Of a stretch of DNA of 64,000 nucleotides, positions 1-64,000 are shown in pieces. The DNA comes from Prochlorococcus marinus str. MIT 0917 (lineage in GTDB: Bacteria > Cyanobacteriota > Cyanobacteriia > PCC-6307 > Cyanobiaceae), in assembly GCF_027359575.1 (NCBI RefSeq), contig NZ_CP114784.1:1053819-1117818 (forward strand), written 5' to 3'. Position numbers and translations under genes: made by a program. Within the stretch, counting starts at the first letter, position 1. Each line of letters starts with the position of its first letter. The notes beneath the pieces are model-generated. The model was not told the DNA's origin, did no database searches, and saw only the letters and a list, made by a program, of their open reading frames with translations.

Positions 1-374
1 ATGCTGTTATTGAAGGAGCGGGTGACCATTGTTGCGAATATATGACTGGAGGAGTAGTTGTTGTGCTTGGCAAAACCGGAAGGAACATAGGAGCAGGAAT
101 GACTGGAGGCATAGCTTTTATTCTTGACAAAACAAATGAACTTGACTTGAGAATGAATAAAGAAATTGTTAAGACATATCATCTAACTGCAACTAACCAA
201 GAACAATTCTTAAATGACTTAATTATTGAATATCATCAGAAAACAAAAAGTCCTTTAGCGCAAAAGATTCTCTCAGACTGGTCTTCGTGGAAAAATTTAT
301 TTAAGGTTGTAGTGCCTCCAAGTGAAAAGAATAAATTAGGTATTGAGGAAGCGCTGGAGAAAGCGACAATATAG
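1..374 (+). CDS. gltB: Glutamate synthase large subunit, C-terminal end (partial)
   Basis: The reading frame is open from position 3 and lacks its 5' part, which lies outside the window. The visible residues AVIEGAGDHCCEYMTGG, followed by GKTGRNIGAGMTGG, are the glycine-rich beta-helix (GXGXG) domain at the C-terminus of glutamate synthase. This enzyme makes glutamate from 2-oxoglutarate and glutamine in the GS-GOGAT route of ammonium assimilation; cyanobacteria have a ferredoxin-dependent form, but the electron donor cannot be judged from this piece. The catalytic amidotransferase and FMN domains are not visible here. The next gene starts 10 bp after the stop. Confidence 0.93.
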   Translation, partial: AVIEGAGDHCCEYMTGGVVVVLGKTGRNIGAGMTGGIAFILDKTNELDLRMNKEIVKTYHLTATNQEQFLNDLIIEYHQKTKSPLAQKILSDWSSWKNLFKVVVPPSEKNKLGIEEALEKATI

Positions 375-384
375 ATAGACACTA

Positions 385-696
385 ATGCCTATATTTATTA
401 AGACAGAGAAGTTTAAAGAGCAAACCTTAGAATTATCTAATATTGAAAGGAAAAAATTCATATTACTGCATAAAGAATGGGTTAATAATATTAGTAAATC
501 CGGCCATTACATCCATAGCGGATATTTAATAAATGAAAAAAAGATGCCGGGTGGTGGAGGTTTATTAATTCTTGAAGCGAAGGATTATTTAACAGCAAAA
601 AAGATCATAGAAAATGATCCCATGATTAAAAATAATTTAGTTATCTGGGATCTTCAAGAATGGATATCTATTAATGGAAGTCAACCAAAGTTTTGA
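385..696 (+). CDS. YciI-like (YCII-related) domain protein
   Basis: A 103-residue protein resembling the small dimeric alpha-beta-barrel YCII family. The usual pattern is visible: an early helix with RKKFILLHKEW (His as in the family's conserved His), a glycine patch MPGGGGLLILEA, and a late DPMIKNNLVIWDLQEW. The biochemical role of most YciI proteins is unknown, so none is assigned. It follows gltB by 10 bp and ends 2 bp before the convergent lipA stop, so it is probably co-transcribed with gltB. Confidence 0.8.
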   Translation: MPIFIKTEKFKEQTLELSNIERKKFILLHKEWVNNISKSGHYIHSGYLINEKKMPGGGGLLILEAKDYLTAKKIIENDPMIKNNLVIWDLQEWISINGSQPKF

Positions 697-698
697 AA

Positions 699-1568
699 TC
701 ATCTTGGATGAGACATCATTAATTTTTTAACTTCTCCTGCGTGATAACTACTTCTAGTTAATGGTGAACTAATGACCTGCAAAAACCCTAAATTATTTTC
801 TCCCTCAAAACGGTAACTATCAAATTGAGCAGGAGATACAAATCTATTAACAGGTAAATGTTTTGGTCCAGGAGATAAATATTGGCCAATAGTTACTATA
901 TCAACTTTATTTAGATGCAGATCAGAAAGAACACTCAAAATCTCTTCATCTGTTTCCCCTAATCCAGCCATTAAGCCAGATTTCGTATAAACTCTTGGCC
1001 AGCCTTCACGAACTCTTTTTAATAATTCCAAAGACCTTTCATATATTCCTTGAGGTCTGACTCTTGGATATAGCCTTGGAACAGTCTCAATATTGTGATT
1101 TAGTACATTTGGAGCGGCATCCAAAATAACTTTCAAAGCATCCCAATTACCGCAAAGATCTGGAATTAGAACTTCAATGGAGGTAAAGGGGGATCTGCTT
1201 TGAACAGCCTTAATACATTTCAAAAATTGACTAGCGCCACCATCTTCTAAGTCATCACGATTGACGGAAGTTATGACGACATGAGTTAAGCCCATCCTGT
1301 AAACAGCTTCACCTAGACGATCAGGTTCTGATGGGTCTAAAAGCCTTTTCGAATTATCAAATGAAATATCGCAATAAGGGCATTTCCTAGTGCATGCAGG
1401 TCCCATTATTAAAAAAGTAGCAGTTCCTCCTGCAAAACATTCTCCAATATTTGGGCAACTTGCTTCCTGACATACTGTATTGAGTTTTAAATCAACTAAT
1501 AGATCAGCAACATTGCCAATCCTCTCTTGCTGTGGTGCCTTAACACGTAACCAGTCTGGTTTAAGCAA
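699..1568 (-). CDS. lipA: Lipoyl synthase (radical SAM)
   Basis: Inserts two sulfur atoms into protein-bound octanoyl groups to make lipoyl cofactors for 2-oxoacid dehydrogenases. Both 4Fe-4S sites are visible: the auxiliary cluster cysteines C33, C38 and C44 in [12 protein letters not shown], and the radical-SAM triad C59, C63 and C66 in CTRKCPYC. The C-terminal RSSYHAGE at about 272-279 carries the family serine ligand. Length 289 is normal. There is no ATG: the first usable codon is TTG at 1568, and an in-frame ATT lies five codons upstream before a stop, so the exact start is open. Confidence 0.95.
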
Positions 1569-1703
1569 AGCTCTTTTAATAACAAACTAACTTTAGATAG
1601 GATTTCCAGATTGACTTGATTTTTTAACTTCTTCTCAATTTGACAACTAAAAAAAGATTCAAACTAAATATTCGATTTTCTGGTTCGTAGTAAGCAAAAA
1701 CAA

Positions 1704-3485
1704 TTAATTAGAGAAATAGCCTCTAGGCGTTAAAAATCTATTGTTTTTAATAACACTCTGACTATTACCAATAACCAAAATAGAAAGCATATCGACCTGA
1801 TCAAATGGCAAGGTTTCGAGTGTATGAATTTCAATACTTTCATCTGGCCTCCCAAGCTCTCTAGCGATAGCAACAGGTGTGCAGGGTTTGCGAAATTCGA
1901 TTAGCAAATCAACAGTCTTTTTTAACTGCCAATCACGTTTTTTTGATTTTGGATTAAATATTGCAATAACAAAGTCACCTATCGCTGCACTTTTAATTCT
2001 CCTTTCAATTTGATCCCACGGAGTCAAAAGATCACTTAAGGAGATAGAACAAAAATCATGCATAAAAGGAGCACCTAGTTTTGCAGCAGCCATCTGAAAG
2101 GAGCTAATGCCTGGATGCACTTGAAATAAAGGCCTTGAATCAATCTTTTCATGTAGCCAAAGTTCAAGAGCCAAGCCTGCCATTCCATAAATTCCACTGT
2201 CGCCAGATGAAATAAGCGCAACTTTTACTCCCTCTTTTGCAAGATCAAGAGCGTATTGACATCGATCTTTTTCAAAAGTTAATTCAGAATCAATACGAAC
2301 CTGATCAGGACGGCGAATTGAATCCAAATAATTTAAGTAAGGGGTATAACCGATCCAAGCAGAGCATCTAGTTAAAGCTCGACGTGAGTCAGAGGTAAGC
2401 ATTTCCAAGTCTCCAGGTCCACTACCAATTAAATGCAATTCTCCTTTATGAGGTGCAAAGGGAATTGATAACTCGACCAATGCAATTGTTACGGCACCAC
2501 ACTCATCCTCGTTGGAATAATAGATTTGTTTTTCTTGTATTAATCTTCCAGACTGACCTCCTAACAAAATTGCCGCAGCTTCAGCGACTGAGGCAGTTCC
2601 CATTTCATTCAAAACTACATTTGAAGGAGTTGGCACGTTGACTTGTGAAAGTTCAAGGGCACTAAAAAAATAAATTGGCCATTCATTTTTTTTTGACAAA
2701 TTCAATAATCCTATTTCATCATTTTTTTTATCAATCGTTGCTAAACCTGAGATTGAAAGAATTGATAAGCCATTTTGATTCAAAGACTTATCAATTGCTC
2801 TTTGAATGACAATTTCATCTGTATTTCTCTCACAGCCAATTCCAATGATTATTGTCGGTGGATGCCATGAACATATGTTCTTATTTTCATGACCTATATA
2901 TAAGTCGATATTTTTACAAGATATTGGATCATTTTTCTCTAAAAAAGAGAAATTGGAACAACCCTTTAATTTCTGCCACAATTTTGATCCTTTGCCTTGA
3001 AAAACAATATTTTTTTGTTCTTTAGACTGACTAATCATTAACTTTCGCCAATCGACATTCTCTCCTCCTCTTTTCCAACCCCATCCTTCACCAAAACAAT
3101 CCAAAGGGATTCTTCTTTCTGTAAATGAATCTGAGGTGCAAATCACTTCTGCTTCTAAAGCAGCTGCTAATTCACTAGCAAATCGATCTCCTCCTTGCTT
3201 ATGGCCTCCTAAAAGAGTAATAACATTTTTAGCTTTTGAATCCATTACTAGTATTGCTGGATCATTTTCTTTAGATCTAACAAAAGGAGATATGAGTCTG
3301 ACTACAGCGCCGATTGAACCTAAAAAAATTAATTTATTATTGTTCTGCCAATAATCTTTTAAAAAATCAATTGGTGAGGATTCAACTAAACCTTCAATTT
3401 TTTTTTCTAAAGAAAGAGATGAACCATTAGATATAAAAATTTGATCTACATGTTTGCTTGCTTGTAATCTCTCAAGCAAAGGCAA
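1704..3485 (-). CDS. cobJ: CbiG-CobJ fusion: cobalt-precorrin-5A hydrolase / precorrin-3B C17-methyltransferase
   Basis: Two corrin-ring enzymes in one 593-residue chain. Residues 1 to ~345 look like CbiG (IIIGIGCERNTDE and the C-terminal LNEMGTASVAEAAAIL segment). From ~350, LHLIGSGPGDLEMLT opens the SAM-dependent CobJ/CbiH methyltransferase, with SSGDSGIYGMAG and the VHPGISSFQMAAAKLGAPF motif. Together they act around ring contraction of cobalamin synthesis. The start given is TTG, but the frame stays open upstream with RIAFGFSLSA, which looks like real CbiG sequence. No ATG, GTG or TTG precedes it, so initiation may be at an unusual codon (ATT at 3512). Confidence 0.88.
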   Translation of the reverse strand: MPLLERLQASKHVDQIFISNGSSLSLEKKIEGLVESSPIDFLKDYWQNNNKLIFLGSIGAVVRLISPFVRSKENDPAILVMDSKAKNVITLLGGHKQGGDRFASELAAALEAEVICTSDSFTERRIPLDCFGEGWGWKRGGENVDWRKLMISQSKEQKNIVFQGKGSKLWQKLKGCSNFSFLEKNDPISCKNIDLYIGHENKNICSWHPPTIIIGIGCERNTDEIVIQRAIDKSLNQNGLSILSISGLATIDKKNDEIGLLNLSKKNEWPIYFFSALELSQVNVPTPSNVVLNEMGTASVAEAAAILLGGQSGRLIQEKQIYYSNEDECGAVTIALVELSIPFAPHKGELHLIGSGPGDLEMLTSDSRRALTRCSAWIGYTPYLNYLDSIRRPDQVRIDSELTFEKDRCQYALDLAKEGVKVALISSGDSGIYGMAGLALELWLHEKIDSRPLFQVHPGISSFQMAAAKLGAPFMHDFCSISLSDLLTPWDQIERRIKSAAIGDFVIAIFNPKSKKRDWQLKKTVDLLIEFRKPCTPVAIARELGRPDESIEIHTLETLPFDQVDMLSILVIGNSQSVIKNNRFLTPRGYFSN

Positions 3486-4016
3486 AGCGCTTAAAGAAAA
3501 TCCAAATGCAATCCTTTTTGAAGTTTTTACTAATGTTTTTTCCAGAACGAGAGATAAAATAAATTTTTGGTTTATTTATATAAGGTAGCCTCTTAAAGAA
3601 AGCTTTAGTAAAAATCAAACATCAAAAACCGTGAAATAGTCTTTAAACAAATTTATTGAAATCAATAAAAAGCTCTTATCAAGAAATCAAATAGTATTTT
3701 TACCTAGCTATTAGCATCCAATTAAACTTTGCAAAGCCAAGAAAGCCTTATATAACAACTTTTTTCCCTAATTAATATCTATAAGAAGTAAAGCCCCTAG
3801 GCCTAAAAAACTTTCTTGCCTGCACTCCACGAAAGGCAAAGATTTACTAATTAAGAAAAACCGTGGATTCAATGACCACTTAAGAATAAAAGTGTAGAAC
3901 ATTTGTTACATGCTTCCGTAGTAACTGACTGTCTACTTTATGCTTAACGCATAACCCTTATATAGGTTTTCAAGTAACTTCAAAGGTAGGTCTTGAATGC
4001 CTGAAATCTTTCTCCA

Positions 4017-4047
4017 AAGTAATTTCACTTCATAAGTAAAATTACTT
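4017..4047 (+). promoter_or_regulatory. Long hairpin in the psaA leader
   Basis: Arms 4017-4030 and 4034-4047 are 14 nt each and pair at every position but one (a C-A mismatch), leaving a 3-nt loop. There is no T-run after it, so it is not a terminator. It lies ~75 nt before the psaA start codon and could be a 5'UTR structure or a symmetric protein-binding site. The pairing is seen directly; the function is inferred. Confidence 0.5.
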
Positions 4048-4101
4048 GCTAAAGATTTCACCCTAGTCTTTCCAAGATTAGGCCCCCCAAACCTCGATCA
4101 C

Positions 4102-4115
4102 ATTCCTGAAGGAAT
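4102..4115 (+). promoter_or_regulatory. Small hairpin covering the psaA ribosome binding site
   Basis: The sequence ATTCC-TGAA-GGAAT forms a 5-bp stem with a tetraloop. Its 3' arm contains the GGAA that is the only Shine-Dalgarno-like element before the psaA ATG at 4122. Pairing would mask the ribosome binding site. The stem is short, so an effect on translation is only a suggestion. Confidence 0.35.
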
Positions 4116-4121
4116 CACTCG

Positions 4122-6428
4122 ATGACCATTAGCCCACCAGAAAAAGAACAAAAAAAAGAACCGGTTCTCGATAAACCTATCGAAACTGATGCAATCCCTG
4201 TAGATTTTTCCAAGCTTGATAAGCCTGGTTTTTGGTCAAAATCCCTTGCGAAAGGGCCAAAGACTACTACATGGATATGGAATCTTCATGCTGATGCGCA
4301 TGATTTTGATACTCATGTTGGAGATCTCCAAGAAACCAGTAGAAAAGTATTTTCTGCTCATTTTGGACATCTAGCAGTCATCTTTATTTGGATGAGTGCA
4401 GCTTTTTTCCATGGAGCTCGCTTTTCTAATTATTCTGGATGGCTCTCTGATCCAACTCATGTCAAGCCAGGAGCACAAGTTGTTTGGCCAATAGTTGGTC
4501 AGGAGATGCTTAATGCGGATTTAGGCGGTAATTATCACGGTATTCAGATCACTTCTGGAATTTTTCAGATGTGGAGAGGCTGGGGAATTACCAATGAAAC
4601 CGAGCTCATGGCTTTAGCTATTGGTGCACTACTAATGGCAGCCATAATGTTGCACGGTGGCATATATCACTATCACAAAGCTGCTCCCAAGCTTGATTGG
4701 TTTAGAAATCTCGAGTCTATGCTCAATCACCACATAGCTGGTCTAGTGGGATTGGGTTCGATTGCTTGGGCTGGACATTGCATTCACATTGGTGCACCTA
4801 CAGCAGCACTCATGGATGCAATTGATGCAGGAAAGCCTCTAATTATTGATGGAATTCCAATTGCTTCGATTGCGGACATGCCTCTGCCCCACGAGCTTTG
4901 CAATCCTGCTATTGCTAGTCAAATATTCCCTGGCCTCGCTGGAAGAACAGTTGAAAATTTCTTTACGACTAATTGGTGGGCGTTTAGTGATTTCCTAACT
5001 TTCAAAGGTGGTCTAAATCCAGTTACTGGTAGCTTATGGATGACAGATATTTCTCATCATCATTTAGCTTTTGGAGTACTAGCTGTATTGGGCGGTCATC
5101 TATATAGAACAATGTTTGGCATTGGCCATAGCCTTAAAGAAATACTAGATAATCATGCTGGAGATCCAATTCTTTTCCCTGCTCCAAATGGCCATAAAGG
5201 GATTTATGAGTTTTTAGCTAATAGTTGGCATGCTCAGCTTGGCTTAAACCTTGCAATGATTGGCTCCTTGAGCATCATCATTTCCCATCACATGTATGCG
5301 ATGCCTCCATATCCTTACTTGTCGATTGATTACCCAACTGTCTTAGGTCTATTTACACACCACATGTGGATAGGAGGATTATTCATTGTTGGTGCAGCAG
5401 CTCATGCTGGTATTGCAATGATTAGAGATTATGACCCAGCTGTTCATATTGATAACGTTCTAGACAGAATCTTGAAAGCAAGAGATGCATTAATTAGTCA
5501 TCTGAATTGGGCTTGCATGTTCTTAGGTTTCCATAGTTTTGGTCTTTATATTCATAACGATGTAATGCGTGCGTTAGGAAGACCTGCAGATATGTTCAGT
5601 GATACAGGAATCCAACTTCAACCTGTTTTTGCTCAATGGATTCAAAATATTCATAATTCAGCAGCTGGTTCTACCACTCTTGCTGGTGCAAACGTAAACC
5701 TTCAACCTGGATTAGTTAGTGAAGTTTTCAATGGTTCCGTAAGTCAAGTTGGAGGAAAAATTGGAATCGCTCCTATACCTCTAGGAACTGCTGATTTCAT
5801 GATTCACCATATTCATGCTTTTACGATCCACGTAACCCTTCTTATTCTTCTAAAAGGAGTTTTATTCGCAAGGAGCTCCAGACTTATTCCTGATAAAGCG
5901 AATCTTGGATTTAGATTCCCATGTGATGGACCAGGAAGAGGAGGTACATGCCAAGTTTCATCTTGGGATCATGTTTTCCTTGGATTGTTCTGGATGTATA
6001 ACGGCTTATCAGTAGTTATCTTCCACTTCTCATGGAAAATGCAAAGTGATGTATGGGGTCTTACCGGAGGAAACTTTGCTCAAAGCTCCATAACTATTAA
6101 CGGATGGCTTAGAGATTTCCTCTGGGCTCAGTCATCGCAGGTCCTTACAAGTTATGGCCAACCCATAAGTATGTACGGTTTAATGTTCTTGGGAGCACAT
6201 TTCGTTTGGGCATTTAGTCTTATGTTCCTATTCAGTGGCCGTGGTTACTGGCAAGAATTATTTGAGTCAATTATTTGGGCTCATAATAAACTTAAGTTGG
6301 CTCCAACTATTCAACCAAGAGCTCTATCTATCACTCAAGGTCGTGCAGTAGGAGCAGCTCATTTCCTTCTAGGAGGAATTGCTACAACTTGGGCCTTCTT
6401 CCACGCTCGCTTAATCGGTCTCGGCTGA
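4122..6428 (+). CDS. psaA: Photosystem I P700 chlorophyll a apoprotein A1
   Basis: Core subunit of the photosystem I reaction centre in the thylakoid membrane. With PsaB it binds P700, antenna chlorophylls, phylloquinone and the shared 4Fe-4S centre F-X. Length is 768 residues, with the many hydrophobic segments and His-rich helices expected for eleven membrane spans. The F-X loop [12 protein letters not shown] supplies C601 and C610. The N-terminus [14 protein letters not shown] is cytosolic and hydrophilic. psaB follows after 21 bp, as in the standard psaAB operon. Confidence 0.99.
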
Positions 6429-6449
6429 CCCTCTCTGATCTTTTATAAA

Positions 6450-8678
6450 ATGGCAACTAAATTTCCATCTTTTAGTCAGGGTCTTGCTCAAGACCCTACA
6501 ACCAGAAGAATCTGGTACGGCATAGCTACCGCTCATGATTTCGAAAGTCATGACGGCATGACAGAGGAACAGTTATATCAAAAACTCTTCTCTACACATT
6601 TTGGTCACTTAGCCATCATTGGCCTTTGGGTGGCAGGAAATCTTTTTCACATTGCTTGGCAAGGAAACTTTGAGCAATGGGTTCTAGATCCAACTCATAC
6701 TCGTCCAATTGCTCATGCAATTTGGGATCCTCATTTTGGACAAGGTCTTACTGATGCCCTGACCCAGGCAGGAGCAACTTCTCCAGTCAATATTGCTTAC
6801 TCAGGCTTGTACCACTGGTGGTACACGATTGGCATGAGAACTAATGAGCAGCTTTTCCAAGGTGCAATATTTATCAACATTCTTGTCTGCTGGTTATTGT
6901 TTGCTGGATGGCTTCATCTTCAACCTAAATACAGACCATCATTAGCATGGTTTAAAAATGCAGAATCTCAATTAAATCATCACCTAGCTGTCCTTTTTGG
7001 ATTCAGCAGTATTGCTTGGACTGGTCATTTAATTCACGTAGCCATCCCTGAATCAAGAGGAATTCATGTTGGCTGGGATAACTGGTTAACTGTTATGCCT
7101 CATCCAGAAGGTCTAACTCCATTTTTCTCAGGGAACTGGGGAGCTTATGCTCAAAACCCTGATTCACTTGATGCAGTTTTTGGAACTACTCAAGGAGCTG
7201 GTACAGCGATATTTACATTTCTAGGTGGACTTCACCCTCAAAGTGAATCACTTTGGCTAACAGATATTGCGCACCATCATTTGGCTATAGGAGTTGTATT
7301 TATAATTGCAGGTCATATGTATAGGACTAACTTTGGTATTGGTCATAGCCTTAAAGAAATTGTTGAAGCACATAATACAAGTCACCCAAAAGATCCACAT
7401 AAGGGTTATTTCGGTATAAAGCACAATGGACTGTTCGAGACAGTTAACAATTCTCTCCATTTTCAGCTTGGACTTGCACTCGCTTCTTTAGGTGTAGCTT
7501 GTAGTTTGGTCGCCCAACATATGGGTGCACTTCCTTCATATGCATTTATCGCAAGGGATTACACAACTCAGTCAGCTCTATACACTCATCATCAATACAT
7601 AGCAATGTTCTTGATGGTTGGTGCTTTCTCTCACGGAGCAATTTTCTTTGTAAGAGATTATGATCCGGAGCTGAATAAAGATAATGTATTAGCAAGAATC
7701 CTTAGTACAAAAGAAGCACTAATTAGCCACTTAAGTTGGGTAACAATGCTTCTAGGCTTCCATACTCTTGGAATTTATGTTCACAACGATGTAGTTGTAG
7801 CCTTTGGTACACCTGAAAAGCAGATTCTTATAGAACCAGTATTTGCACAGTTCGCACAGGCTGCTAGTGGAAAAATGATGTATGGATTTAATGCGTTGCT
7901 AGCAAATGCATCAAGTTCTGCATCTATAGCTGCTAATTCCATGCCAGGTAATCACTACTGGATGGACATGATCAATAGACCAGATGCACTAACCAATTTC
8001 TTACCTATTGGACCTGCAGATTTCTTAGTTCACCATGCGATTGCACTAGGACTACATACAACTGCTTTGATTCTTATAAAGGGTGCTCTTGATGCTAGAG
8101 GAACAAAACTAATTCCAGATAAAAAGGATTTAGGATTTGCTTTCCCATGTGATGGACCAGGTCGTGGTGGTACTTGTGATAGTTCTTCTTGGGACGCTAC
8201 TTATTTAGCAATGTTCTGGGCCTTAAATACTATTGCTTGGATTACCTTCTATTGGCATTGGAAACATCTAGCAATTTGGATGGGTAATACCGCTCAATTC
8301 AATGAATCTGGTACCTATTTAATGGGTTGGTTTAGAGATTATCTATGGCTAAATAGTTCTCAGCTAATCAATGGATATAACCCATTTGGTGTAAATGCTT
8401 TATCTCCATGGGCTTGGATGTTCTTATTTGGTCATCTCATTTGGGCGACTGGATTTATGTTCCTCATCTCTTGGAGAGGATATTGGCAAGAACTTATCGA
8501 AACTCTTGTTTGGGCTCATCAAAGAACACCAATAGCTAATTTAGTTGGTTGGAGAGATAAGCCTGTTGCATTATCCATTGTCCAAGCACGATTAGTTGGT
8601 TTAACCCATTTCACAGTTGGAAACTTTGTAACCTTTGGTGCATTTGTTATCGCATCTACTTCAGGTAAGTTCGGATAA
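6450..8678 (+). CDS. psaB: Photosystem I P700 chlorophyll a apoprotein A2
   Basis: Partner of PsaA in the photosystem I core heterodimer. Length is 742 residues, beginning [20 protein letters not shown] as in cyanobacteria generally. The F-X motif [12 protein letters not shown] gives C567 and C576. The C-terminus ends in the usual TSGKFG. It is followed by a strong terminator at 8703. The last 58 codons, the stop and the terminator are repeated exactly from 8775, as described separately. Confidence 0.99.
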
Positions 8679-8702
8679 ATCTATAACCAAGCTTCCAATC
8701 AA

Positions 8703-8737
8703 AAGAACACTGTCTTCAAAAGCAGTGTTCTTTTTTT
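8703..8737 (+). terminator. Rho-independent terminator of psaAB
   Basis: Ten-bp inverted repeat AAGAACACTG / CAGTGTTCTT (8703-8712 and 8723-8732) with a 10-nt loop, ending in a run of seven T. It lies 24 bp after the psaB stop. Confidence 0.92.
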
Positions 8738-8774
8738 ATGGGTACTAATCTCATATTTATTAGATTATCTATAA

Positions 8775-8953
8775 AAACTCTTGTTTGGGCTCATCAAAGA
8801 ACACCAATAGCTAATTTAGTTGGTTGGAGAGATAAGCCTGTTGCATTATCCATTGTCCAAGCACGATTAGTTGGTTTAACCCATTTCACAGTTGGAAACT
8901 TTGTAACCTTTGGTGCATTTGTTATCGCATCTACTTCAGGTAAGTTCGGATAA
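8775..8953 (+). pseudogene. Duplicated C-terminal fragment of psaB
   Basis: Encodes residues 685-742 of PsaB ([10 protein letters not shown] to TSGKFG) with no nucleotide change. It has lost the rest of the gene and has no recognisable ribosome binding site. An in-frame ATG exists only because the T-run of the first terminator is followed by ATGGG (8738); starting there would add 13 unrelated residues. Since it sits behind that terminator it is probably untranslated. It is a gene remnant, not a second psaB. Confidence 0.85.
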
Positions 8954-8977
8954 ATCTATAACCAAGCTTCCAATCAA

Positions 8978-9012
8978 AAGAACACTGTCTTCAAAAGCAG
9001 TGTTCTTTTTTT
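8978..9012 (+). terminator. Second copy of the psaAB terminator
   Basis: Exact duplicate of the hairpin and T-run at 8703-8737, carried on the second 246-bp repeat. Any read-through past the first terminator meets an identical one 275 bp later. Confidence 0.85.
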
Positions 9013-9173
9013 ATGGGTACAATTTTTATGAGATTATCTATTGATATTTATAAGCAAAATAGAACAATTTAATAGCAATAAATTAGGCCTAGAAAATATA
9101 AAAACTAAATAAATTAATCTCAATTAAAGCTTTTAAAAATATATCAGCCAATTGAAGTAAATAATTTAGAGAA

Positions 9174-9200
9174 TTAAAAAACCCCTTATTGAAGGGGCTT
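9174..9200 (-). terminator. Rho-independent terminator of psaI-psaL
   Basis: On the minus strand AAGCCCCTTC-AAT-AAGGGGTTTTTTAA forms a GC-rich stem (GCCCCTT / AAGGGG) followed by T residues. It begins 28 bp after the psaL stop. Confidence 0.88.
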
Positions 9201-9227
9201 GTTAATGAAAATTTCTCCAGAAAAGTT

Positions 9228-9755
9228 TTAAGCTCCAAGTAAATGATATTCCTTAATCAAAGGTAGAACAGTATCTAGATGCAAAGTACCAATTAACAAC
9301 CAAGCAAATACTACACCTCCTGTGCCTCCTAACCAAAAACCATTTGTAAAATCACTCCATCCTGCTCTAGTAAATAAATCAGAAGGAGGATTAGCTACTG
9401 TTGCATCAGGAGGTTGTACATTCGGCTCCTTACCTGCAGCATTGTAAAGAATAAAAAGAGCAGTCAATATTTGAATAGCTCCCACCCCGCCAAGCAAACC
9501 TGCTGTTAAGGCAAAATCAGTATTTCTTAAAGGCCCTGTCATAGAAAAAGGACCAAAAAGTAAATAACCAAAAATCGCGCCTGTTTCTAGACCTCTGAAG
9601 TTTGGCGATAAGCCCTCTCTATAAACAGGAAGATTGTTTATAACCATCTTTGTAAACCAACCACTGTTAACTGGAGTCTGAAGATTGCCAACAGTTGGAT
9701 CTGAAACCGTTTTCACAGCCCACTTTTGCATAAGTGTTTCTTGAGATTTAGTCAT
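9228..9755 (-). CDS. psaL: Photosystem I reaction centre subunit XI
   Basis: PsaL sits at the centre of photosystem I oligomers and is needed for trimer formation in cyanobacteria. Recognised from [21 protein letters not shown], the segment [20 protein letters not shown], and two hydrophobic segments near the C-terminus ([35 protein letters not shown]). I start at the ATG giving [10 protein letters not shown] (175 residues); a TTG two codons upstream is also in frame. psaI lies 36 bp upstream on the same strand. Confidence 0.96.
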
Positions 9756-9791
9756 GGACAAAAAAATTGGTAGAAGATTAAATTTTAAAAA

Positions 9792-9908
9792 TTACTCAGT
9801 AGCAGTTATGTACCTACCAATTAAAACGATGAAAACGGCTGGACCCATTATTCCAACCAAAGGAATCAGAATAGCGGGAAGCAAACTTGAAGCTAGTTCA
9901 CTAGTCAT
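9792..9908 (-). CDS. psaI: Photosystem I reaction centre subunit VIII
   Basis: A 38-residue single-span membrane protein, found by translating the short gap upstream of psaL. It reads MTSELASSLLPAI, then a hydrophobic helix LIPLVGIMGPAVFIVLIGR, then YITATE. This is the PsaI pattern: the helix neighbours PsaL in photosystem I. It starts with ATG at 9908 and ends with TAA. Gene order psaI-psaL is common in cyanobacteria. Confidence 0.93.
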   Translation of the reverse strand: MTSELASSLLPAILIPLVGIMGPAVFIVLIGRYITATE

Positions 9909-10040
9909 TACTTATTTCAATAAATCCACTTTTATTTTATAGAATTATGATCTATTCAAACCAAATACAACCCATTGATGACATAAAAGTTCAATCCGTA
10001 TATCTTCTTTAAGATGCATTACTAAATAGATTTTCTCATC

Positions 10041-10523
10041 ATGAATCAAGTTTTTGCTGGTGGTTTAGCTCTAATTATTGCTTTAATCCTTTGGAGTTCA
10101 AAAAAACAATCCAAGGCATCAGCTTTTTTCAAATCTCAAAAAGATTCCTTGTCAAAGGCTCAGTTAACACCATCCGCATTGGTAATCGAAAAGAGTTTAC
10201 AAAATCATAAATCAAAAAAACTTAATAATAAAAAATACAAGCCTTTTTCACAGACGAATTCACTTAATTCAATAGAGACAAAAAAACAATTAACTAAATT
10301 AATCTCTAGCAACCCCAATGATCGTCTATTAGCCATTCAAATTGCTAGTCAATGGGACAATATGAAAGCATTACCTTTTTTAAGAAGAGGATTGAAGGAT
10401 TCTGATAGCAGAGTTGTTATTGCTTCTGCTACTGGCATTTCATCTTATAAAGGTAAACCTATTGATTTACATAAAAAATCTCAAGCTTCTCGTCCACCTC
10501 GAAATGTATCTCTAATGCGATAA
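10041..10523 (+). CDS. Membrane-anchored HEAT-repeat-like protein, function unknown
   Basis: 160 residues. An N-terminal hydrophobic helix (VFAGGLALIIALILWSS) is followed by a Lys/Ser/Asn-rich linker. A C-terminal helical stretch DRLLAIQIASQWDNMKAL then FLRRGLKDSDSRVVIASATG resembles HEAT repeats such as those of phycobilisome lyase-type and other scaffold proteins. The last 43 bp overlap the convergent glycosyltransferase gene. No specific partner can be named. Confidence 0.6.
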   Translation: MNQVFAGGLALIIALILWSSKKQSKASAFFKSQKDSLSKAQLTPSALVIEKSLQNHKSKKLNNKKYKPFSQTNSLNSIETKKQLTKLISSNPNDRLLAIQIASQWDNMKALPFLRRGLKDSDSRVVIASATGISSYKGKPIDLHKKSQASRPPRNVSLMR

Positions 10524-11443
10524 ATTGGTCTATTTTGACTTTCATGATAAGTACGGATTTGCAGCTCTCCAAGCAATCCAAACCCAAAAAGTTGAACTCC
10601 AGTCACTGCAAGAAGTAAAGCAAATATAAGTAAAGGTCTACTGCCTATATCTTCTCCTAAAAGTTTGATTGTTAATAGGTAAAAGCTTGTTATGAAGCTC
10701 CCAATAATTGCAAGAATTCCACCAAAGCCAAAAACATACATAGGTCTAGTTAAGAATCTATTCATAAACCAAACAGTCAACAAGTCCATTAAAACTCTAA
10801 AAGTTCTATCTATTCCATACTTACTAGATCCAAATTGACGGGCTCTATGATTTACTTTAACTTCCGTAATTCTAGCTCCTTCAATATTTGCAAGAACAGG
10901 CAAGAATCTATGTAATTCTCCATATAATCTCATATCTGTCAGTACTTCTTTCTTATAAGCCTTTAAAGAACATCCATAATCATTAAGGCGCACACCAGTA
11001 ACCTTCCCAATCAATCGGTTAGCAATTTTTGATGGAAGCTTTCTACTGATCGCAGCATCTTGCCTTCGATATCTCCATCCACTTACAAGATCAAATCCAT
11101 CCCTAATCTTGTTAACTAATAAAGGAATATCTGCAGGATCATTTTGTAAATCACCATCAAGTGTGACAACTATCTCTCCAGAAGAAATATCAAATCCTGC
11201 TGCCATCGCAGCTGTCTGTCCATAGTTTTTACGTAGAAGAACTCCAACTAATTCTGGCAGCTCAAAGCTTAGTTTCCTAATTACCTCTGCACTATTATCT
11301 GACGAACCATCATTAACTAAAACTATTTCAAAAGTTTCCTCCATAGGCTGTAAAACTTCTAATAACTGATTAATCAAAAAAGGAAGACTTTCTTCTTCGT
11401 TATAGATAGGAACAACTATTGATAGTGCAACATTAGAATTCAT
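10481..11443 (-). CDS. Family 2 glycosyltransferase, polyprenyl-phosphate type (DPM1/GtrB-like)
   Basis: 320 residues. The N-terminal GT-A domain starts SIVVPIYNEEESLPFLI, with nucleotide-binding VLVNDGSSDNS and the DGDLQNDP motif for metal and UDP-sugar. RQFGSSKYG is typical of enzymes that move a sugar onto a polyprenyl phosphate carrier. Two hydrophobic segments near the C-terminus (from ~235 and ~270) anchor it in the membrane, as in GtrB/YfdH-type proteins. The likely product is a lipid-linked sugar for envelope glycan synthesis; the sugar is unknown. Confidence 0.85.
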   Translation of the reverse strand: MNSNVALSIVVPIYNEEESLPFLINQLLEVLQPMEETFEIVLVNDGSSDNSAEVIRKLSFELPELVGVLLRKNYGQTAAMAAGFDISSGEIVVTLDGDLQNDPADIPLLVNKIRDGFDLVSGWRYRRQDAAISRKLPSKIANRLIGKVTGVRLNDYGCSLKAYKKEVLTDMRLYGELHRFLPVLANIEGARITEVKVNHRARQFGSSKYGIDRTFRVLMDLLTVWFMNRFLTRPMYVFGFGGILAIIGSFITSFYLLTIKLLGEDIGSRPLLIFALLLAVTGVQLFGFGLLGELQIRTYHESQNRPIYRIRDTFRGGREA

Positions 11444-11477
11444 TCAAAACTCCTCATAAGGGTCAATTAATTATCAT

Positions 11478-12230
11478 TTAGAGTTTTTCACTCTGATAAC
11501 AAGAAATCACTCTTCCAGCCGATCTAAATTTAGATCTGTAAAAAGAAGCAATTTTTCCAAGGTTCGGTTTAAATAAACCATCAATCTCTATTCCATTATG
11601 CCCATCAGTTAGCCCAGAACTATGAATATAAAAACCATTCTCAATATGTAATCCAACGTGAGTACATTTTTTAGAAGATCCAAAGAAAAGTAAATCACCA
11701 GGTTTTAATTCTTTGCCTAAAGCTTCAAGATCCAATGCAATATTTTTACAGAATTTTTCCTGCTGATAAGCATCTCTTGGTATCCAAATTCCTGAACTTG
11801 CAAAAGCAGATTGAACCAAACCAGAGCAATCAAAATTTGGACCTATAGTTCCACCCCACAAATATTCATTACTAATTTTTTTAGCAGCCTTAGTCCAAGA
11901 CAATATCCCAGGAATCCTAGAAATTATTTTCTCTTCAGTAAAAAATTCAGTTTCCCATGATTCTATTTTTGAAGCTTGATGAATTAATTCAGAAAATCTA
12001 AACCAACAAATATAGTCATCTTCCAAAAGACGCACTTTGACTCTATCGATAATTTCCTTATTGTTAAAATTAGATTTGAAACAATCAATCAATTGAAACC
12101 TCCTACCAATTCTTGCTTGCGTAACTAATTCATCACTATTTTCACTTTTAAATCCATCAATATTTATTCTCAGTTTCCATAAACTTCCCAAAACAAATGA
12201 AGATTTAGTGAGCAAAACCTCTAAGGTCAT
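11478..12230 (-). CDS. NlpC/P60 family peptidoglycan peptidase
   Basis: A 250-residue protein with a C-terminal NlpC/P60 cysteine peptidase domain: the nucleophile in NFDCSGLVQSAF, GDLLFFGSSKKCTHVGLH with the catalytic His, and YIHSSG as third polar site. Such enzymes cut gamma-D-Glu-to-diamino-acid links in cell-wall peptides. The N-terminal ~110 residues may be an SH3-type targeting domain. I use the ATG at 12230; a TTG 13 codons upstream would overlap the divergent neighbour. No clear signal peptide is visible. Confidence 0.83.
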   Translation of the reverse strand: MTLEVLLTKSSFVLGSLWKLRINIDGFKSENSDELVTQARIGRRFQLIDCFKSNFNNKEIIDRVKVRLLEDDYICWFRFSELIHQASKIESWETEFFTEEKIISRIPGILSWTKAAKKISNEYLWGGTIGPNFDCSGLVQSAFASSGIWIPRDAYQQEKFCKNIALDLEALGKELKPGDLLFFGSSKKCTHVGLHIENGFYIHSSGLTDGHNGIEIDGLFKPNLGKIASFYRSKFRSAGRVISCYQSEKL

Positions 12231-12251
12231 ATTGTATTCTTCTCGAGCGCT

Positions 12252-13145
12252 ATGGCGTTCTACCGACAAGACCCTGAAATGGCATATTGCCTGAAAGGTC
12301 TACTCGATAGGTTTGAAAAAGAAGGTCGTCCCAACCTTCAAGAAAATATTGCAATAACATGCATACGTTATGACAAGCAAAGTCCATCAATATCTAGTGG
12401 ATATGGGACAGGGTGGAATTCAAACAAAAATTTTTATCCTGCAAGCGTAGTAAAAATAGTTTATGCATTTGCGACTCAGGTATGGCTCCAACAAGACTTA
12501 ATTGTTGACTCAGAAGAGCTTAGAAGAGCATTACATGAAATGATCGCAAACTCCAATAATGATGCCACAAGTTTTATTTTAGATCTTTTGACAGGTACAA
12601 CAAGTGGCCCATCTCTTAATGAGTCAAACTATCAATCATGGAAAATCCAAAGGCAATTAATTAACCACTGGCTAGATGATCTTAGATGGCCTGAAATAAA
12701 AAATTGGAACTGCAGTCAAAAGACTTGGAATGAAGGTCCTTTTGGAAGGGAAAAAGATTTTTATGGAAAAAGAAATGAGAATCGAAACAGTATGACAACT
12801 GATGGGAGTGCCAGAATCTTTGAATCATTAATGACTAATGAAATGCTCCCAAAATCAGCCAGTGAGAATTTAATAAAAGTTTTTAAACGCTCACTCGATC
12901 CAGTTGCTAGAAAGCAAGATTTAGAGAATCAAGTAGATGGTTTTTTAGGCGCAGGCCTACCTTTGACTTCTCAACTTTGGAGCAAAGCAGGTCTAATGAG
13001 TGAGGTTCGCCATGATGTCGCATGGTGGGAGGCACCTAATAAGAATCCTATGCTTGCAGTCGTTTTTACAACTGGCAAAGAATTAGTCAAAGATCAATTT
13101 TTACTGCCTGCGATTAGCAGTGAGTTAAACAAATTAGCTATTTAG
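12252..13145 (+). CDS. Class A beta-lactamase-like serine hydrolase
   Basis: 297 residues. The SxxK motif of penicillin-binding serine hydrolases is in YPASVVKIVYA (S65, K68). A second element SNN (101-103) sits where class A enzymes have SDN, and LWSKAG near 255 fits the KTG-like strand. Marine cyanobacterial members are annotated as beta-lactamase-family hydrolases, but no signal peptide is visible. A role in wall metabolism is as likely as drug hydrolysis. It is divergent from the NlpC/P60 gene, 21 bp away, which supports an envelope role. Confidence 0.75.
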   Translation: MAFYRQDPEMAYCLKGLLDRFEKEGRPNLQENIAITCIRYDKQSPSISSGYGTGWNSNKNFYPASVVKIVYAFATQVWLQQDLIVDSEELRRALHEMIANSNNDATSFILDLLTGTTSGPSLNESNYQSWKIQRQLINHWLDDLRWPEIKNWNCSQKTWNEGPFGREKDFYGKRNENRNSMTTDGSARIFESLMTNEMLPKSASENLIKVFKRSLDPVARKQDLENQVDGFLGAGLPLTSQLWSKAGLMSEVRHDVAWWEAPNKNPMLAVVFTTGKELVKDQFLLPAISSELNKLAI

Positions 13146-13272
13146 CAATAAGTAAAATTCCAGCGAATAAAATAGATCCCAAAAGGAATCCAACAGCCAA
13201 AAGCACGGCTATTATTGGTGTATTTAAGTAAACAGATATAGTTGCGAGTTGATTACCCTTTGCTTCAGACAC
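13138..13272 (-). CDS. Small single-span membrane protein, unknown
   Basis: A 44-residue frame starting GTG: VSEAKGNQLATISVYLNT, then a hydrophobic helix PIIAVLLAVGFLLGSILFAG ending ILLIAK. The layout (short polar N-terminus, one span, Lys end) resembles small thylakoid subunits, but it matches none of the PsaI/J/M, PsbI/J/K/M/N/X/Y or PetL/M/N sequences I know. It overlaps the end of the convergent hydrolase gene by 8 bp. AAAG just before the GTG is a weak ribosome site. Confidence 0.5.
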   Translation of the reverse strand: MSEAKGNQLATISVYLNTPIIAVLLAVGFLLGSILFAGILLIAK

Positions 13273-13396
13273 CTTTAAAACTCATAAAAATCACTTTGAT
13301 TAAAGCATCCAACTATGCCAAAAAACAAAAAAAGTTTAACTGATAAAACAATTTTTAAAAAACCAAAGAATTATTAATTGGTATCAAAAAAATAGT

Positions 13397-13960
13397 TTAA
13401 ATAAAATTTGATTTTGGTTTCTTATTTTGTAAAACTTTAATATCTTTATTACTTTGACTTTCTATGATTGCGACATCTTGGCTATCTATTTTTTTGTTTC
13501 TTATTTTCTTATCTACTTTCATCAAATCATCATCTAATGAATTAGTTTTATTGGTTTTATCCAAGTCTTTTTTAGACATATTTTCTATGATTGTTGAATT
13601 ATTAGAATCTATATCCTTTAATATTCTCGTATCTAGAACTTTATTTTCTTCAACTTCTTCAATATCCATAATTGCAGATTCACGAAATAAATTAAATTCA
13701 AATCTATCTTTTGCAAAAGATACAGAAGTGAATACTAGTATTGAACCTAAAATAACAATAATAAAAATATTCGATAATAAGCTATTTATTGGAGACCAAA
13801 ATAATGTAATTTTAGCATCTTCTTTTGTTTGTTTAGCTGTATCAGCAGAGGGACTCAAATCTAAAAAGATATCTGGATTAATCCAACCTTTATTAGCCTT
13901 TCTATAGGGAGACTCACTTTTGGTGAACTCAAAAATCTCCTGGATTCTTTCTTTAAGCAC
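13397..13960 (-). CDS. Hypothetical membrane protein, Lys/Asp/Asn-rich tail
   Basis: 187 residues, not recognised. Residues 1-55 are polar. One membrane span follows (SNIFIIVILGSILVFTSVSF, ~62-81), then a strongly charged, low-complexity tail rich in Asp, Lys and Asn (for example DIEEVEENK and SKKDLDKTNK). The start codon is GTG. A frame on the opposite strand is also open but is judged a shadow. It lies beside the hexapeptide-repeat gene, which has the same style (charged repeat plus one span). Confidence 0.55.
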   Translation of the reverse strand: MLKERIQEIFEFTKSESPYRKANKGWINPDIFLDLSPSADTAKQTKEDAKITLFWSPINSLLSNIFIIVILGSILVFTSVSFAKDRFEFNLFRESAIMDIEEVEENKVLDTRILKDIDSNNSTIIENMSKKDLDKTNKTNSLDDDLMKVDKKIRNKKIDSQDVAIIESQSNKDIKVLQNKKPKSNFI

Positions 13961-14051
13961 AGCTTAGGTTTATCTAAAACTATAAGATCGAAAACATAGC
14001 AGAAAGTCAGAATAAAAAAGTTGCTTTCACATAGATATTAGTGAAATTGAC

Positions 14052-15113
14052 TTACCCAGCAATAAATACCATCGCAGAAATAAGAATAGCCGCAGCCAAA
14101 ATCCCCACAGAAGCGATTGAAACGATCTTCCCAGTGTTTAAGGAGACTGATACCGTCAACAATTCAGTTCTTGAATCTCGTTTCTGTTGTGAATCAATTT
14201 GAGGTCGAGAATTAACTTTATTGCTCACTTGAGATTTTCTATCTGCTAAGGCTTTCTTCTCTGCAGCAGCTTTCTTCTCTGCAGCAGCTTTCTTCTCTGC
14301 TAAGGCTTTCTTATCTGCAGCAGCTTTCTTCTCTGCTAAGGCTTTCTTATCTGCAGCAGCTTTCTTCTCTGCTAAGGCTTTCTTATCTGCAGCAGCTTTC
14401 TTCTCTGCTAAGGCTTTCTTATCTGCAGCAGCTTTCTTCTCTGCTAAGGCTTTCTTATCTGCAGCAGCTTTCTTCTCTGCAGCAGCTTTCTTCTCTGCAG
14501 CAGCTTTCTTCTCTGCAGCAGCTTTCTTCTCTGCAGCAGCTTTCTTATCTGCTAAGGCTTTCTTATCTGCAGCAGCTTTCTTCTCTGCTAAGGCTTTCTT
14601 ATCTGCAGCAGCTTTCTTATCTGCAGCAGCTTTCTTCTCTGCTAAGGCTTTCTTCTCTGCAGCAGCTTTCTTCTCTGCAGCAGCTTTCTTATCTGCTAAG
14701 GCTTTCTTATCTGCAGCAGCTTTCTTATCTGCAGCAGCTTTCTTCTCTGCAGCAGCTTTCTTATCTGCAGCAGCTTTCTTCTCTGCTAAGGCTTTCTTAT
14801 CTGCAGCAGCTTTCTTATCTGCAGCAGCTTTCTTCTCTGCAGCAGCTTTCTTATCTGCAGCAGCTTTCTTATCTGCAGCAGCTTTCTTCTCTGCTAAGGC
14901 TTTCTTATCTGCAGCAGCTTTCTTATCTGCTAAGGCTTTCTTCTCTGCAGCAGCTTTCTTCTCTGCAGCAGCTTTCTTCTCTGCTAAGGCTTTCTTCTCT
15001 GCAGCAGCTTTCTTCTCTGCTAAGGCTTTCTTCTCTGCAGCAGCTTTCTTCTCTGCAGCAGCTTTCTTCTCTGCTAAGGCTTTCTTCTCTGCTTGAGCTG
15101 TTTTCGCTTGCAC
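14052..15113 (-). CDS. Hexapeptide-repeat (A-E/D-K-K-A-A/L) protein with C-terminal membrane span
   Basis: 353 residues. After MQAKTAQ come 47 uninterrupted hexapeptides of the form A[E/D]KKA[A/L] (residues 8-289), then a polar linker with VNSRPQIDSQQKRDSR and a hydrophobic C-terminus (IVSIASVGILAAAILISAMVFI). Each unit carries one acid and two Lys, with Lys and Glu four residues apart, so a very long, positively charged single alpha-helix is likely. The end segment could tether it to a membrane. Start is GTG; the frame has no ATG. TolA-like periplasmic linkers and histone-H1-like tails have similar composition, but no homologue is recognised. Confidence 0.65.
   Translation of the reverse strand: MQAKTAQAEKKALAEKKAAAEKKAAAEKKALAEKKAAAEKKALAEKKAAAEKKAAAEKKALADKKAAADKKALAEKKAAADKKAAADKKAAAEKKAAADKKAAADKKALAEKKAAADKKAAAEKKAAADKKAAADKKALADKKAAAEKKAAAEKKALAEKKAAADKKAAADKKALAEKKAAADKKALADKKAAAEKKAAAEKKAAAEKKAAAEKKAAADKKALAEKKAAADKKALAEKKAAADKKALAEKKAAADKKALAEKKAAADKKALAEKKAAAEKKAAAEKKALADRKSQVSNKVNSRPQIDSQQKRDSRTELLTVSVSLNTGKIVSIASVGILAAAILISAMVFIAG
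14247..15092 (-). repeat. 18-bp tandem repeat, 47 units, inside the hexapeptide gene
   Basis: The DNA unit is AAGAAAGC-(T GCT or C TTA)-GCA-GA(G or T), so only two sites vary: GAG/GAT (Glu/Asp) and GCTGCT/GCCTTA (Ala-Ala/Ala-Leu). All 47 units keep the reading frame. From unit 36 to 45 a higher-order 36-bp alternation (ADKKAL AEKKAA) occurs five times. Such arrays change length by slippage or unequal recombination. Confidence 0.93.
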
Positions 15114-15587
15114 TTTAAATCCAAAAATTTGCCTTATTCAAGCATCCAGATCACAATGATTTTACAAATATTGGCTAGTTGCAATGAAGTAATGCAATAC
15201 ATTTTACTTGCATCCCTTGCATACATATAAATCACATAAAACTTTTGCAACTAAATAGAACGAAAAGTTACTACTTTACAGTGGGAGCAGAAAGAACGGC
15301 AACGGAAGGGAACGAAAGAATAAAGCAAAAATAAAAAATATTTATCTAAGCCAATAATTATAAGGAGTTAAAATATAAATTAAGAGCAACTATACTATTA
15401 CCCTGAATAAATAATATAAAATAAAAGTGAATAATAGATAAACGTTTTCGACATACTGATTAAAATCTAAAAATATATTTCACACTTTATTTAATCAAAA
15501 GTAACTACTTGTAAAACTATTTCTATAAACTCAGAGCTAGTCAAGAGATAATATAGTAAAATTACAATATATTTAAAATGATCAGGT
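15114..15587. other. AT-rich gap with no gene, left edge of the accessory region
   Basis: 474 bp between the repeat gene and the first TPR gene. I see no coding frame or terminator. A purine-rich patch at 15285-15325 stands out from the surrounding AT-rich sequence and contains AAGAACGG (15292-15299), the same 8-mer that begins the tRNA-Ser repeat at 24431 and 25753. Promoters for both flanking divergent genes must be in here. Confidence 0.5.
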
Positions 15588-17207
15588 GTGGAAGAAGAAA
15601 ATAATAAGAATCAGTATAAAAACAAAAAATTACACCCAATTAAAACATACCCTATTCCATTATGTTTAGAAGAAGTGAAAGAAAATGTTACTAGTTATAC
15701 TAATACTCCTGACAGACCCTCGAAAGAGCAAATAATTAATCATGCAAGAAAGTTACATCAACAAGGAAATATTCCAGAAGCAACAAAATGCTATCAACAA
15801 ATAATGAATCAAGGATGTAATGATCCTAGAGTGTTTTCTAATTATGGAGCAATATTAAAAAGTTTTGGGAAATTAGAAGAAGCCGAATTATCAACTCGCA
15901 AAGCAATTGAACTGAATCCTAATTACGCAAATGCTTATTCCAATCTAGGAATCATACAGAATGATCTTGGCAAATCACAAGAAGCAGAATCTTCATATCG
16001 TAAAGCAATTGAACTGAATCCTAATCTAGTAGATGCCTATTTCAATCTCTTTCTAGACTATGAAAAAACAAATAATTTACAAAAACTAAAAAAATCGATA
16101 AAAGAGTTTAATGATATAGATTGTATTGAAAATGAACTATTTCTTTTTCGCTCTAGATTAAATTTTAGGAATAAGGATTATAAAACTGCTAAAGAATTAA
16201 TCAATAGTATCTCTAATGAATGGTTAGAAAAAAGCAATAACATACAAAAACTAACTTATTGGACTTACAAAGCATTTATAGAGGAAAAAATCGAAAATTA
16301 TGATATTGCATACTCTTGCTTTCAAAAAAGTCAAGATCACCTACTTTATTCTAGATTAAGTAAAAATTCATACTTAAATATTATTGATTCATATAAAAAA
16401 AATATTATCAATAAAACAATCAATATTAAAAATTCAAATTATAAATTTGAAGAAACAAATATTGTATTTTTAATAGGCTTTCCCAGGTCTGGGACTACGC
16501 TATTAGATACTATACTTAGAAGCCATAAAGAGATTGAAGTAATAGAAGAAAAACCTATAATCTCAAATATTGAAACAATAATCAAAAAACAACTTAATAC
16601 AAAAATTGATAATCTTTATAGTATTTCGGACGATAATATAATAATGCTAAGGAGAAAATATTTTGAAATAATGAGAGAATTTACAACAAAAGAAAGAAAG
16701 CTGATTATAGATAAATTACCATTAAATACAGTTAAACTTCCATTGATTAATCTTCTATTCCCTAATGCTAAAATAATTTTTGCGCATAGGCATCCTTATG
16801 ACACGGTTTTATCATGTTTCCAACAATCTTTCGATCCAAATATAGCAATGTTACATTTCATAGATTTGAAATCCTCTTCAATAATGTATGATCAAGTTAT
16901 GGGGGCATGGGATATATACAAAAACAATATTTCTCTTGATTTTATAACATCCAAATATGAACATCTTATTGAAGACTTTGATAAACATACTTTTAAAATA
17001 TTAAATTTTTTAGACATTAAATGGGATGATAATATAAGAAACTACAGAAAAACAGCACTAGATAGAGGAAAAATCAATACTCCTTCATCTTCTCAAGTTG
17101 TTCAACCTTTATATAAGTCATCCATTGAGAAATGGAAAAACTATGAGAAATATTTTAAAGATTGTCACCAATACCTAGAGAAATGGGTTTCTTATTTTGA
17201 TTATTAA
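15588..17207 (+). CDS. TPR-leader protein with C-terminal sulfotransferase domain
   Basis: 539 residues. Residues 1-84 are the leader shared with the genes at 17425 and 20998 (IKTYPIPLCLEEVKENV, GNIPEATKCYQQIMNQG). Two clear TPR units (from N85) and weaker helical repeats follow. From ~290 a sulfotransferase domain begins: IVFLIGFPRSGTTLLDTIL is the PAPS 5'-phosphosulfate loop, and KIIFAHRHPYDTVLS is the 3'-phosphate site. It should transfer sulfate from PAPS to a sugar or tyrosine; the acceptor is unknown. Start is GTG at 15588. Its C-terminal half has AT-rich codons and lies in an island-like region. Confidence 0.85.
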   Translation: MEEENNKNQYKNKKLHPIKTYPIPLCLEEVKENVTSYTNTPDRPSKEQIINHARKLHQQGNIPEATKCYQQIMNQGCNDPRVFSNYGAILKSFGKLEEAELSTRKAIELNPNYANAYSNLGIIQNDLGKSQEAESSYRKAIELNPNLVDAYFNLFLDYEKTNNLQKLKKSIKEFNDIDCIENELFLFRSRLNFRNKDYKTAKELINSISNEWLEKSNNIQKLTYWTYKAFIEEKIENYDIAYSCFQKSQDHLLYSRLSKNSYLNIIDSYKKNIINKTINIKNSNYKFEETNIVFLIGFPRSGTTLLDTILRSHKEIEVIEEKPIISNIETIIKKQLNTKIDNLYSISDDNIIMLRRKYFEIMREFTTKERKLIIDKLPLNTVKLPLINLLFPNAKIIFAHRHPYDTVLSCFQQSFDPNIAMLHFIDLKSSSIMYDQVMGAWDIYKNNISLDFITSKYEHLIEDFDKHTFKILNFLDIKWDDNIRNYRKTALDRGKINTPSSSQVVQPLYKSSIEKWKNYEKYFKDCHQYLEKWVSYFDY

Positions 17208-17424
17208 TCAACTCTCTTAAGGTTTTGCAGCCTAAAAAGAATATACATGACAAAAATCTCTAAGATCTGTTTTTATAACTGGAATCTATTATCGCATCAA
17301 CTTTATCAAGAAATTAATCTTTAATCTCACTCTCGAAATTAAATCAAAATAATCTCAGGAAGAGTTTTAAATAGCAATATAATGAGTAGTAGAATCAATT
17401 AAATTAAAAAATTCTTATAAGATA

Positions 17425-19539
17425 ATGGGATCTAGTGATAAAGAGCAAGAAAAAAGGAAATTCACTGAAGTGAAAACATTTACAGTTCCATTTAGACTAG
17501 GAAAAATTAAAGAGAATATTTCTATTTCCAATAACACTACTTCTAAGCCTGCTAAAGAAGCAATAATGAGTAAAGCATTTAAGTTTCATTCACAAGGCAA
17601 TATTCCAGAAGCAGCAAAGTATTATCTATATTTTATAAATCAAGGGTTCAAAGATCACAGGGTTTTTACTAATTATGGAATCATATTGAATGATCTTGGT
17701 AAATTAAAAGAAGCAGAATTATTATACCGTAAAGCAATCGAAATTCAACCTAATTTCGCTGATGTTCATTTAAATCTGGGAAACATATTGAAAGATCTTG
17801 GCAACCTACAAGAAGCAGAGATTTCACAAAGGAAAGCACTTGAAATAAATCCTGATTTCGCAGAGGCGCATTCCAATCTGGGAAACATATTGAAAGATCT
17901 TGGCAAATTACAAGAAGCAGAAATATCCACTCGCAAAGCACTTGAAATAAATCCTGATTTCGCAGAGGCGCATTCCAATCTGGGAAACATATTGAAAGAT
18001 CTTGGCAACCTACAAGAAGCAGAAATATCCACTCGCAAAGCACTTGAAATAAATCCTGATTTCGCTAAAGCTCATTACAATCTGGGAAACATATTGAAAG
18101 ATCTTGGCAACCTACAAGAAGCAGAGATTTCACAAAGGAAAGCAATTGAAATCAAACCTGATTTCGCAGAGGCTCATTCTAATCTGGGAAACATATTGAA
18201 AGATCTTGGCAACCTACAAGAAGCAGAATTATCGACTCGCAAAGCGCTTGAACTGAATCCTAATTTCGCTGATGCTCATTCCAATCTAGGAAACATATTG
18301 ATGGATCTTGGCAAATTACAAGAAGCAGAAATATCCACTCGCAAAGCAATTGAAATTAATCCTGATTTCGCTAAAGCTCATTACAATCTAGGAAACATAT
18401 TGATGGATCTCGGCAAATTACAAGAAGCAGAAATTTCACAACGCAAAGCTATTGAAATTAATCCTAATTTTGCAGAGGCTCATTCCAATATGGGAATAAT
18501 ATTGAAAGATCTTGGCAAATTAAAAGAATCAAAAATAGCAACTCTCAAAGCAATTGAAATTAATCCTAATTTCGCAGAAGCATTTTTGAATCTTTCATTA
18601 CTTGAACTACTTCAAGGTGACTATAAAAATGGTTTAGAGAACTATGAATTTAGATTCAAAAGAAAGAACCCTGCTATTGCTCACGGTATTACAAAACTCA
18701 AACGAATCGAGCATAAAAAATCACAAAAAGGAGAAAAGCTATTAGTCATCACTGAGCAAGGTTTAGGAGATACCCTTCAATTCATGAGATATATTCCTTA
18801 CATTAGAAATCAAGGCCTAAAAATTTCTTTTTGTGCTCAAACAAAACTACATTCATTAATCAAATCCTCTGGTATTGATCAACATCCATTAACTCCAGAG
18901 GAGGCAAGCGAAGTTTCAGAGGGTCAATGGATCCCACTATTATCTTTACCTAGATATCTACAAGTAAGTCCGAATAATCCAATCATTTCAAACCCATATA
19001 TCTTTTCAACTAATGAACTAAAAAAGAAATGGAAAAACATACTCTCCCAAGAAAAAAGACCAATCGTAGCTATTAATTGGCAAGGAAATCCAAATGCAGA
19101 AAAGACTGATCACATAGGGCGCTCATTACCTCTAGAAACCTTCTCTAGTCTTACGAGAAATAATAACTTCAAATTTTTATCACTACAAAAAGGATTTGGT
19201 TCAGAGCAATTCCATCATTGCTCATTTAAAAATAAGTTTGTTGAATGCCAAGCTAAAATTGATGCCACTTGGGATTTTCTGGAAAATGCTGCCATTATGG
19301 AAAACTGTGATTTAATTATTACTTCTGACACTTCAATTGCTCACCTAGCTGGAGGAATGGGTAAACCAACCTGGTTACTCCTAAATCATTTACCTGACTG
19401 GAGATGGGGACTGAAAGGGGACAATACATTTTGGTATCCATCAATGAGATTATTTCGGCAAAACGAACGACATAATTGGCAAGAAGTTATGGAAAATGTC
19501 TCAAATAAACTAAAAAAGGAAATAGAAGTAAAAACATAA
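17425..19539 (+). CDS. TPR-leader protein with C-terminal GT9-like glycosyltransferase domain
   Basis: 704 residues. The 82-residue leader (FTEVKTFTVPFRLGKIKENI) is followed by nine near-identical 34-residue TPR units (83-388). The C-terminal ~290 residues, from KLLVITEQGLGDTLQFMRYI to SDTSIAHLAGGMGKPTWLLL, resemble heptosyltransferase-type GT-B glycosyltransferases (family 9), with the donor-site-like SDTSIAHLAG. TPR arrays joined to GT-B domains also occur in O-GlcNAc transferases, so protein glycosylation is possible. Start ATG at 17425 aligns exactly with the GTG of the paralogue at 20998. Confidence 0.82.
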   Translation: MGSSDKEQEKRKFTEVKTFTVPFRLGKIKENISISNNTTSKPAKEAIMSKAFKFHSQGNIPEAAKYYLYFINQGFKDHRVFTNYGIILNDLGKLKEAELLYRKAIEIQPNFADVHLNLGNILKDLGNLQEAEISQRKALEINPDFAEAHSNLGNILKDLGKLQEAEISTRKALEINPDFAEAHSNLGNILKDLGNLQEAEISTRKALEINPDFAKAHYNLGNILKDLGNLQEAEISQRKAIEIKPDFAEAHSNLGNILKDLGNLQEAELSTRKALELNPNFADAHSNLGNILMDLGKLQEAEISTRKAIEINPDFAKAHYNLGNILMDLGKLQEAEISQRKAIEINPNFAEAHSNMGIILKDLGKLKESKIATLKAIEINPNFAEAFLNLSLLELLQGDYKNGLENYEFRFKRKNPAIAHGITKLKRIEHKKSQKGEKLLVITEQGLGDTLQFMRYIPYIRNQGLKISFCAQTKLHSLIKSSGIDQHPLTPEEASEVSEGQWIPLLSLPRYLQVSPNNPIISNPYIFSTNELKKKWKNILSQEKRPIVAINWQGNPNAEKTDHIGRSLPLETFSSLTRNNNFKFLSLQKGFGSEQFHHCSFKNKFVECQAKIDATWDFLENAAIMENCDLIITSDTSIAHLAGGMGKPTWLLLNHLPDWRWGLKGDNTFWYPSMRLFRQNERHNWQEVMENVSNKLKKEIEVKT
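17671..18588 (+). repeat. Nine 102-bp TPR repeats, near-identical at DNA level
   Basis: Each 102-bp unit encodes one 34-residue TPR (typical NLGNILKDLGNLQEAEISTR). Several neighbouring units differ by only a few bases, so copy number can change by recombination. A matching nine-unit array occurs at 21244-22161 in the third TPR gene. Confidence 0.9.
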
Positions 19540-19594
19540 CAGCAGAAAATTAATAGAGTCTTATCATAAAGATATATCATGAAAAATTTAAAGA

Positions 19595-20185
19595 ATGAAT
19601 GGTCTTAAACTAAATCTTGGATGTGGTGAAAATAAAATACCAGATTATATCAATGTAGATAAGTTTGGGAGCCCAGATATAAAACATGATTTAGAATCTT
19701 TCCCTTGGCCTTGGGAGACAAATTCAGTTTCAGATATTCTATTAATACATGTTCTTGAACATCTAGGAAAAGATGTAGAAATATACTTTGGAATATTTAA
19801 AGAGATGTATCGAATATGTACTCATGGAGCAAATATTAAAATAATTGTACCTCATTTTAGACATCACTTATTCTATGATGATCCAACTCATGTAAGAGTT
19901 GTTACACCTCTAGGTTTACAACTATTTTCTCAAAAACTAAACAAGCTGTGGGTAGAAGAAGGAGTAGCAAATAGTCCACTTGGATTATATCTAGATATCG
20001 ATTTTGAACTAAAGCAAACAGTTATAATGCCAAGTGAAGACTGGTTTAGATTACATCCAGATAAAAATGTTGATGTTAGATTACTCCAACAAGAGTCTAA
20101 TATATATAATAATTTAATTAAACAATATGATATGTTGCTTGAAGTGATAAAAGATTGCGATATAGAATCAGGAGGAAAAGCATGA
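19595..20185 (+). CDS. Class I SAM-dependent methyltransferase-like protein
   Basis: 196 residues. The SAM-binding motif I is LKLNLGCGENKIPDYINVDK, followed by DILLIHVLEHLGKD, the motif IV region of the Methyltransf_11 type. A PHFRHHLFYDDPTHVR stretch is typical of small sugar or lipid methyltransferases in glycan clusters. The acceptor is unknown. It overlaps the next gene by 4 bp (ATGA), so the two are translationally coupled. Confidence 0.8.
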   Translation: MNGLKLNLGCGENKIPDYINVDKFGSPDIKHDLESFPWPWETNSVSDILLIHVLEHLGKDVEIYFGIFKEMYRICTHGANIKIIVPHFRHHLFYDDPTHVRVVTPLGLQLFSQKLNKLWVEEGVANSPLGLYLDIDFELKQTVIMPSEDWFRLHPDKNVDVRLLQQESNIYNNLIKQYDMLLEVIKDCDIESGGKA

Positions 20186-20589
20186 GTTCAAGAGTTAAAT
20201 ACCTATCTTCTATTCTCGCTCCAGTCTCTATAGGAGAACTAATAGATAAAATTACAATTTTAGAAATCAAACAAATACATATGACTGGAATAAAGCTAAA
20301 AAATATAGATAAAGAGCTAAAACTACTAAAAAATATAATTCAGGATAAGAATCTGCAAATTGATATCGATTTAATTAATAATCTCAAAGAAGTAAACAAG
20401 AGCCTTTGGGAAATAGAAGATAATATTAGGATAAAAGAGAGCAATCAAGAATTTGACAAAGAATTTATTGAATTCGCTAGATCAGTTTACAAAGAGAATG
20501 ATAAGAGAGCTTCTATAAAAAAAGAAATCAACCAGAAGTATCATTCAGAGCTGGTTGAAGAAAAATCATATAATAACTATTTAACCTAA
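20182..20589 (+). CDS. DUF6165-like protein, unknown
   Basis: 135 residues. The N-terminus SILAPVSIGELIDKITILEIK is the hallmark I know from DUF6165 proteins, which are often found next to TPR, sulfotransferase or glycosyltransferase genes. The rest is mostly charged helix. The ATG at 20182 is preceded by a strong AGGAGG, which decides the start over the upstream TTG. It shares ATGA with the methyltransferase stop. No activity is known. Confidence 0.72.
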   Translation: MSSRVKYLSSILAPVSIGELIDKITILEIKQIHMTGIKLKNIDKELKLLKNIIQDKNLQIDIDLINNLKEVNKSLWEIEDNIRIKESNQEFDKEFIEFARSVYKENDKRASIKKEINQKYHSELVEEKSYNNYLT

Positions 20590-20997
20590 GTCTTAATCTC
20601 TTCTAAGATTAAAATCGGAAGCTTATACGCATAACGCTAAAAGGGATTGAACAGGTTTTAGAAAGAGAACCGATATTTCTCCATACAAATAACCCTAAGC
20701 GGTAATTTTATTAGAATTGTGGATTAGGTAAGCGCAGTGGGTATGGTGACATGCCACCTACTCATTTAAACTTCAGATTGTTCGAGAGAAGAGTTTTCGC
20801 AAACTTTTGATGATGGATAAAAAGACATAACTAAATTAGATAGCTTCAATCAAGTATTTAATTAGGAAACAGTTCTTTTGATCAAGCAAACAATCTTTCT
20901 TAGAACTCTATGTATTAAGTAACAATAATCCCAGAAAGAGTGTTAATAAGGATGTAGTGGCTAATAAAATGACTGAATTAGAAGTTCTTAGAAGATA
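20590..20997. other. Gap without gene between DUF6165 gene and third TPR gene
   Basis: 408 bp. No coding frame is convincing. A 7-bp stem with one G-T pair (AGTGGGT / ACCTACT, around 20736-20762) is the only structure I noticed. It presumably holds the promoter and leader of the TPR gene at 20998. Confidence 0.4.
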
Positions 20998-22902
20998 GTG
21001 GTATCTAGCCATAAAGAGCAAGAAAAAAAGAAATTCACAGAAATAAAGACATTCCCAGTTCCAATTGGTCTAGGAGAAATCAAAGGAAACATCACTCTGA
21101 CTTCTCATACTTCTTCTAGGTCTTATAAAGAACAAAAGATAAATCAAGCAATTCAGTTTCAAATAAAAGGAAATATTCCAGAAGCAGAAAAACTTTATCA
21201 ATATTTGATTCAGCAAGGATTCAAAGATGAAAGGATTTTCTCTAACTATGGAGATATATTGAGAGATCTTGGCAAATTAGAAGAAGCAGAATTGTCATAC
21301 CGCAAAGCAATTGAAATCAAACCTGATCTCGCAGATGCTTATTTACATCTAGGAAGTATATTGATATATCTTGACAACTTAAAAGAGGCAGAAGTATTCA
21401 CTCGCAAAGCAATTGAAATCAAACCTGATCTCGCAGATGCTTATTTAAATCTAGGAAGTATATTGATATATCTTGACAACTTAAAAGAGGCAGAAGTATT
21501 CACTCGCAAAGCAATTGAAATTAAACCTGATCTCGCAGATGCTTATGTAAATCTAGGAAGTATATTGATATATCTTGACAACTTAAAAGAGGCAGAAGTA
21601 TTCACTCGCAAAGCAATTGAAATTAAACCTGATTATGCAGAGGCGCATTGTAATCTTGGCAACATATTGAAAGATCTTGATTACTTAAAAGACGCAGTAA
21701 TCTCTTACCAAAAAGCAATTGAAATTAAACCTGATTATGCAGAGGCGCATTGTAATCTTGGCAACATATTGAAAGATCTTGATTACTCAGAAAACGCAGA
21801 ATTATCGACTCGTAAAGCTATTGCACTGAATCCTAATTTCGCAGAAGCGCATTTAAACCTGGGAAGCATTTTGAGCAATCTTGGTAAATTCAAAGATGCT
21901 GAATTATCAACTCGAAAAGCAATTGAGCTCAAACCTGATTACGCTGATGCTTATTACAATCTGGCGACAATATTGATAGAGATTGGCAACTTAAATCAAG
22001 CAAAAATATGTATTCGCAAATCTATCAAGCTTAATCCCAATTTCGCACAGGCTTATCAAGTACTTAGTAATATATACAGCTTAGAGAATGATTTTACTCA
22101 AGCCTGTAAAGAAATTGAACGAGCAATTAAACTTGATCCCAATAATCACTTATTTAAAGGTGAGTTAACTCGTATTAAATTTATTCAAGGTGAGTATGAT
22201 GAAAAAACAACTAAAAATAATCAACTTTGGAGTGATCAAGATGATTATTTATATGAAGATAATAATACAGATATTCTCTTAGTTATTTTCGGTAGTATGG
22301 GGCGAGATAGTAAGTTAATACCATCCTTTAATTTCTATAATTTGTTTAAAAATAACAAGTCATTTGATAAACTCTTTCTAAGAGATATTGATCGTAATTA
22401 CTATCTAACAGGTCTCAAAAATAGCACAAATAATTTACAGGAGACAGTTGATTTAATCAGAAAAATGAGCTCCATAAAGAAATATAAAAAGACAATATCA
22501 GTAGGAGCATCAGCTGGTGGATTCGCAGCTATTCTCTTTGGACATTTACTAAAGTTTTCAAAAGTCATAGTATTCAATCCTCAGACTGTTATTTCAAAAG
22601 AGAAGGAAACCTTAGTAAAAGACAACTTCTATACAGTAGAACTTTGTGAGAAATTAAGAAATCTACATTCATCAGATACTTTATATCAAAAATGCTTAAA
22701 CCTTAAGAATTTAATTCCGTTTAAAACCAAAGTAGAAATACATTACTCTAACCTTTCAAAAATCGACAAGAATCACGCAAAATTCGTAGAACATGAAAAC
22801 TGTAAATTAATTAAACATAATTCATCTAGCCATTTATTAGCACTTCAACTTAGAGACTCAGAAGATCTGGAAGATATAATAGTAAAAAGTCTGACAATCT
22901 AA
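20998..22902 (+). CDS. TPR-leader protein with C-terminal alpha/beta-hydrolase-like domain
   Basis: 634 residues. The leader (FTEIKTFPVPIGLGEIKGNI) is again exactly 82 residues long, then nine TPR units (83-388). From ~430 a separate domain starts TDILLVIFGSMGRDSKLIPS. It contains TISVGASAGGFAAILFGHLL, a nucleophile elbow of the G-x-S-x-G kind, and a late His in HNSSSHLLALQLR that could complete a hydrolase triad. No substrate can be named. GTG start: the surrounding bases match those around the ATG of the paralogue at 17425, which supports it. Confidence 0.78.
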   Translation: MVSSHKEQEKKKFTEIKTFPVPIGLGEIKGNITLTSHTSSRSYKEQKINQAIQFQIKGNIPEAEKLYQYLIQQGFKDERIFSNYGDILRDLGKLEEAELSYRKAIEIKPDLADAYLHLGSILIYLDNLKEAEVFTRKAIEIKPDLADAYLNLGSILIYLDNLKEAEVFTRKAIEIKPDLADAYVNLGSILIYLDNLKEAEVFTRKAIEIKPDYAEAHCNLGNILKDLDYLKDAVISYQKAIEIKPDYAEAHCNLGNILKDLDYSENAELSTRKAIALNPNFAEAHLNLGSILSNLGKFKDAELSTRKAIELKPDYADAYYNLATILIEIGNLNQAKICIRKSIKLNPNFAQAYQVLSNIYSLENDFTQACKEIERAIKLDPNNHLFKGELTRIKFIQGEYDEKTTKNNQLWSDQDDYLYEDNNTDILLVIFGSMGRDSKLIPSFNFYNLFKNNKSFDKLFLRDIDRNYYLTGLKNSTNNLQETVDLIRKMSSIKKYKKTISVGASAGGFAAILFGHLLKFSKVIVFNPQTVISKEKETLVKDNFYTVELCEKLRNLHSSDTLYQKCLNLKNLIPFKTKVEIHYSNLSKIDKNHAKFVEHENCKLIKHNSSSHLLALQLRDSEDLEDIIVKSLTI

Positions 22903-22958
22903 AAGTCCTTGATTAAAATTAATCTTGATCTAAAATTTAATGACTATGAATAAATTTC

Positions 22959-23612
22959 ATGCTTTATCTTGCTCATAAATTACTTAATGAGGGACAAGTT
23001 AAAGATTTAAGAAAAAGTTTAATGCTCTCAACTGAATGGGTAGATGGAAAAAATTCAGCCAGAGGTTCTAAAGTTAAAAAAAATATACAATTAAATTTAG
23101 GAGAAACATATAATAAATTATCAAAAGAAATAATTGAAATTATCGATAAGGATGAATTAAGTAATAACTTTTCTTTCCCTTCTAAGATATTTAATATTTT
23201 ATTTACAAGAACGGGAGAAGGTATGTTTTATGGACCTCACGTAGACGTTGCTTTCACTCCTAAAGGTCGTAGAGATTTATCTTTTACCATTTTCTTAAAT
23301 CAACCCACAGATTATGAGGGAGGAGAACTAATACTTTATATAACTCCAGAAAAGAAGCAAATCAAAATGAATCCAGGAGAAATGATTATATATCCTACTA
23401 AATATCTTCATGAAGTAAAAACCGTTACTCAGGGAGAGCGAATGGTTTGTGTTGGGTGGATAGAAAGTCAAATACCAAGAGATGATGATAGAGAATCCCT
23501 TTATTTAATGAACCAAGGTATGTCATCAATAACAAACGAATATGGTCATTCAGCTGCTACACAAAATCTAAAAATTAGTTTCAACAACATTTATAAACGT
23601 TTCATGAACTAA
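22959..23612 (+). CDS. 2-oxoglutarate/Fe(II) oxygenase, PKHD-type hydroxylase-like
   Basis: 217 residues. Iron ligands H-x-D in YGPHVDVAFTP and the distal His in YPTKYLHEVKTV, followed by Arg in QGERMVCVGWIES for 2-oxoglutarate, match the prolyl 4-hydroxylase-like PKHD (PiuC) family of about 220 residues. It probably hydroxylates a protein or small molecule using 2-oxoglutarate and oxygen. Its place behind the TPR genes suggests a role in the same modification set, but this is inference. Confidence 0.85.
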   Translation: MLYLAHKLLNEGQVKDLRKSLMLSTEWVDGKNSARGSKVKKNIQLNLGETYNKLSKEIIEIIDKDELSNNFSFPSKIFNILFTRTGEGMFYGPHVDVAFTPKGRRDLSFTIFLNQPTDYEGGELILYITPEKKQIKMNPGEMIIYPTKYLHEVKTVTQGERMVCVGWIESQIPRDDDRESLYLMNQGMSSITNEYGHSAATQNLKISFNNIYKRFMN

Positions 23613-23679
23613 ATTAGTACGAATTGCGAATTAGGAATTTTTCCTGATGCGCACCGTCTATGGAATTGATTAGAAAAGG

Positions 23680-23765
23680 AAAAGCAGAACAACTCCTCAC
23701 ACATAGTTCTGTAAATGAAGAGAGGGACTCAAGCTCGCTGAAGCAGCAGGGTCCCTTTCTTAATG
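23680..23765 (+). ncRNA. Candidate small RNA carrying the Yfr1 motif ACTCCTCACAC
   Basis: Positions 23692-23702 read ACTCCTCACAC, identical to the 11-nt unpaired core of the cyanobacterial regulatory RNA Yfr1. It sits in the loop of a 6-bp stem CAGAAC / GTTCTG (23685-23690, 23706-23711). An 11-bp terminator-like stem follows (23718-23728 with 23751-23761, one G-U pair). Size and layout fit a Yfr1-like sRNA, which base-pairs with mRNAs through this motif. The 5' end is not determined. The known Yfr1 locus in Prochlorococcus is elsewhere (trxA-guaB), so this may be a relative. Confidence 0.55.
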
Positions 23766-23771
23766 CAAAAA

Positions 23772-23942
23772 TCAAGGTTTCCAATGCTCATCCCATTCAT
23801 CCTGAAGTTCTTTCTGCGATAAAGAGTTGTAGAAACCTCTCCACTTCTTTTCTGAATTTGCGTCAGTTGCACTCAATGACACCATTAGATCTATTGCTTC
23901 TTCTTTGGTAAAGGATTTGCCTTGATTTGATTTGAATATCAC
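23772..23942 (-). CDS. Small conserved-style protein, 56 residues, unknown
   Basis: Begins with GTG directly after the stop of the upstream gene (TAA-GTG) and reads MIFKSNQGKSFTKEEAIDLM, then SATDANSEKKWRGFYNSL, ending WDEHWKP. The composition is balanced and helical and looks like real coding sequence, unlike the frame on the opposite strand. The direct abutment with the 75-residue gene implies one transcript and coupled translation. Function unknown. Confidence 0.6.
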   Translation of the reverse strand: MIFKSNQGKSFTKEEAIDLMVSLSATDANSEKKWRGFYNSLSQKELQDEWDEHWKP

Positions 23943-24170
23943 TTACGAAGCAATCTCCTCCCAAGGATCACGTGAAGATAGTTCCTTGAATGGTATCAAT
24001 TTAAAATCACCTCTCCTGATACCACTACAGATCAATCCATCTGGATGTTCTCTCTTAAATATTTCAACTGCATCTTCTTTTCGTTCTGATGGAATAGTGA
24101 CTTTATAAATCACATCACCTGAATCACGAATCTTATAAACAAAAATCCAATCATATTCTTTACTATCCAT
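23943..24170 (-). CDS. Small hypothetical protein, 75 residues
   Basis: Reads MDSKEYDWIFVYKIRDSGDV, then YKVTIPSERKEDAVEIFKRE, a beta-beta-alpha look typical of small soluble domains. Its stop abuts the start of the 56-residue gene. Not recognised; no membrane segment or motif. ATG start at 24170. Confidence 0.65.
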   Translation of the reverse strand: MDSKEYDWIFVYKIRDSGDVIYKVTIPSERKEDAVEIFKREHPDGLICSGIRRGDFKLIPFKELSSRDPWEEIAS

Positions 24171-24290
24171 AATCAGTTCATGCTGACTAACTTTGTTTTA
24201 ACTCACTTTGGTCTGATGAACCAATTACACAAATGGAAACAGGTGTTTTCTCTCATGTTCCAATGATTTTGTTTGATTAGAAATGGGTTG

Positions 24291-24418
24291 AAGTTCTAGC
24301 ACTTGTCTTCCCGTAGGTCAGGGAAGTGGTTAGTTAAAGGGAATCGTATTGTTCACACGGATACACAAGTGCTGAACTTAAATTAAAGGGGGCAACCAAA
24401 ATCTTGCCCCCTTCTTTA
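24291..24418 (+). ncRNA. Candidate structured RNA: three-way junction plus terminator
   Basis: A 15-bp stem with one bulged T pairs 24291-24306 with 24365-24379. Directly inside the 5' arm is a 6-bp hairpin CTTCCC / GGGAAG (24307-24312, 24321-24326). Directly inside the 3' arm is a weaker GTAT / ATAC hairpin (24346-24349, 24361-24364). Six bases after the closing stem comes a 10-bp terminator-like hairpin AAGGGGGCAA / TTGCCCCCTT (24386-24395, 24404-24413). The compact nesting suggests a folded RNA. Strand is inferred from the terminator and could be reversed. Confidence 0.5.
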
Positions 24419-24430
24419 ATGGAAGAAATC

Positions 24431-24452
24431 AAGAACGGAGAGGGAGTGATTC
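24431..24452 (-). repeat. Partial copy of tRNA-Ser 3' end (possible attachment site)
   Basis: The 22 bases here match 25753-25774, the 3' end of tRNA-Ser plus 5 flanking bases, with one mismatch (T for G at the 17th position). Same orientation, 1322 bp apart. A short direct repeat of a tRNA 3' end is the usual footprint of tyrosine-recombinase integration. The intervening segment contains only one gene and no integrase. Confidence 0.55.
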
Positions 24453-24499
24453 AGAATAAGCGGAAAAAGAACGGGATAGAACGGGTTGGGAAGAGATAA

Positions 24500-24527
24500 G
24501 GAGGGGAGAGCGATTAAATCCCCCTCC
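24500..24527 (-). terminator. Probable terminator of the methyltransferase gene
   Basis: GGAGGGG / CCCCCTCC (24500-24506, 24520-24527) forms a GC-rich stem. On the minus strand it is followed by TTATCTCTT, a weak T-rich tail. It lies ~150 bp after the stop of the gene ending at 24681. Confidence 0.5.
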
Positions 24528-24680
24528 AAAGAAAAATCTTAATTAAAAACATATATATATTCTTCATTGAAAAATATTCTCTATACTAATAACTCTTATT
24601 TCTAATAATTATTAGAACAATTTAGCAATGTAAAATCTGTATTTATTTTTTATTCTAATAATATATATTTATACTAATCT

Positions 24681-25538
24681 TCAGGAAATAATAGAAGACA
24701 CAAGCTTAGGACTTATTGGCCAATGATGTTTTGCTCTCAGCAAATAATTTGGTTCCATATAAATATCATTGATTGATTCTGGTACATCTTTAAAAAGATC
24801 TCTATATTGATTCTTTACAAAAAAAGCATTTGATCCTGTTGAGGGATTACAAGCACACAAGAAGTACTCATGACTTTTAAACAAATCTACAAAAGATGCT
24901 AATGAAGCCCCAAAATAACTATCTCCCTGCCATTGATGTTTTTCATTATAGGTCATTTCCCATCTAATCTGTGGAGGAAAAATAGCATTATATTCAACAA
25001 TAAAAACATCAGGATTAGCTTTTAAATTTAGGATTGAGCTAGCTATTTCATAATCATTGCCATCAAGATCTATTGATATTAAATTGTGATGATCAATCTT
25101 ATTTTCTAGTAATGATTTTTCATATATATTTTTGATATTTTCCTTAGAAATAAATATTTTCTGAAACTTCAGTCTATCTGAAATAGTGTGATCAAAAGAG
25201 AGTTCTTCTCCACCAAACCATGAGCCTTCCCACCCCATGGCTAATAAGATTAATGTATTATTTTCACAACCTGTACCTACTCCAAGTTCTAAAAATGTAT
25301 TTTTCTTTTTCTTACCTTTAATTATACGTTTATTAATTTCAATCGTCAGTCCATCTTCATCTGTCTGAGAAAAATGATGCCGAGCATAATTCTTAGCAAA
25401 ATCATTCTTACATTGTAAGATTCTTTGATAATGATTATCTTTTTCTAAGATAGAATCTATCCTATCTAATGTTTGCTGTTGATAATTTAAATACTTTGCG
25501 TATTGTTGAATTAAATTATTAAGTTGCGACTCATCCAT
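24681..25538 (-). CDS. FkbM-like SAM-dependent methyltransferase
   Basis: 285 residues. An N-terminal helical part (1-75) is followed by TFLELGVGTGCENNTLIL as SAM motif I, GWEGSWFGGEE, and ISIDLDGNDYEIASSIL. This resembles FkbM-type methyltransferases, which methylate sugars or other hydroxyls in surface polymers. It is the only gene between the tRNA-Ser gene and the partial tRNA-end repeat, and reads opposite to the TPR genes. Acceptor unknown. Confidence 0.7.
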   Translation of the reverse strand: MDESQLNNLIQQYAKYLNYQQQTLDRIDSILEKDNHYQRILQCKNDFAKNYARHHFSQTDEDGLTIEINKRIIKGKKKKNTFLELGVGTGCENNTLILLAMGWEGSWFGGEELSFDHTISDRLKFQKIFISKENIKNIYEKSLLENKIDHHNLISIDLDGNDYEIASSILNLKANPDVFIVEYNAIFPPQIRWEMTYNEKHQWQGDSYFGASLASFVDLFKSHEYFLCACNPSTGSNAFFVKNQYRDLFKDVPESINDIYMEPNYLLRAKHHWPISPKLVSSIIS

Positions 25539-25752
25539 GCTTTTTTCTGAATCCTCTAAATCTAGAAGGTAAACAATTTATTTTATCATCAGAAATTCAA
25601 ATCCCACATATTATCCATCACAAATCCCCCTCCACATTTCCGATCTCTATGGCACACTAAGGGAACGCTTGAAACTCTTTATCTCTCTAAACCTTTACTA
25701 CTACTGTATTTTTAATCTGTTTAGAACTCCTTGAAACTCTCTTACTCCAAAT

Positions 25753-25774
25753 AAGAACGGAGAGGGAGGGATTC
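25753..25774 (-). repeat. tRNA-Ser 3' end, matching partner of the repeat at 24431
   Basis: The 17 terminal bases of tRNA-Ser(GCU) plus 5 flanking bases; 21 of 22 positions are shared with 24431-24452 in the same orientation. This is the classical target position for integrating elements, with the acquired DNA lying on the low-coordinate side. Confidence 0.6.
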
Positions 25775-25846
25775 GAACCCTCGACAGAAGTTACCTCCTG
25801 TAACTCCTTAGCAGGGAGCCGCTTTCAACCACTCAGCCACCTCTCC
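25758..25846 (-). tRNA. tRNA-Ser (anticodon GCU)
   Basis: Reads GGAGAGG on the 5' side and CCTCTCC plus discriminator G on the 3' side. D-arm TGGCTGAGTGG, anticodon loop CTGCTAA (GCT, for AGC/AGU), a long variable arm and GGTTCGAATCC in the T-arm make a class II tRNA. Its 3' end faces the accessory region and is partly repeated at 24431. Confidence 0.95.
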
Positions 25847-25906
25847 ATTACAAATACCTTATCAAGTAAAAGCTCAAAAATATTAGATTGTGCTCCTCTA
25901 CAAATT

Positions 25907-27106
25907 TTAAGTGACAACTCGAGGAAGACGATTTCTAAAACTACAAAGAACTTCCCATGGAATTGATCCAGACAAATCACACCAATTTTGGGGTGAAATA
26001 GAAACTTCGCCATCAGTACCAAGAAGGGTTAAAACTTGACCTGTTTTAATATCTGGTTTATCAGTTATATCAAAAACCATTTGATCCATTGCAATTGCAC
26101 CTACTTGGGGCACCAAAAACCCATCTATTGAGGCTGATATTTTTCCAGAAAGATTTCTGCTGACGCCATCTGCATAGCCAATAGCAACTACAGCAAGCTT
26201 ACTTTTCCTTTGAGTTTTAAAAAAATGTCCGTATCCCACTCCTGTATCCTTTTCTACCTCCCTAACCAAAGTAACTCTAGCCTTAACTTTCAATGCCGGG
26301 TCAAGTCTCAAATCAGATTCAAAATCATTTAAAGGGTAGTAACCATACAAGCTAAGTCCAACTCGAACCATATCAAAATGAAGACGACGATCTGAAAGTG
26401 TCCCAGCTGAATTTGCTAAATGTTTGCATAAAAGCTTATTTCTTTTACCCAAATCCTTTAAAACCTTCTCAAATCTATTTAATTGAATCTGAGTAAAACT
26501 TTGGTTCATATTGCTTTCTAGATCTTTATCAGCCATTGCTAAATGACTATATATGCCTTTTAAGGATATGTTTTCTAAATAATCAATTTTAGAAATTAAT
26601 TCTTCTACCTCATTGCATTGACAGCCAAGTCTCGTCATACCCGTATCCACTTTTAAGTGAATAACAAATTTTTTATGCTTATTTTCAGCAATGTTATTAC
26701 AAATTATCGCCTCACGAATTCCACTTATTGTAGGTATCAGGTCCCAGCAAAAGGAATAATAGAGTTCTTCTGCATTTATTAAATTTCCAAGAATTAATAT
26801 CTGACACTTCAAGCCAGCATTTCTTAATTGAATTCCTTCTTCTAAAGTTGCCACTCCAAGACTATCAGCCCCTCCCAGTAAAGCTGCATTTGCAACAGTC
26901 TCTGCACCATGTCCATATCCATCAGCTTTCACAACTGCCATTAGTAAACATTCTGGGCCAATAAAGTTTTTCAAGACTCTTGAATTATTTTCAATAACTT
27001 TCGAATCGACCTCAACCCATGCACGGCTACGAGGATCAGGATTCATTACATTTTCATTTTTCCCACTAAAAGTGATAGACCTTCCACTGTTATTGATCTT
27101 TGACAT
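25907..27106 (-). CDS. alr: Alanine racemase
   Basis: PLP enzyme that makes D-alanine for peptidoglycan. The PLP lysine is in AVVKADGYGHG (K60 in this numbering), and the catalytic tyrosine region is VGYGHFF. The C-terminal beta domain contains GAIAMDQM and LLGTDGEVS. I start at the ATG giving MSKINNSGRS (399 residues). An in-frame ATG 20 codons upstream would leave only 22 bp to the divergent HNH gene and adds a non-typical N-terminus; neither start has a good ribosome site. Confidence 0.95.
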   Translation of the reverse strand: MSKINNSGRSITFSGKNENVMNPDPRSRAWVEVDSKVIENNSRVLKNFIGPECLLMAVVKADGYGHGAETVANAALLGGADSLGVATLEEGIQLRNAGLKCQILILGNLINAEELYYSFCWDLIPTISGIREAIICNNIAENKHKKFVIHLKVDTGMTRLGCQCNEVEELISKIDYLENISLKGIYSHLAMADKDLESNMNQSFTQIQLNRFEKVLKDLGKRNKLLCKHLANSAGTLSDRRLHFDMVRVGLSLYGYYPLNDFESDLRLDPALKVKARVTLVREVEKDTGVGYGHFFKTQRKSKLAVVAIGYADGVSRNLSGKISASIDGFLVPQVGAIAMDQMVFDITDKPDIKTGQVLTLLGTDGEVSISPQNWCDLSGSIPWEVLCSFRNRLPRVVT

Positions 27107-27188
27107 ACTCTGAATACAATCAATGTAATAAGGGAAACTGCAAGAAGGCTGTAATACCACTAGCATGCCGCTTAATTAGCTTGCTTGC

Positions 27189-27695
27189 ATGGGTCAAGTT
27201 CTTGTTTTGAATGCGTCCTATGAGCCATTGAACATCACTTCATGGCGTCGCGCGACTGTTTTAATGCTTAAAGGCAAGGCTGAGAGTCTTGAAGAGGATA
27301 TTTCACACAATATTAGGCAAGATGTAAAAGCTCCAACGGTAATAAGATTAAGACAATTTATTAGAGTGCCATATCGTGATATTCCTCTATCTAGAAAAAA
27401 CATATTTCAAAGAGATAATAACTGTTGTCAATATTGTGGCCAGAAAAATAAAAAACTTTCAATTGATCATGTTTTACCACGCAGTAGAGGAGGAACTGAC
27501 AATTGGGAAAATGTGATTACGGCATGTCTTCAATGCAACGTAATGAAAGGCAATAGAACCCCTGAAGAAGCAAAGATGCCTTTAAAAACGAAACCTTATA
27601 AACCTTTAAATAACATGAGTTTTGAAACCACAAAACAAATCCATTCTGGTCGTCATAAAGAATGGAGTAAATACGTGATTGGATGGGTAGCTTAG
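27189..27695 (+). CDS. HNH endonuclease family protein
   Basis: 168 residues. Zinc-binding CQYCG and CLQCN frame the HNH core LSIDHVLPRSRGGTDNWENV, with conserved Asn and the second His position. The N-terminus MGQVLVLNASYEPLNITSWR is typical of the single-copy HNH protein conserved in cyanobacteria and other bacteria. The natural target is unknown; it has no restriction partner nearby. It ends 6 bp before the convergent prfA stop. Confidence 0.88.
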   Translation: MGQVLVLNASYEPLNITSWRRATVLMLKGKAESLEEDISHNIRQDVKAPTVIRLRQFIRVPYRDIPLSRKNIFQRDNNCCQYCGQKNKKLSIDHVLPRSRGGTDNWENVITACLQCNVMKGNRTPEEAKMPLKTKPYKPLNNMSFETTKQIHSGRHKEWSKYVIGWVA

Positions 27696-27701
27696 TTTCT
27701 T

Positions 27702-28799
27702 TTACTCTTCTGATTGATTACTAAGCTCTTCCATTTGCCTTTTTTGTTCTTCTGCGATACAAGCGCCAATAACATCTTCTAATTGACCTGCCAGAACTTG
27801 TTCAAGGGGAAAATTAATTCCTAATCTATGATCAGTCGTTCGATTATCTTTGTAGTTATAAGTCCGTATCTTTTCACTTCTATCTCCTGTGCCAACCTGA
27901 GACAATCTAGCTGATCTTTCTTTTGCATTAGCTTCTGCAATTTCTAGTTCTAATAATTTAGCTCTTAAAATTTCCATTGCTCTTTCTCTATTTTGTAATT
28001 GAGAACGTTCCTGTGTACAAAAAACTCTTATACCTGAGGGCTTATGAAATAAATCAATAGCTGTTTCTACTTTATTTACATTTTGCCCACCAGCACCACC
28101 TGATCTTGCCGTACTTATTTCTAAGTCAGTAGATTCTATTTTTACCTCCACCGGGTCAGCTTCTGGCATTACAGCAACAGTTGCAGTAGAAGTATGAACT
28201 CGTCCTTGGGATTCAGTTGATGGAACTCTTTGAACTCTATGAACACCTGCTTCAAATTTTAATTGGCTATAAACAGATTCTCCTTTGACTGAGATAATCA
28301 TTTCACGAAAGCCACCCATATCAGCTTCGGTTGAACTTATGGGCTTTACATTCCAACCAAGTTTTTGTCCATATCTCTCATACATTCTTGCTAAGTCACC
28401 AGCCCATAAACAAGCTTCATTTCCTCCTGCTCCAGCTCTTATTTCAAGCATTACACTTTTTTCATCTCTTGGATCTTTGGGTAAAAGAGCCAAAGTCAAT
28501 TTATGAATTAATTCATTTTTTGAAAGTTCCAGATTCTCAAGTTCTTCTCTAGCAAGAAGTTCCATCTCTTTATCTTCTCTACTTGCTTTTACTAAATCTT
28601 TAGCCTCTACAAACTCTCTTTCTATAGTTTGGAGTTTTGCATAATCATTGACCAATGGCTCTAAACGTGATCGTTCTCTAGCAATTTTCTCAAGCTGTTT
28701 GGGATCAGATGCAACATCTGGATCAGCCAGCTGCAACTCCAAGTTTTGAAAACTACTTTTAGCTGTTTCTAATCGTTTTATTAGGGTTGAAGAATCCAT
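27702..28799 (-). CDS. prfA: Peptide chain release factor 1
   Basis: Recognises UAA and UAG and triggers release of the finished peptide. The hydrolysis loop GGQ is in [15 protein letters not shown], and the codon-recognition region lies upstream around [16 protein letters not shown]. 365 residues is normal. Last gene of the long minus-strand ribosomal block, 35 bp after rpmE. Confidence 0.98.
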
Positions 28800-28834
28800 T
28801 CTTTGTATTCCCTAATTTTTTAGATCAACTTCTA

Positions 28835-29095
28835 TCAAATTTCTTTTTGTTCTTTTTTAGATTTATCTTTTTCATCAGTTGAGTCAGATGAAGCCATACC
28901 ATATTTTTTCATGAATCTATCCACTCTTCCTTCCGTATCTAAAATTTTCTGGGTACCTGTAAAGAAAGGATGGTTTCCACTCCAAACATCAACTTGAATT
29001 TCAGGCTGCGTAGAACCTGTTGTCATAACAACTTCTCCATTACAAATAACTTTTGCTTCTGGATACCAAGTTGGATGTATATCTGATTTAGGCAT
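28835..29095 (-). CDS. rpmE: Ribosomal protein bL31, zinc-free form
   Basis: 86 residues from the ATG giving MPKSDIHPTWYPEAKV; an in-frame upstream extension is rejected because L31 starts here. Contains VWSGNHPFFTG and a charged C-terminal extension after MKKYGM. Only one cysteine (VICNG) is present, so the four-ligand zinc ribbon of the C+ type is missing. This gives the C- form. Confidence 0.95.
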   Translation of the reverse strand: MPKSDIHPTWYPEAKVICNGEVVMTTGSTQPEIQVDVWSGNHPFFTGTQKILDTEGRVDRFMKKYGMASSDSTDEKDKSKKEQKEI

Positions 29096-29132
29096 AGTAA
29101 AAAAAGAGCAAGATTTAAGGTGAAAAGTAAAA

Positions 29133-29540
29133 TTATCTCTTAGAGAATTGTGGAGCCTTACGAGCTTTTTTGAGACCATATTTACGCCTCTCTTTTGCTC
29201 TAGGATCTCGACTAAGATGACCCTCTACTTTCAAGGGCTTACGGTTATCAAGTGACAATTCACATAAAGCCCTAGCAGCTCCCTGCTTTATGGCATCTGA
29301 CTGACCAGTCAAACCTCCGCCATATACATTCACTAAAACATCATATGATTCACTCAAGCCTAGAGTTTTTAGAGGAGCTTTAACAGCAGATATATATGCT
29401 GGATTAAAATTCAAATAATGGTTCCCTGGGCGACCATTTATTATTATTTCACCTTTTCCAGGGGTTAACCTTACTCTGGCGACGGAGGTCTTTCGTCTAC
29501 CAGTTCCCCAGTAGACTACTTTGTTTGTGGAACTATTCAT
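29133..29540 (-). CDS. rpsI: Ribosomal protein uS9
   Basis: 135 residues of the small subunit. [16 protein letters not shown] at the N-terminus and the C-terminal [12 protein letters not shown], whose end reaches the P-site tRNA, are diagnostic. Start overlaps the rplM stop by 4 bp, the usual rplM-rpsI pair. Confidence 0.98.
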
Positions 29541-29989
29541 TTCGAAACAGGTTCAGAATTTAAATTGAGAATTTTAGGTTCTTGAGCTGAATGAGGGTGA
29601 TCAGAGCCTTTATACACTTTGAGTTTAGTAAATAACTGCCTTCCTAATCTTGTATGAGGCAACATTCCTTTAATTGCCTTCTCAACTATTCTCTCTGGAA
29701 TTCTGGATTGAAGAGCCTTAAAGGTTTCAACTTTCATTCCTCCAGGACGTCCAGAGTGCCTGCGATAAAGTTTTTGATCAGATTTTTTACCGGTCACTTT
29801 GATCTTTTCTGCATTCACAACAACGACAAAATCACCAGTATCCAAATGAGGAGTGAAATTTGGCTTTGTTTTACCCCTAAGTAGACTAGCAACTTCAGTT
29901 GCTAGTCTACCTAGAGTCTGATTCTCTGCATCAACCAGAAACCACTGGCGATCTATTGAATCCGGTGATGGAACGGATGTCTTGTTCAT
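29537..29989 (-). CDS. rplM: Ribosomal protein uL13
   Basis: 150 residues of the large subunit. [19 protein letters not shown] and the [19 protein letters not shown] region are typical. A gap of ~220 bp separates it from truA upstream, and a TAGAAT on the minus strand at 30092-30097 could be a -10 box for a separate rplM-rpsI promoter. Confidence 0.98.
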
Positions 29990-30212
29990 TTTTCCTGAAC
30001 ACCTTTAACACTGAATAAGCAGTATCGTTTTGATAATGCTGTTTATGGAAGTTATCAAGTCAAAAAATTGATCTGATGCTTCAGAAAAAGGATTCTACAC
30101 TTTCATGGCTTAAAACTGGCTTTTTTTTTTGTATAAAATTTAAATTGCTGATTTAGCAAAATTACCAATTTTTAATTTATAAATCTTTGATGTGTTCTGT
30201 ATATTTTGAACA

Positions 30213-31022
30213 CTAAAATATTGGAAGAGAAAAACTAGGAAAAGTATCAAAACTTTTCTCTTTTGAAAAGAGTGGTTCCTCATAACCGACTCTTATCAAA
30301 CAAAGACCATAAGGTGGAGCAGACTCTTTAACCTCAGAGCGCAAACAGTTTCTCCATCTATGTCTAAATTTTTCAAGAGAAAGTCGTTTTTCTCCAACAG
30401 CAACTAATTGACCCATCACAAGCCTTACCATCCCATACAAAAATCCACTGGCCTGAATTTCAACTGTGACTATATCCCCATTACGAAAAATAGAAACATC
30501 TTGAATTGTGGTGAATGAATTACTCCTATTACTTCCAGCTTTTTGAAACGCTGCAAAATCATGTAAACCCAATAAATCATTCAGAGCATTATTCATTAAA
30601 TTAATATCCAATCTAAATCTATATCTATGCCAACTTATATTTTGAAGAAAAAGATTTGGGTAGGAACCGTTAAAGATAGAATATCTATACCTTCTATACT
30701 TTGCTGAATAGCAAGCATGCCAGTCTCTGGGAACACTCACTGCTTCAAGGACTTTAATTGATGCTGGAAGTCTTCCATTCAGAGCTGATGGCCATTTGTG
30801 AATAGGAATTGGGCCAGAACAATCAAAATGAACAACTTGTCCTGAAGCATGCACTCCTGAATCAGTTCTGCCAGCTGCTATTACTTTGACAGGTTTAATT
30901 GGATCAAGTTCTGCAATTTTTTCTTCTAAAGTTCCTTGAACAGTTATTGAATCTTTTTGGTTTTGCCAGCCTTTAAAATCTGTTCCATCGTATTGAATAA
31001 CAAGAGCAATTCTATTCGTCAA
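30213..31022 (-). CDS. truA: tRNA pseudouridine(38-40) synthase
   Basis: Makes pseudouridine at positions 38-40 of the tRNA anticodon arm. The catalytic aspartate is in [30 protein letters not shown] and [16 protein letters not shown] are further family landmarks. 269 residues. It follows rplQ by 52 bp, as in many cyanobacteria. Confidence 0.97.
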
Positions 31023-31074
31023 ATCGTACTAAAAAAATAAAAGATATTAATTTACATTTGTGAATAATTAATCC

Positions 31075-31425
31075 CTATACAAGCTCAACAATTGCCATTT
31101 CTGAATTGTCACCACGCCTTGGAGTAGTTCTAACAATCCTTGTATATCCTCCTTGACGATCACCGTATCTCTCTTGGGCCTTTTCAAAAAGTGCATGAAC
31201 CAACTGCTTATCGTATACATATCCAATAGCTCTTCTCCTTGAAGCAAGGCTGCCATCCTTAGCTAAAGTAATCATTCTTTCAGTTTCGTTTCTTAAAGCT
31301 TTGGCTCTTGCTTTAGTTGTTGTAACTCTACCTTCGCGAATCAGTTGAGTAGTTAATCCTCTTAAAAGTGCCTTCCTTTGATCTGCAGGGAGACTCAATT
31401 GTGGGATTCGACGTTGATGACGCAT
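31075..31425 (-). CDS. rplQ: Ribosomal protein bL17
   Basis: 116 residues. [20 protein letters not shown], then [18 protein letters not shown], are typical L17 signatures near the exit tunnel. It follows rpoA, closing the alpha-operon part. Confidence 0.98.
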
Positions 31426-31464
31426 TTGATTAGCTTTAAAATTTAGTAGTGAGAAAACTGAAAG

Positions 31465-32403
31465 TCATGCAGAAGTTCTACTTTGAGGAATAGAAATCCC
31501 AATTCTCTCTAGAGCTTCAATAACTTCATCAGCAGATTTAGAACCGAAGTTCTTAATTTCCAATAAATCCTCATAACTGAAACCCATCAGATCAGAAACA
31601 GAGTTAACTTGGGCTCGTTTGAGGCAATTGTAAGCTCGTACAGATAAGTTTAACTCCTCAAGGGGTATTTGGGCCTCTGCTGCAGGCTCTGGCTCTTCAG
31701 GAATTTCTTCTACCATTGAAACAGTAGCAAGAGGTTGAAAGAGTTCGATTAATTGATTCGCAGCCTCCGCTAATGCATCGTCTGGAGAGGTAGATCCGTC
31801 AGTTACTAACTCCATTTTTAATCTTTCTCTAGTAGATCCCCCCTCAGCCACAGCGGTTTCATCAATAGTAAAATTAACTCTATTTATAGGCATAAATACA
31901 GCATCTATTTGAAGCAAATCAATTGCGCTTGTCTCTTCATTCTTTCTATCAACTGGTCGATATCCAACACCTCTCTCTACATGTATTTCTAGTTCTAAGT
32001 TATGCCCCTCCTGAACTGTTGCTATTGGACGCTCACCATCTACAACTTCAACTAGAGATGAGAACTGAATATCCTTTGCTTTAACTTCAGCGGGGCCGGA
32101 TACAACCAGTCTTCCTATCTCAAGCTCTTGACTACGACTATCAACTGAAATCTGCTTACAATTTAGAAGAATGTCTAATACGTCTTCTCTTACACCAGGA
32201 ATTGTTGCATATTCATGATTAACACCTGCAATCCTTACAGCAGTGACTGCGCTGCCTTCGAGACCGCCCATTAAAACTCTGCGTAAAGAATTACCCAAAG
32301 TTGTTGCTTGACCTCTTTCAAGAGGTCCAATTAGGAAAACGCCTGTTTGGGAACGATCACTAGAAACTTGATGGTCGATCCTGTCTATCTGGTATTGCAA
32401 CAC
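31465..32403 (-). CDS. rpoA: RNA polymerase alpha subunit
   Basis: 312 residues. The N-terminal assembly domain ([20 protein letters not shown]) and the C-terminal domain ([20 protein letters not shown], then [19 protein letters not shown]) are joined by an acidic linker with [13 protein letters not shown]. The C-terminal helix-hairpin-helix binds UP elements and activators. Confidence 0.99.
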
Positions 32404-32452
32404 GGTCTAATGGGATGTGGAAAAAAAGAAAAGTTCACTTAAGTGAGTAGAT

Positions 32453-32845
32453 TTAAACGCGCCTGCGTTTAGGTCTCCTGCAACCGTTATGAGGAAGAGG
32501 AGTTACATCTCTGATCAAAGTAATTTCAAGACCAGCTACTTGCAACGCTCTTATTGCGGTTTCACGACCTGAGCCTGGTCCACGTACAAGAACTTCGATT
32601 TGGCGCATTCCTTGCTCTAAGGCCCTTCGGGCTGCAAGTTCAGCAGCGGTCTGAGCAGCAAAAGGAGTACCTTTTCGAGCTCCTTTAAATCCACTTGCTC
32701 CTGCTGATGACCAGGAAATTACTTCACCAGAGGTATCAGTAATTGAGACAATGGTGTTATTGAAGGTACTTTGAATATGCACAACTCCATTTGGAACGTT
32801 GCGCTTTGACTTCTTAGAACCGGATTTCTTTGAGGTTGTAGCCAT
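32453..32845 (-). CDS. rpsK: Ribosomal protein uS11
   Basis: 130 residues. [18 protein letters not shown] and the C-terminal [20 protein letters not shown] are diagnostic. It sits on the platform near the mRNA exit. Order rpsM-rpsK-rpoA-rplQ is the classical alpha operon without S4. Confidence 0.98.
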
Positions 32846-32912
32846 TAGGCTGTGTTTTATTTAAAAAAATTTAGTAAATTACCAGTTAGTTGGTAACAGT
32901 AGTCTAAAAATA

Positions 32913-33278
32913 TTATTTCTTTCTTCCTGCAACAGTTTTTCTAGCTCCTCTCCTTGTGCGAGCGTTAGTTCTTGTTCGTTGACCACGAACAGGCAGGCTC
33001 ATTCTATGCCTCCGTCCACGTACACATCCGATATCTTGAAGTCGTTTAAGAGCCATTCCTTCTTGACGCCTTAAATCTCCTTCAAGAGTGAATTCTTCAG
33101 TAACAGCTCTGAGCTTCTGAATATCACTATCTTCTAAATCCTTTACACGAATATCAGGATTAACACCTGACTTTTCAAGGATAGCCTGAGCTCTGGTTAA
33201 GCCAATGCCGTAGATGTAAGTAAGGGCAACTTCTACCCGCTTTTCGCGAGGTATATCGATGCCTGAAATCCGTGCCAC
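32913..33278 (-). CDS. rpsM: Ribosomal protein uS13
   Basis: 121 residues. [20 protein letters not shown], then the helix-turn [14 protein letters not shown] and the basic C-terminus [15 protein letters not shown], which contacts A- and P-site tRNA. Follows rpmJ. Confidence 0.98.
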
Positions 33279-33389
33279 TTAGGGATAAATCGAAGAGGAC
33301 AATAAAAATCATCATAAATTAATGATGACGTTGTTGAAAGAAGTAAACGAAAAAAATTAATCGTTTAAGACTTCTTAAAAAGTCAGGAA

Positions 33390-33506
33390 TCAGCCCTGAC
33401 GCTGCTTGTTACGAGGCCTTTTCTTGTTTATCACATAGATTCGGCCTCTTCGCCTCACGATCTGATCGTCAGGACTAATTTTTTTGACTGAGGATCTAAC
33501 CTTCAT
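33390..33506 (-). CDS. rpmJ: Ribosomal protein bL36, zinc-free form
   Basis: A 38-residue frame found by translation of the gap between adk and rps[21 protein letters not shown], then [18 protein letters not shown]. The usual C-x2-C, C and H zinc ligands of L36 are all absent (SPDD where CxxC stands, INKKRPR for the third Cys and His). Like the L31 here, this is the C- type. ATG start at 33506. Confidence 0.96.
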
Positions 33507-33550
33507 TTGGTGAGACTCTCCTATTTCCAAACTATAACTTTACTACATCG

Positions 33551-34099
33551 TCAGCCTAAAGACTTCTCAATGCATGAAAAAACAACATCTATGTCAGCAT
33601 TACCTTCTATCTCCTTGAGAATACCTTGCTTCTTATACAAATCAATTAGAGGAGAGGTTTTGTCTCTGTATATTTTCAGTCTGTTAGTTATTACTTGTTC
33701 ATTGTCATCCTGCCTTCCTCTTTCTAAAAGCCTTTTAATTAAATAATCGTCAGCAATTTTTATTAATATAACTCCTTCCAAAGGTTGCTTGATTTTTTCT
33801 AAAAGATTTTCAAGAGAATTAGCTTGATTAACATTTCTAGGGAACCCATCAAGTAACCACCCCTCATTAATATTTACCAATCTTCCTTCAACAATTGAGA
33901 GAACTAATTCATCACTTACTAATTCTCCTTTATTCATAATCTCAGCAGCTTTGAGACCTAAAACAGAACCAGAGGAGACTTCATCTCTAAGTAAATCTCC
34001 AGTGGAAAGATGAACTAATCCGTATTTTTTGCATAAAAGATTTGCTTGCGTTCCTTTACCTGCGCCAGGGGGGCCAAGGAAAAGTAATTTTTTTTTCAT
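33551..34099 (-). CDS. adk: Adenylate kinase
   Basis: Balances AMP, ADP and ATP. 182 residues: the short form without the zinc-type LID insert. P-loop FLGPPGAGKGTQANLL, AMP-site HLSTGDLLRDEV and DGFPRNVNQA, and LID region LLERGRQDDNE are all visible. 25 bp after secY, the standard spc-operon place. Confidence 0.98.
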   Translation of the reverse strand: MKKKLLFLGPPGAGKGTQANLLCKKYGLVHLSTGDLLRDEVSSGSVLGLKAAEIMNKGELVSDELVLSIVEGRLVNINEGWLLDGFPRNVNQANSLENLLEKIKQPLEGVILIKIADDYLIKRLLERGRQDDNEQVITNRLKIYRDKTSPLIDLYKKQGILKEIEGNADIDVVFSCIEKSLG

Positions 34100-34124
34100 T
34101 TAAATAAAAATCATACAAAAAATT

Positions 34125-35444
34125 TTACTGTCTCACCAATCCTTCATATCTTTGAGAAATTACATAAGTCTGAATCTGCTTAGATGTATCTATTGCAACT
34201 CCTACCAAAATCAATAAGGAAGTCGCTCCAAGCCCTTGAAAAGTTTGTACATTAGTCGCTCTCTCTACTGCGGCAGGGACAATAGCAACAGAACCTAGAA
34301 ATAATCCACCAAGTAAAGTAAGACGGTTTTGCACACCTGAAAGATAATTAGAAGTAGAACCTCCTGGCCTTACTCCAGGAATTGCAACACCACCTTTTTT
34401 TAAATTAGATGCAATATCTATTGGGTTAATCGTTAAAGAAGCATAAAAGTAAGCAAAACCTAGAATCAATGCAAAGAAGGTAATTGCATAAGGCCATGGA
34501 TTAGATGAGCCTGGATTCAGTGAACTAGCAGCCTTAATAAGTAAAGGGTTTTGAGTGAAATTTGCAATTGTTATTGGGAGGAAAATCAATGCAGAAGCAA
34601 AAATTATTGGCATAACACCTCCAGCATTTAACTTAAGAGGTAGATAACTTTGTCTACTTGGCAAAAGCGCTGTTCCTCCCATTTGGCTTTTTGCACTTAC
34701 TATTGGGATTCTTCTAGCACCTTCTTGAACAAAAATAATGCCAACAATAGTAATTAAAAAAACAATCAAAAGAATTATTATCCCCAAAACATCTGCTCTA
34801 TCTCCGGTTTGAGCTTTTTCAATAGTAGAGCTCAGTGCCTTAGGTAAAGTTGCAACAATATTCAAGAAAATAACCAAAGAAGCACCTTGGCCTATACCTT
34901 TTTCAGTAATAATCTCACTAAGCCACATCACTATCATTGATCCAGTAACTAATGCCAAGGATGTTTGAATAACAAATTCAGTTTCACTAAGACCTGCGAC
35001 AGCGTACTGTCTAAGAATCAAAGCAAAAACTGTACTCTGAACTAAGCCCCAACCCAAAGCCACATACCTAGTGATTTGGGCAATCTTCCTTCTTCCTGCC
35101 TCCCCCTCATTCTTCTGTAAATCTTCAAGTTGAGGTAATGAAGCAGTAAGCAATTGAATAATTATTGACGCATTAATGAATGGCAGAATACCTAATGCAA
35201 AAACACCCAAAGTTGAGATTCCACCGCCTGTAAAGATATCAAGGAATCCAATAAGTTGACCTCCCTGATCAATAAAAGTTTTAAAAGCCTCTCTATCTAT
35301 CCCAGGCATGGGAATGTAAATACCTAGTCGAACAACTAACAATAAACCAAGGGTCGTAAACACTCTTCCCCTTAGCTCCTCGTTAGTGAAAAGCTGGGTA
35401 ATCACCTCGCCTGCACTTGGATTTCGACCACGACTTATTAACAT
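34125..35444 (-). CDS. secY: Protein translocase subunit SecY
   Basis: 439 residues, ten predicted membrane spans; the pore of the Sec translocon in plasma and thylakoid membranes. Plug region FTGGGISTLGVFALGILPFI, and the C-terminal cytosolic loops with VQEGARRIPIV and GVAIPGVRPG that meet the ribosome and SecA. Between rplO and adk as usual. Confidence 0.98.
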   Translation of the reverse strand: MLISRGRNPSAGEVITQLFTNEELRGRVFTTLGLLLVVRLGIYIPMPGIDREAFKTFIDQGGQLIGFLDIFTGGGISTLGVFALGILPFINASIIIQLLTASLPQLEDLQKNEGEAGRRKIAQITRYVALGWGLVQSTVFALILRQYAVAGLSETEFVIQTSLALVTGSMIVMWLSEIITEKGIGQGASLVIFLNIVATLPKALSSTIEKAQTGDRADVLGIIILLIVFLITIVGIIFVQEGARRIPIVSAKSQMGGTALLPSRQSYLPLKLNAGGVMPIIFASALIFLPITIANFTQNPLLIKAASSLNPGSSNPWPYAITFFALILGFAYFYASLTINPIDIASNLKKGGVAIPGVRPGGSTSNYLSGVQNRLTLLGGLFLGSVAIVPAAVERATNVQTFQGLGATSLLILVGVAIDTSKQIQTYVISQRYEGLVRQ

Positions 35445-35503
35445 TTAAAATGATAATTTATTTGAGGCTAATGTATAAAATTATATTTTCAAAGAAACAA
35501 CAC

Positions 35504-35956
35504 TTAAGTGTACAACTCACAGGTTCCTCCAAGGTCTTCAATTTTCTTTTTGGCGGATGCTGTGAAAGCAGCAGCTTGAACAGTTAATTTAACTTCTAAT
35601 TTGCCGTTACCAAGAATTTTTAGAGGATATTTTGGTTTTGTCAAAATACCCTCCTTGACCAATAAATCAAGGTTAACCACAGTACCATCCTTCAAATCAT
35701 TCAAAGTCGAAACATTGAGGACAGTAAAATTTTTCTGATTAACTATTGGGAAATGCTTTAGTTTTGGTACTCGCCTGTATAAAGGCATCTGACCACCCTC
35801 AAATCCTGGACGAGTAGGTCTTCCTGATCGAGATTTTTGCCCACGCATTCCAAAGCCGCAACTAGCTCCTTGGCCAGCAGCTATACCTCGACCTTTACGC
35901 ATTTTTTTACGTCTAGATCCTTTATTTGACTGAAGGGCTTCTAATTTAATAGTCAT
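35504..35956 (-). CDS. rplO: Ribosomal protein uL15
   Basis: 150 residues. The Gly/Arg-rich N-terminus ([40 protein letters not shown]) threads into 23S rRNA. It directly follows rpsE with 5 bp; the L30 gene that sits here in many bacteria is absent, as in cyanobacteria. Confidence 0.98.
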
Positions 35957-35961
35957 GATTT

Positions 35962-36588
35962 TTAAGAGTAAATCTGCTCAAGGGAGATACCACGCTCTTT
36001 TGCTGTGGCTTTATGAGTTCTTAACTCACTTAAAGCAACCATTGCAGCGCGAGCATTATTAAGAGGGGTCTTACTACCTAACCTCTTAGCAAGTACATTC
36101 TTAATTCCAGCTAATTCTAAAACAGTACGAATTGAACCTCCTGCAATTACACCTGTTCCCGGCGCTGCAGGACGAATTAATACACTTGCTGCTCCATCTC
36201 TGCCGTTAGAGAGAGTTGGAATTGAGCTATTTCGAGTTAAAGGAACACGAACTAAATGTTTTTTTCCATCAGCAACTCCTTTCCGAACAGCACCAATAAC
36301 ATCTCCCGCTTTTCCTACCCCAACTCCAACTTGGCCTTTTTCATTTCCCACTACAACTATTGCCCTGAAACTCATTTTCTTTCCACCTTTGACTGTTTTA
36401 GAGACCCTTCTAATTTGAACAACGCGTTCTTGCCATTCAGAGTCTCTTTCTTGACCTCTTCTATCTCTTCTCCCTCCGCGTTTTTCACCACGGTTGCGGC
36501 GATTTTCCTGCCTACCATCAGCTGCAGGAGGATTATCTGATGATCCAGAAGTTTTTTTATTTGGTGACTGGTTTTTAGAGTCTGTCAT
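35962..36588 (-). CDS. rpsE: Ribosomal protein uS5
   Basis: 208 residues. An N-terminal low-complexity extension rich in Arg, Asp and Gly ([18 protein letters not shown]) precedes the core [20 protein letters not shown], then [18 protein letters not shown]5 affects decoding accuracy at the mRNA entry channel. Confidence 0.98.
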
Positions 36589-36602
36589 TATTAAAGCAAT
36601 AA

Positions 36603-36971
36603 TTAAAAGTTCAAGCCTGCCACTCTGGCCGCTTCGGCTAGAGCTTTAACCCTGCCATGATAGATGTTCCCACCTCTGTCAAAGATAACTTGTTTGATGC
36701 CTTTTGATAAAGCTTTTTTGGCAACAAGATCTCCTACTGCTGTAGAGGCATCGCAACTTCCAGCATTAGCTTTTAAAGAAGCCTTGAGGTCTTTATCGAG
36801 GGTTGATGCTGCACATATAGTATTTTGAGCATCATCATCTATTATTTGAGCATAGATGTGGTTATTAGACCGAAATACAGCAAGTCTTGGACGAGCCTCT
36901 GTTCCGCTTAAGTTTCTCCTCAAGCGTTTATGTCGTTTTTGGGTCTGTTGTTTTCTAGAAAGTTTTGACAT
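36603..36971 (-). CDS. rplR: Ribosomal protein uL18
   Basis: 122 residues; binds 5S r[23 protein letters not shown], then [17 protein letters not shown], and [16 protein letters not shown] near the C-terminus are typical. Between rplF and rpsE. Confidence 0.98.
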
Positions 36972-37004
36972 GGCTAAAAAATTTAAAAAGACAAATAAGC
37001 AAGA

Positions 37005-37547
37005 TTAAGAAGCTTTGCCAGACTTACCAGCTTTTCTAATTATGTTTTCTCCTTCATACTTGATCCCTTTACCTTTATAAGGTTCAGGAGGTCTAATTGC
37101 TCTTATTTTTGCAGCTTCGTTGCCAACTAATTCTTTATCAGGACCAGTTACAGTCACATTTGTATTATTTTCAACTTTAAAAGTAATGCCTTCTGGAGGT
37201 ACAACCTCAACTGGATGACTATAACCGGCACTAACAACAAGAGTTTTTCCTTTTACTTGAGCTCTTGAGCCAACACCTACAATCTCAAGTTTTTTTGTAA
37301 AACCATTACTAACGCCCTCAACCATATTTGCCACAAGAGATCTGCATAGTCCATGCATTTCCCTGGACTGTCTCTTTTCATTTATAGGTTTAACAACAAT
37401 TATGTTGTCATTTTTGCTTAGGCTGACTCCAGTAGGAAGGGTTCGCTGCAGTTGACCCTTTGGACCTTTTACAGTGATAGAAAGTCCTTCGAGTTTTACA
37501 TCTACCTTTTCGGGAAGGGAGATTGGTTTTTTTCCAGTACGAGACAT
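37005..37547 (-). CDS. rplF: Ribosomal protein uL6
   Basis: 180 residues with the two-fold repeated fold. [20 protein letters not shown] at the N-terminus and the 23S-binding C-terminal [19 protein letters not shown] are diagnostic. Confidence 0.98.
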
Positions 37548-37564
37548 AATAAATACCTAATCAA

Positions 37565-37966
37565 TCAACAGACGTAGCAGAGGACTTCTCCTCCAACACC
37601 TTGCTTGCGAGCATCACGATCGCTCATGACTCCCTTAGAGGTGGAAATTATTGCAACTCCAAGGCCTCCTAAAACTTTTGGTAATCCTCGAGTATTTTTA
37701 TAAATCCTCAAGCCTGGTTTACTGACTCGCTGCATTGAACGAATAATGGGTGAGCGATGCTTACCAGTATATTTCAATCCAAGAATGAGCTGCTTTCGAA
37801 AGCCTTCTCCTTCTTCATTGATTTCTGCAATAAATCCCTCACGCTGAAGAACCTTAGCGATACTAAGAGACATTCTTGAAGCAGGGACTTTGGTATTTTC
37901 ATGACGTTTTTCACTTGCATTTCTTATGCGAGTGAGCATGTCTGAAATTGGATCGTGGTTGGCCAT
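37565..37966 (-). CDS. rpsH: Ribosomal protein uS8
   Basis: 133 residues. [20 protein letters not shown] and the C-terminal [20 protein letters not shown] are the family ends. It follows rplE directly with no S14 gene between them, the cyanobacterial arrangement. Confidence 0.98.
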
Positions 37967-37985
37967 AGTATTTAGCTAATCAAAC

Positions 37986-38525
37986 TCATTTTTTACGGAA
38001 GGGCATTCCCATTTCACTAAGAAGAGCCTTACCTTGTTCATCAGAGGAAGCACTGGTCACAATTGTGATATCCATCCCTCTAATAGTGTCGACTTTGTCA
38101 AAAGTAATCTCAGGGAAGATAAGTTGCTCTTTGACTCCAATGGTGTAATTTCCTCGGCCATCAAAGCTTTTTGGACTCACACCACGAAAATCTCTAATTC
38201 TTGGAAGTGCCAAATTAATAAACCTTTCCAAGAAGGCGTACATGCGGTCACCTCTAAGTGTGACTACACAACCTATAGGCATTCCCTGTCTAATTTTAAA
38301 GGTAGCAATTGCTTTCTTGGCCCTTGTTATAAGAGCTTTTTGCCCAGAAATGGTAGCCATTTCAGCTAGAGAAGCTTCTAAAGCTTTTGAATTAGATGCA
38401 GCCTCACCAAGTCCTCTGTTTAAAGTGACCTTTTGCACTTTAGGAACTTGATGAACATTTTTCAGACCGAGGTCTTTTAAAAGCTTTGGTCTAATTGTCT
38501 CTCGGTAGCGGGTTTTTAGTGACAT
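37986..38525 (-). CDS. rplE: Ribosomal protein uL5
   Basis: 179 residues; binds 5S rRNA and touches the P-site t[35 protein letters not shown] and [20 protein letters not shown] are typical. Confidence 0.98.
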
Positions 38526-38618
38526 TGCTGGAAAAAAGTTGATTCTGGTCTTGGTCAGAATTCAAGTGGGAAAAGAAAGTCTGCTTTAGTTAATTCAGAC
38601 AAAGGAATAGTGAATTAA

Positions 38619-38975
38619 TTAATCAATTAATTCCCCTGTCTTCTTTAATCGCCGTTTCTTTGACCCATCTTTATCTATAAAAATTTCAACCTTACTAGCA
38701 ACTTTTTCTTTAGTTGAGTAGATCATTACATTTGAAGCATGCAAAGAAAATTCTTTGGTCTCTATTCGACCCGTTTCTCCTTCCTGTGATGGCTTTAAAT
38801 GCTTTGTTCTTTGATTAATTCCCTTCACTAAAACTCTATTTTCATGAGGAAGTGTTTGAAGGACTTCTCCGGTCTTACCTTTATCCTTTCCAGAAATAAT
38901 CTGAACTGTATCTCCTTTCCTGATCTTCATTTTTATCCGATCAGAAGATACTTTGGTTTTGTTAATTGCTGGCAT
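38619..38975 (-). CDS. rplX: Ribosomal protein uL24
   Basis: 118 residues with a KOW motif ([20 protein letters not shown]) that starts assembly of the large subunit. It lies 2 bp after rplN. Confidence 0.97.
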
Positions 38976-38977
38976 GA

Positions 38978-39343
38978 CTAAATAACCTCAGGTGCTAAGG
39001 AAACAATTTTAGTAAAATTGCGCTCTCTTAATTCGCGTGCAACGGGGCCAAATACCCTTGTACCTCTTGGATTTTGATCATCATTAATAAGCACCGCAGC
39101 ATTGTCATCAAAGCGAATTGAATTTCCTGTTTCTCTGCGCATCGTAGCTCTGGTACGCACTACAACTGCTTTGACCACATCTGATTTTTTTACTCCCATA
39201 TTTGGCATTGCATCTTTAACTGAAGCAACTATCACATCGCCTACATGGGCATAACGACGATTAGAGCCCAAGACTCTAATACATTGCAAACGCTTGGCAC
39301 CACTATTATCTGCAACAGTTAGGAATGTTTCTTGCTGAATCAT
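38978..39343 (-). CDS. rplN: Ribosomal protein uL14
   Basis: 121 residues from the ATG giving [20 protein letters not shown], which is preceded by AGGAGG and overlaps the rpsQ stop (ATGA). A longer in-frame extension lies wholly inside rpsQ and is rejected. [20 protein letters not shown] is typical. Confidence 0.98.
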
Positions 39344-39606
39344 TTTGCAGCCTCCTTGGATTTCATACCCTTCACAAGAACATCTATAACCGTCCATCTT
39401 TTCTGAGCACTCATTGGAGGACTCTCTTTAATTCGAACTCTGTCTCCCACTTTGCAATTGTTTTCTGCATCATGAGCTTTATATCGAGTAGTCCGACTAA
39501 TAATTTTTTGGTACATAGGATGTGGAAATCTATTTTCCACCGCTACTACGACTGTTTTTTGCATTTTGTCACTGACAACAGTGCCGACCATTTCCTTAAG
39601 TGCCAT
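39340..39606 (-). CDS. rpsQ: Ribosomal protein uS17
   Basis: 88 residues, an early assembly protein binding 16S r[22 protein letters not shown] and [20 protein letters not shown] are diagnostic. Overlaps rplN by 4 bp. Confidence 0.98.
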
Positions 39607-39616
39607 AACTAAAAAA

Positions 39617-39829
39617 TCAAGATGATGTGTTTGAGCGACTTCGCTCGTTAGAGACCGTTAAAAGTTGAGCAAGTTCGGTGCGTGCCTCTTTGAAACGGTG
39701 AGTTTTAGCTAGCTGTCTTGTAGCTTGCTGAAAACGAAGATCAAAAAGTTCTTTACGAAGATTTTCAATCTTTTCTGATATCTCGGAATCAGAGAGATTC
39801 CTAACATCTTTCGTGGTTATTTTACTCAT
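39617..39829 (-). CDS. rpmC: Ribosomal protein uL29
   Basis: 70 residues, helical hairpin at the tunnel exit. [20 protein letters not shown] is the core signature. Overlaps the rplP stop by 4 bp. Confidence 0.97.
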
Positions 39830-40311
39830 GATGATGACTCCGAATTATCTGCTGTAACTGGCGTTTTAGCAGGTTTATAATTTCCCTTATTGAGATCTTC
39901 CTCTAGAGAAATAAATTTTGTTTTTACTGGCAGTTTGTATTGAGCAAGACGCATTGCCTCTTTTGCAATTTCCTCTGTAATTTCATCGCCACCCATTTCA
40001 AACAAGATTCGACCAGGCTTGACAACTGCAACCCAAAATTCTGGGTTACCTTTACCAGATCCCATTCTTGTCTCGGCAGGCCTCATCGTTACAGGCTTAT
40101 CAGGGAAAATACGAATCCAAATTTGTCCTCCCCTTTTTACATAACGAGTCATAGCTCGTCTACTTGCTTCGATTTGTCTTGAGGTAACCCAACCACAATC
40201 TTGAGCTTGCAATGCAAACTGACCAAAAGCGATTTTATTGCCTCTAGTAGCAACGCCGCGCATACGGCCTCTCTGTTGTTTGCGAAATTTGGTTCTTTTT
40301 GGACTAAGCAT
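39826..40311 (-). CDS. rplP: Ribosomal protein uL16
   Basis: 161 residues, near the A-site finger. [40 protein letters not shown] and [20 protein letters not shown] are diagnostic. An extra C-terminal tail after LPVKTKFIS is longer than in E. coli. Confidence 0.98.
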
Positions 40312-40323
40312 GATTAAAACTCC

Positions 40324-41058
40324 TTATTTAGCTTCATTGGAACGGTCCTCAAATTGTTGAGGTCTTCGATTCCCCCTATTGCGTCTAGGAGAAGAACCAA
40401 CAGGTAATGGCTGTTCTTCTTTAGGAAGAACTTCACCTTTGAAAACCCATACTTTGATTCCTAAAACGCCATAGGTTGTAGTAGCTACTTTGGTTGCATA
40501 ATCAATTTCTGCTCGCAAAGTGTGTAGAGGAACTCTTCCTTCTCGTGTCCATTCAGAACGTGCGATTTCAGCGCCATTCAACCTTCCGCCTACTTGTATT
40601 TTAAGACCTAAGACACCAGCTCTTTGTGCTCTTTGAACAGCCATTCGAATAGTTCGTCTAAAGGCAACACGCTTTTCTAGTTGCTGAGCAATATATTCGG
40701 CAAGAAGATAAGCATCTGCATCAACTTTTTCTACTTCAACAACATTGATACGTACTTGTCTATTTCTATCACCGATTGTTTTTTGAATACCAGATCTAAG
40801 TTCTTCAATACCACTTCCTTGCCTACCGACTATGACTCCTGGCCGAGCAGTTTTTAATTCAAGCTCAAGTTGATCTGCTTTTCGAGCAATCAGGACATCA
40901 CTTATACCTGCTGCTCCATACTTTTTCTTGATGAAAGTACGGATCCGATCATCTTCTTGGAGTAGTAAAGGATAAGTTTTACTTGGTGCATACCATTTAG
41001 AACGATGCTCTTGAGTGATACCGAGCCTAATTCCAGTGGGGTGAATTTTATGTCCCAT
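40324..41058 (-). CDS. rpsC: Ribosomal protein uS3
   Basis: 244 residues. The KH domain with [17 protein letters not shown] lines the mRNA entry and helps unwind message. [20 protein letters not shown] is the N-terminal signature. A disordered Arg/Asn/Gln-rich tail ([15 protein letters not shown]) ends it. Shares one base with rplV. Confidence 0.98.
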
Positions 41059-41438
41059 CAGTCCGAGTCCTCAGAATTGGTTGATTGAGTGGCCGAAACA
41101 GCAATGCTGATGTGGCATGTCTGCTTTTTAATTGCAAATGCTCTGCCCTGAGCCCTAGGTCTATAGCGTTTCATTGGTGGACCCATATCAGCGGTAGCAG
41201 TGCTAATAAACAACGAAGAAGGTTCAAGACCAAGATTGTTTTCTGCATTCGCAACAGCTGATCGCAATACTTTTGTTATTGGCTCAGTTGATCGATAAGG
41301 CATGAATTCAAGCATGATCAAAGCATCCCTGTAAGTTCTTCCTCTTATTTGATCAAGAACTCGGCGTACTTTTGAAGCAGATCCGCGAATATAACGCCCA
41401 TGGGCTTGGGCTGTCGTTTTGGTAGATGAAGTAGTCAT
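41058..41438 (-). CDS. rplV: Ribosomal protein uL22
   Basis: 126 residues; its beta-hairpin ([20 protein letters not shown]) reaches the exit-tunnel constriction. [20 protein letters not shown] and AENNLGLE are typical. Between rpsS and rpsC. Confidence 0.98.
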
Positions 41439-41440
41439 GA

Positions 41441-41716
41441 TTAGCGTGCTCCTTTTTTATCTCTGATGTGGCCTCTGTAGGTTCGAGTTGGTGCAAACTC
41501 TCCTAACTTGTGTCCAACCATTTGCTCAGTTATGAAAACAGGTATGTGACTCTTTCCATTGTGAACAGCAATTGTATGGCCAATCATCATTGGCAGAATT
41601 GTTGAGGCTCTAGACCATGTTTTGATGACAGCTTTATCTTCATTAGAGTTTTGCTTTTCGATTTTACGAAGCAAACTGTCTGAAATAAATGGCCCTTTTT
41701 TTAGTGAACGTCCCAT
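41441..41716 (-). CDS. rpsS: Ribosomal protein uS19
   Basis: 91 residues at the head of the small subunit. [40 protein letters not shown] and [12 protein letters not shown] are diagnostic. Confidence 0.98.
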
Positions 41717-41751
41717 AACGGTTTAAAAGAATTGGTAAATAAAGATAGAAA

Positions 41752-42615
41752 TCATGAATCTCGACCTCCTCTACTCCGTTTAGATACCTTGCGTCGTTTT
41801 CGAAGAACGTACTTATTGCTGGGCTTATTTTTCTTCCTGGTTTTCAAACCAAGAGCAGCTTTACCCCATGGTGTCACTGGGCCAGCACGTCCAACAGGTG
41901 CTTTCCCTTCTCCTCCTCCATGAGGGTGATCACATGGATTCATGACACTTCCTCTAACTTGAGGTCGTCTACCAAGCCATCTTCTTCTTCCAGCTTTTCC
42001 AAGGCTTGTATTTCTAATCTCAGAGTTACCAACCTCTCCAAGAGTGGCGTAGCATTCCTTCCTGACTAAACGAACCTCAGTTGAAGGTAATTTCAACGCG
42101 ACGTAATCTCCTTCTTTAGCCATGACTTGAGCGCTAGCTCCAGCTGTACGGACCATCTGTCCGCCTCTACCTGGATAAAGTTCAACACAATGAACACTCG
42201 AACCTAAAGGCATTGAAGAAAGTGGTAAAGCATTACCAGTTTCAATTGGTGCATCTGGACCTGAAATAACTTCTTGCCCAACTGTTATGTCCGCAGGTGC
42301 AAGTATGTATCTCTTTTCACCATCAGAGTAAAAGAGTAGAGCAAGTCTTGCATTCCGATGCGGGTCATAATGAATTGCCGCAACTTTGGCTGAAATACCA
42401 TACTTATTTCTACGAAAATCAACAATCCTATACAACCTTTTATGCCCTCCTCCTCTATGTCGACAAGTAATTACACCTCTGTTATTGCGACCTTTCTTTC
42501 GATGCTTAGATACGACAAGTGAGCGCTCAGGTTTATTGGATGTAACTTCACTAAAGTCAGTTACTACTCTTGTACGAGTACCAGGTGTGTAAGGTTTGAA
42601 ACTTCTTATGGCCAT
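41752..42615 (-). CDS. rplB: Ribosomal protein uL2
   Basis: 287 residues, needed for subunit joining and peptidyl transfer. The C-terminal [20 protein letters not shown] carries the conserved histidine region; [20 protein letters not shown] is the RNA-binding part. Between rplW and rpsS. Confidence 0.99.
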
Positions 42616-42619
42616 TGTT

Positions 42620-42931
42620 TTAAGCCTCCTCTGATTCTGGGAACAACTGTATGGAATTGCCTTCAGCTAGGCGAACCACAGCCTTCTTCACTTGAGGCCT
42701 CTTTCCAGAGAACCTACCGACTCTCCTACTTTTTCTTGGGGGATTCATAGTACTTATACCAAGAACCTTGACATCAAACATTTTTTCTACAGCAGCCTTT
42801 ATATCAGGCTTAGCTGCTCTTGGATCAACTTCAAAAGTGTACTGATTTAAGTCCAAAGCTTTTGTCGCCTTCTCAGTTATCAAAGGACGCTTAATTACTT
42901 CAGTAATTCGTTTATCAAAAAATTTAGTCAT
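42620..42931 (-). CDS. rplW: Ribosomal protein uL23
   Basis: 103 residues, docking site for signal recognition particle and trigger factor at the exit tunnel. Start ATG gives [20 protein letters not shown], the proper L23 N-terminus, with AGGAGG upstream; an in-frame extension lies inside rplD. The frame overlaps the rplD end by 8 bp. Confidence 0.97.
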
Positions 42932-43559
42932 TACCGTAGACCTCCTTAATGGTTGATAATGCATCTTCACCTATTACCAATGAGTTGGCATTGAGAAGGT
43001 CAAACACATTTAATTGATCAGCAGAGATAAGCTTAATTTTTTCTAAGTTTCTAATTGATCGCTTTATAATTTCTGATGGTTTATTGAGAATAATAAGAAT
43101 TTTCCCTTCAGAATCAATTCCTACTCTCTTTAGGACAGCAAGAATTTCACTTGTTTTAGGAACCTCTAGCTTGGAACCGAAGTCTTTAATTATTTTTGCG
43201 TCTGAAATTCTACTCATTAGTGCAGTACGAAGAGCTAGTCTTCGTTCCTTCCTATTCATCTCCAAGTTGTATTTGCGAGGCTTAGGGCCAAAAATAATTC
43301 CACCTCCTGGGCGTAGGGGAGTTCTAATTGAGCCTTGCCTTGCTCTACCAGTACCCTTTTGTTTGTAGGGTTTTCGCCCGCCTCCTCGAACCTCAGACCT
43401 AGTCAAAGTGCTTGCAGTCCCTTGACGGCTGTGTGCCTGTTGACGCAAAACAGCACGATGTAATAAATCTGCTGCTGAGGAATCCTTGGCAGTTTTCAAA
43501 TCAATTGATGATTGTCCAGCCTCTTTGCCTTGCCAATCAAGAACAGTACAGTTAGCCAT
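42924..43559 (-). CDS. rplD: Ribosomal protein uL4
   Basis: 211 residues. The extended loop [20 protein letters not shown], then [20 protein letters not shown], reaches the exit tunnel. Two ATG codons stand in tandem at 43562 and 43559; AGGAGG is 3 nt from the first and 6 nt from the second, so the second is preferred. The rplC stop overlaps this start. Confidence 0.98.
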
Positions 43560-44215
43560 CATTTACCTCCTTGCTGGGTAGATACGCCAACTCTTTTGGC
43601 AGGTCTAATGTTTAAAAGAGATCCAGGCTTCCCCGGAACAGATCCTTTTACTACCAATAAATTGTGATTTGTATCAATCTTTAGAATTTCAAGGCCTCTT
43701 GTAGTGACTTTTTTACCGCCCATACGACCAGCCATCCTTTTCCCGGGATAAACACGCCCAGGGGTTGTTCCAGCTCCTGTCGAACCAGGCAATCTATGAT
43801 TCTTTGAACCATGACTCATGGGCCCTCGGCTAAAGCCATGTCGCTTTTGATAACCTGCGAATCCTCTACCCATAGTGTCTCCACTAACATCAACTTTTTG
43901 ACCTTTTTCGAAATCATCGACAGTTATTGCAGCTCCGAGTTTAAATTCACTAGAATTTTCTACTCGGTATTCTCGAAGATGGCGTAAAAGGTCATCACCT
44001 GATTTTGCCAGATGACCTTTTGAAGGCTTATTAATAAGTTTTTCACGAATTAATTGAAAGCCTATCTGTACAGAAGCATAACCATCCGTATCAGCAGATT
44101 TTAATTGAGTGATTCGACAGGGACCCGCTTCGATCAAAGTGACTGGAACGGCTCTGCCTTGATCATCGAAGAGTTGGGACATTCCCAACTTCTTACCTAA
44201 GATTCCTAAAGACAT
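43559..44215 (-). CDS. rplC: Ribosomal protein uL3
   Basis: 218 residues. [20 protein letters not shown] at the N-terminus and the central [20 protein letters not shown], then [20 protein letters not shown], near the peptidyl transferase centre. It heads this block: S10, which precedes L3 in many bacteria, is absent, as in cyanobacteria where it sits with tufA. Confidence 0.99.
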
Positions 44216-44585
44216 GAGTTAAAAAAACGCCAGCTCAAAGGTCAATCTGCAATGAGAGAGACTTGAAATCTGAATTAAATCGCCTATCTAGCCAAAAAAG
44301 TTGAAGTTAATTGAAATTCAATTTATTTGGAAAAATGCTAGCGATAATCAGGTGGCTGAGACTTTTTCAAACTTTTAAAAAAGTTCAAACAGTATCTCGA
44401 CAAAAGAAAATAAATTCTCCTGCACTAGCCAAAAAGGCTAAACGCAAACGTCTAGTCTGCTCAAGCGTCCAGAGGCCCGGCTAGCGGGCGGGCATAGAAA
44501 AGCTTTAGCAACTTAAAAGATTACACTATTAACACCCATTTTGTGTGATGCTTCACTTGAATAAGATAAAGAATTTGATTTAAGG
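44216..44585. promoter_or_regulatory. Divergent control region between rplC and ndhN
   Basis: 370 bp without a gene. It must hold the promoter of the whole ribosomal block and that of ndhN. Two hairpins are visible: AGCC-AAAAA-GGCT (44427-44439) and a GC-rich GCCCG-GCTAG-CGGGC (44475-44489), the latter standing out in AT-rich DNA. Neither has a T-run in the needed place. They could be part of an operon leader with autogenous control, but no L4-type leader is recognised. Confidence 0.5.
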
Positions 44586-45050
44586 ATGCCTTTATTACTC
44601 TCTGGCCAGACATTTCGCAATGATCTTGAATCATTCGGCTGCCTTGCCATCCTTAGTCCGTTAGAAGGTGGAGCAGAAACTCGTTTACTTAGAAGGCTTA
44701 GAGCTAGTGGATATCAAACACAGATAACTTCCGCTAGAGGCTTAGGAGATCCAGTTGTCTTTCTTACCCAATTACATGGAATCAGACCACCACATTTGGG
44801 ACATCAAAATGTTGGGAGAAATGGGGCTCTAGGGGAAGTTCAACAAGTTATTCCTCAATTAAATGAATTGTTAGTAGAAGATAAAACCTTGGTTCTGTGG
44901 TTATTAGAGGGGCAAGTCTTATCAAAGTCAGAACTATTAGCAATAAATAATCTCTGCCAAAAGGACCCTAGAATCAAAATTGTTATTGAGATGGGAGGGG
45001 CACGAAGTATTACCTGGCAACCATTAAGTGAATTCATCAATAGAGATTAG
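44586..45050 (+). CDS. ndhN: NAD(P)H-quinone oxidoreductase subunit N
   Basis: 154 residues. Subunit specific to the cyanobacterial and chloroplast NDH-1 complex (cyclic electron flow, respiration, CO2 uptake). Recognised from [39 protein letters not shown] and [19 protein letters not shown]. The pair ndhN-ldpA is conserved in cyanobacteria and is present here, 12 bp apart. Confidence 0.96.
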
Positions 45051-45062
45051 AAATTCATCAAG

Positions 45063-46085
45063 GTGATTACTAACAATTCGATTTACAATTCTGAAGCTCT
45101 AAAGAAAGGTAACTGGGTAAAGTTAATTTGTGGCGCAAGTAATCAAGACTTGCCTTCAATAACTGATCTTTGCTCAATTTATGGGGCTGCAGGGGTGCAT
45201 TGCATTGACCTGGCTGCCGACGAAGCTGTTATCCATGCAGCTCGCAATGCTATTGATTGGGTTTTCGACACTTATGGGAAAAAACCTTGGCTGATGATCA
45301 GCTTAAGTGATGGAAAAGATGCGCATTTTCGCAAAGCTTGGTTTGATCCAGGCCTATGTCCATCCAATTGCTTAAGACCCTGTCAAAGCATTTGTCCAGC
45401 TCACGCGATTGAAAACGAAGGTAGTGTAAAAGCTAATAAATGCTATGGATGTGGCCGGTGTATTGATACATGCCCATTAGGAATCATTCAAGAAAAGGAT
45501 CGAAGATTAACTCTTAAAGATTTTGCTCCGTTGTTAACAACTATCAGACCAGATGCAGTAGAAATTCATACTGCTCCAGGAAGAGGCCAAGCATTTGAAA
45601 AAACAATTAAGGAAATTCTTAAAGTCGATCTGCAGCTACAACGATTATCTGTCAGCTGTGGTTTAGAAGGGTATGGAATAAACCATGAAAAATTAGCAGA
45701 AGAACTTTGGCTGCGACATAAATTCCTGAGAATTCATAATCAAAAACCTCTCTGGCAAATTGATGGGCGTCGAATGAGTGGAGATCTCGGAGCAGGTGCG
45801 GCCAAAATTGCAGTAAAACTATGGGAAAGAATACGCCCAATAGCTCCACCAGGCCCCTTACAGCTTGCTGGAGGGACTAATGAATCGACAATTAAGTACC
45901 TACCAGAGATTAAAGGGCCTGAAGGAGTTGCTTTTGGAGGGAAAGCGAGAAAGATAATCCAACCATGGCTAGAAGAGGCTCAACGAAAAAGAATTAGTAT
46001 TAGAGATTGGCCTGAAGGCTGGGAGTCGGCTCTTGCAGAGGCAAAACGACTGATAAATCCTTGGCTTGTAAGAAAATCTTTATAA
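45063..46085 (+). CDS. ldpA: LdpA, iron-sulfur protein of the circadian input pathway
   Basis: 340 residues. LdpA in Synechococcus elongatus is a redox-sensitive protein that adjusts clock period to light. Two cysteine groups are visible: CPSNCLRPCQSICPAHA (about 100-116) and the ferredoxin-type CYGCGRCIDTCP (about 128-139), enough for two 4Fe-4S clusters. Start is GTG at 45063 after AAGG. Prochlorococcus has a reduced clock, so a wider redox role is possible. Confidence 0.9.
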   Translation: MITNNSIYNSEALKKGNWVKLICGASNQDLPSITDLCSIYGAAGVHCIDLAADEAVIHAARNAIDWVFDTYGKKPWLMISLSDGKDAHFRKAWFDPGLCPSNCLRPCQSICPAHAIENEGSVKANKCYGCGRCIDTCPLGIIQEKDRRLTLKDFAPLLTTIRPDAVEIHTAPGRGQAFEKTIKEILKVDLQLQRLSVSCGLEGYGINHEKLAEELWLRHKFLRIHNQKPLWQIDGRRMSGDLGAGAAKIAVKLWERIRPIAPPGPLQLAGGTNESTIKYLPEIKGPEGVAFGGKARKIIQPWLEEAQRKRISIRDWPEGWESALAEAKRLINPWLVRKSL

Positions 46086-46267
46086 TTGGATTTCCCTAGC
46101 CAAATCAATCATTCGAAAGCACATCTTGTGCTGGATTAATGAAGAAATCTTCCGATTAACTAAAAAAAACTAGATAAAGACATGACAGGATTGAATCAAA
46201 TATGCAATTATTTAAGAGAAAGAATCCAAATCTATGTCTTTAAATTGCAAACATAGATCTGGAACAA

Positions 46268-46339
46268 TGGGCCGTCGCCAAGTGGTAAGGCATCGGGTTT
46301 TGGTCTCGACATTCCTAGGTTCGAATCCTAGCGGCCCAG
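46268..46339 (+). tRNA. tRNA-Gln (anticodon UUG)
   Basis: Acceptor TGGGCCG pairs with CGGCCCA, then discriminator G. D-arm CGCCAAGTGGTAAGGC, anticodon loop TTTTGGT (TTG) on a TCGGG/CTCGA stem, and T-arm TAGGTTCGAATCCTA. No CCA encoded. Confidence 0.95.
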
Positions 46340-46352
46340 TTTTCAATAGTTA

Positions 46353-47132
46353 GTGATAGAAAAACCTCTACTTGTTCTTGATTTTGATGGTGTCATAGTT
46401 GACGGCATTAAGGAGTATTGGTCAAGTTCTCGTCAAACTTGTCTAAACATAATTTCTCCCAAAGAAAAAGAAATTATTTCTTTTCCTAGCGAGATTCCCC
46501 AAACTTTTAAAGCCATGAGACCCTGGGTTAATGAGGGTTGGGAAATGGTTATTCTGGCTGCTGAATGTTCAAATAAAACTAGTCAATTAAACTTAAAAGG
46601 TTTACAAAATTTCTCAAAAAATTACCAAATAGAATGCTCTTTAGCTCTTGAAAAATGGGGTTGGACACCTTCTCAATTACAAGAAGCTTTAAATCAAACA
46701 AGAAGAGAAGCAATATCAAATAATTTCAATCAATGGTTAAATTTTCATCAGCCTTTTTCTTTAGTCACTCAACGCCTCAAGACACTTGAGAAAGAAGGAA
46801 TAGAGTTTGCTGTTTTAACAACAAAAAGCATTGAGTTCACAAAAAAACTTTTGGATTGTTTCGATCTTCAGCCAAAGCTTGTTTTCGGTCACGAATCAGG
46901 AAGTAAAGTCGATGTCTTAAAACAACTCTTACAAAAAAGAATCATTCCAGGGTTTATTGAAGATCGAAGAACTACCTTAGAAAAAGTCTTAGAAGATCCC
47001 AAGCTGAAATCTATCCCTTGTTACTTAGCAAGCTGGGGATACTTAAAACCTCAAGATAGAAATAATCTTCCTTCCAGTATTAAATTATTAAATTCAGATA
47101 CTTTACGAGAACCAATCCGGAAGTGGTCTTGA
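46353..47132 (+). CDS. HAD-superfamily hydrolase-like protein
   Basis: 259 residues. The N-terminal LLVLDFDGVIVDG is HAD motif I with both aspartates, LTTKSIEFTKKLL fits motif II (Thr), and K in ESGSKVDVLKQLL motif III. GFIEDRRTTLEKV fits motif IV (ED). A large cap lies between residues 40 and 140. It may be a phosphatase, substrate unknown. GTG start only 14 bp after the tRNA end. Confidence 0.78.
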   Translation: MIEKPLLVLDFDGVIVDGIKEYWSSSRQTCLNIISPKEKEIISFPSEIPQTFKAMRPWVNEGWEMVILAAECSNKTSQLNLKGLQNFSKNYQIECSLALEKWGWTPSQLQEALNQTRREAISNNFNQWLNFHQPFSLVTQRLKTLEKEGIEFAVLTTKSIEFTKKLLDCFDLQPKLVFGHESGSKVDVLKQLLQKRIIPGFIEDRRTTLEKVLEDPKLKSIPCYLASWGYLKPQDRNNLPSSIKLLNSDTLREPIRKWS

Positions 47133-47140
47133 CTTAATAG

Positions 47141-47154
47141 CGTACGTCTGTACT
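47141..47154 (+). promoter_or_regulatory. LexA (SOS) box upstream of recA
   Basis: CGTACGTCTGTACT fits the cyanobacterial LexA consensus RGTACNNNDGTWCB at every defined position except the first (C for R). It lies ~90 bp before the recA start, a sensible operator position. LexA binding is inferred, not shown. Confidence 0.65.
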
Positions 47155-47245
47155 ATCGGTTTAATCGCTATTCGTTGAGGAACTGAGTATTTCATAACCA
47201 AATCCCAACGTCTCTTGTTATCCCTCTGAATTAACGTTATTTGTC

Positions 47246-48379
47246 ATGTCAAACGAAGGTAAGTCACTCCAATCGACTGAATCCAAGAAAATAGACGCAA
47301 AATCTGGAGAAAAAGAAAAAGCATTAAGCTTAGTAGTTGGGCAAATAGAACGCAATTTCGGGAAAGGTTCGATCATGCGTCTTGGGGACGCGTCAAAGAT
47401 GCGGGTAGAAACAATATCTACGGGTGCTTTAACTCTTGATTTGGCTCTTGGTGGCGGCTATCCCAAAGGACGTGTAATTGAAGTATATGGTCCCGAAAGT
47501 TCTGGGAAAACAACGCTGACATTACATGCGATAGCTGAGATTCAACGTAACGGCGGAGTTGCTGCATTTGTAGATGCAGAACATGCTCTTGACCCAGTCT
47601 ATGCAGCTTCTCTTGGTGTTGATGTAGAGAATCTTCTAGTATCTCAACCGGATACAGGCGAGATGGCATTGGAAATCGTTGACCAACTTATTAGATCTGC
47701 TGCAGTCGATCTAGTAGTTGTTGATTCAGTCGCTGCACTTACGCCTCGTTCAGAGATAGAAGGAGAGATGGGTGACCATTCAGTAGGTGCTCAAGCTCGT
47801 CTTATGAGTCAAGCAATGAGAAAAATTACTGGAAATATTGGCAAGTCTGGTTGCACAGTGATTTTCTTAAATCAATTACGTCTAAAAATTGGTATTACAT
47901 ATGGGAATCCAGAAACAACCACTGGTGGAAACGCTCTTAAATTTTATGCCTCTGTAAGATTAGATATTCGTCGTATTCAAACGTTAAAGAGAGGAACTGA
48001 AGAATATGGAATTCGTGCAAAAGTAAAAGTCGCAAAAAACAAAGTTGCGCCTCCATTCCGAATAGCCGAATTTGATATTCTATTTGGAAAAGGAATTAGT
48101 ACTCTTGGTTGTCTTCTGGATTTAGCAGATGAGACTAATGTCGTTACTCGTAAAGGAGCTTGGTATAGCTATGAAGGTGACAATATTGGGCAAGGAAGAG
48201 ACAATACCATTACTTGGCTTGAACAAAATCCTGAATCAAAAGAAATAATTGAAAAATTAGTTAAAGACAAATTAACTGAGGGCTCAGAAGTAAGTGCTAA
48301 TTCAATGAGACCATTAGCCGCGGCTGCTCGACATGCTTCATTACGACCAAGCCTAAGCCAAGTTTCAGCTAACGGCTAA
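47246..48379 (+). CDS. recA: Recombinase RecA
   Basis: 377 residues. Strand exchange and SOS co-protease. Walker [20 protein letters not shown], Walker [15 protein letters not shown]-binding loop 1 around [20 protein letters not shown] and loop 2 [16 protein letters not shown] are all intact. The C-terminus is basic rather than acidic ([15 protein letters not shown]). ATG start; probable LexA box upstream. Confidence 0.99.
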
Positions 48380-48399
48380 AGGTAACAATATATTTAACT

Positions 48400-48639
48400 T
48401 TATCTGATGTCTGCAGGAATCCACCACCCCGCAGCAGGCCCAACAAAGCGAACAATAATCCAAAGAATAACTAAAGCAGCAATACCTACCCATCCTGCAC
48501 GAATACTTAATTGTATAAATTGATCTCTCTGCGCTTGCGTAACAGGAAACCAAGAAACAATACGAGGAGACTCATTCCTAGAGTTTTTCTTACTACGAGG
48601 GTTTAAGCCTTGTTTAGATCTTCGGCGAGCTTCTCCCAT
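48400..48639 (-). CDS. DUF2839-type small membrane protein
   Basis: 79 residues from the ATG giving MGEARRRSKQGLNPRSKKNS. A basic N-terminus is followed by one membrane span (AGWVGIAALVILWIIVRFVG) and WWIPADIR. This is the cyanobacterial DUF2839 pattern; function unknown. A slightly longer in-frame start (MFFIMGEARR) exists but is not family-like. Confidence 0.75.
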   Translation of the reverse strand: MGEARRRSKQGLNPRSKKNSRNESPRIVSWFPVTQAQRDQFIQLSIRAGWVGIAALVILWIIVRFVGPAAGWWIPADIR

Positions 48640-48676
48640 TATAAAAAACAATATTTATCAATCTAAGAGATTGATT

Positions 48677-50125
48677 TTAATAAGGCAATAAACGCTCTAA
48701 CTCAACCCATGGCTCAAGAGCTTCAAATATTAGTTTTCCCCAACTTCTATACCGCATGCGGCCGTCAAGTATAGCGACTCGAACATTTTTACCCCTAATG
48801 ATTGCAAGCGATTTGAGAAGGATAGTAAGAGTTTCAGGGAAAAGGAATTCTCGAAACCAGTCACGACCTTGATGCTTAAGTATTTCAACTTTAGCGGCAA
48901 TCCAGGGTGATTCTAAAGTGGGCAATGGAACAACTGGAAAAATCAATTGATCTGGTGTTGGCAAATTGTACTGATGCATAATCCACCAATTACAACTACA
49001 ACAAATAATCCCATTAGTCTCAATATCAGTAGTTTCATGAACTACTCTCAATCCAAATTCTCCAGACAATTCACTAGTTATCTGAAGTCGTAGTTGCAAA
49101 TCATCTACCAAAATAATAGTTGGACGAGTACGACCAAGAATTAATCTTTGACACTGTCTTAGAATATGACGATAAAAATGAGCCGTATTTGGCAAAGGTT
49201 GTCTTTCTGGAACAAATAAAGGAATAGGTTCTTGATCAAATTTATTTCCTAAATTCACCTTTACAGTGAAAGTAAATTTTTTACTATTTAAATCTAAAAA
49301 GAAAGAATCGCTTTGACCTGAATTAGTCAACATTAAAAGAGTATTTTTTGATAACAAACCCGAGAGAGTTTGCAAAGGAGTCAAAGGTTGAATATACCAA
49401 TCCCAACTAAGTTTTCTATTATCTAGTTTCGCCCATGTTACCCATTCATTGCTGGCCGCATTAAGAGCTCGTTTCCAAGGCATTGTGGAAGGTAAGTCAT
49501 CTTTGAGAATTTTTTTTAATGCTAAAAGTTCCCTATGATCAATTCTTATGAAAGCCTCAGAACTTACTGAATGACTGAAAAGACTTCGAGTTAGGCGCTC
49601 ATGAACTTCAATAATTGAAGCTTCAAAACATGAATGAGAAGCAATTAAATCCTCCCAATCTTTTGGAGTGATTTTAATAGACATAGATTCTCTAAGCTCA
49701 CTAGAAATAAACTCAGATTCAGGAAATATTAATTGGCGATTTTCTAATAAATCTTTTTCATGTGCAAAAATAAGATCTTGATAACTTAGGACCCAAACCT
49801 CTTTATCTGAGGGAGTTAATTCAATCCCTTCAACATAATTAAAACCTAATCGACTATATCTGAGCTTTGGCAATTCCACTTCAAACAATAGTCGACGTTG
49901 TCTCTCTGAAAGAATCAGAACAATGTTCTTGTTATGCAAACAAAGTGGAATCAAGAGGCCAGGCCACCAAAAATTTCTACTGTCACTTGATAGTTGAATA
50001 AAAGTATTATCTTTACGAATTAAGCTTCTGGAGATCAATCTTGTTAGGGTCAAATTATGAGGCCATAGAGCAAGATTGTTTTGATAGTATTTTTTTAGAT
50101 GTTTATGTGAATTAACCTCAAGCAT
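48677..50125 (-). CDS. Degenerate DinG-like helicase family protein
   Basis: 482 residues. The C-terminal 90 residues (LPTLESPWIAAKVEILKHQG, then FREFLFPETLTILLKSLAII, then VRVAILDGRMRYRSWGKLIF) line up with the end of DinG/XPD-type helicases. The arginine-finger motif Q-x2-GR-x2-R is lost (LLKSLAIIRG), and no Walker A P-loop can be found at the N-terminus. It is therefore probably an inactive relative with a structural or regulatory role. No FeS cysteine cluster is visible. Confidence 0.55.
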   Translation of the reverse strand: MLEVNSHKHLKKYYQNNLALWPHNLTLTRLISRSLIRKDNTFIQLSSDSRNFWWPGLLIPLCLHNKNIVLILSERQRRLLFEVELPKLRYSRLGFNYVEGIELTPSDKEVWVLSYQDLIFAHEKDLLENRQLIFPESEFISSELRESMSIKITPKDWEDLIASHSCFEASIIEVHERLTRSLFSHSVSSEAFIRIDHRELLALKKILKDDLPSTMPWKRALNAASNEWVTWAKLDNRKLSWDWYIQPLTPLQTLSGLLSKNTLLMLTNSGQSDSFFLDLNSKKFTFTVKVNLGNKFDQEPIPLFVPERQPLPNTAHFYRHILRQCQRLILGRTRPTIILVDDLQLRLQITSELSGEFGLRVVHETTDIETNGIICCSCNWWIMHQYNLPTPDQLIFPVVPLPTLESPWIAAKVEILKHQGRDWFREFLFPETLTILLKSLAIIRGKNVRVAILDGRMRYRSWGKLIFEALEPWVELERLLPY

Positions 50126-50198
50126 TAGTAGTACCTTTTATCAATAAATTCTTTTAATCATGTTGCCCTATCAATAAAGATATAGAACAATACAATTT

Positions 50199-51074
50199 AT
50201 GGAGCTTAAAACAAAAACTTCTGCAAATATAGGAATTGTTGGATTAGGTCTAATTGGAGGCTCCTTAGGCTTAGATCTCCAAAAGCTTGGATTTACAGTG
50301 TGTGGAATTACGCATCGAGAAAAAACTGCACAAAAAGCCAAAGAAAGAAAACTAGCCCAAATTGTTAGTACTGATCCAAGTATTTTAAAGAGTTGTTCTC
50401 TTATTTATATTGCGTTACCACTTGAGCAGCTTCTAAATCCTTCAACAGCTTTAATCAATGCTATTCCTAGAAATGCTGTTGTTACTGATGTTGGATCTGT
50501 AAAAGTCCCTATTTTAAATACTTGGAACAAGCTCCATCCCCGTTTTGTAGCAAGTCATCCAATGACAGGAACGGAAGAATCTGGCGTAGATGCAGGTCGA
50601 CATAATTTATTTAAAAACAAGCCATGGGTAGTTACTCCAAGTAAAGAAACTGATCAAAAAGCCCTCGAAATAGTGCACCAAATTGCTTTGTCACTTGGGA
50701 GTCAATGGATAAGCTCTGAAGCTCAAATACATGATGAAGCTGTAGGCTTAATTTCACATTTACCAGTTCTAATTAGCGCGGCATTGCTGAATACACTCAG
50801 TGCAGATGCAAAGCCCACCTTATATTCACTGGCAAAAAGTATTGCATCCAGTGGGTTTGCTGACACCTCTAGGGTCGGAGGTGGAAACCCAACACTAGGA
50901 GTCTCCATGGCAAAATTTAACAAGAAAAATATAGAGAGACATTTGGCCTCTTATAGACATTCTCTAGATCTGTTTGAAAAATATTTACTTGAAGAGAACT
51001 GGAGTGAGCTAGAAAAAATACTAATCAATACTCAGGAAGAAAGACAGAATTTTATTTTAAAACCTACTAAGTAA
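50199..51074 (+). CDS. tyrA: Prephenate/arogenate dehydrogenase
   Basis: Tyrosine biosynthesis: NAD(P)-dependent oxidative decarboxylation, usually of arogenate in cyanobacteria. 291 residues. Rossmann motif NIGIVGLGLIGGSLGLDL, substrate-site ASHPMTGTEESGVDAG and VGLISHLPVLISAAL with the conserved histidine. It overlaps the convergent crtD-like gene by 8 bp at its end. Confidence 0.95.
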   Translation: MELKTKTSANIGIVGLGLIGGSLGLDLQKLGFTVCGITHREKTAQKAKERKLAQIVSTDPSILKSCSLIYIALPLEQLLNPSTALINAIPRNAVVTDVGSVKVPILNTWNKLHPRFVASHPMTGTEESGVDAGRHNLFKNKPWVVTPSKETDQKALEIVHQIALSLGSQWISSEAQIHDEAVGLISHLPVLISAALLNTLSADAKPTLYSLAKSIASSGFADTSRVGGGNPTLGVSMAKFNKKNIERHLASYRHSLDLFEKYLLEENWSELEKILINTQEERQNFILKPTK

Positions 51075-52584
51075 AGACAGGGATATTCAAATGTCTACCT
51101 TTAGATTCCATGAGTTGCCTGACAACCATCATGGCTGATTGGCTTACACCAGCTGTACCTTCGCCAGGATATATTGAATCTCCACAAAGCCATAAACCTC
51201 TAAGAGGGGTCCTACTCGCCAAGCCAAAAGGACCAAATTGATCTGGATGTTGACCAAGCCCTCCGACGATCCCACCAGGACGTCCTGTCCACCTTTCAAA
51301 GCTTCTTGGGGTTGACAGTTCTTGATGATCCCAACTCGTCTCTAGCAAATCAAACTTTTTATTTAAAATAGTTCTAATCTGTTTTGATAAAATACTTTTT
51401 TTTCTGGCATAAGATTGGCTATCTAGATTAGACCATTGATTAATATCAACAAATACACTTGCATTTAAAGTAGCCATTCCAGCTGGTGCACGCTGATCAT
51501 CTTCCATACTTATAGAAATAAATAAAGAGCCAAAATTTTCATCAAATATTTGAATATGCCCTGGACAATCAACTGGTAAGTAAGTACGACGAAGAGCTCC
51601 ATAGAATACAAGGGCACCACTAGGCTTGGATAATTTTTTTATACTGTCACGGTATGCTCTTGATAAACCTCCATCAATAGGAATTAAATCTAAAAGAGAT
51701 TGAGGAGGCAAACTAAAAACAATATCTGACGCTTTCAGCTGTATCAAATTCTTTCTTCTATCAATCACATTGACATCAAAAATATGTGATTTTTTTTTAT
51801 TTAATATTTTGGTTACTCTATGCCCAATCAACAGTCTTCCACCATCTCTCAAAAAACTATCTTTCAACACATCGCTAAGAATTTGCATGGATCCATGAAT
51901 ATGCCATAGCCCTCTTGGGGCTTGGGCCATTTGAAGAACAGTTGCACCATATAAAGCTGCCGTTCTACTTGCTGGCTCTTGAGAGTAAAGTTTTAATTGA
52001 AGGTCTAAAAAACTTCGTAGACGTCTATCTTTATGACAACCAGTTATTGCAAGCAAGTCTGCAATAGTCAACTTACTCAAAAAACCTGTTAAAAGATTGG
52101 AAGGACGTATGGCTCTAATTAATTGACTTAAATCCCAAAAATTTCTTACCGGAAGTATTGGATCTCTTTCGACAAATGCCCAGTTACTTTCGTGAATTTT
52201 AGAACATAAGGACCAGAAGATCTCACTCCCAGGAAACTGTTCTTGTCTTTCTTTCTTCCATCTCAAGGGATCATGCCACAGATTGATTGGCCTACTCCCA
52301 TCACCAAGAACGACTGAACATCCAGGATCTAAAATTTTTGCATCAGGTAACGGAATATCTAAATAATTAAATAAACGATGATGCATCCCCCCCTTTTCAA
52401 GTCCTGCAACTTGAGTAGCGCCTACATCAAAGGTATAAGAACCTCTGCTAAAAGTTCCTGCACAACCACCTAATTGACTATGTGCTTCGACCAAAGTTAC
52501 CTGATAACCTTCTTTAGCCAGAAGAGCAGCACCTGTTAAGCCAGCTATCCCTCCCCCAACAACAATGATAGATTCTTCAGACAT
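51067..52584 (-). CDS. crtD: CrtD-like FAD-dependent carotenoid desaturase/isomerase
   Basis: 505 residues. N-terminal dinucleotide fold SIIVVGGGIAGLTGAALLAK, EAHSQLGGCAGTFSRGSYTF, and the C-terminal GLWLCGDSIYPGEGTAGVSQ are those of the CrtI/CrtD/CrtH flavoprotein family. Picocyanobacterial members of this type are called C-3',4' desaturase CrtD, but CrtH-like isomerase cannot be excluded by reading alone. I start at the ATG giving MSEESIIVVGG; a TTG 4 codons upstream is possible. Confidence 0.8.
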   Translation of the reverse strand: MSEESIIVVGGGIAGLTGAALLAKEGYQVTLVEAHSQLGGCAGTFSRGSYTFDVGATQVAGLEKGGMHHRLFNYLDIPLPDAKILDPGCSVVLGDGSRPINLWHDPLRWKKERQEQFPGSEIFWSLCSKIHESNWAFVERDPILPVRNFWDLSQLIRAIRPSNLLTGFLSKLTIADLLAITGCHKDRRLRSFLDLQLKLYSQEPASRTAALYGATVLQMAQAPRGLWHIHGSMQILSDVLKDSFLRDGGRLLIGHRVTKILNKKKSHIFDVNVIDRRKNLIQLKASDIVFSLPPQSLLDLIPIDGGLSRAYRDSIKKLSKPSGALVFYGALRRTYLPVDCPGHIQIFDENFGSLFISISMEDDQRAPAGMATLNASVFVDINQWSNLDSQSYARKKSILSKQIRTILNKKFDLLETSWDHQELSTPRSFERWTGRPGGIVGGLGQHPDQFGPFGLASRTPLRGLWLCGDSIYPGEGTAGVSQSAMMVVRQLMESKGRHLNIPVFT

Positions 52585-52611
52585 AAAAATTATCAAGCGA
52601 GAATACAGTGA

Positions 52612-53499
52612 ATGGAGGAATTAATCCAAAAGGCCCTTTCAAGTTCAGATAAAGTAAGCAACAACTCACTAATAGAAAAAATAATTCCGATAGGCGGCGG
52701 TTGTATCCATAAAGCTTGGTGCATTCATTTCCAAAATGACAAGAAAGTTTTTGCCAAATCAAATCACATTGACAATATTAATATGTTTAAGTTTGAACGT
52801 GAGTGTCTTTCAGTTCTAAAAAGATTTGCTAATAAATCGTATATCTGCGTTCCTAAAGCACTTGATCTCATAAGTTATCAAAACATATCTATACTTTTTT
52901 TAGAATGGATAGATCTCAAACAATCCCAACAAAATCTCCTTGGGAAAGGCTTAGCACTGCTGCATAAATCCTCGAGTGAATGGAGCCCAAAAAAATTCGG
53001 ATGGGAAAAAGAAGGTTTTATAGGTTCTAGCACCCAAATAAGAGGTTGGGACAATAGCTGGGGAGAATTCTTTGTGAATTATCGTCTTAGACCACAACTT
53101 ATAAAAGCAAAAGCATGGGGCGTTAGAGTTGATGATTATGAGGATGTTTTAAGATATTTAAGCTCATATCTAAATGATCATGACCCAAGGATATCAATAG
53201 TTCATGGTGATTTATGGTCCGGGAATTGTGGAAGTACTAGAAATGGTTTAGGAAGTCTTTATGATCCTGCCAGTTACTGGGCTGACAGAGAAGTTGATAT
53301 CTCAATGACTAAATTATTTGGTGGTTTTAATAGAGATTTTTATCAAGGATATGAAGAGATTTGGCCACTAGATAAATTTTCAAAGGATAGAACTGATATT
53401 TATAATCTTTACCATTTACTTAATCATGCAAATATTTTCGGTGGTTCATACAAAGAAAATTCACTAAAAATACTAAAAGATCTGAGATCTCGTGAGTAA
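52612..53499 (+). CDS. Fructosamine/ketosamine-3-kinase family protein
   Basis: 295 residues. Kinase-like catalytic loop SIVHGDLWSGNCG and metal-site LYDPASYWADREVDISMTKL define the fructosamine kinase family, which phosphorylates sugars bound to protein amines so that they fall off (deglycation). The N-terminal lobe has IIPIGGGCIHKAW and KVFAKSN. Length is family-typical. Confidence 0.9.
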   Translation: MEELIQKALSSSDKVSNNSLIEKIIPIGGGCIHKAWCIHFQNDKKVFAKSNHIDNINMFKFERECLSVLKRFANKSYICVPKALDLISYQNISILFLEWIDLKQSQQNLLGKGLALLHKSSSEWSPKKFGWEKEGFIGSSTQIRGWDNSWGEFFVNYRLRPQLIKAKAWGVRVDDYEDVLRYLSSYLNDHDPRISIVHGDLWSGNCGSTRNGLGSLYDPASYWADREVDISMTKLFGGFNRDFYQGYEEIWPLDKFSKDRTDIYNLYHLLNHANIFGGSYKENSLKILKDLRSRE

Positions 53500-53524
53500 A
53501 GAGACCTCAGATCTGTTCTTTTCT
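53478..53524. terminator. Bidirectional terminator between fructosamine kinase and CAAD genes
   Basis: AGATCTGAG (53478-53486) pairs with CTCAGATCT (53506-53514), with further inner pairing. A pyrimidine-rich tail GTTCTTTTCTCTCTT follows on the plus strand, and a T-rich tail on the minus strand. The 5' arm overlaps the end of the kinase gene. It serves two convergent genes. Confidence 0.75.
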
Positions 53525-53535
53525 CTCTTATAAAT

Positions 53536-53898
53536 TTATCCTAAGTACTCTTTCTTAAGATTTTGAACTTTGTCAAAGACAGCTGTTCTTTTTTCACTTG
53601 TTGTTAAGTTCTGCCAACTCCATTGGCCTAAAACAACAATTCCAAGAAGTTCTAGCAAACCAGGAAGAATCGGGAAGAAATTAACTGTATCAATAACAAC
53701 CTTGATTAAAACTTGCGCTAAAACAACAACAGCAATGATCCCTGCCGCCTTGCCATACTTACCCATTTGAGTCCAATCAATTTTGCTCAAAGATTCATTA
53801 ACTTTTCCCATTACATCATTGTAACGTTCTGAAAAATTAACTCCTTCTGTTTTCCCAGCCTTTGATTCATCTTTAGAATCAGGATTTACATCAGACAT
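53536..53898 (-). CDS. CAAD-domain (CURT1/CurT-like) thylakoid membrane protein
   Basis: 120 residues from MSDVNPDSKD. A polar N-terminus, an amphipathic stretch (NDVMGKVNESLSKIDW), two spans (AAGIIAVVVLAQVLIKVVID and FPILPGLLELLGIVVLGQWS), then QNLTTSEKRTAVFDKV. This layout is that of CAAD/CURT1 proteins, which bend thylakoid membranes at their margins. Confidence 0.88.
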   Translation of the reverse strand: MSDVNPDSKDESKAGKTEGVNFSERYNDVMGKVNESLSKIDWTQMGKYGKAAGIIAVVVLAQVLIKVVIDTVNFFPILPGLLELLGIVVLGQWSWQNLTTSEKRTAVFDKVQNLKKEYLG

Positions 53899-54021
53899 GA
53901 ACACAAGCTACTTAGCAAATATAAATTGAGCGTATCGAATTAATTTAATAAATGCCATAGGCTGAGTAGAGATAAGTCCGAACCAAAATAGAGAGAATGC
54001 CGAATTAAATCATTTTTTCCC

Positions 54022-54534
54022 ATGAAAATTCCAAAATATATTGAATTCCATAACGAAACGAATTGTGTTCTCTCTAGATTTTTAAAGGAGGCAGAGCCAG
54101 AGGAAGGCTGCTGTATGTTAATTGGCAAAACCAACAGCTCGGCTAAAGATCACAAAAAAAATATTTGGGAGGTAACTCACATCTGGAATTGTCGAAATAT
54201 TTGGGGAGAAAAAGATTCGAAATTAATTGATCAAAATATAGGGGAGTTTTCTAATCAAAAAAATATGCAATTATCCAAAAAAAATCGCTTCGAAGTAGAC
54301 GCTAAAGATCAAATTGCATCTCACAAATGGTCAAGAGAGCATGATCTAGAAGTTTTATGTTCTGCACACTCTCATCCTTCAGGTGAAAACAAACCTTCAG
54401 AAATGGATTTATTCTTACACCAATCTCCTGGTCTTATGGTTATTTCAAATAGAGATGGAGATTTAAAAGCATGGTGGGTCAAAAATAAATTAAACTTTCA
54501 AAGAGTGAAAATTAAGATTTTTTCTTTAACGTAA
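54022..54534 (+). CDS. JAMM/MPN+ metallopeptidase (Mov34 family)
   Basis: 170 residues. The JAMM zinc site is complete: glutamate in EEGCCMLIGK, and CSAHSHPSGENKPSEMD giving H-x-H and the downstream Ser and Asp. Bacterial JAMM proteins remove the C-terminal residue or adduct from ubiquitin-like sulfur carriers (as Mec+ with CysO). It lies 23 bp before the E1-like gene, a pairing typical of sulfur-carrier processing. Confidence 0.85.
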   Translation: MKIPKYIEFHNETNCVLSRFLKEAEPEEGCCMLIGKTNSSAKDHKKNIWEVTHIWNCRNIWGEKDSKLIDQNIGEFSNQKNMQLSKKNRFEVDAKDQIASHKWSREHDLEVLCSAHSHPSGENKPSEMDLFLHQSPGLMVISNRDGDLKAWWVKNKLNFQRVKIKIFSLT

Positions 54535-54557
54535 ATTAATCAGGAAAGGTTTGATTG

Positions 54558-55706
54558 ATGGAGCAAAGCCAGAATGAAAAAAATTTAAGTTCTGAAGAAA
54601 TTTCTAGGTATGCAAGACATATAAGTCTTCCTGAAATAGGCATTAAAGGCCAAGAAAAATTAAAGACAAGCTCAGTTGTTTGCATTGGAACAGGAGGACT
54701 AGGATCTCCACTTTTAATTTATCTTGCAGCAGCTGGAATTGGACGTATCGGAATAGTTGATTTTGATGTAGTTGAATACTCAAATTTACAAAGGCAAATC
54801 ATTCATTCAACCAATTCAGTAGGTTTATTAAAAACAGCTTCTGCTAAGCAACACTTACTCAAACTAAATCCCTCTTGTCGAGTAGATTTACACAATCAAA
54901 AGCTAACAAGTAGCAATGCTTTAGAAATACTTAACAACTATGATGTAATATGTGATTGTTCTGACAATTTCCCAACGCGCTACCTAATAAATGATTCTTG
55001 TCTAATACTTAATAAGCCCAATATATATGCTTCTATTGCTAGATTCGAAGGTCAAGTAAGTGTATTTAATCTGAAGGAAGATAGCCCCAACTATCGAGAT
55101 CTTATTCCAACACCCCCTCCAAAAGAACTAATCCCATCATGCTCTGAAGCAGGTGTCATGGGAATCCTTCCAGGAATTATTGGTACAATTCAAGCAGCAG
55201 AAGCCATTAAGATAATAACAAATATTGGTTATCCACTAAACGGAAGGCTACTCATTTTTAATGCACTAAAAATGAGCTTTAAAGAGCTAACATTGAAATC
55301 TAATCCTGAAAATAAAAATATACATAAGCTAATAGATTATCAAAAGTTTTGTTCAGACATTAAAGTGAAAAATGAGGTAGATTATTATATAAAAAGTATT
55401 TCAATCAAGGAATTAAAGAGACTCCTTAGCCAATCTTCAAAAGAAATACTATTAATAGATGTTCGCAACCTCAATGAACACGATCAATGTTCAATTTCAG
55501 GTTCAAGGCTTATACCCCTGAGTACTATTGAAAGCGGGGAAGCCATTAATGAAATTAAAATTCTTACCGCAAAAAAAAATCTTTATGTATTCTGTAAAAG
55601 TGGGAACAGATCATTGCGCGCACTAAAGCATTTAAATAAATTTGGAATTAGAGGTATTAATATTGAAGGAGGTATTGAAGCCTGGAATAACGAAAAAATT
55701 AATTAA
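54558..55706 (+). CDS. moeB: MoeB/ThiF-type E1-like adenylyltransferase with C-terminal rhodanese domain
   Basis: 382 residues. Residues ~10-250 are the E1-like domain: YARHISLPEIGIKGQEKL, the ATP-binding CIGTGGLGSPLLIYLAAAGI, and catalytic cysteine in PSCSEAGVMGILPG. Residues ~275-380 are a rhodanese domain with persulfide Cys in VFCKSGNRS. It activates the C-terminus of MoaD/ThiS-like carriers for thiolation. The paired CxxC zinc ligands of MoeB are not present. ATG at 54558 follows AGGAAAGG. Confidence 0.9.
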   Translation: MEQSQNEKNLSSEEISRYARHISLPEIGIKGQEKLKTSSVVCIGTGGLGSPLLIYLAAAGIGRIGIVDFDVVEYSNLQRQIIHSTNSVGLLKTASAKQHLLKLNPSCRVDLHNQKLTSSNALEILNNYDVICDCSDNFPTRYLINDSCLILNKPNIYASIARFEGQVSVFNLKEDSPNYRDLIPTPPPKELIPSCSEAGVMGILPGIIGTIQAAEAIKIITNIGYPLNGRLLIFNALKMSFKELTLKSNPENKNIHKLIDYQKFCSDIKVKNEVDYYIKSISIKELKRLLSQSSKEILLIDVRNLNEHDQCSISGSRLIPLSTIESGEAINEIKILTAKKNLYVFCKSGNRSLRALKHLNKFGIRGINIEGGIEAWNNEKIN

Positions 55707-55708
55707 AA

Positions 55709-56860
55709 CTAATAATCAACTCCCCTTTTTAAATCAACTCCTTTTTCTGCATAGTGCTTGTGACAGACCATCTCAGAATGAACACTTGCTAAATCAAAAT
55801 ATATTGGTTGGTTTTTACATCTTCCTGTAATAATCACCTCAGTCTCTGCAGGTTTACGTAGCAATGTTTGAACAATAGGCTCAACTGGTAAGAGTTCCAA
55901 ATCAACAGTTGGATTTAACTCATCCAAAATCACAGTCTTATAAAGACCACTTGAAATAGCTGCTCTTGCAATTTCCCATGCTCTTTCAGCTTCTACATAA
56001 TCAATGGGCTTTTGCTGGCCCCTCCAAACAATCGCATCTCTACCAGATCTAAGATGATCCACTAAATGAGGATAACTTTCTCGAAGAGCTGCAATAGCAG
56101 CATCCTCTGTGTAACCACTACCACCTTTAAGCCATTGCAAAATTAATACACGATGACTTTTATCCTGACTAATTCCTCTACCGATAGCTTGTAAAGCTTT
56201 ACCCAAAGCACTGGTTGATTTGCCTTTACCTTCACCGGTATATATCTCAATTCCACCAACATTATTCTCAAAAAGAATTTCACCGTTATTAATCTCAGGT
56301 CGTCTGTGAGCTCTCATTTCAGAATGCAGTTCCGCAACTTTAATAAGAGAATTGGGTGCAGCTCTTCCCGTAACAATAATTTCCATACCGTTTGGTCTTG
56401 CAGTAAGTGTTTTAACAACTTCTTCAATAGGCAATAATCCCAAATCCAAAACAGGATTCAATTCGTCCAGGACAACAACTGAATATAAGGCACTAGCAAT
56501 TGCCCCCTTTGCTATGTCCCATCCTCTTTGAGCTTCCTGATAATCAAATTTGGTGGATTGGTCGGCGGTAAAAAATTCGCCCCTACCAGTCCTCACTTGA
56601 TCAATCAAGTGAGGGAAGCCTTGCTGCAAAGCATCTATTGCTGCATCTTCGTCATAGGACCGACCAGGACCTTTCAAAAATCTAAGAAGTAATACTCTTG
56701 TTTGTCTTTTCTCACATATCCCTAGTCCTATTGTCCTCAAAACCACCCCCAAAGCTGCCTGACTCTTCCCTTTACCCTCTCCGTCATAAACATGTAATTG
56801 TCCGTGACTACGTTCTTGGCTTTCCGATGCTGTCGTAATTCCTATACCGTTTGATACCAC
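55709..56860 (-). CDS. cobO: Cob(I)alamin adenosyltransferase, two tandem CobO domains
   Basis: 383 residues made of two CobO/BtuR (CobA-type) domains, each about the size of a whole normal enzyme. P-loops are VYDGEGKGKSQAALG and IYTGEGKGKSTSALG; both halves repeat VLDELNP and the ITGR..P..L..(V/S)(A)ELHSEM block. The enzyme adds the adenosyl group to cobalamin or a corrinoid precursor. It links to the cbiG-cobJ gene of the window by pathway. Confidence 0.93.
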   Translation of the reverse strand: MVSNGIGITTASESQERSHGQLHVYDGEGKGKSQAALGVVLRTIGLGICEKRQTRVLLLRFLKGPGRSYDEDAAIDALQQGFPHLIDQVRTGRGEFFTADQSTKFDYQEAQRGWDIAKGAIASALYSVVVLDELNPVLDLGLLPIEEVVKTLTARPNGMEIIVTGRAAPNSLIKVAELHSEMRAHRRPEINNGEILFENNVGGIEIYTGEGKGKSTSALGKALQAIGRGISQDKSHRVLILQWLKGGSGYTEDAAIAALRESYPHLVDHLRSGRDAIVWRGQQKPIDYVEAERAWEIARAAISSGLYKTVILDELNPTVDLELLPVEPIVQTLLRKPAETEVIITGRCKNQPIYFDLASVHSEMVCHKHYAEKGVDLKRGVDY

Positions 56861-56992
56861 GATCGATGATTCTGCTTCTTATGCATGCAACTTAACTTCT
56901 TCTACATTAGACGTCATAGAATATGCAAAATACATACAAAAATGACAGAGCTAACGAGTCTCAATTTAATCAAATTAATGATCTTTTAAAAC

Positions 56993-57835
56993 GTGTTTTT
57001 CAGTCAACTTGAATCTTTAACTGACTCAGAACTGAAGCAATTAAAATTGTTACGGGAGTTTATTAAGGATATAAATTATGCTTGTGTTGCTTTTTCTGGC
57101 GGCGTTGATAGTTCTTTAGTAGCCACAATAGCGCAAGAGCAACTTGGTTCAAAAGCCTTTGCCGTTACTGGTGTCTCGCCTTCTTTAGCTCCATATCTAC
57201 TACAGCAAGCACGTCTTCAAGCAGCTTGGATTGGTATTAATCATGAAGAATGCCAAACGAATGAAATTAATGAACCAAATTATTTTAAAAACCCTGAAAA
57301 TAGATGCTTTGCTTGCAAGCAAGAATTGCACAAACATTTAAATCAAATTTCAAAGAGGTTTCATCATGCTCAGGTCATCGATGGAGTTAATTATGACGAT
57401 CTTCACGATTTTCGACCAGGTATTAACGCATCTAATCAGGCAGGAGTGATATCACCTCTTGCCGAGCTAAAAATAGATAAAAAATCAATTCGTTCGATTT
57501 CTAAATCATTAGGTTTACCTTGGTGGGATAAACCTGCGCAACCATGTTTAGCCTCTCGTATTCCTTTTGGAGAAGAAATAAGTTCAAAACGGCTTGAGCA
57601 AATTGCCTTAGCAGAAGAATGGATTATTAATCGAGGTTTTTCAAAAGTACGTGTGAGAAGTCAAGGTCTATCAGCCAGAATCGAATTACCGGCGAATGAA
57701 ATAGATAACTTTCTTAAAATTATTGAAAAAGATAAATTAATTAAATATTTTTTATATTTAGGTTTCCATTCAATAAGCCTAGATCTCGAGGGGTTTATTA
57801 GTGGAAAGCTCACTAGAGACATCAAGGCTAATTAA
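56993..57835 (+). CDS. larE: LarE-like ATP-dependent sulfur transferase (PP-loop)
   Basis: 280 residues. PP-loop CVAFSGGVDSSLVATIAQEQ for adenylation, NRCFACKQEL, and PCLASRIPFGEEI, which holds the cysteine that gives up sulfur in LarE. In lactobacilli LarE builds the nickel-pincer cofactor. Here no larB or larC is adjacent, so the true substrate is unclear. GTG start at 56993, divergent from cobO. Confidence 0.85.
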   Translation: MFFSQLESLTDSELKQLKLLREFIKDINYACVAFSGGVDSSLVATIAQEQLGSKAFAVTGVSPSLAPYLLQQARLQAAWIGINHEECQTNEINEPNYFKNPENRCFACKQELHKHLNQISKRFHHAQVIDGVNYDDLHDFRPGINASNQAGVISPLAELKIDKKSIRSISKSLGLPWWDKPAQPCLASRIPFGEEISSKRLEQIALAEEWIINRGFSKVRVRSQGLSARIELPANEIDNFLKIIEKDKLIKYFLYLGFHSISLDLEGFISGKLTRDIKAN

Positions 57836-57876
57836 AGTAAATGCTAATGAGACAATGATTATTGATTTACTTTCTC
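57834..57876 (+). terminator. Possible terminator of larE
   Basis: AAAGTAAAT (57834-57842) pairs with ATTTACTTT (57865-57873) across a 22-nt loop, then CTCTTTGCATTTTG. AT-rich and long-looped, so only a moderate candidate. Confidence 0.4.
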
Positions 57877-57888
57877 TTTGCATTTTGA

Positions 57889-58356
57889 TCAAAGTTCACG
57901 ATGCAAAGTTTGAATTCCTGAAGGAATTTCTCTTGTGATATTTTTAAAAGAAAAGTTCTTAGCCAAAAAATCTTTACAAAGTAACTTGCAAGCTTTTTCA
58001 GGCATCGTATGGTCACCACATGTGAATACATCAATAGCTGCATAACCAATCTCGGGCCATGTATGTATGGAGATATGAGATTCAGCCAATAAAGCTAGTC
58101 CCGTAACTCCCTGAGGCTTAAAACTATGTGTTACCAAGTTTATAAGTGTTGCACCAGAAATCTTGGCTGATGATGTAATGGTTGTCCTTATAAAAGCTTC
58201 ATCATTAAGCTTCGCATTATCACATTGATAAAGTTCAAGTATGCAGTGTCTGCCAATATTCTCGCTAGATTTTTTATCTAAGATTTCTATATCACTTGAC
58301 TTGCAAGATTCACGCCATCCAGGATTTGGATGCAATTCTGGAAAAAAAGGTTCCAT
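57889..58356 (-). CDS. speD: S-adenosylmethionine decarboxylase proenzyme
   Basis: 155 residues. Polyamine synthesis: provides aminopropyl groups for spermidine. Self-cleavage occurs at E92-S93 in [14 protein letters not shown] to make the pyruvoyl group; H98 and C113 (FTCGDH) keep exactly the +5 and +20 spacing of the bacterial type 1B enzyme. A ~30-residue N-terminal extension precedes the usual start. Confidence 0.95.
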
Positions 58357-58397
58357 TTCTATTCAAAAATCATCCCCACAATAACCGACCAATTGTT

Positions 58398-59498
58398 TCA
58401 ACCCAAGGAATCTAATTGCATTAATTGTGAGTTGCGTACCCATTCACCTTCAAAAGATTCGACATGCGTTGCACTAATTAAACATTGATGTTTTTGACCG
58501 ACAGCATCTAAAAGCAATAATTGTCGTTTGGGATCCAGCTCTGCCAAAACATCATCTAAAAGCAAAATTGGAGATTTTCCATACACTGTTTTAATTAATT
58601 CTAATTCAGCCAATTTCAAAGCCAATACAATAGTCCTCTGCTGACCAGCAGACCCAAAACGTCTAGCATCCACTCCATTAAGTTGAAACTGCACATCATC
58701 ACGATGAGGACCCACTCGACAATAACCTGTTGACTCTTCCTCAGGCCTCATTTCTAAAAGTTGACGTTCAATACTCTCCCTCCAAAGTCTTTCACTCTCT
58801 TCGCCCTCAATTTTACTACCCGGCAAATATATAATATTGAGCTTCTCCCTACTATTACTTAGATGTTGTTGCCAACTTGACGCGATGGGAAGTAGACGTT
58901 CCAGGATACGCCTACGTCTTCGATGAATTCTTGTACTCACCAAAGCCATTTGCATATCAAAAGAATCTAATAGAAGATTTTTATTCCTGCTCGATTCAAC
59001 AATTAAATTTCGCCAAAGCTGACTTCTTTGCCTAAGTAATCTCGAAAACCTTCTCATCAAATCAGAATAAATAGGCTCGAGTTGTTGAACAATTCTATCC
59101 AACCAATTCCTTCTTAGAGAAGGTTCTCCTCTAATTAATTCTAGATCAAGTGTACTAAATCCTACGCTTCTCATCGGTCCAATTAAATCTATTTGACGAG
59201 TTAAAAGTTTTTCATTTTTGTAGGCGGTTCTACCACCTTTTCTATTTAATTCTAAAGATAGTTTTTGATCATCCTCAAGCATCGCAGATAAGTAAGCCTT
59301 GTCTTGGTCCCAATAAACCAAATCCTGGTTTCGATTAGATCGATGAGAACGTAAACTTGATAAAAGCTCTACGGATTCCAGAAGGTTAGATTTACCAACT
59401 CCATTTTGACCTATTACTATCAAACGATTTTCAGTCAACTCAAACTGAAAACGCCGATAATTTCGAAAATTATTTAGTTCTAACTGATGAAGTTGAAT
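58398..59498 (-). CDS. recF: DNA replication and repair protein RecF
   Basis: Loads RecA at gaps. Walker [15 protein letters not shown], signature [18 protein letters not shown] and Walker [16 protein letters not shown] are intact. The first canonical start is TTG at 59438, but it would cut off the RecF N-terminal strand. Upstream, in frame, [19 protein letters not shown] is clearly RecF, and the frame closes with TAA at 59505-59507 with no ATG, GTG or TTG. I therefore extend to ATT at 59498, a rare initiation codon. The start is inferred; the stop and identity are certain. Confidence 0.9.
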
Positions 59499-59577
59499 GT
59501 TTCTTTATGGAATTTGTATGTAAGCTAATTTTAATAAGGTCTTAGTATTTGGCCTTTTTTAATAACAACCCTTCGTT

Positions 59578-59651
59578 GGGCATGTAGCTCAGTTGGATAG
59601 AGCATCAGATTCCGGTTCTGAGAGTCGGGGGTTCGAGTCCCTCCATGCTCG
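59578..59651 (+). tRNA. tRNA-Arg (anticodon CCG)
   Basis: Acceptor GGGCATG pairs with CATGCTC (one G-U), discriminator G. D-arm GCTCAGTTGGATAGAGC, anticodon stem TCAGA/TCTGA with loop TTCCGGT (CCG), T-arm GGGGGTTCGAGTCCCTC. Confidence 0.95.
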
Positions 59652-59663
59652 TAAATTATTTTT

Positions 59664-60116
59664 TCAAAGTCTAACCCCCATTGTTTTAATACCATTGGGA
59701 TTTAATAAAAATCCATTAGCTTTCAATGAATTAAGTGAAATTAATGGAGCCGCAACAGAAATGCTACAACCTGGCAACTCCCGTCTAATTATTTCAACTG
59801 CCTTAAAAACTACAATAGATATGTATTTTTCTTGTTGATTGCCAGGCTCTGCTACTAAATCCCACAAATTTGCATTTAAACCTTTATCACTTGTCACACG
59901 GACAAAACCTACAAGATTTTCAGAAGTCCTTTGAAGAAGAGTCAAATAAAAATCACTACTTTTCAAAGCTAATTCTAACTTCCTTGGTTGATGAGTATCC
60001 TGATTACATTTTGATAGAAGCCTATTTATTTTACGTACAGAAACGAGTTCACTCCGAAGGAGAACAAAGCCCTCAGGGATTTGAGGACATTGATTTGCTG
60101 AGTTCAATCCAAGCAT
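59664..60116 (-). CDS. GNAT-family N-acetyltransferase
   Basis: 150 residues. The acetyl-CoA fold is suggested by LVGFVRVTSDKGLNANLWDL, then VAEPGNQQEKYISIVVFKAV, and the C-terminal LISLNSLKANGFLLNP. The P-loop R-x2-GxG/A is weak (GNQQEKYIS), so this may be a diverged member. It starts 1 bp after the ppc stop and is probably co-transcribed. Substrate unknown. Confidence 0.7.
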   Translation of the reverse strand: MLGLNSANQCPQIPEGFVLLRSELVSVRKINRLLSKCNQDTHQPRKLELALKSSDFYLTLLQRTSENLVGFVRVTSDKGLNANLWDLVAEPGNQQEKYISIVVFKAVEIIRRELPGCSISVAAPLISLNSLKANGFLLNPNGIKTMGVRL

Positions 60117-60117
60117 G

Positions 60118-63100
60118 TCATCCTGTGTTTCTCATCCCTGCAGCAATGCCATTGATAGTCAACAATGCACCACGCAATAATTCACTACGGCTATATGTAC
60201 GTGAACTTTGTGTAGAGTCAACACTCAAATCTTCACTGATTGGTGGTTGACGATTCTGATCTCTCAATCGTTTGAGAAGCGCGACCTGTAAAAATCCTAA
60301 AGGGACAATAGTCCTATTTCTCAGATTTACAGACAATTGCAAAGCAGGGTCTGCACTTAACAGTTTCGACTTATCAGTAATTTCTAAAATTAATTTCTTA
60401 GTCAGGGTATATTCATTTGAGATAATCTCGAAAATCCCAGCAAACGCATCCCGATTTTCATGGCCACCTAAACTAACCATATAATGATGGGCTACATCCA
60501 AATCAACTTTTGAAAGTGTCATCTCTACTTTAGATATTAACATTCTAAAGAATGGCCATCTCTGATTCAACATCCGCAACATCTCCATTTGGTTGGGGTC
60601 TGTCATTAGTTCAGTAGACAAAGCAGTACCAACCCCGAACCAACTCGGTAAAAGGAAACGACTTTGTGTCCAACCAAAGACCCAGGGTATAGCACGAAGA
60701 CTTGATAAATCTTTTGCACCACTCTTTCTTCGTGCAGGACGACTAGAAATTTGTAACTTACTAATTTCTTCTATTGGAGTAACTACTTGAAAAAATTGAA
60801 CCAAATCAGGATTATCGTGTACTAAAGCTCGGTAATGCTCTCTTGAACGAGCTGCAAGTCTAGTCATCAATTCATTCCAACTTGGCGTAGCATCTAATTT
60901 ATTGGTAACTAAGCTATTTTGGATAACAGCTGTGGTTACAGTTTCTAGATTATATAAAGCCAGTTCTGGAAGACTATATTTTGAGGCTAGAACCTCCCCT
61001 TGCTCTGTAATCTTTATTCGTCCCTGAAGCGTACCACTAGGTTGAGCCAAAATAGCTTGATAAGCTGGTCCACCTCCTCTTCCTACAGACCCTCCTCTAC
61101 CATGAAAAATCCGCAATGCTATTCCTTGTTGACTAGCCAAGTCTTGGAGTGCTATTTGAGCCTTATGAATTTCCCAATTACTTGAAAGAAAACCAGAATC
61201 CTTATTACTATCAGAATATCCAAGCATAAGTTCCTGAAGCGGTTGTTTTTTCTCTCCTACTCGTGGAAGCAAGTCACGATAAACATCTTTCTGGAGCAAC
61301 GACTCCATTACAGAAGGAGCATGTTGTAAATCTTCAACCGTTTCAAATAATGGAACAACGAGAAAATCTGCAGCTCCTAAAGTTGGATCAATCAAACCTG
61401 ACTCTTTGGCTAAAAGAAGAACTTCTAATAAATCTGATGCTGTATGACTCATTGAAATCACATAGGAGCGACATATACGAGTACCAAATTCTTTCTGAAG
61501 CCTACGCAGCATATGAAAAACCGAGATGGTTTCTTGAGTAGTTTTAGACCACTCAAAAGCAGGAGGAATAAGTGGTCTACGAGTGCCTAATTCCTTCATC
61601 AACCATTTGACTCGACTATCCTCGTCCATCACACCATATGACTCAGGCAGATCTAAATAGCGAGTAAGCTCATCCAACGCATCACTATGTCGTGTACTTT
61701 CCTGCCTAATGTCTAAGCTAGCCAAAGAGAAACCAAATATATGAACTTGATTTAATAAAGTATCTAGAGGTTCACATGTGAGATCTGTACTAACCAAACT
61801 ATTTCTAATAAGCTCTAATTCATTTTTTAATTCATCTACAGATCTATAGTGAAGAAATTCATCAAAACTATTTTTAGTAGACGTTAAAGGCTTTCCTTCC
61901 GGTGATGATTGCCATCCAGCATCCGCTAGCTGCCTATTACGTAATTGAGTCAATCTCAGCCTCTCTAGTGTATAGCTAAGTTTCAAGCGATAAGGTTCTA
62001 GTCTATATCTAGCAGCCCTTTCCTCATAGACTTCAGGGAAACGAACTCTGTCCATTTCTAATGACTCTAGCAAAGGCGAGCTTACTTGACTCCATTGCAT
62101 AGAGATACTGAGTTGGTCTCTTAGCTCTTGAACTGATGCGATATACCTATCCAACATTAATTGTCTTTGATAACACGCTGTTCTCCATGTGATTTCAGGA
62201 GTAACAGACGGATTCCCGTCACGATCTGAACCTACCCATGAACCAAACGTACAAAAAGCTTCATTAGGAATCTCTACATCTGGAAAACTTGAAGCAAGTG
62301 CCGTAGTCAATCTCCTTCTTAATTGAGGCATGGCATCAAACAAAACCTGCTGAAAATAATGAAGCGCATAGTCAACCTCATCAAGAACAGTCGGTTTAAA
62401 TTGATGAAGCTCATCAGTTCTCCACCAAAGTCTTATCTCCTCCTCTAGTTGCAATCTAAATATTGCCTTCTCCGATTCGGAAATTAAGCTATTAGATTGA
62501 AGTTGCTGCAAAAGAGTTGCTACCCTGCGTTGCTTGTGGCGAACAGTGTGTCTAACTATTTCAGTTGGATGAGCTGTAAAAACAAGACGAATATCCATTT
62601 CTCTCATCAACGCATCAAGTTGAGCTGGAGGAACATTCAAACGACGTAATCGCTCAAATAATTGTGTAAAAGTTGCAGGGGCAGTCTGACTCGCTAAAGC
62701 TGGAGCAAATGGATCTATTTGATAATTACTATTGTCTAACTTTCCTTTTTCTATACTTTCTAGATAACTATCCTCCTCTATACGTTGCTCAAGAATATTT
62801 ACCAACTGAAAATAAAGAGAAAAAGCCCTAGCAGCTGATATCGCCTCTACTAAATCCATTTCAGTAATCAATTGGACTATTGCTTGTGAGGAATTATCTT
62901 GATTTGACTTGCTAGGGTCACTTAATTGTTTTAAAAGCAATAATCTCTCTGTTTGATCAGGTGGACATTCACTTTTGAGAACTGTTTTCCATAGATCCTC
63001 AACCAGTTCAAGCCTTTGTTGCAGCAAATATCCAGGATCAGGACCCTCAACACATCCTGTCGAGTGATTAGAGATTTTTTCGCTAGAAGAATTTTTCAAC

Positions 63101-63138
63101 ATAAATATATTATGAGGCAGTTCTGCCGACTTAGTCAC
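60118..63138 (-). CDS. ppc: Phosphoenolpyruvate carboxylase
   Basis: 1006 residues; makes oxaloacetate from phosphoenolpyruvate and bicarbonate to refill the citric-acid pathway. Catalytic motifs [40 protein letters not shown] and [20 protein letters not shown], and the C-terminal MRNTG are complete. Start overlaps the gshA stop by 8 bp; the pair gshA-ppc reads as one unit with the GNAT gene. Confidence 0.99.
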
Positions 63139-64000
63139 TAGTAGATTGCATCATTTGCATGAAATTGATCTCTTCTCGTTCCATTTCATCAATACCTTTC
63201 TGAAGCAAGGACTTAATTGATACTCCCTTGGAATAAGAATGAAGCCATTTCATTGATTGATTTCCATTTGTCAAAACAGCTTCAATAGGTTGAATCAACT
63301 CAAACATATCAAGCTCTTTAGCCAAAGGAGTTACATCTAAAAGAAGTTCCTTTATCCAATCACGACAGTTTATTGGTTCCCCATTTTTCCAATGATATAA
63401 ATTTGCATCAAGGCTAGATTTAGCAGCGATCAAATCATTTTCATCTGCCAATAGAGCCAATTCCTCTTTTGTTTTAGAGCTTGCCTCAATTGGATCAAAT
63501 TTCTTCATATTGTTTTTTAGATTAATAATTCTGAGCTCAAGTAAAGCGGTAATCGCTAAAAGCAAATCAACATCAGAGACCAAATCACATATCCTTAGCT
63601 CTAAGCGATTTAGGATATGAGGCCTTTCTGGACCATTTGGTCTTACTGATGTCCACAAATGTCTTTCGTTTTGCATATTGCCTTGACCTAATTGATCTTC
63701 AACCCATCCCACATAATGTGCGTGATCCACAAACAGAGGAACATTCGATGGTGTCTTAGGGAATTGAACCCATCTTTGTGAATGTGCACCCGTTGCATAT
63801 CCACCCAAGAAAGGAGAACTAGCACTTAATGCAAGAAATAATGATGCCTCACATCTCACCAAGCGAAGAGCCGAAAAAAGTAAGGATAAGTTTTCAATAC
63901 CTAAATTGATGTGAATACTTGCTGTTACAACATTAGTGCCATAGTTTTTTTCTATAAATGAGTGATAAGAATTTTCTGAATCTGACCTTTCAAAAATTCT
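63131..64000 (-). CDS. gshA: Glutamate-cysteine ligase, cyanobacterial type (partial)
   Basis: The frame is open to the window end, so the N-terminus is missing; 289 residues are visible. First step of glutathione synthesis. The part seen, [59 protein letters not shown] and [20 protein letters not shown], is that of the plant/cyanobacterial GCS2-like ligase. It overlaps ppc by 8 bp. Confidence 0.9.

Follow-up and report, generated by a model that had tools for sequence, protein, structure and literature searches.

The window, the whole 64,000-nt stretch of the Prochlorococcus marinus str. MIT 0917 genome that was analyzed, appears to carry an additional member of the Yfr10-like small RNAs, a known kind of RNA. 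By analogy with its relatives in strain MED4, this paralog of about 80 nt probably acts as an antisense regulator like Yfr1 and Yfr10 and is bound by Yfr2. Its sequence, structure, paralogy, array context and complementarity to Yfr2 were computed. The initial annotation had pointed to an sRNA-like gene with the core of Yfr1 in an accessory region, and that much is supported.

Motif, fold and identity of the RNA

The 11-mer ACTCCTCACAC was located by an exact pattern search, which gave a single match (23692-23702, forward strand) across both strands of the window. Shuffled windows contained a mean of 0.02 matches, and 2 of 100 shuffles had one. The segment from 23670 to 23765 folds at -32.4 kcal/mol (z of -4.26), a stability reached by 1 of 200 shuffles, and the bases of the 11-mer are unpaired at 0.97-1.00 in the ensemble. 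Pattern search and fold thus agree with the earlier description of an 11-mer in the loop of a small hairpin followed by a terminator stem, although the fold gives that stem 13 bp and not 11 bp. Both sides of a pair are changed in 4 of 11 consensus pairs of the terminator-like stem and in 2 of 7 pairs of the 5' hairpin, each of the latter in one sequence only. The terminator-like stem ends in UUUCUU, a weak U-tract. In 23400-24000, a consensus scan picked out no terminator and no promoter of the sigma-70 type. Judging from the sequence, transcription would start near 23683. The features are collected in Table 1.

Table 1. Features at the Yfr10-like locus (window positions) and the other Yfr10-like copies of the genome (genome positions)
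Feature	Position	Strand	Basis or context
2OG-Fe(II) oxygenase gene	22959-23612	+	upstream of the sRNA
Putative -10-like element TTAGAAAAGG	23670-23679	+	position conserved in genus-wide alignments of Yfr10-like copies
Yfr10-like sRNA gene, terminator type B	23683-23762	+	Rfam Yfr10, 26.4 bits; genus model, 90.3 bits; fold z -4.26
5' hairpin, 7 bp, 15-nt loop	23684-23712	+	fold; 23684-23690 paired with 23706-23712; 98.4% of helix cells paired
ACUCCUCACAC seed motif in hairpin loop	23692-23702	+	pattern match; unpaired 0.97-1.00
Terminator-like stem-loop, type B, 13 bp	23718-23761	+	fold; 23718-23730 paired with 23749-23761
56-aa ORF	23772-23942	-	downstream of the sRNA; read from translation
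Yfr10-like copies	1364831 and 1364376		around Yfr2 at 1364679
Yfr10-like copy	1403023		Yfr2 at 1402874
Degraded Yfr10-like copy, 39.7 bits	1746974		Yfr2 at 1746576

The best Rfam family at the site was Yfr10 (RF02362), which matched with an E-value of 0.078 over positions 1-78 of its 78. The score lies below Rfam's gathering score of 43 for this family, a cut-off that no copy of this genome reaches (best 38 bits). Two other sites of the 11-mer, at 1364884 and 1403075, scored 29 and 38 bits against the same model, and each is just upstream of a Cyano-1 RNA (61-63 bits). Cyano-1 is Rfam's name for Yfr2. The window RNA is therefore Yfr10-like by the description in the literature and outside the family by the Rfam threshold. 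MED4 Yfr10 and the Yfr10-like RNAs Yfr104 and Syr5 are described as RNAs of about 80 nt that carry ACUCCUCACAC in a 5' hairpin loop and have a stem-loop terminator (PMC6778093, PMC2518516). The window RNA has the same layout, including the stem-loop at its 3' end with the weak U-tract, but its terminator is longer than that of the Rfam family and different from it, and its stem sequence differs from that of MED4 Yfr10. Genes of the family often lie just upstream of Yfr2, a placement reported for high-light strains, whereas the window copy has no Yfr2 nearby; the nearest Cyano-1 on its strand is about 669 kb away. The synteny of Yfr10 is described as not conserved (PMC6778093).

Further known RNAs were compared. 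MED4 Yfr12 and Yfr18 are paralogous carriers of the motif that adjoin Yfr4 and Yfr5, and the motif of Yfr12 is altered (PMC2518516). They appear to differ from the window RNA in clade, terminator and copy number. Yfr103 is likewise a multi-copy sRNA of marine picocyanobacteria, but at about 300 nt (290-328 nt in Synechococcus CC9605; PMC5069720) it was rejected. The mainly open-access literature covered describes neither this copy nor a Yfr10-Yfr2-Yfr10 arrangement.

The initial annotation had called the RNA Yfr1-type and had taken it for an additional or relocated copy of Yfr1. The genome, a single contig of 1.92 Mb, contains the 11-mer four times, compared with two occurrences of the reversed pattern; across the 17 genus genomes with a completeness of 90% or more, the counts are 69 and 15. 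The four occurrences belong to Yfr1, to two Yfr10-like genes just upstream of Cyano-1/Yfr2 and to the window copy. The one canonical Yfr1 (61 bits) is found where the annotation had proposed looking, between an IMP dehydrogenase ORF, read as guaB, and a thioredoxin ORF with WCGPC, read as trxA; this is the order given for Prochlorococcus in BMC Genomics 2007 (PMC2190773). Since this single Yfr1 is kept at guaB-trxA, the window copy is additional and not relocated. Exactly one Yfr1 match was present in 29 of 41 genus genomes and two in none, with 15 of the 17 more complete genomes having it. A second or relocated Yfr1 would share the 11-mer, but this reading is very improbable. The Rfam Yfr1 model (RF01116) does not match at the window copy, whose neighbors are an oxygenase gene and small ORFs. 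The architecture differs as well: the motif of Yfr1 is single-stranded between two stem-loops and that of Yfr10 is in a hairpin loop (PMC6778093), as in the window RNA. Yfr1 identity was rejected on account of the canonical copy elsewhere, the missing Rfam match and the contradictory fold.

The hairpin also lies about 70 nt past the oxygenase gene on the same strand, and could be that gene's terminator with a chance 11-mer. This is extremely unlikely, given that paralogs with the same promoter-like box, hairpin and terminator follow different sequences in other genomes and that chance yields about 0.02 such 11-mers per window.

Copies across the genus, linkage to Yfr2 and two seeds

A DNA search with 96 nt found relatives in 24 of 300 genomes of the family; these are all 24 that had been drawn from the genus, while none of the 276 others had one. 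A covariance model for the genus was then built from 18 copies. It matches the window copy, itself one of the 18 sequences, at genome positions 1077502-1077578 with 90.3 bits. Matches occur in 39 of 41 genus genomes, with at least three copies in 35, and in all 17 of the more complete ones; outside the genus, 16 of 145 genomes from eight other genera gave mostly weak matches. Pairing in the model alignment holds in 97.8% of cells, compared with a shuffled mean of 92.6. Six pairs, including four of the terminator, show changes in both partners, and 9 of 500 shuffles reach that number.

Cyano-1 is present in 38 of 41 genus genomes. Among the best 150 of 201 model matches, 115 have Yfr2/Cyano-1 within 700 nt on the same strand. 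Within this same set, 81 copies are upstream of Yfr2 (77 at 40-90 nt and four at 252-301 nt) and 34 are downstream (25 of them at 217-225 nt). By these spacings, genomes of the genus commonly have a Yfr10-like gene followed by Yfr2, in many cases with another Yfr10-like gene after it. Linkage may be underestimated, because some of the 35 unlinked copies come from draft genomes and sit close to the end of a contig. Of the five Yfr10-like copies in the MIT 0917 genome, four are within 700 nt of Yfr2, and the window copy is the exception. One complete array (Yfr10-like, Yfr2, Yfr10-like) occupies 1364376-1364902; its second Yfr10-like copy has the altered seed CTCCTTACC. Arrays of the same order, with near-fixed spacing, are found across the genus.

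Seeds were tallied at 132 places in 33 genomes, a non-random set chosen for best matches and for copies far from Yfr2; 20 of the places are without a recognizable hairpin, some being opposite-strand terminator matches. The 11-mer is kept in 50 of 52 tallied copies upstream of Yfr2. Terminator type B was assigned by a text pattern, so that several B-like copies (two with CTTACC) fell in the other class. Among the 40 tallied type-B copies, 26 have CTCCTTACC, which occurs in 24 of the 33 genomes when two copies classed elsewhere are included. Only five type-B copies have an intact 11-mer and 35 do not, and for this reason function through the 11-mer cannot be assumed for type B. In the window copy, the promoter-like region and terminator are of type B and the motif is intact. 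Three copies with quite different terminators (L071, L076 and L077) share the window copy's hairpin sequence without a difference over 28-29 nt. Exchange between copies would explain this combination, as would retention of an ancestral state.

One tentative model, which we regard as rather doubtful, is that Yfr10 and Yfr2 make up a multi-copy sRNA system of modular build in this Prochlorococcus clade, spreading and recombining by way of island DNA. The hairpin-terminator junction would serve as a point of exchange, the universal seed would stand upstream of Yfr2 and a new seed, CUCCUUACC, downstream. The window copy would then be a hybrid, with the universal seed on a new-seed backbone and freed from linkage to Yfr2. 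Were this true, copies with CUCCUUACC would regulate a different set of targets. A search for targets of the altered seed gave 45 sites with up to three mismatches, compared with 42 for the control, and the sole exact site was the copy's own antisense strand.

Flanking genes and a variable site

The genes on either side converge, as the initial annotation had it, with the oxygenase gene on the forward strand and the 56-aa ORF on the reverse strand. Two small ORFs (75 aa and 56 aa) overlap in 23772-24170 on the reverse strand, with a presumed GTG start, and the 75-aa ORF had no Pfam match. Elsewhere in the genus, this small-ORF block is again found close to Yfr10/Yfr2 loci.

Nine matches to the terminator only were examined; one (L085) ends at a contig edge, leaving eight. 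These eight relatives have the terminator and the block that follows it without the hairpin. Similarity to the window begins at 23713-23715, exactly past the hairpin, and continues at 90-97% identity through the small-ORF block. The junction of hairpin and terminator is a putative point of exchange. Upstream, all eight (L078-L084 and L086) share an element of about 140-150 nt. It starts like the 3' end of a tRNA, with CGGAGAGGGAGGA in most, and ends in a -10-like box directly 5' of the terminator hairpin. The element may be a promoter of a short RNA or the remnant of an attachment site.

A complete tRNA-Ser gene is near the site in two of the relatives (L079 and L086), and a segment flanking tRNA-Ser is present in three more (L078, L081 and L083). 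Because of this, the sites in these five are probably the same as that of the window; the case is weaker for L080, L082 and L084, since other loci, too, have the small-ORF block. The window has a tRNA gene at 25758-25846 (reverse strand), a homolog of the tRNA-Ser (gct) gene in L079 and L086. A copy of the 17-nt tRNA 3' end with one mismatch is found at 24436-24452, about 1.3 kb from the tRNA gene, and is the only other match in the window at up to two mismatches. Taken together, the tRNA gene, the copy of its 3' end and the hairpin-less relatives suggest a likely integration hotspot in a region that is rearranged among relatives, with the boundary of an island at the sRNA or close to it. A phage origin of the sRNA was rejected after two non-exhaustive searches: phage records gave no match at E 0.1, and one hairpin pattern of fixed loop length had no exact counterpart in viral contigs.

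A second structured RNA candidate is located at 24290-24416 (forward strand). It has a long stem, GUUCUAGCACUUGU with ACAAGUGCUGAAC, and a GC-rich terminator (fold z of -4.39), and no Rfam family matched it above its gathering score. Including that of the window, 24 distinct sequences of this candidate were found among the examined loci near Yfr10/Yfr2 genes. In 13 sequences 4 of 26 pairs covary, all four in the terminator.

Pairing with Yfr2 and possible functions

In this genome the 5' arm of Cyano-1 has the sequence GUGAGGAGUUG, which is complementary to the Yfr10 loop; complementarity of Yfr2-5 to this loop was proposed in PLoS Genetics 2008 (PMC2518516). Genome-wide, complements of CAACUCCUCACAC with a single mismatch occur only in two Yfr2 genes; in the third there are two mismatches. 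Predicted duplexes of the loop with the three Yfr2 RNAs have energies of -21.1, -21.7 and -17.5 kcal/mol. Loop shuffles were as strong in 16, 9 and 84 of 500 cases, and so two of the three stand out. When the Yfr2 RNAs are folded alone, these arms are in part base-paired.

When up to two mismatches were allowed, the complement GTGTGAGGAGTTG had 27 genomic sites, compared with 23 for the reversed pattern. Of the 27, four fall on the strands opposite the motif-bearing genes and three within the Yfr2 genes. The 20 that remain show no excess over the 23 control sites in this 13-mer search for mRNA targets. With the sRNA genes removed, complementary sites were no commoner than the reversed control, and the suggested control of outer-membrane or surface genes found no support.

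According to PMC6778093, ppa mRNA is bound by MED4 Yfr1 and Yfr10 by way of the motif, with Yfr2 as a competitor. MED4 Yfr10 is also reported there to rise in darkness (Sci Rep 2019). By analogy, the window RNA would expose ACUCCUCACAC in its hairpin loop and end in a stem-loop terminator. The loop would pair with G-rich (AGGAG-like) stretches of mRNAs, altering their translation or stability, and could also pair with RNAs of the Yfr2 family, which would compete for it. We infer transcription, termination, pairing in the cell and mRNA targets of the window RNA. A promoter-like element of its own, together with the lack of a linked Yfr2 gene, could make the expression and titration of the window copy independent of the Yfr10-Yfr2 arrays.

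The RNA might instead serve mainly as a decoy for Yfr2-family RNAs from other loci, binding and silencing them, and itself have few mRNA targets or none. The one-mismatch complements, the lack of excess among the remaining sites and the genus-wide linkage of Yfr10-like and Yfr2 genes are consistent with this, as is the finding that MED4 Yfr10 and Yfr2 bind each other and that Yfr2 outcompetes ppa mRNA (PMC6778093). We nevertheless consider it unlikely, as hundreds of mRNAs were enriched with Yfr10 in MED4 according to the same paper and a 13-mer search misses short pairing of the AGGAG type. A decoy role is also compatible with antisense regulation. That the gene is a silent or decaying paralog, borne by an island and persisting from a recent duplication without expression, is quite improbable. 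Its position in a variable region, the eight relatives with the terminator block and no hairpin, and a terminator type that usually goes with an altered loop would fit such a history, but this copy has kept its motif, its stem, its promoter-like box and its terminator intact, and the degraded copy at 1746974 provides a contrast.

An antisense regulator bound by Yfr2 would belong to a broadly conserved cyanobacterial RNA network (Yfr1, Yfr10 and Yfr2) whose logic is unsettled. Genomes of this clade usually have at least three Yfr10-like genes, and most of the best-scoring ones are paired with Yfr2 at near-fixed spacing. With some copies changed in their seed and others standing alone, the clade offers a natural experiment on antagonist linkage, seed changes and sRNA targets. 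If the window copy is expressed alone, accessory DNA can shift the balance of Yfr10 and Yfr2. Among the 20 remaining complementary sites, two (L121 and L140) have an ORF starting with ATG 6 and 23 nt downstream, respectively.
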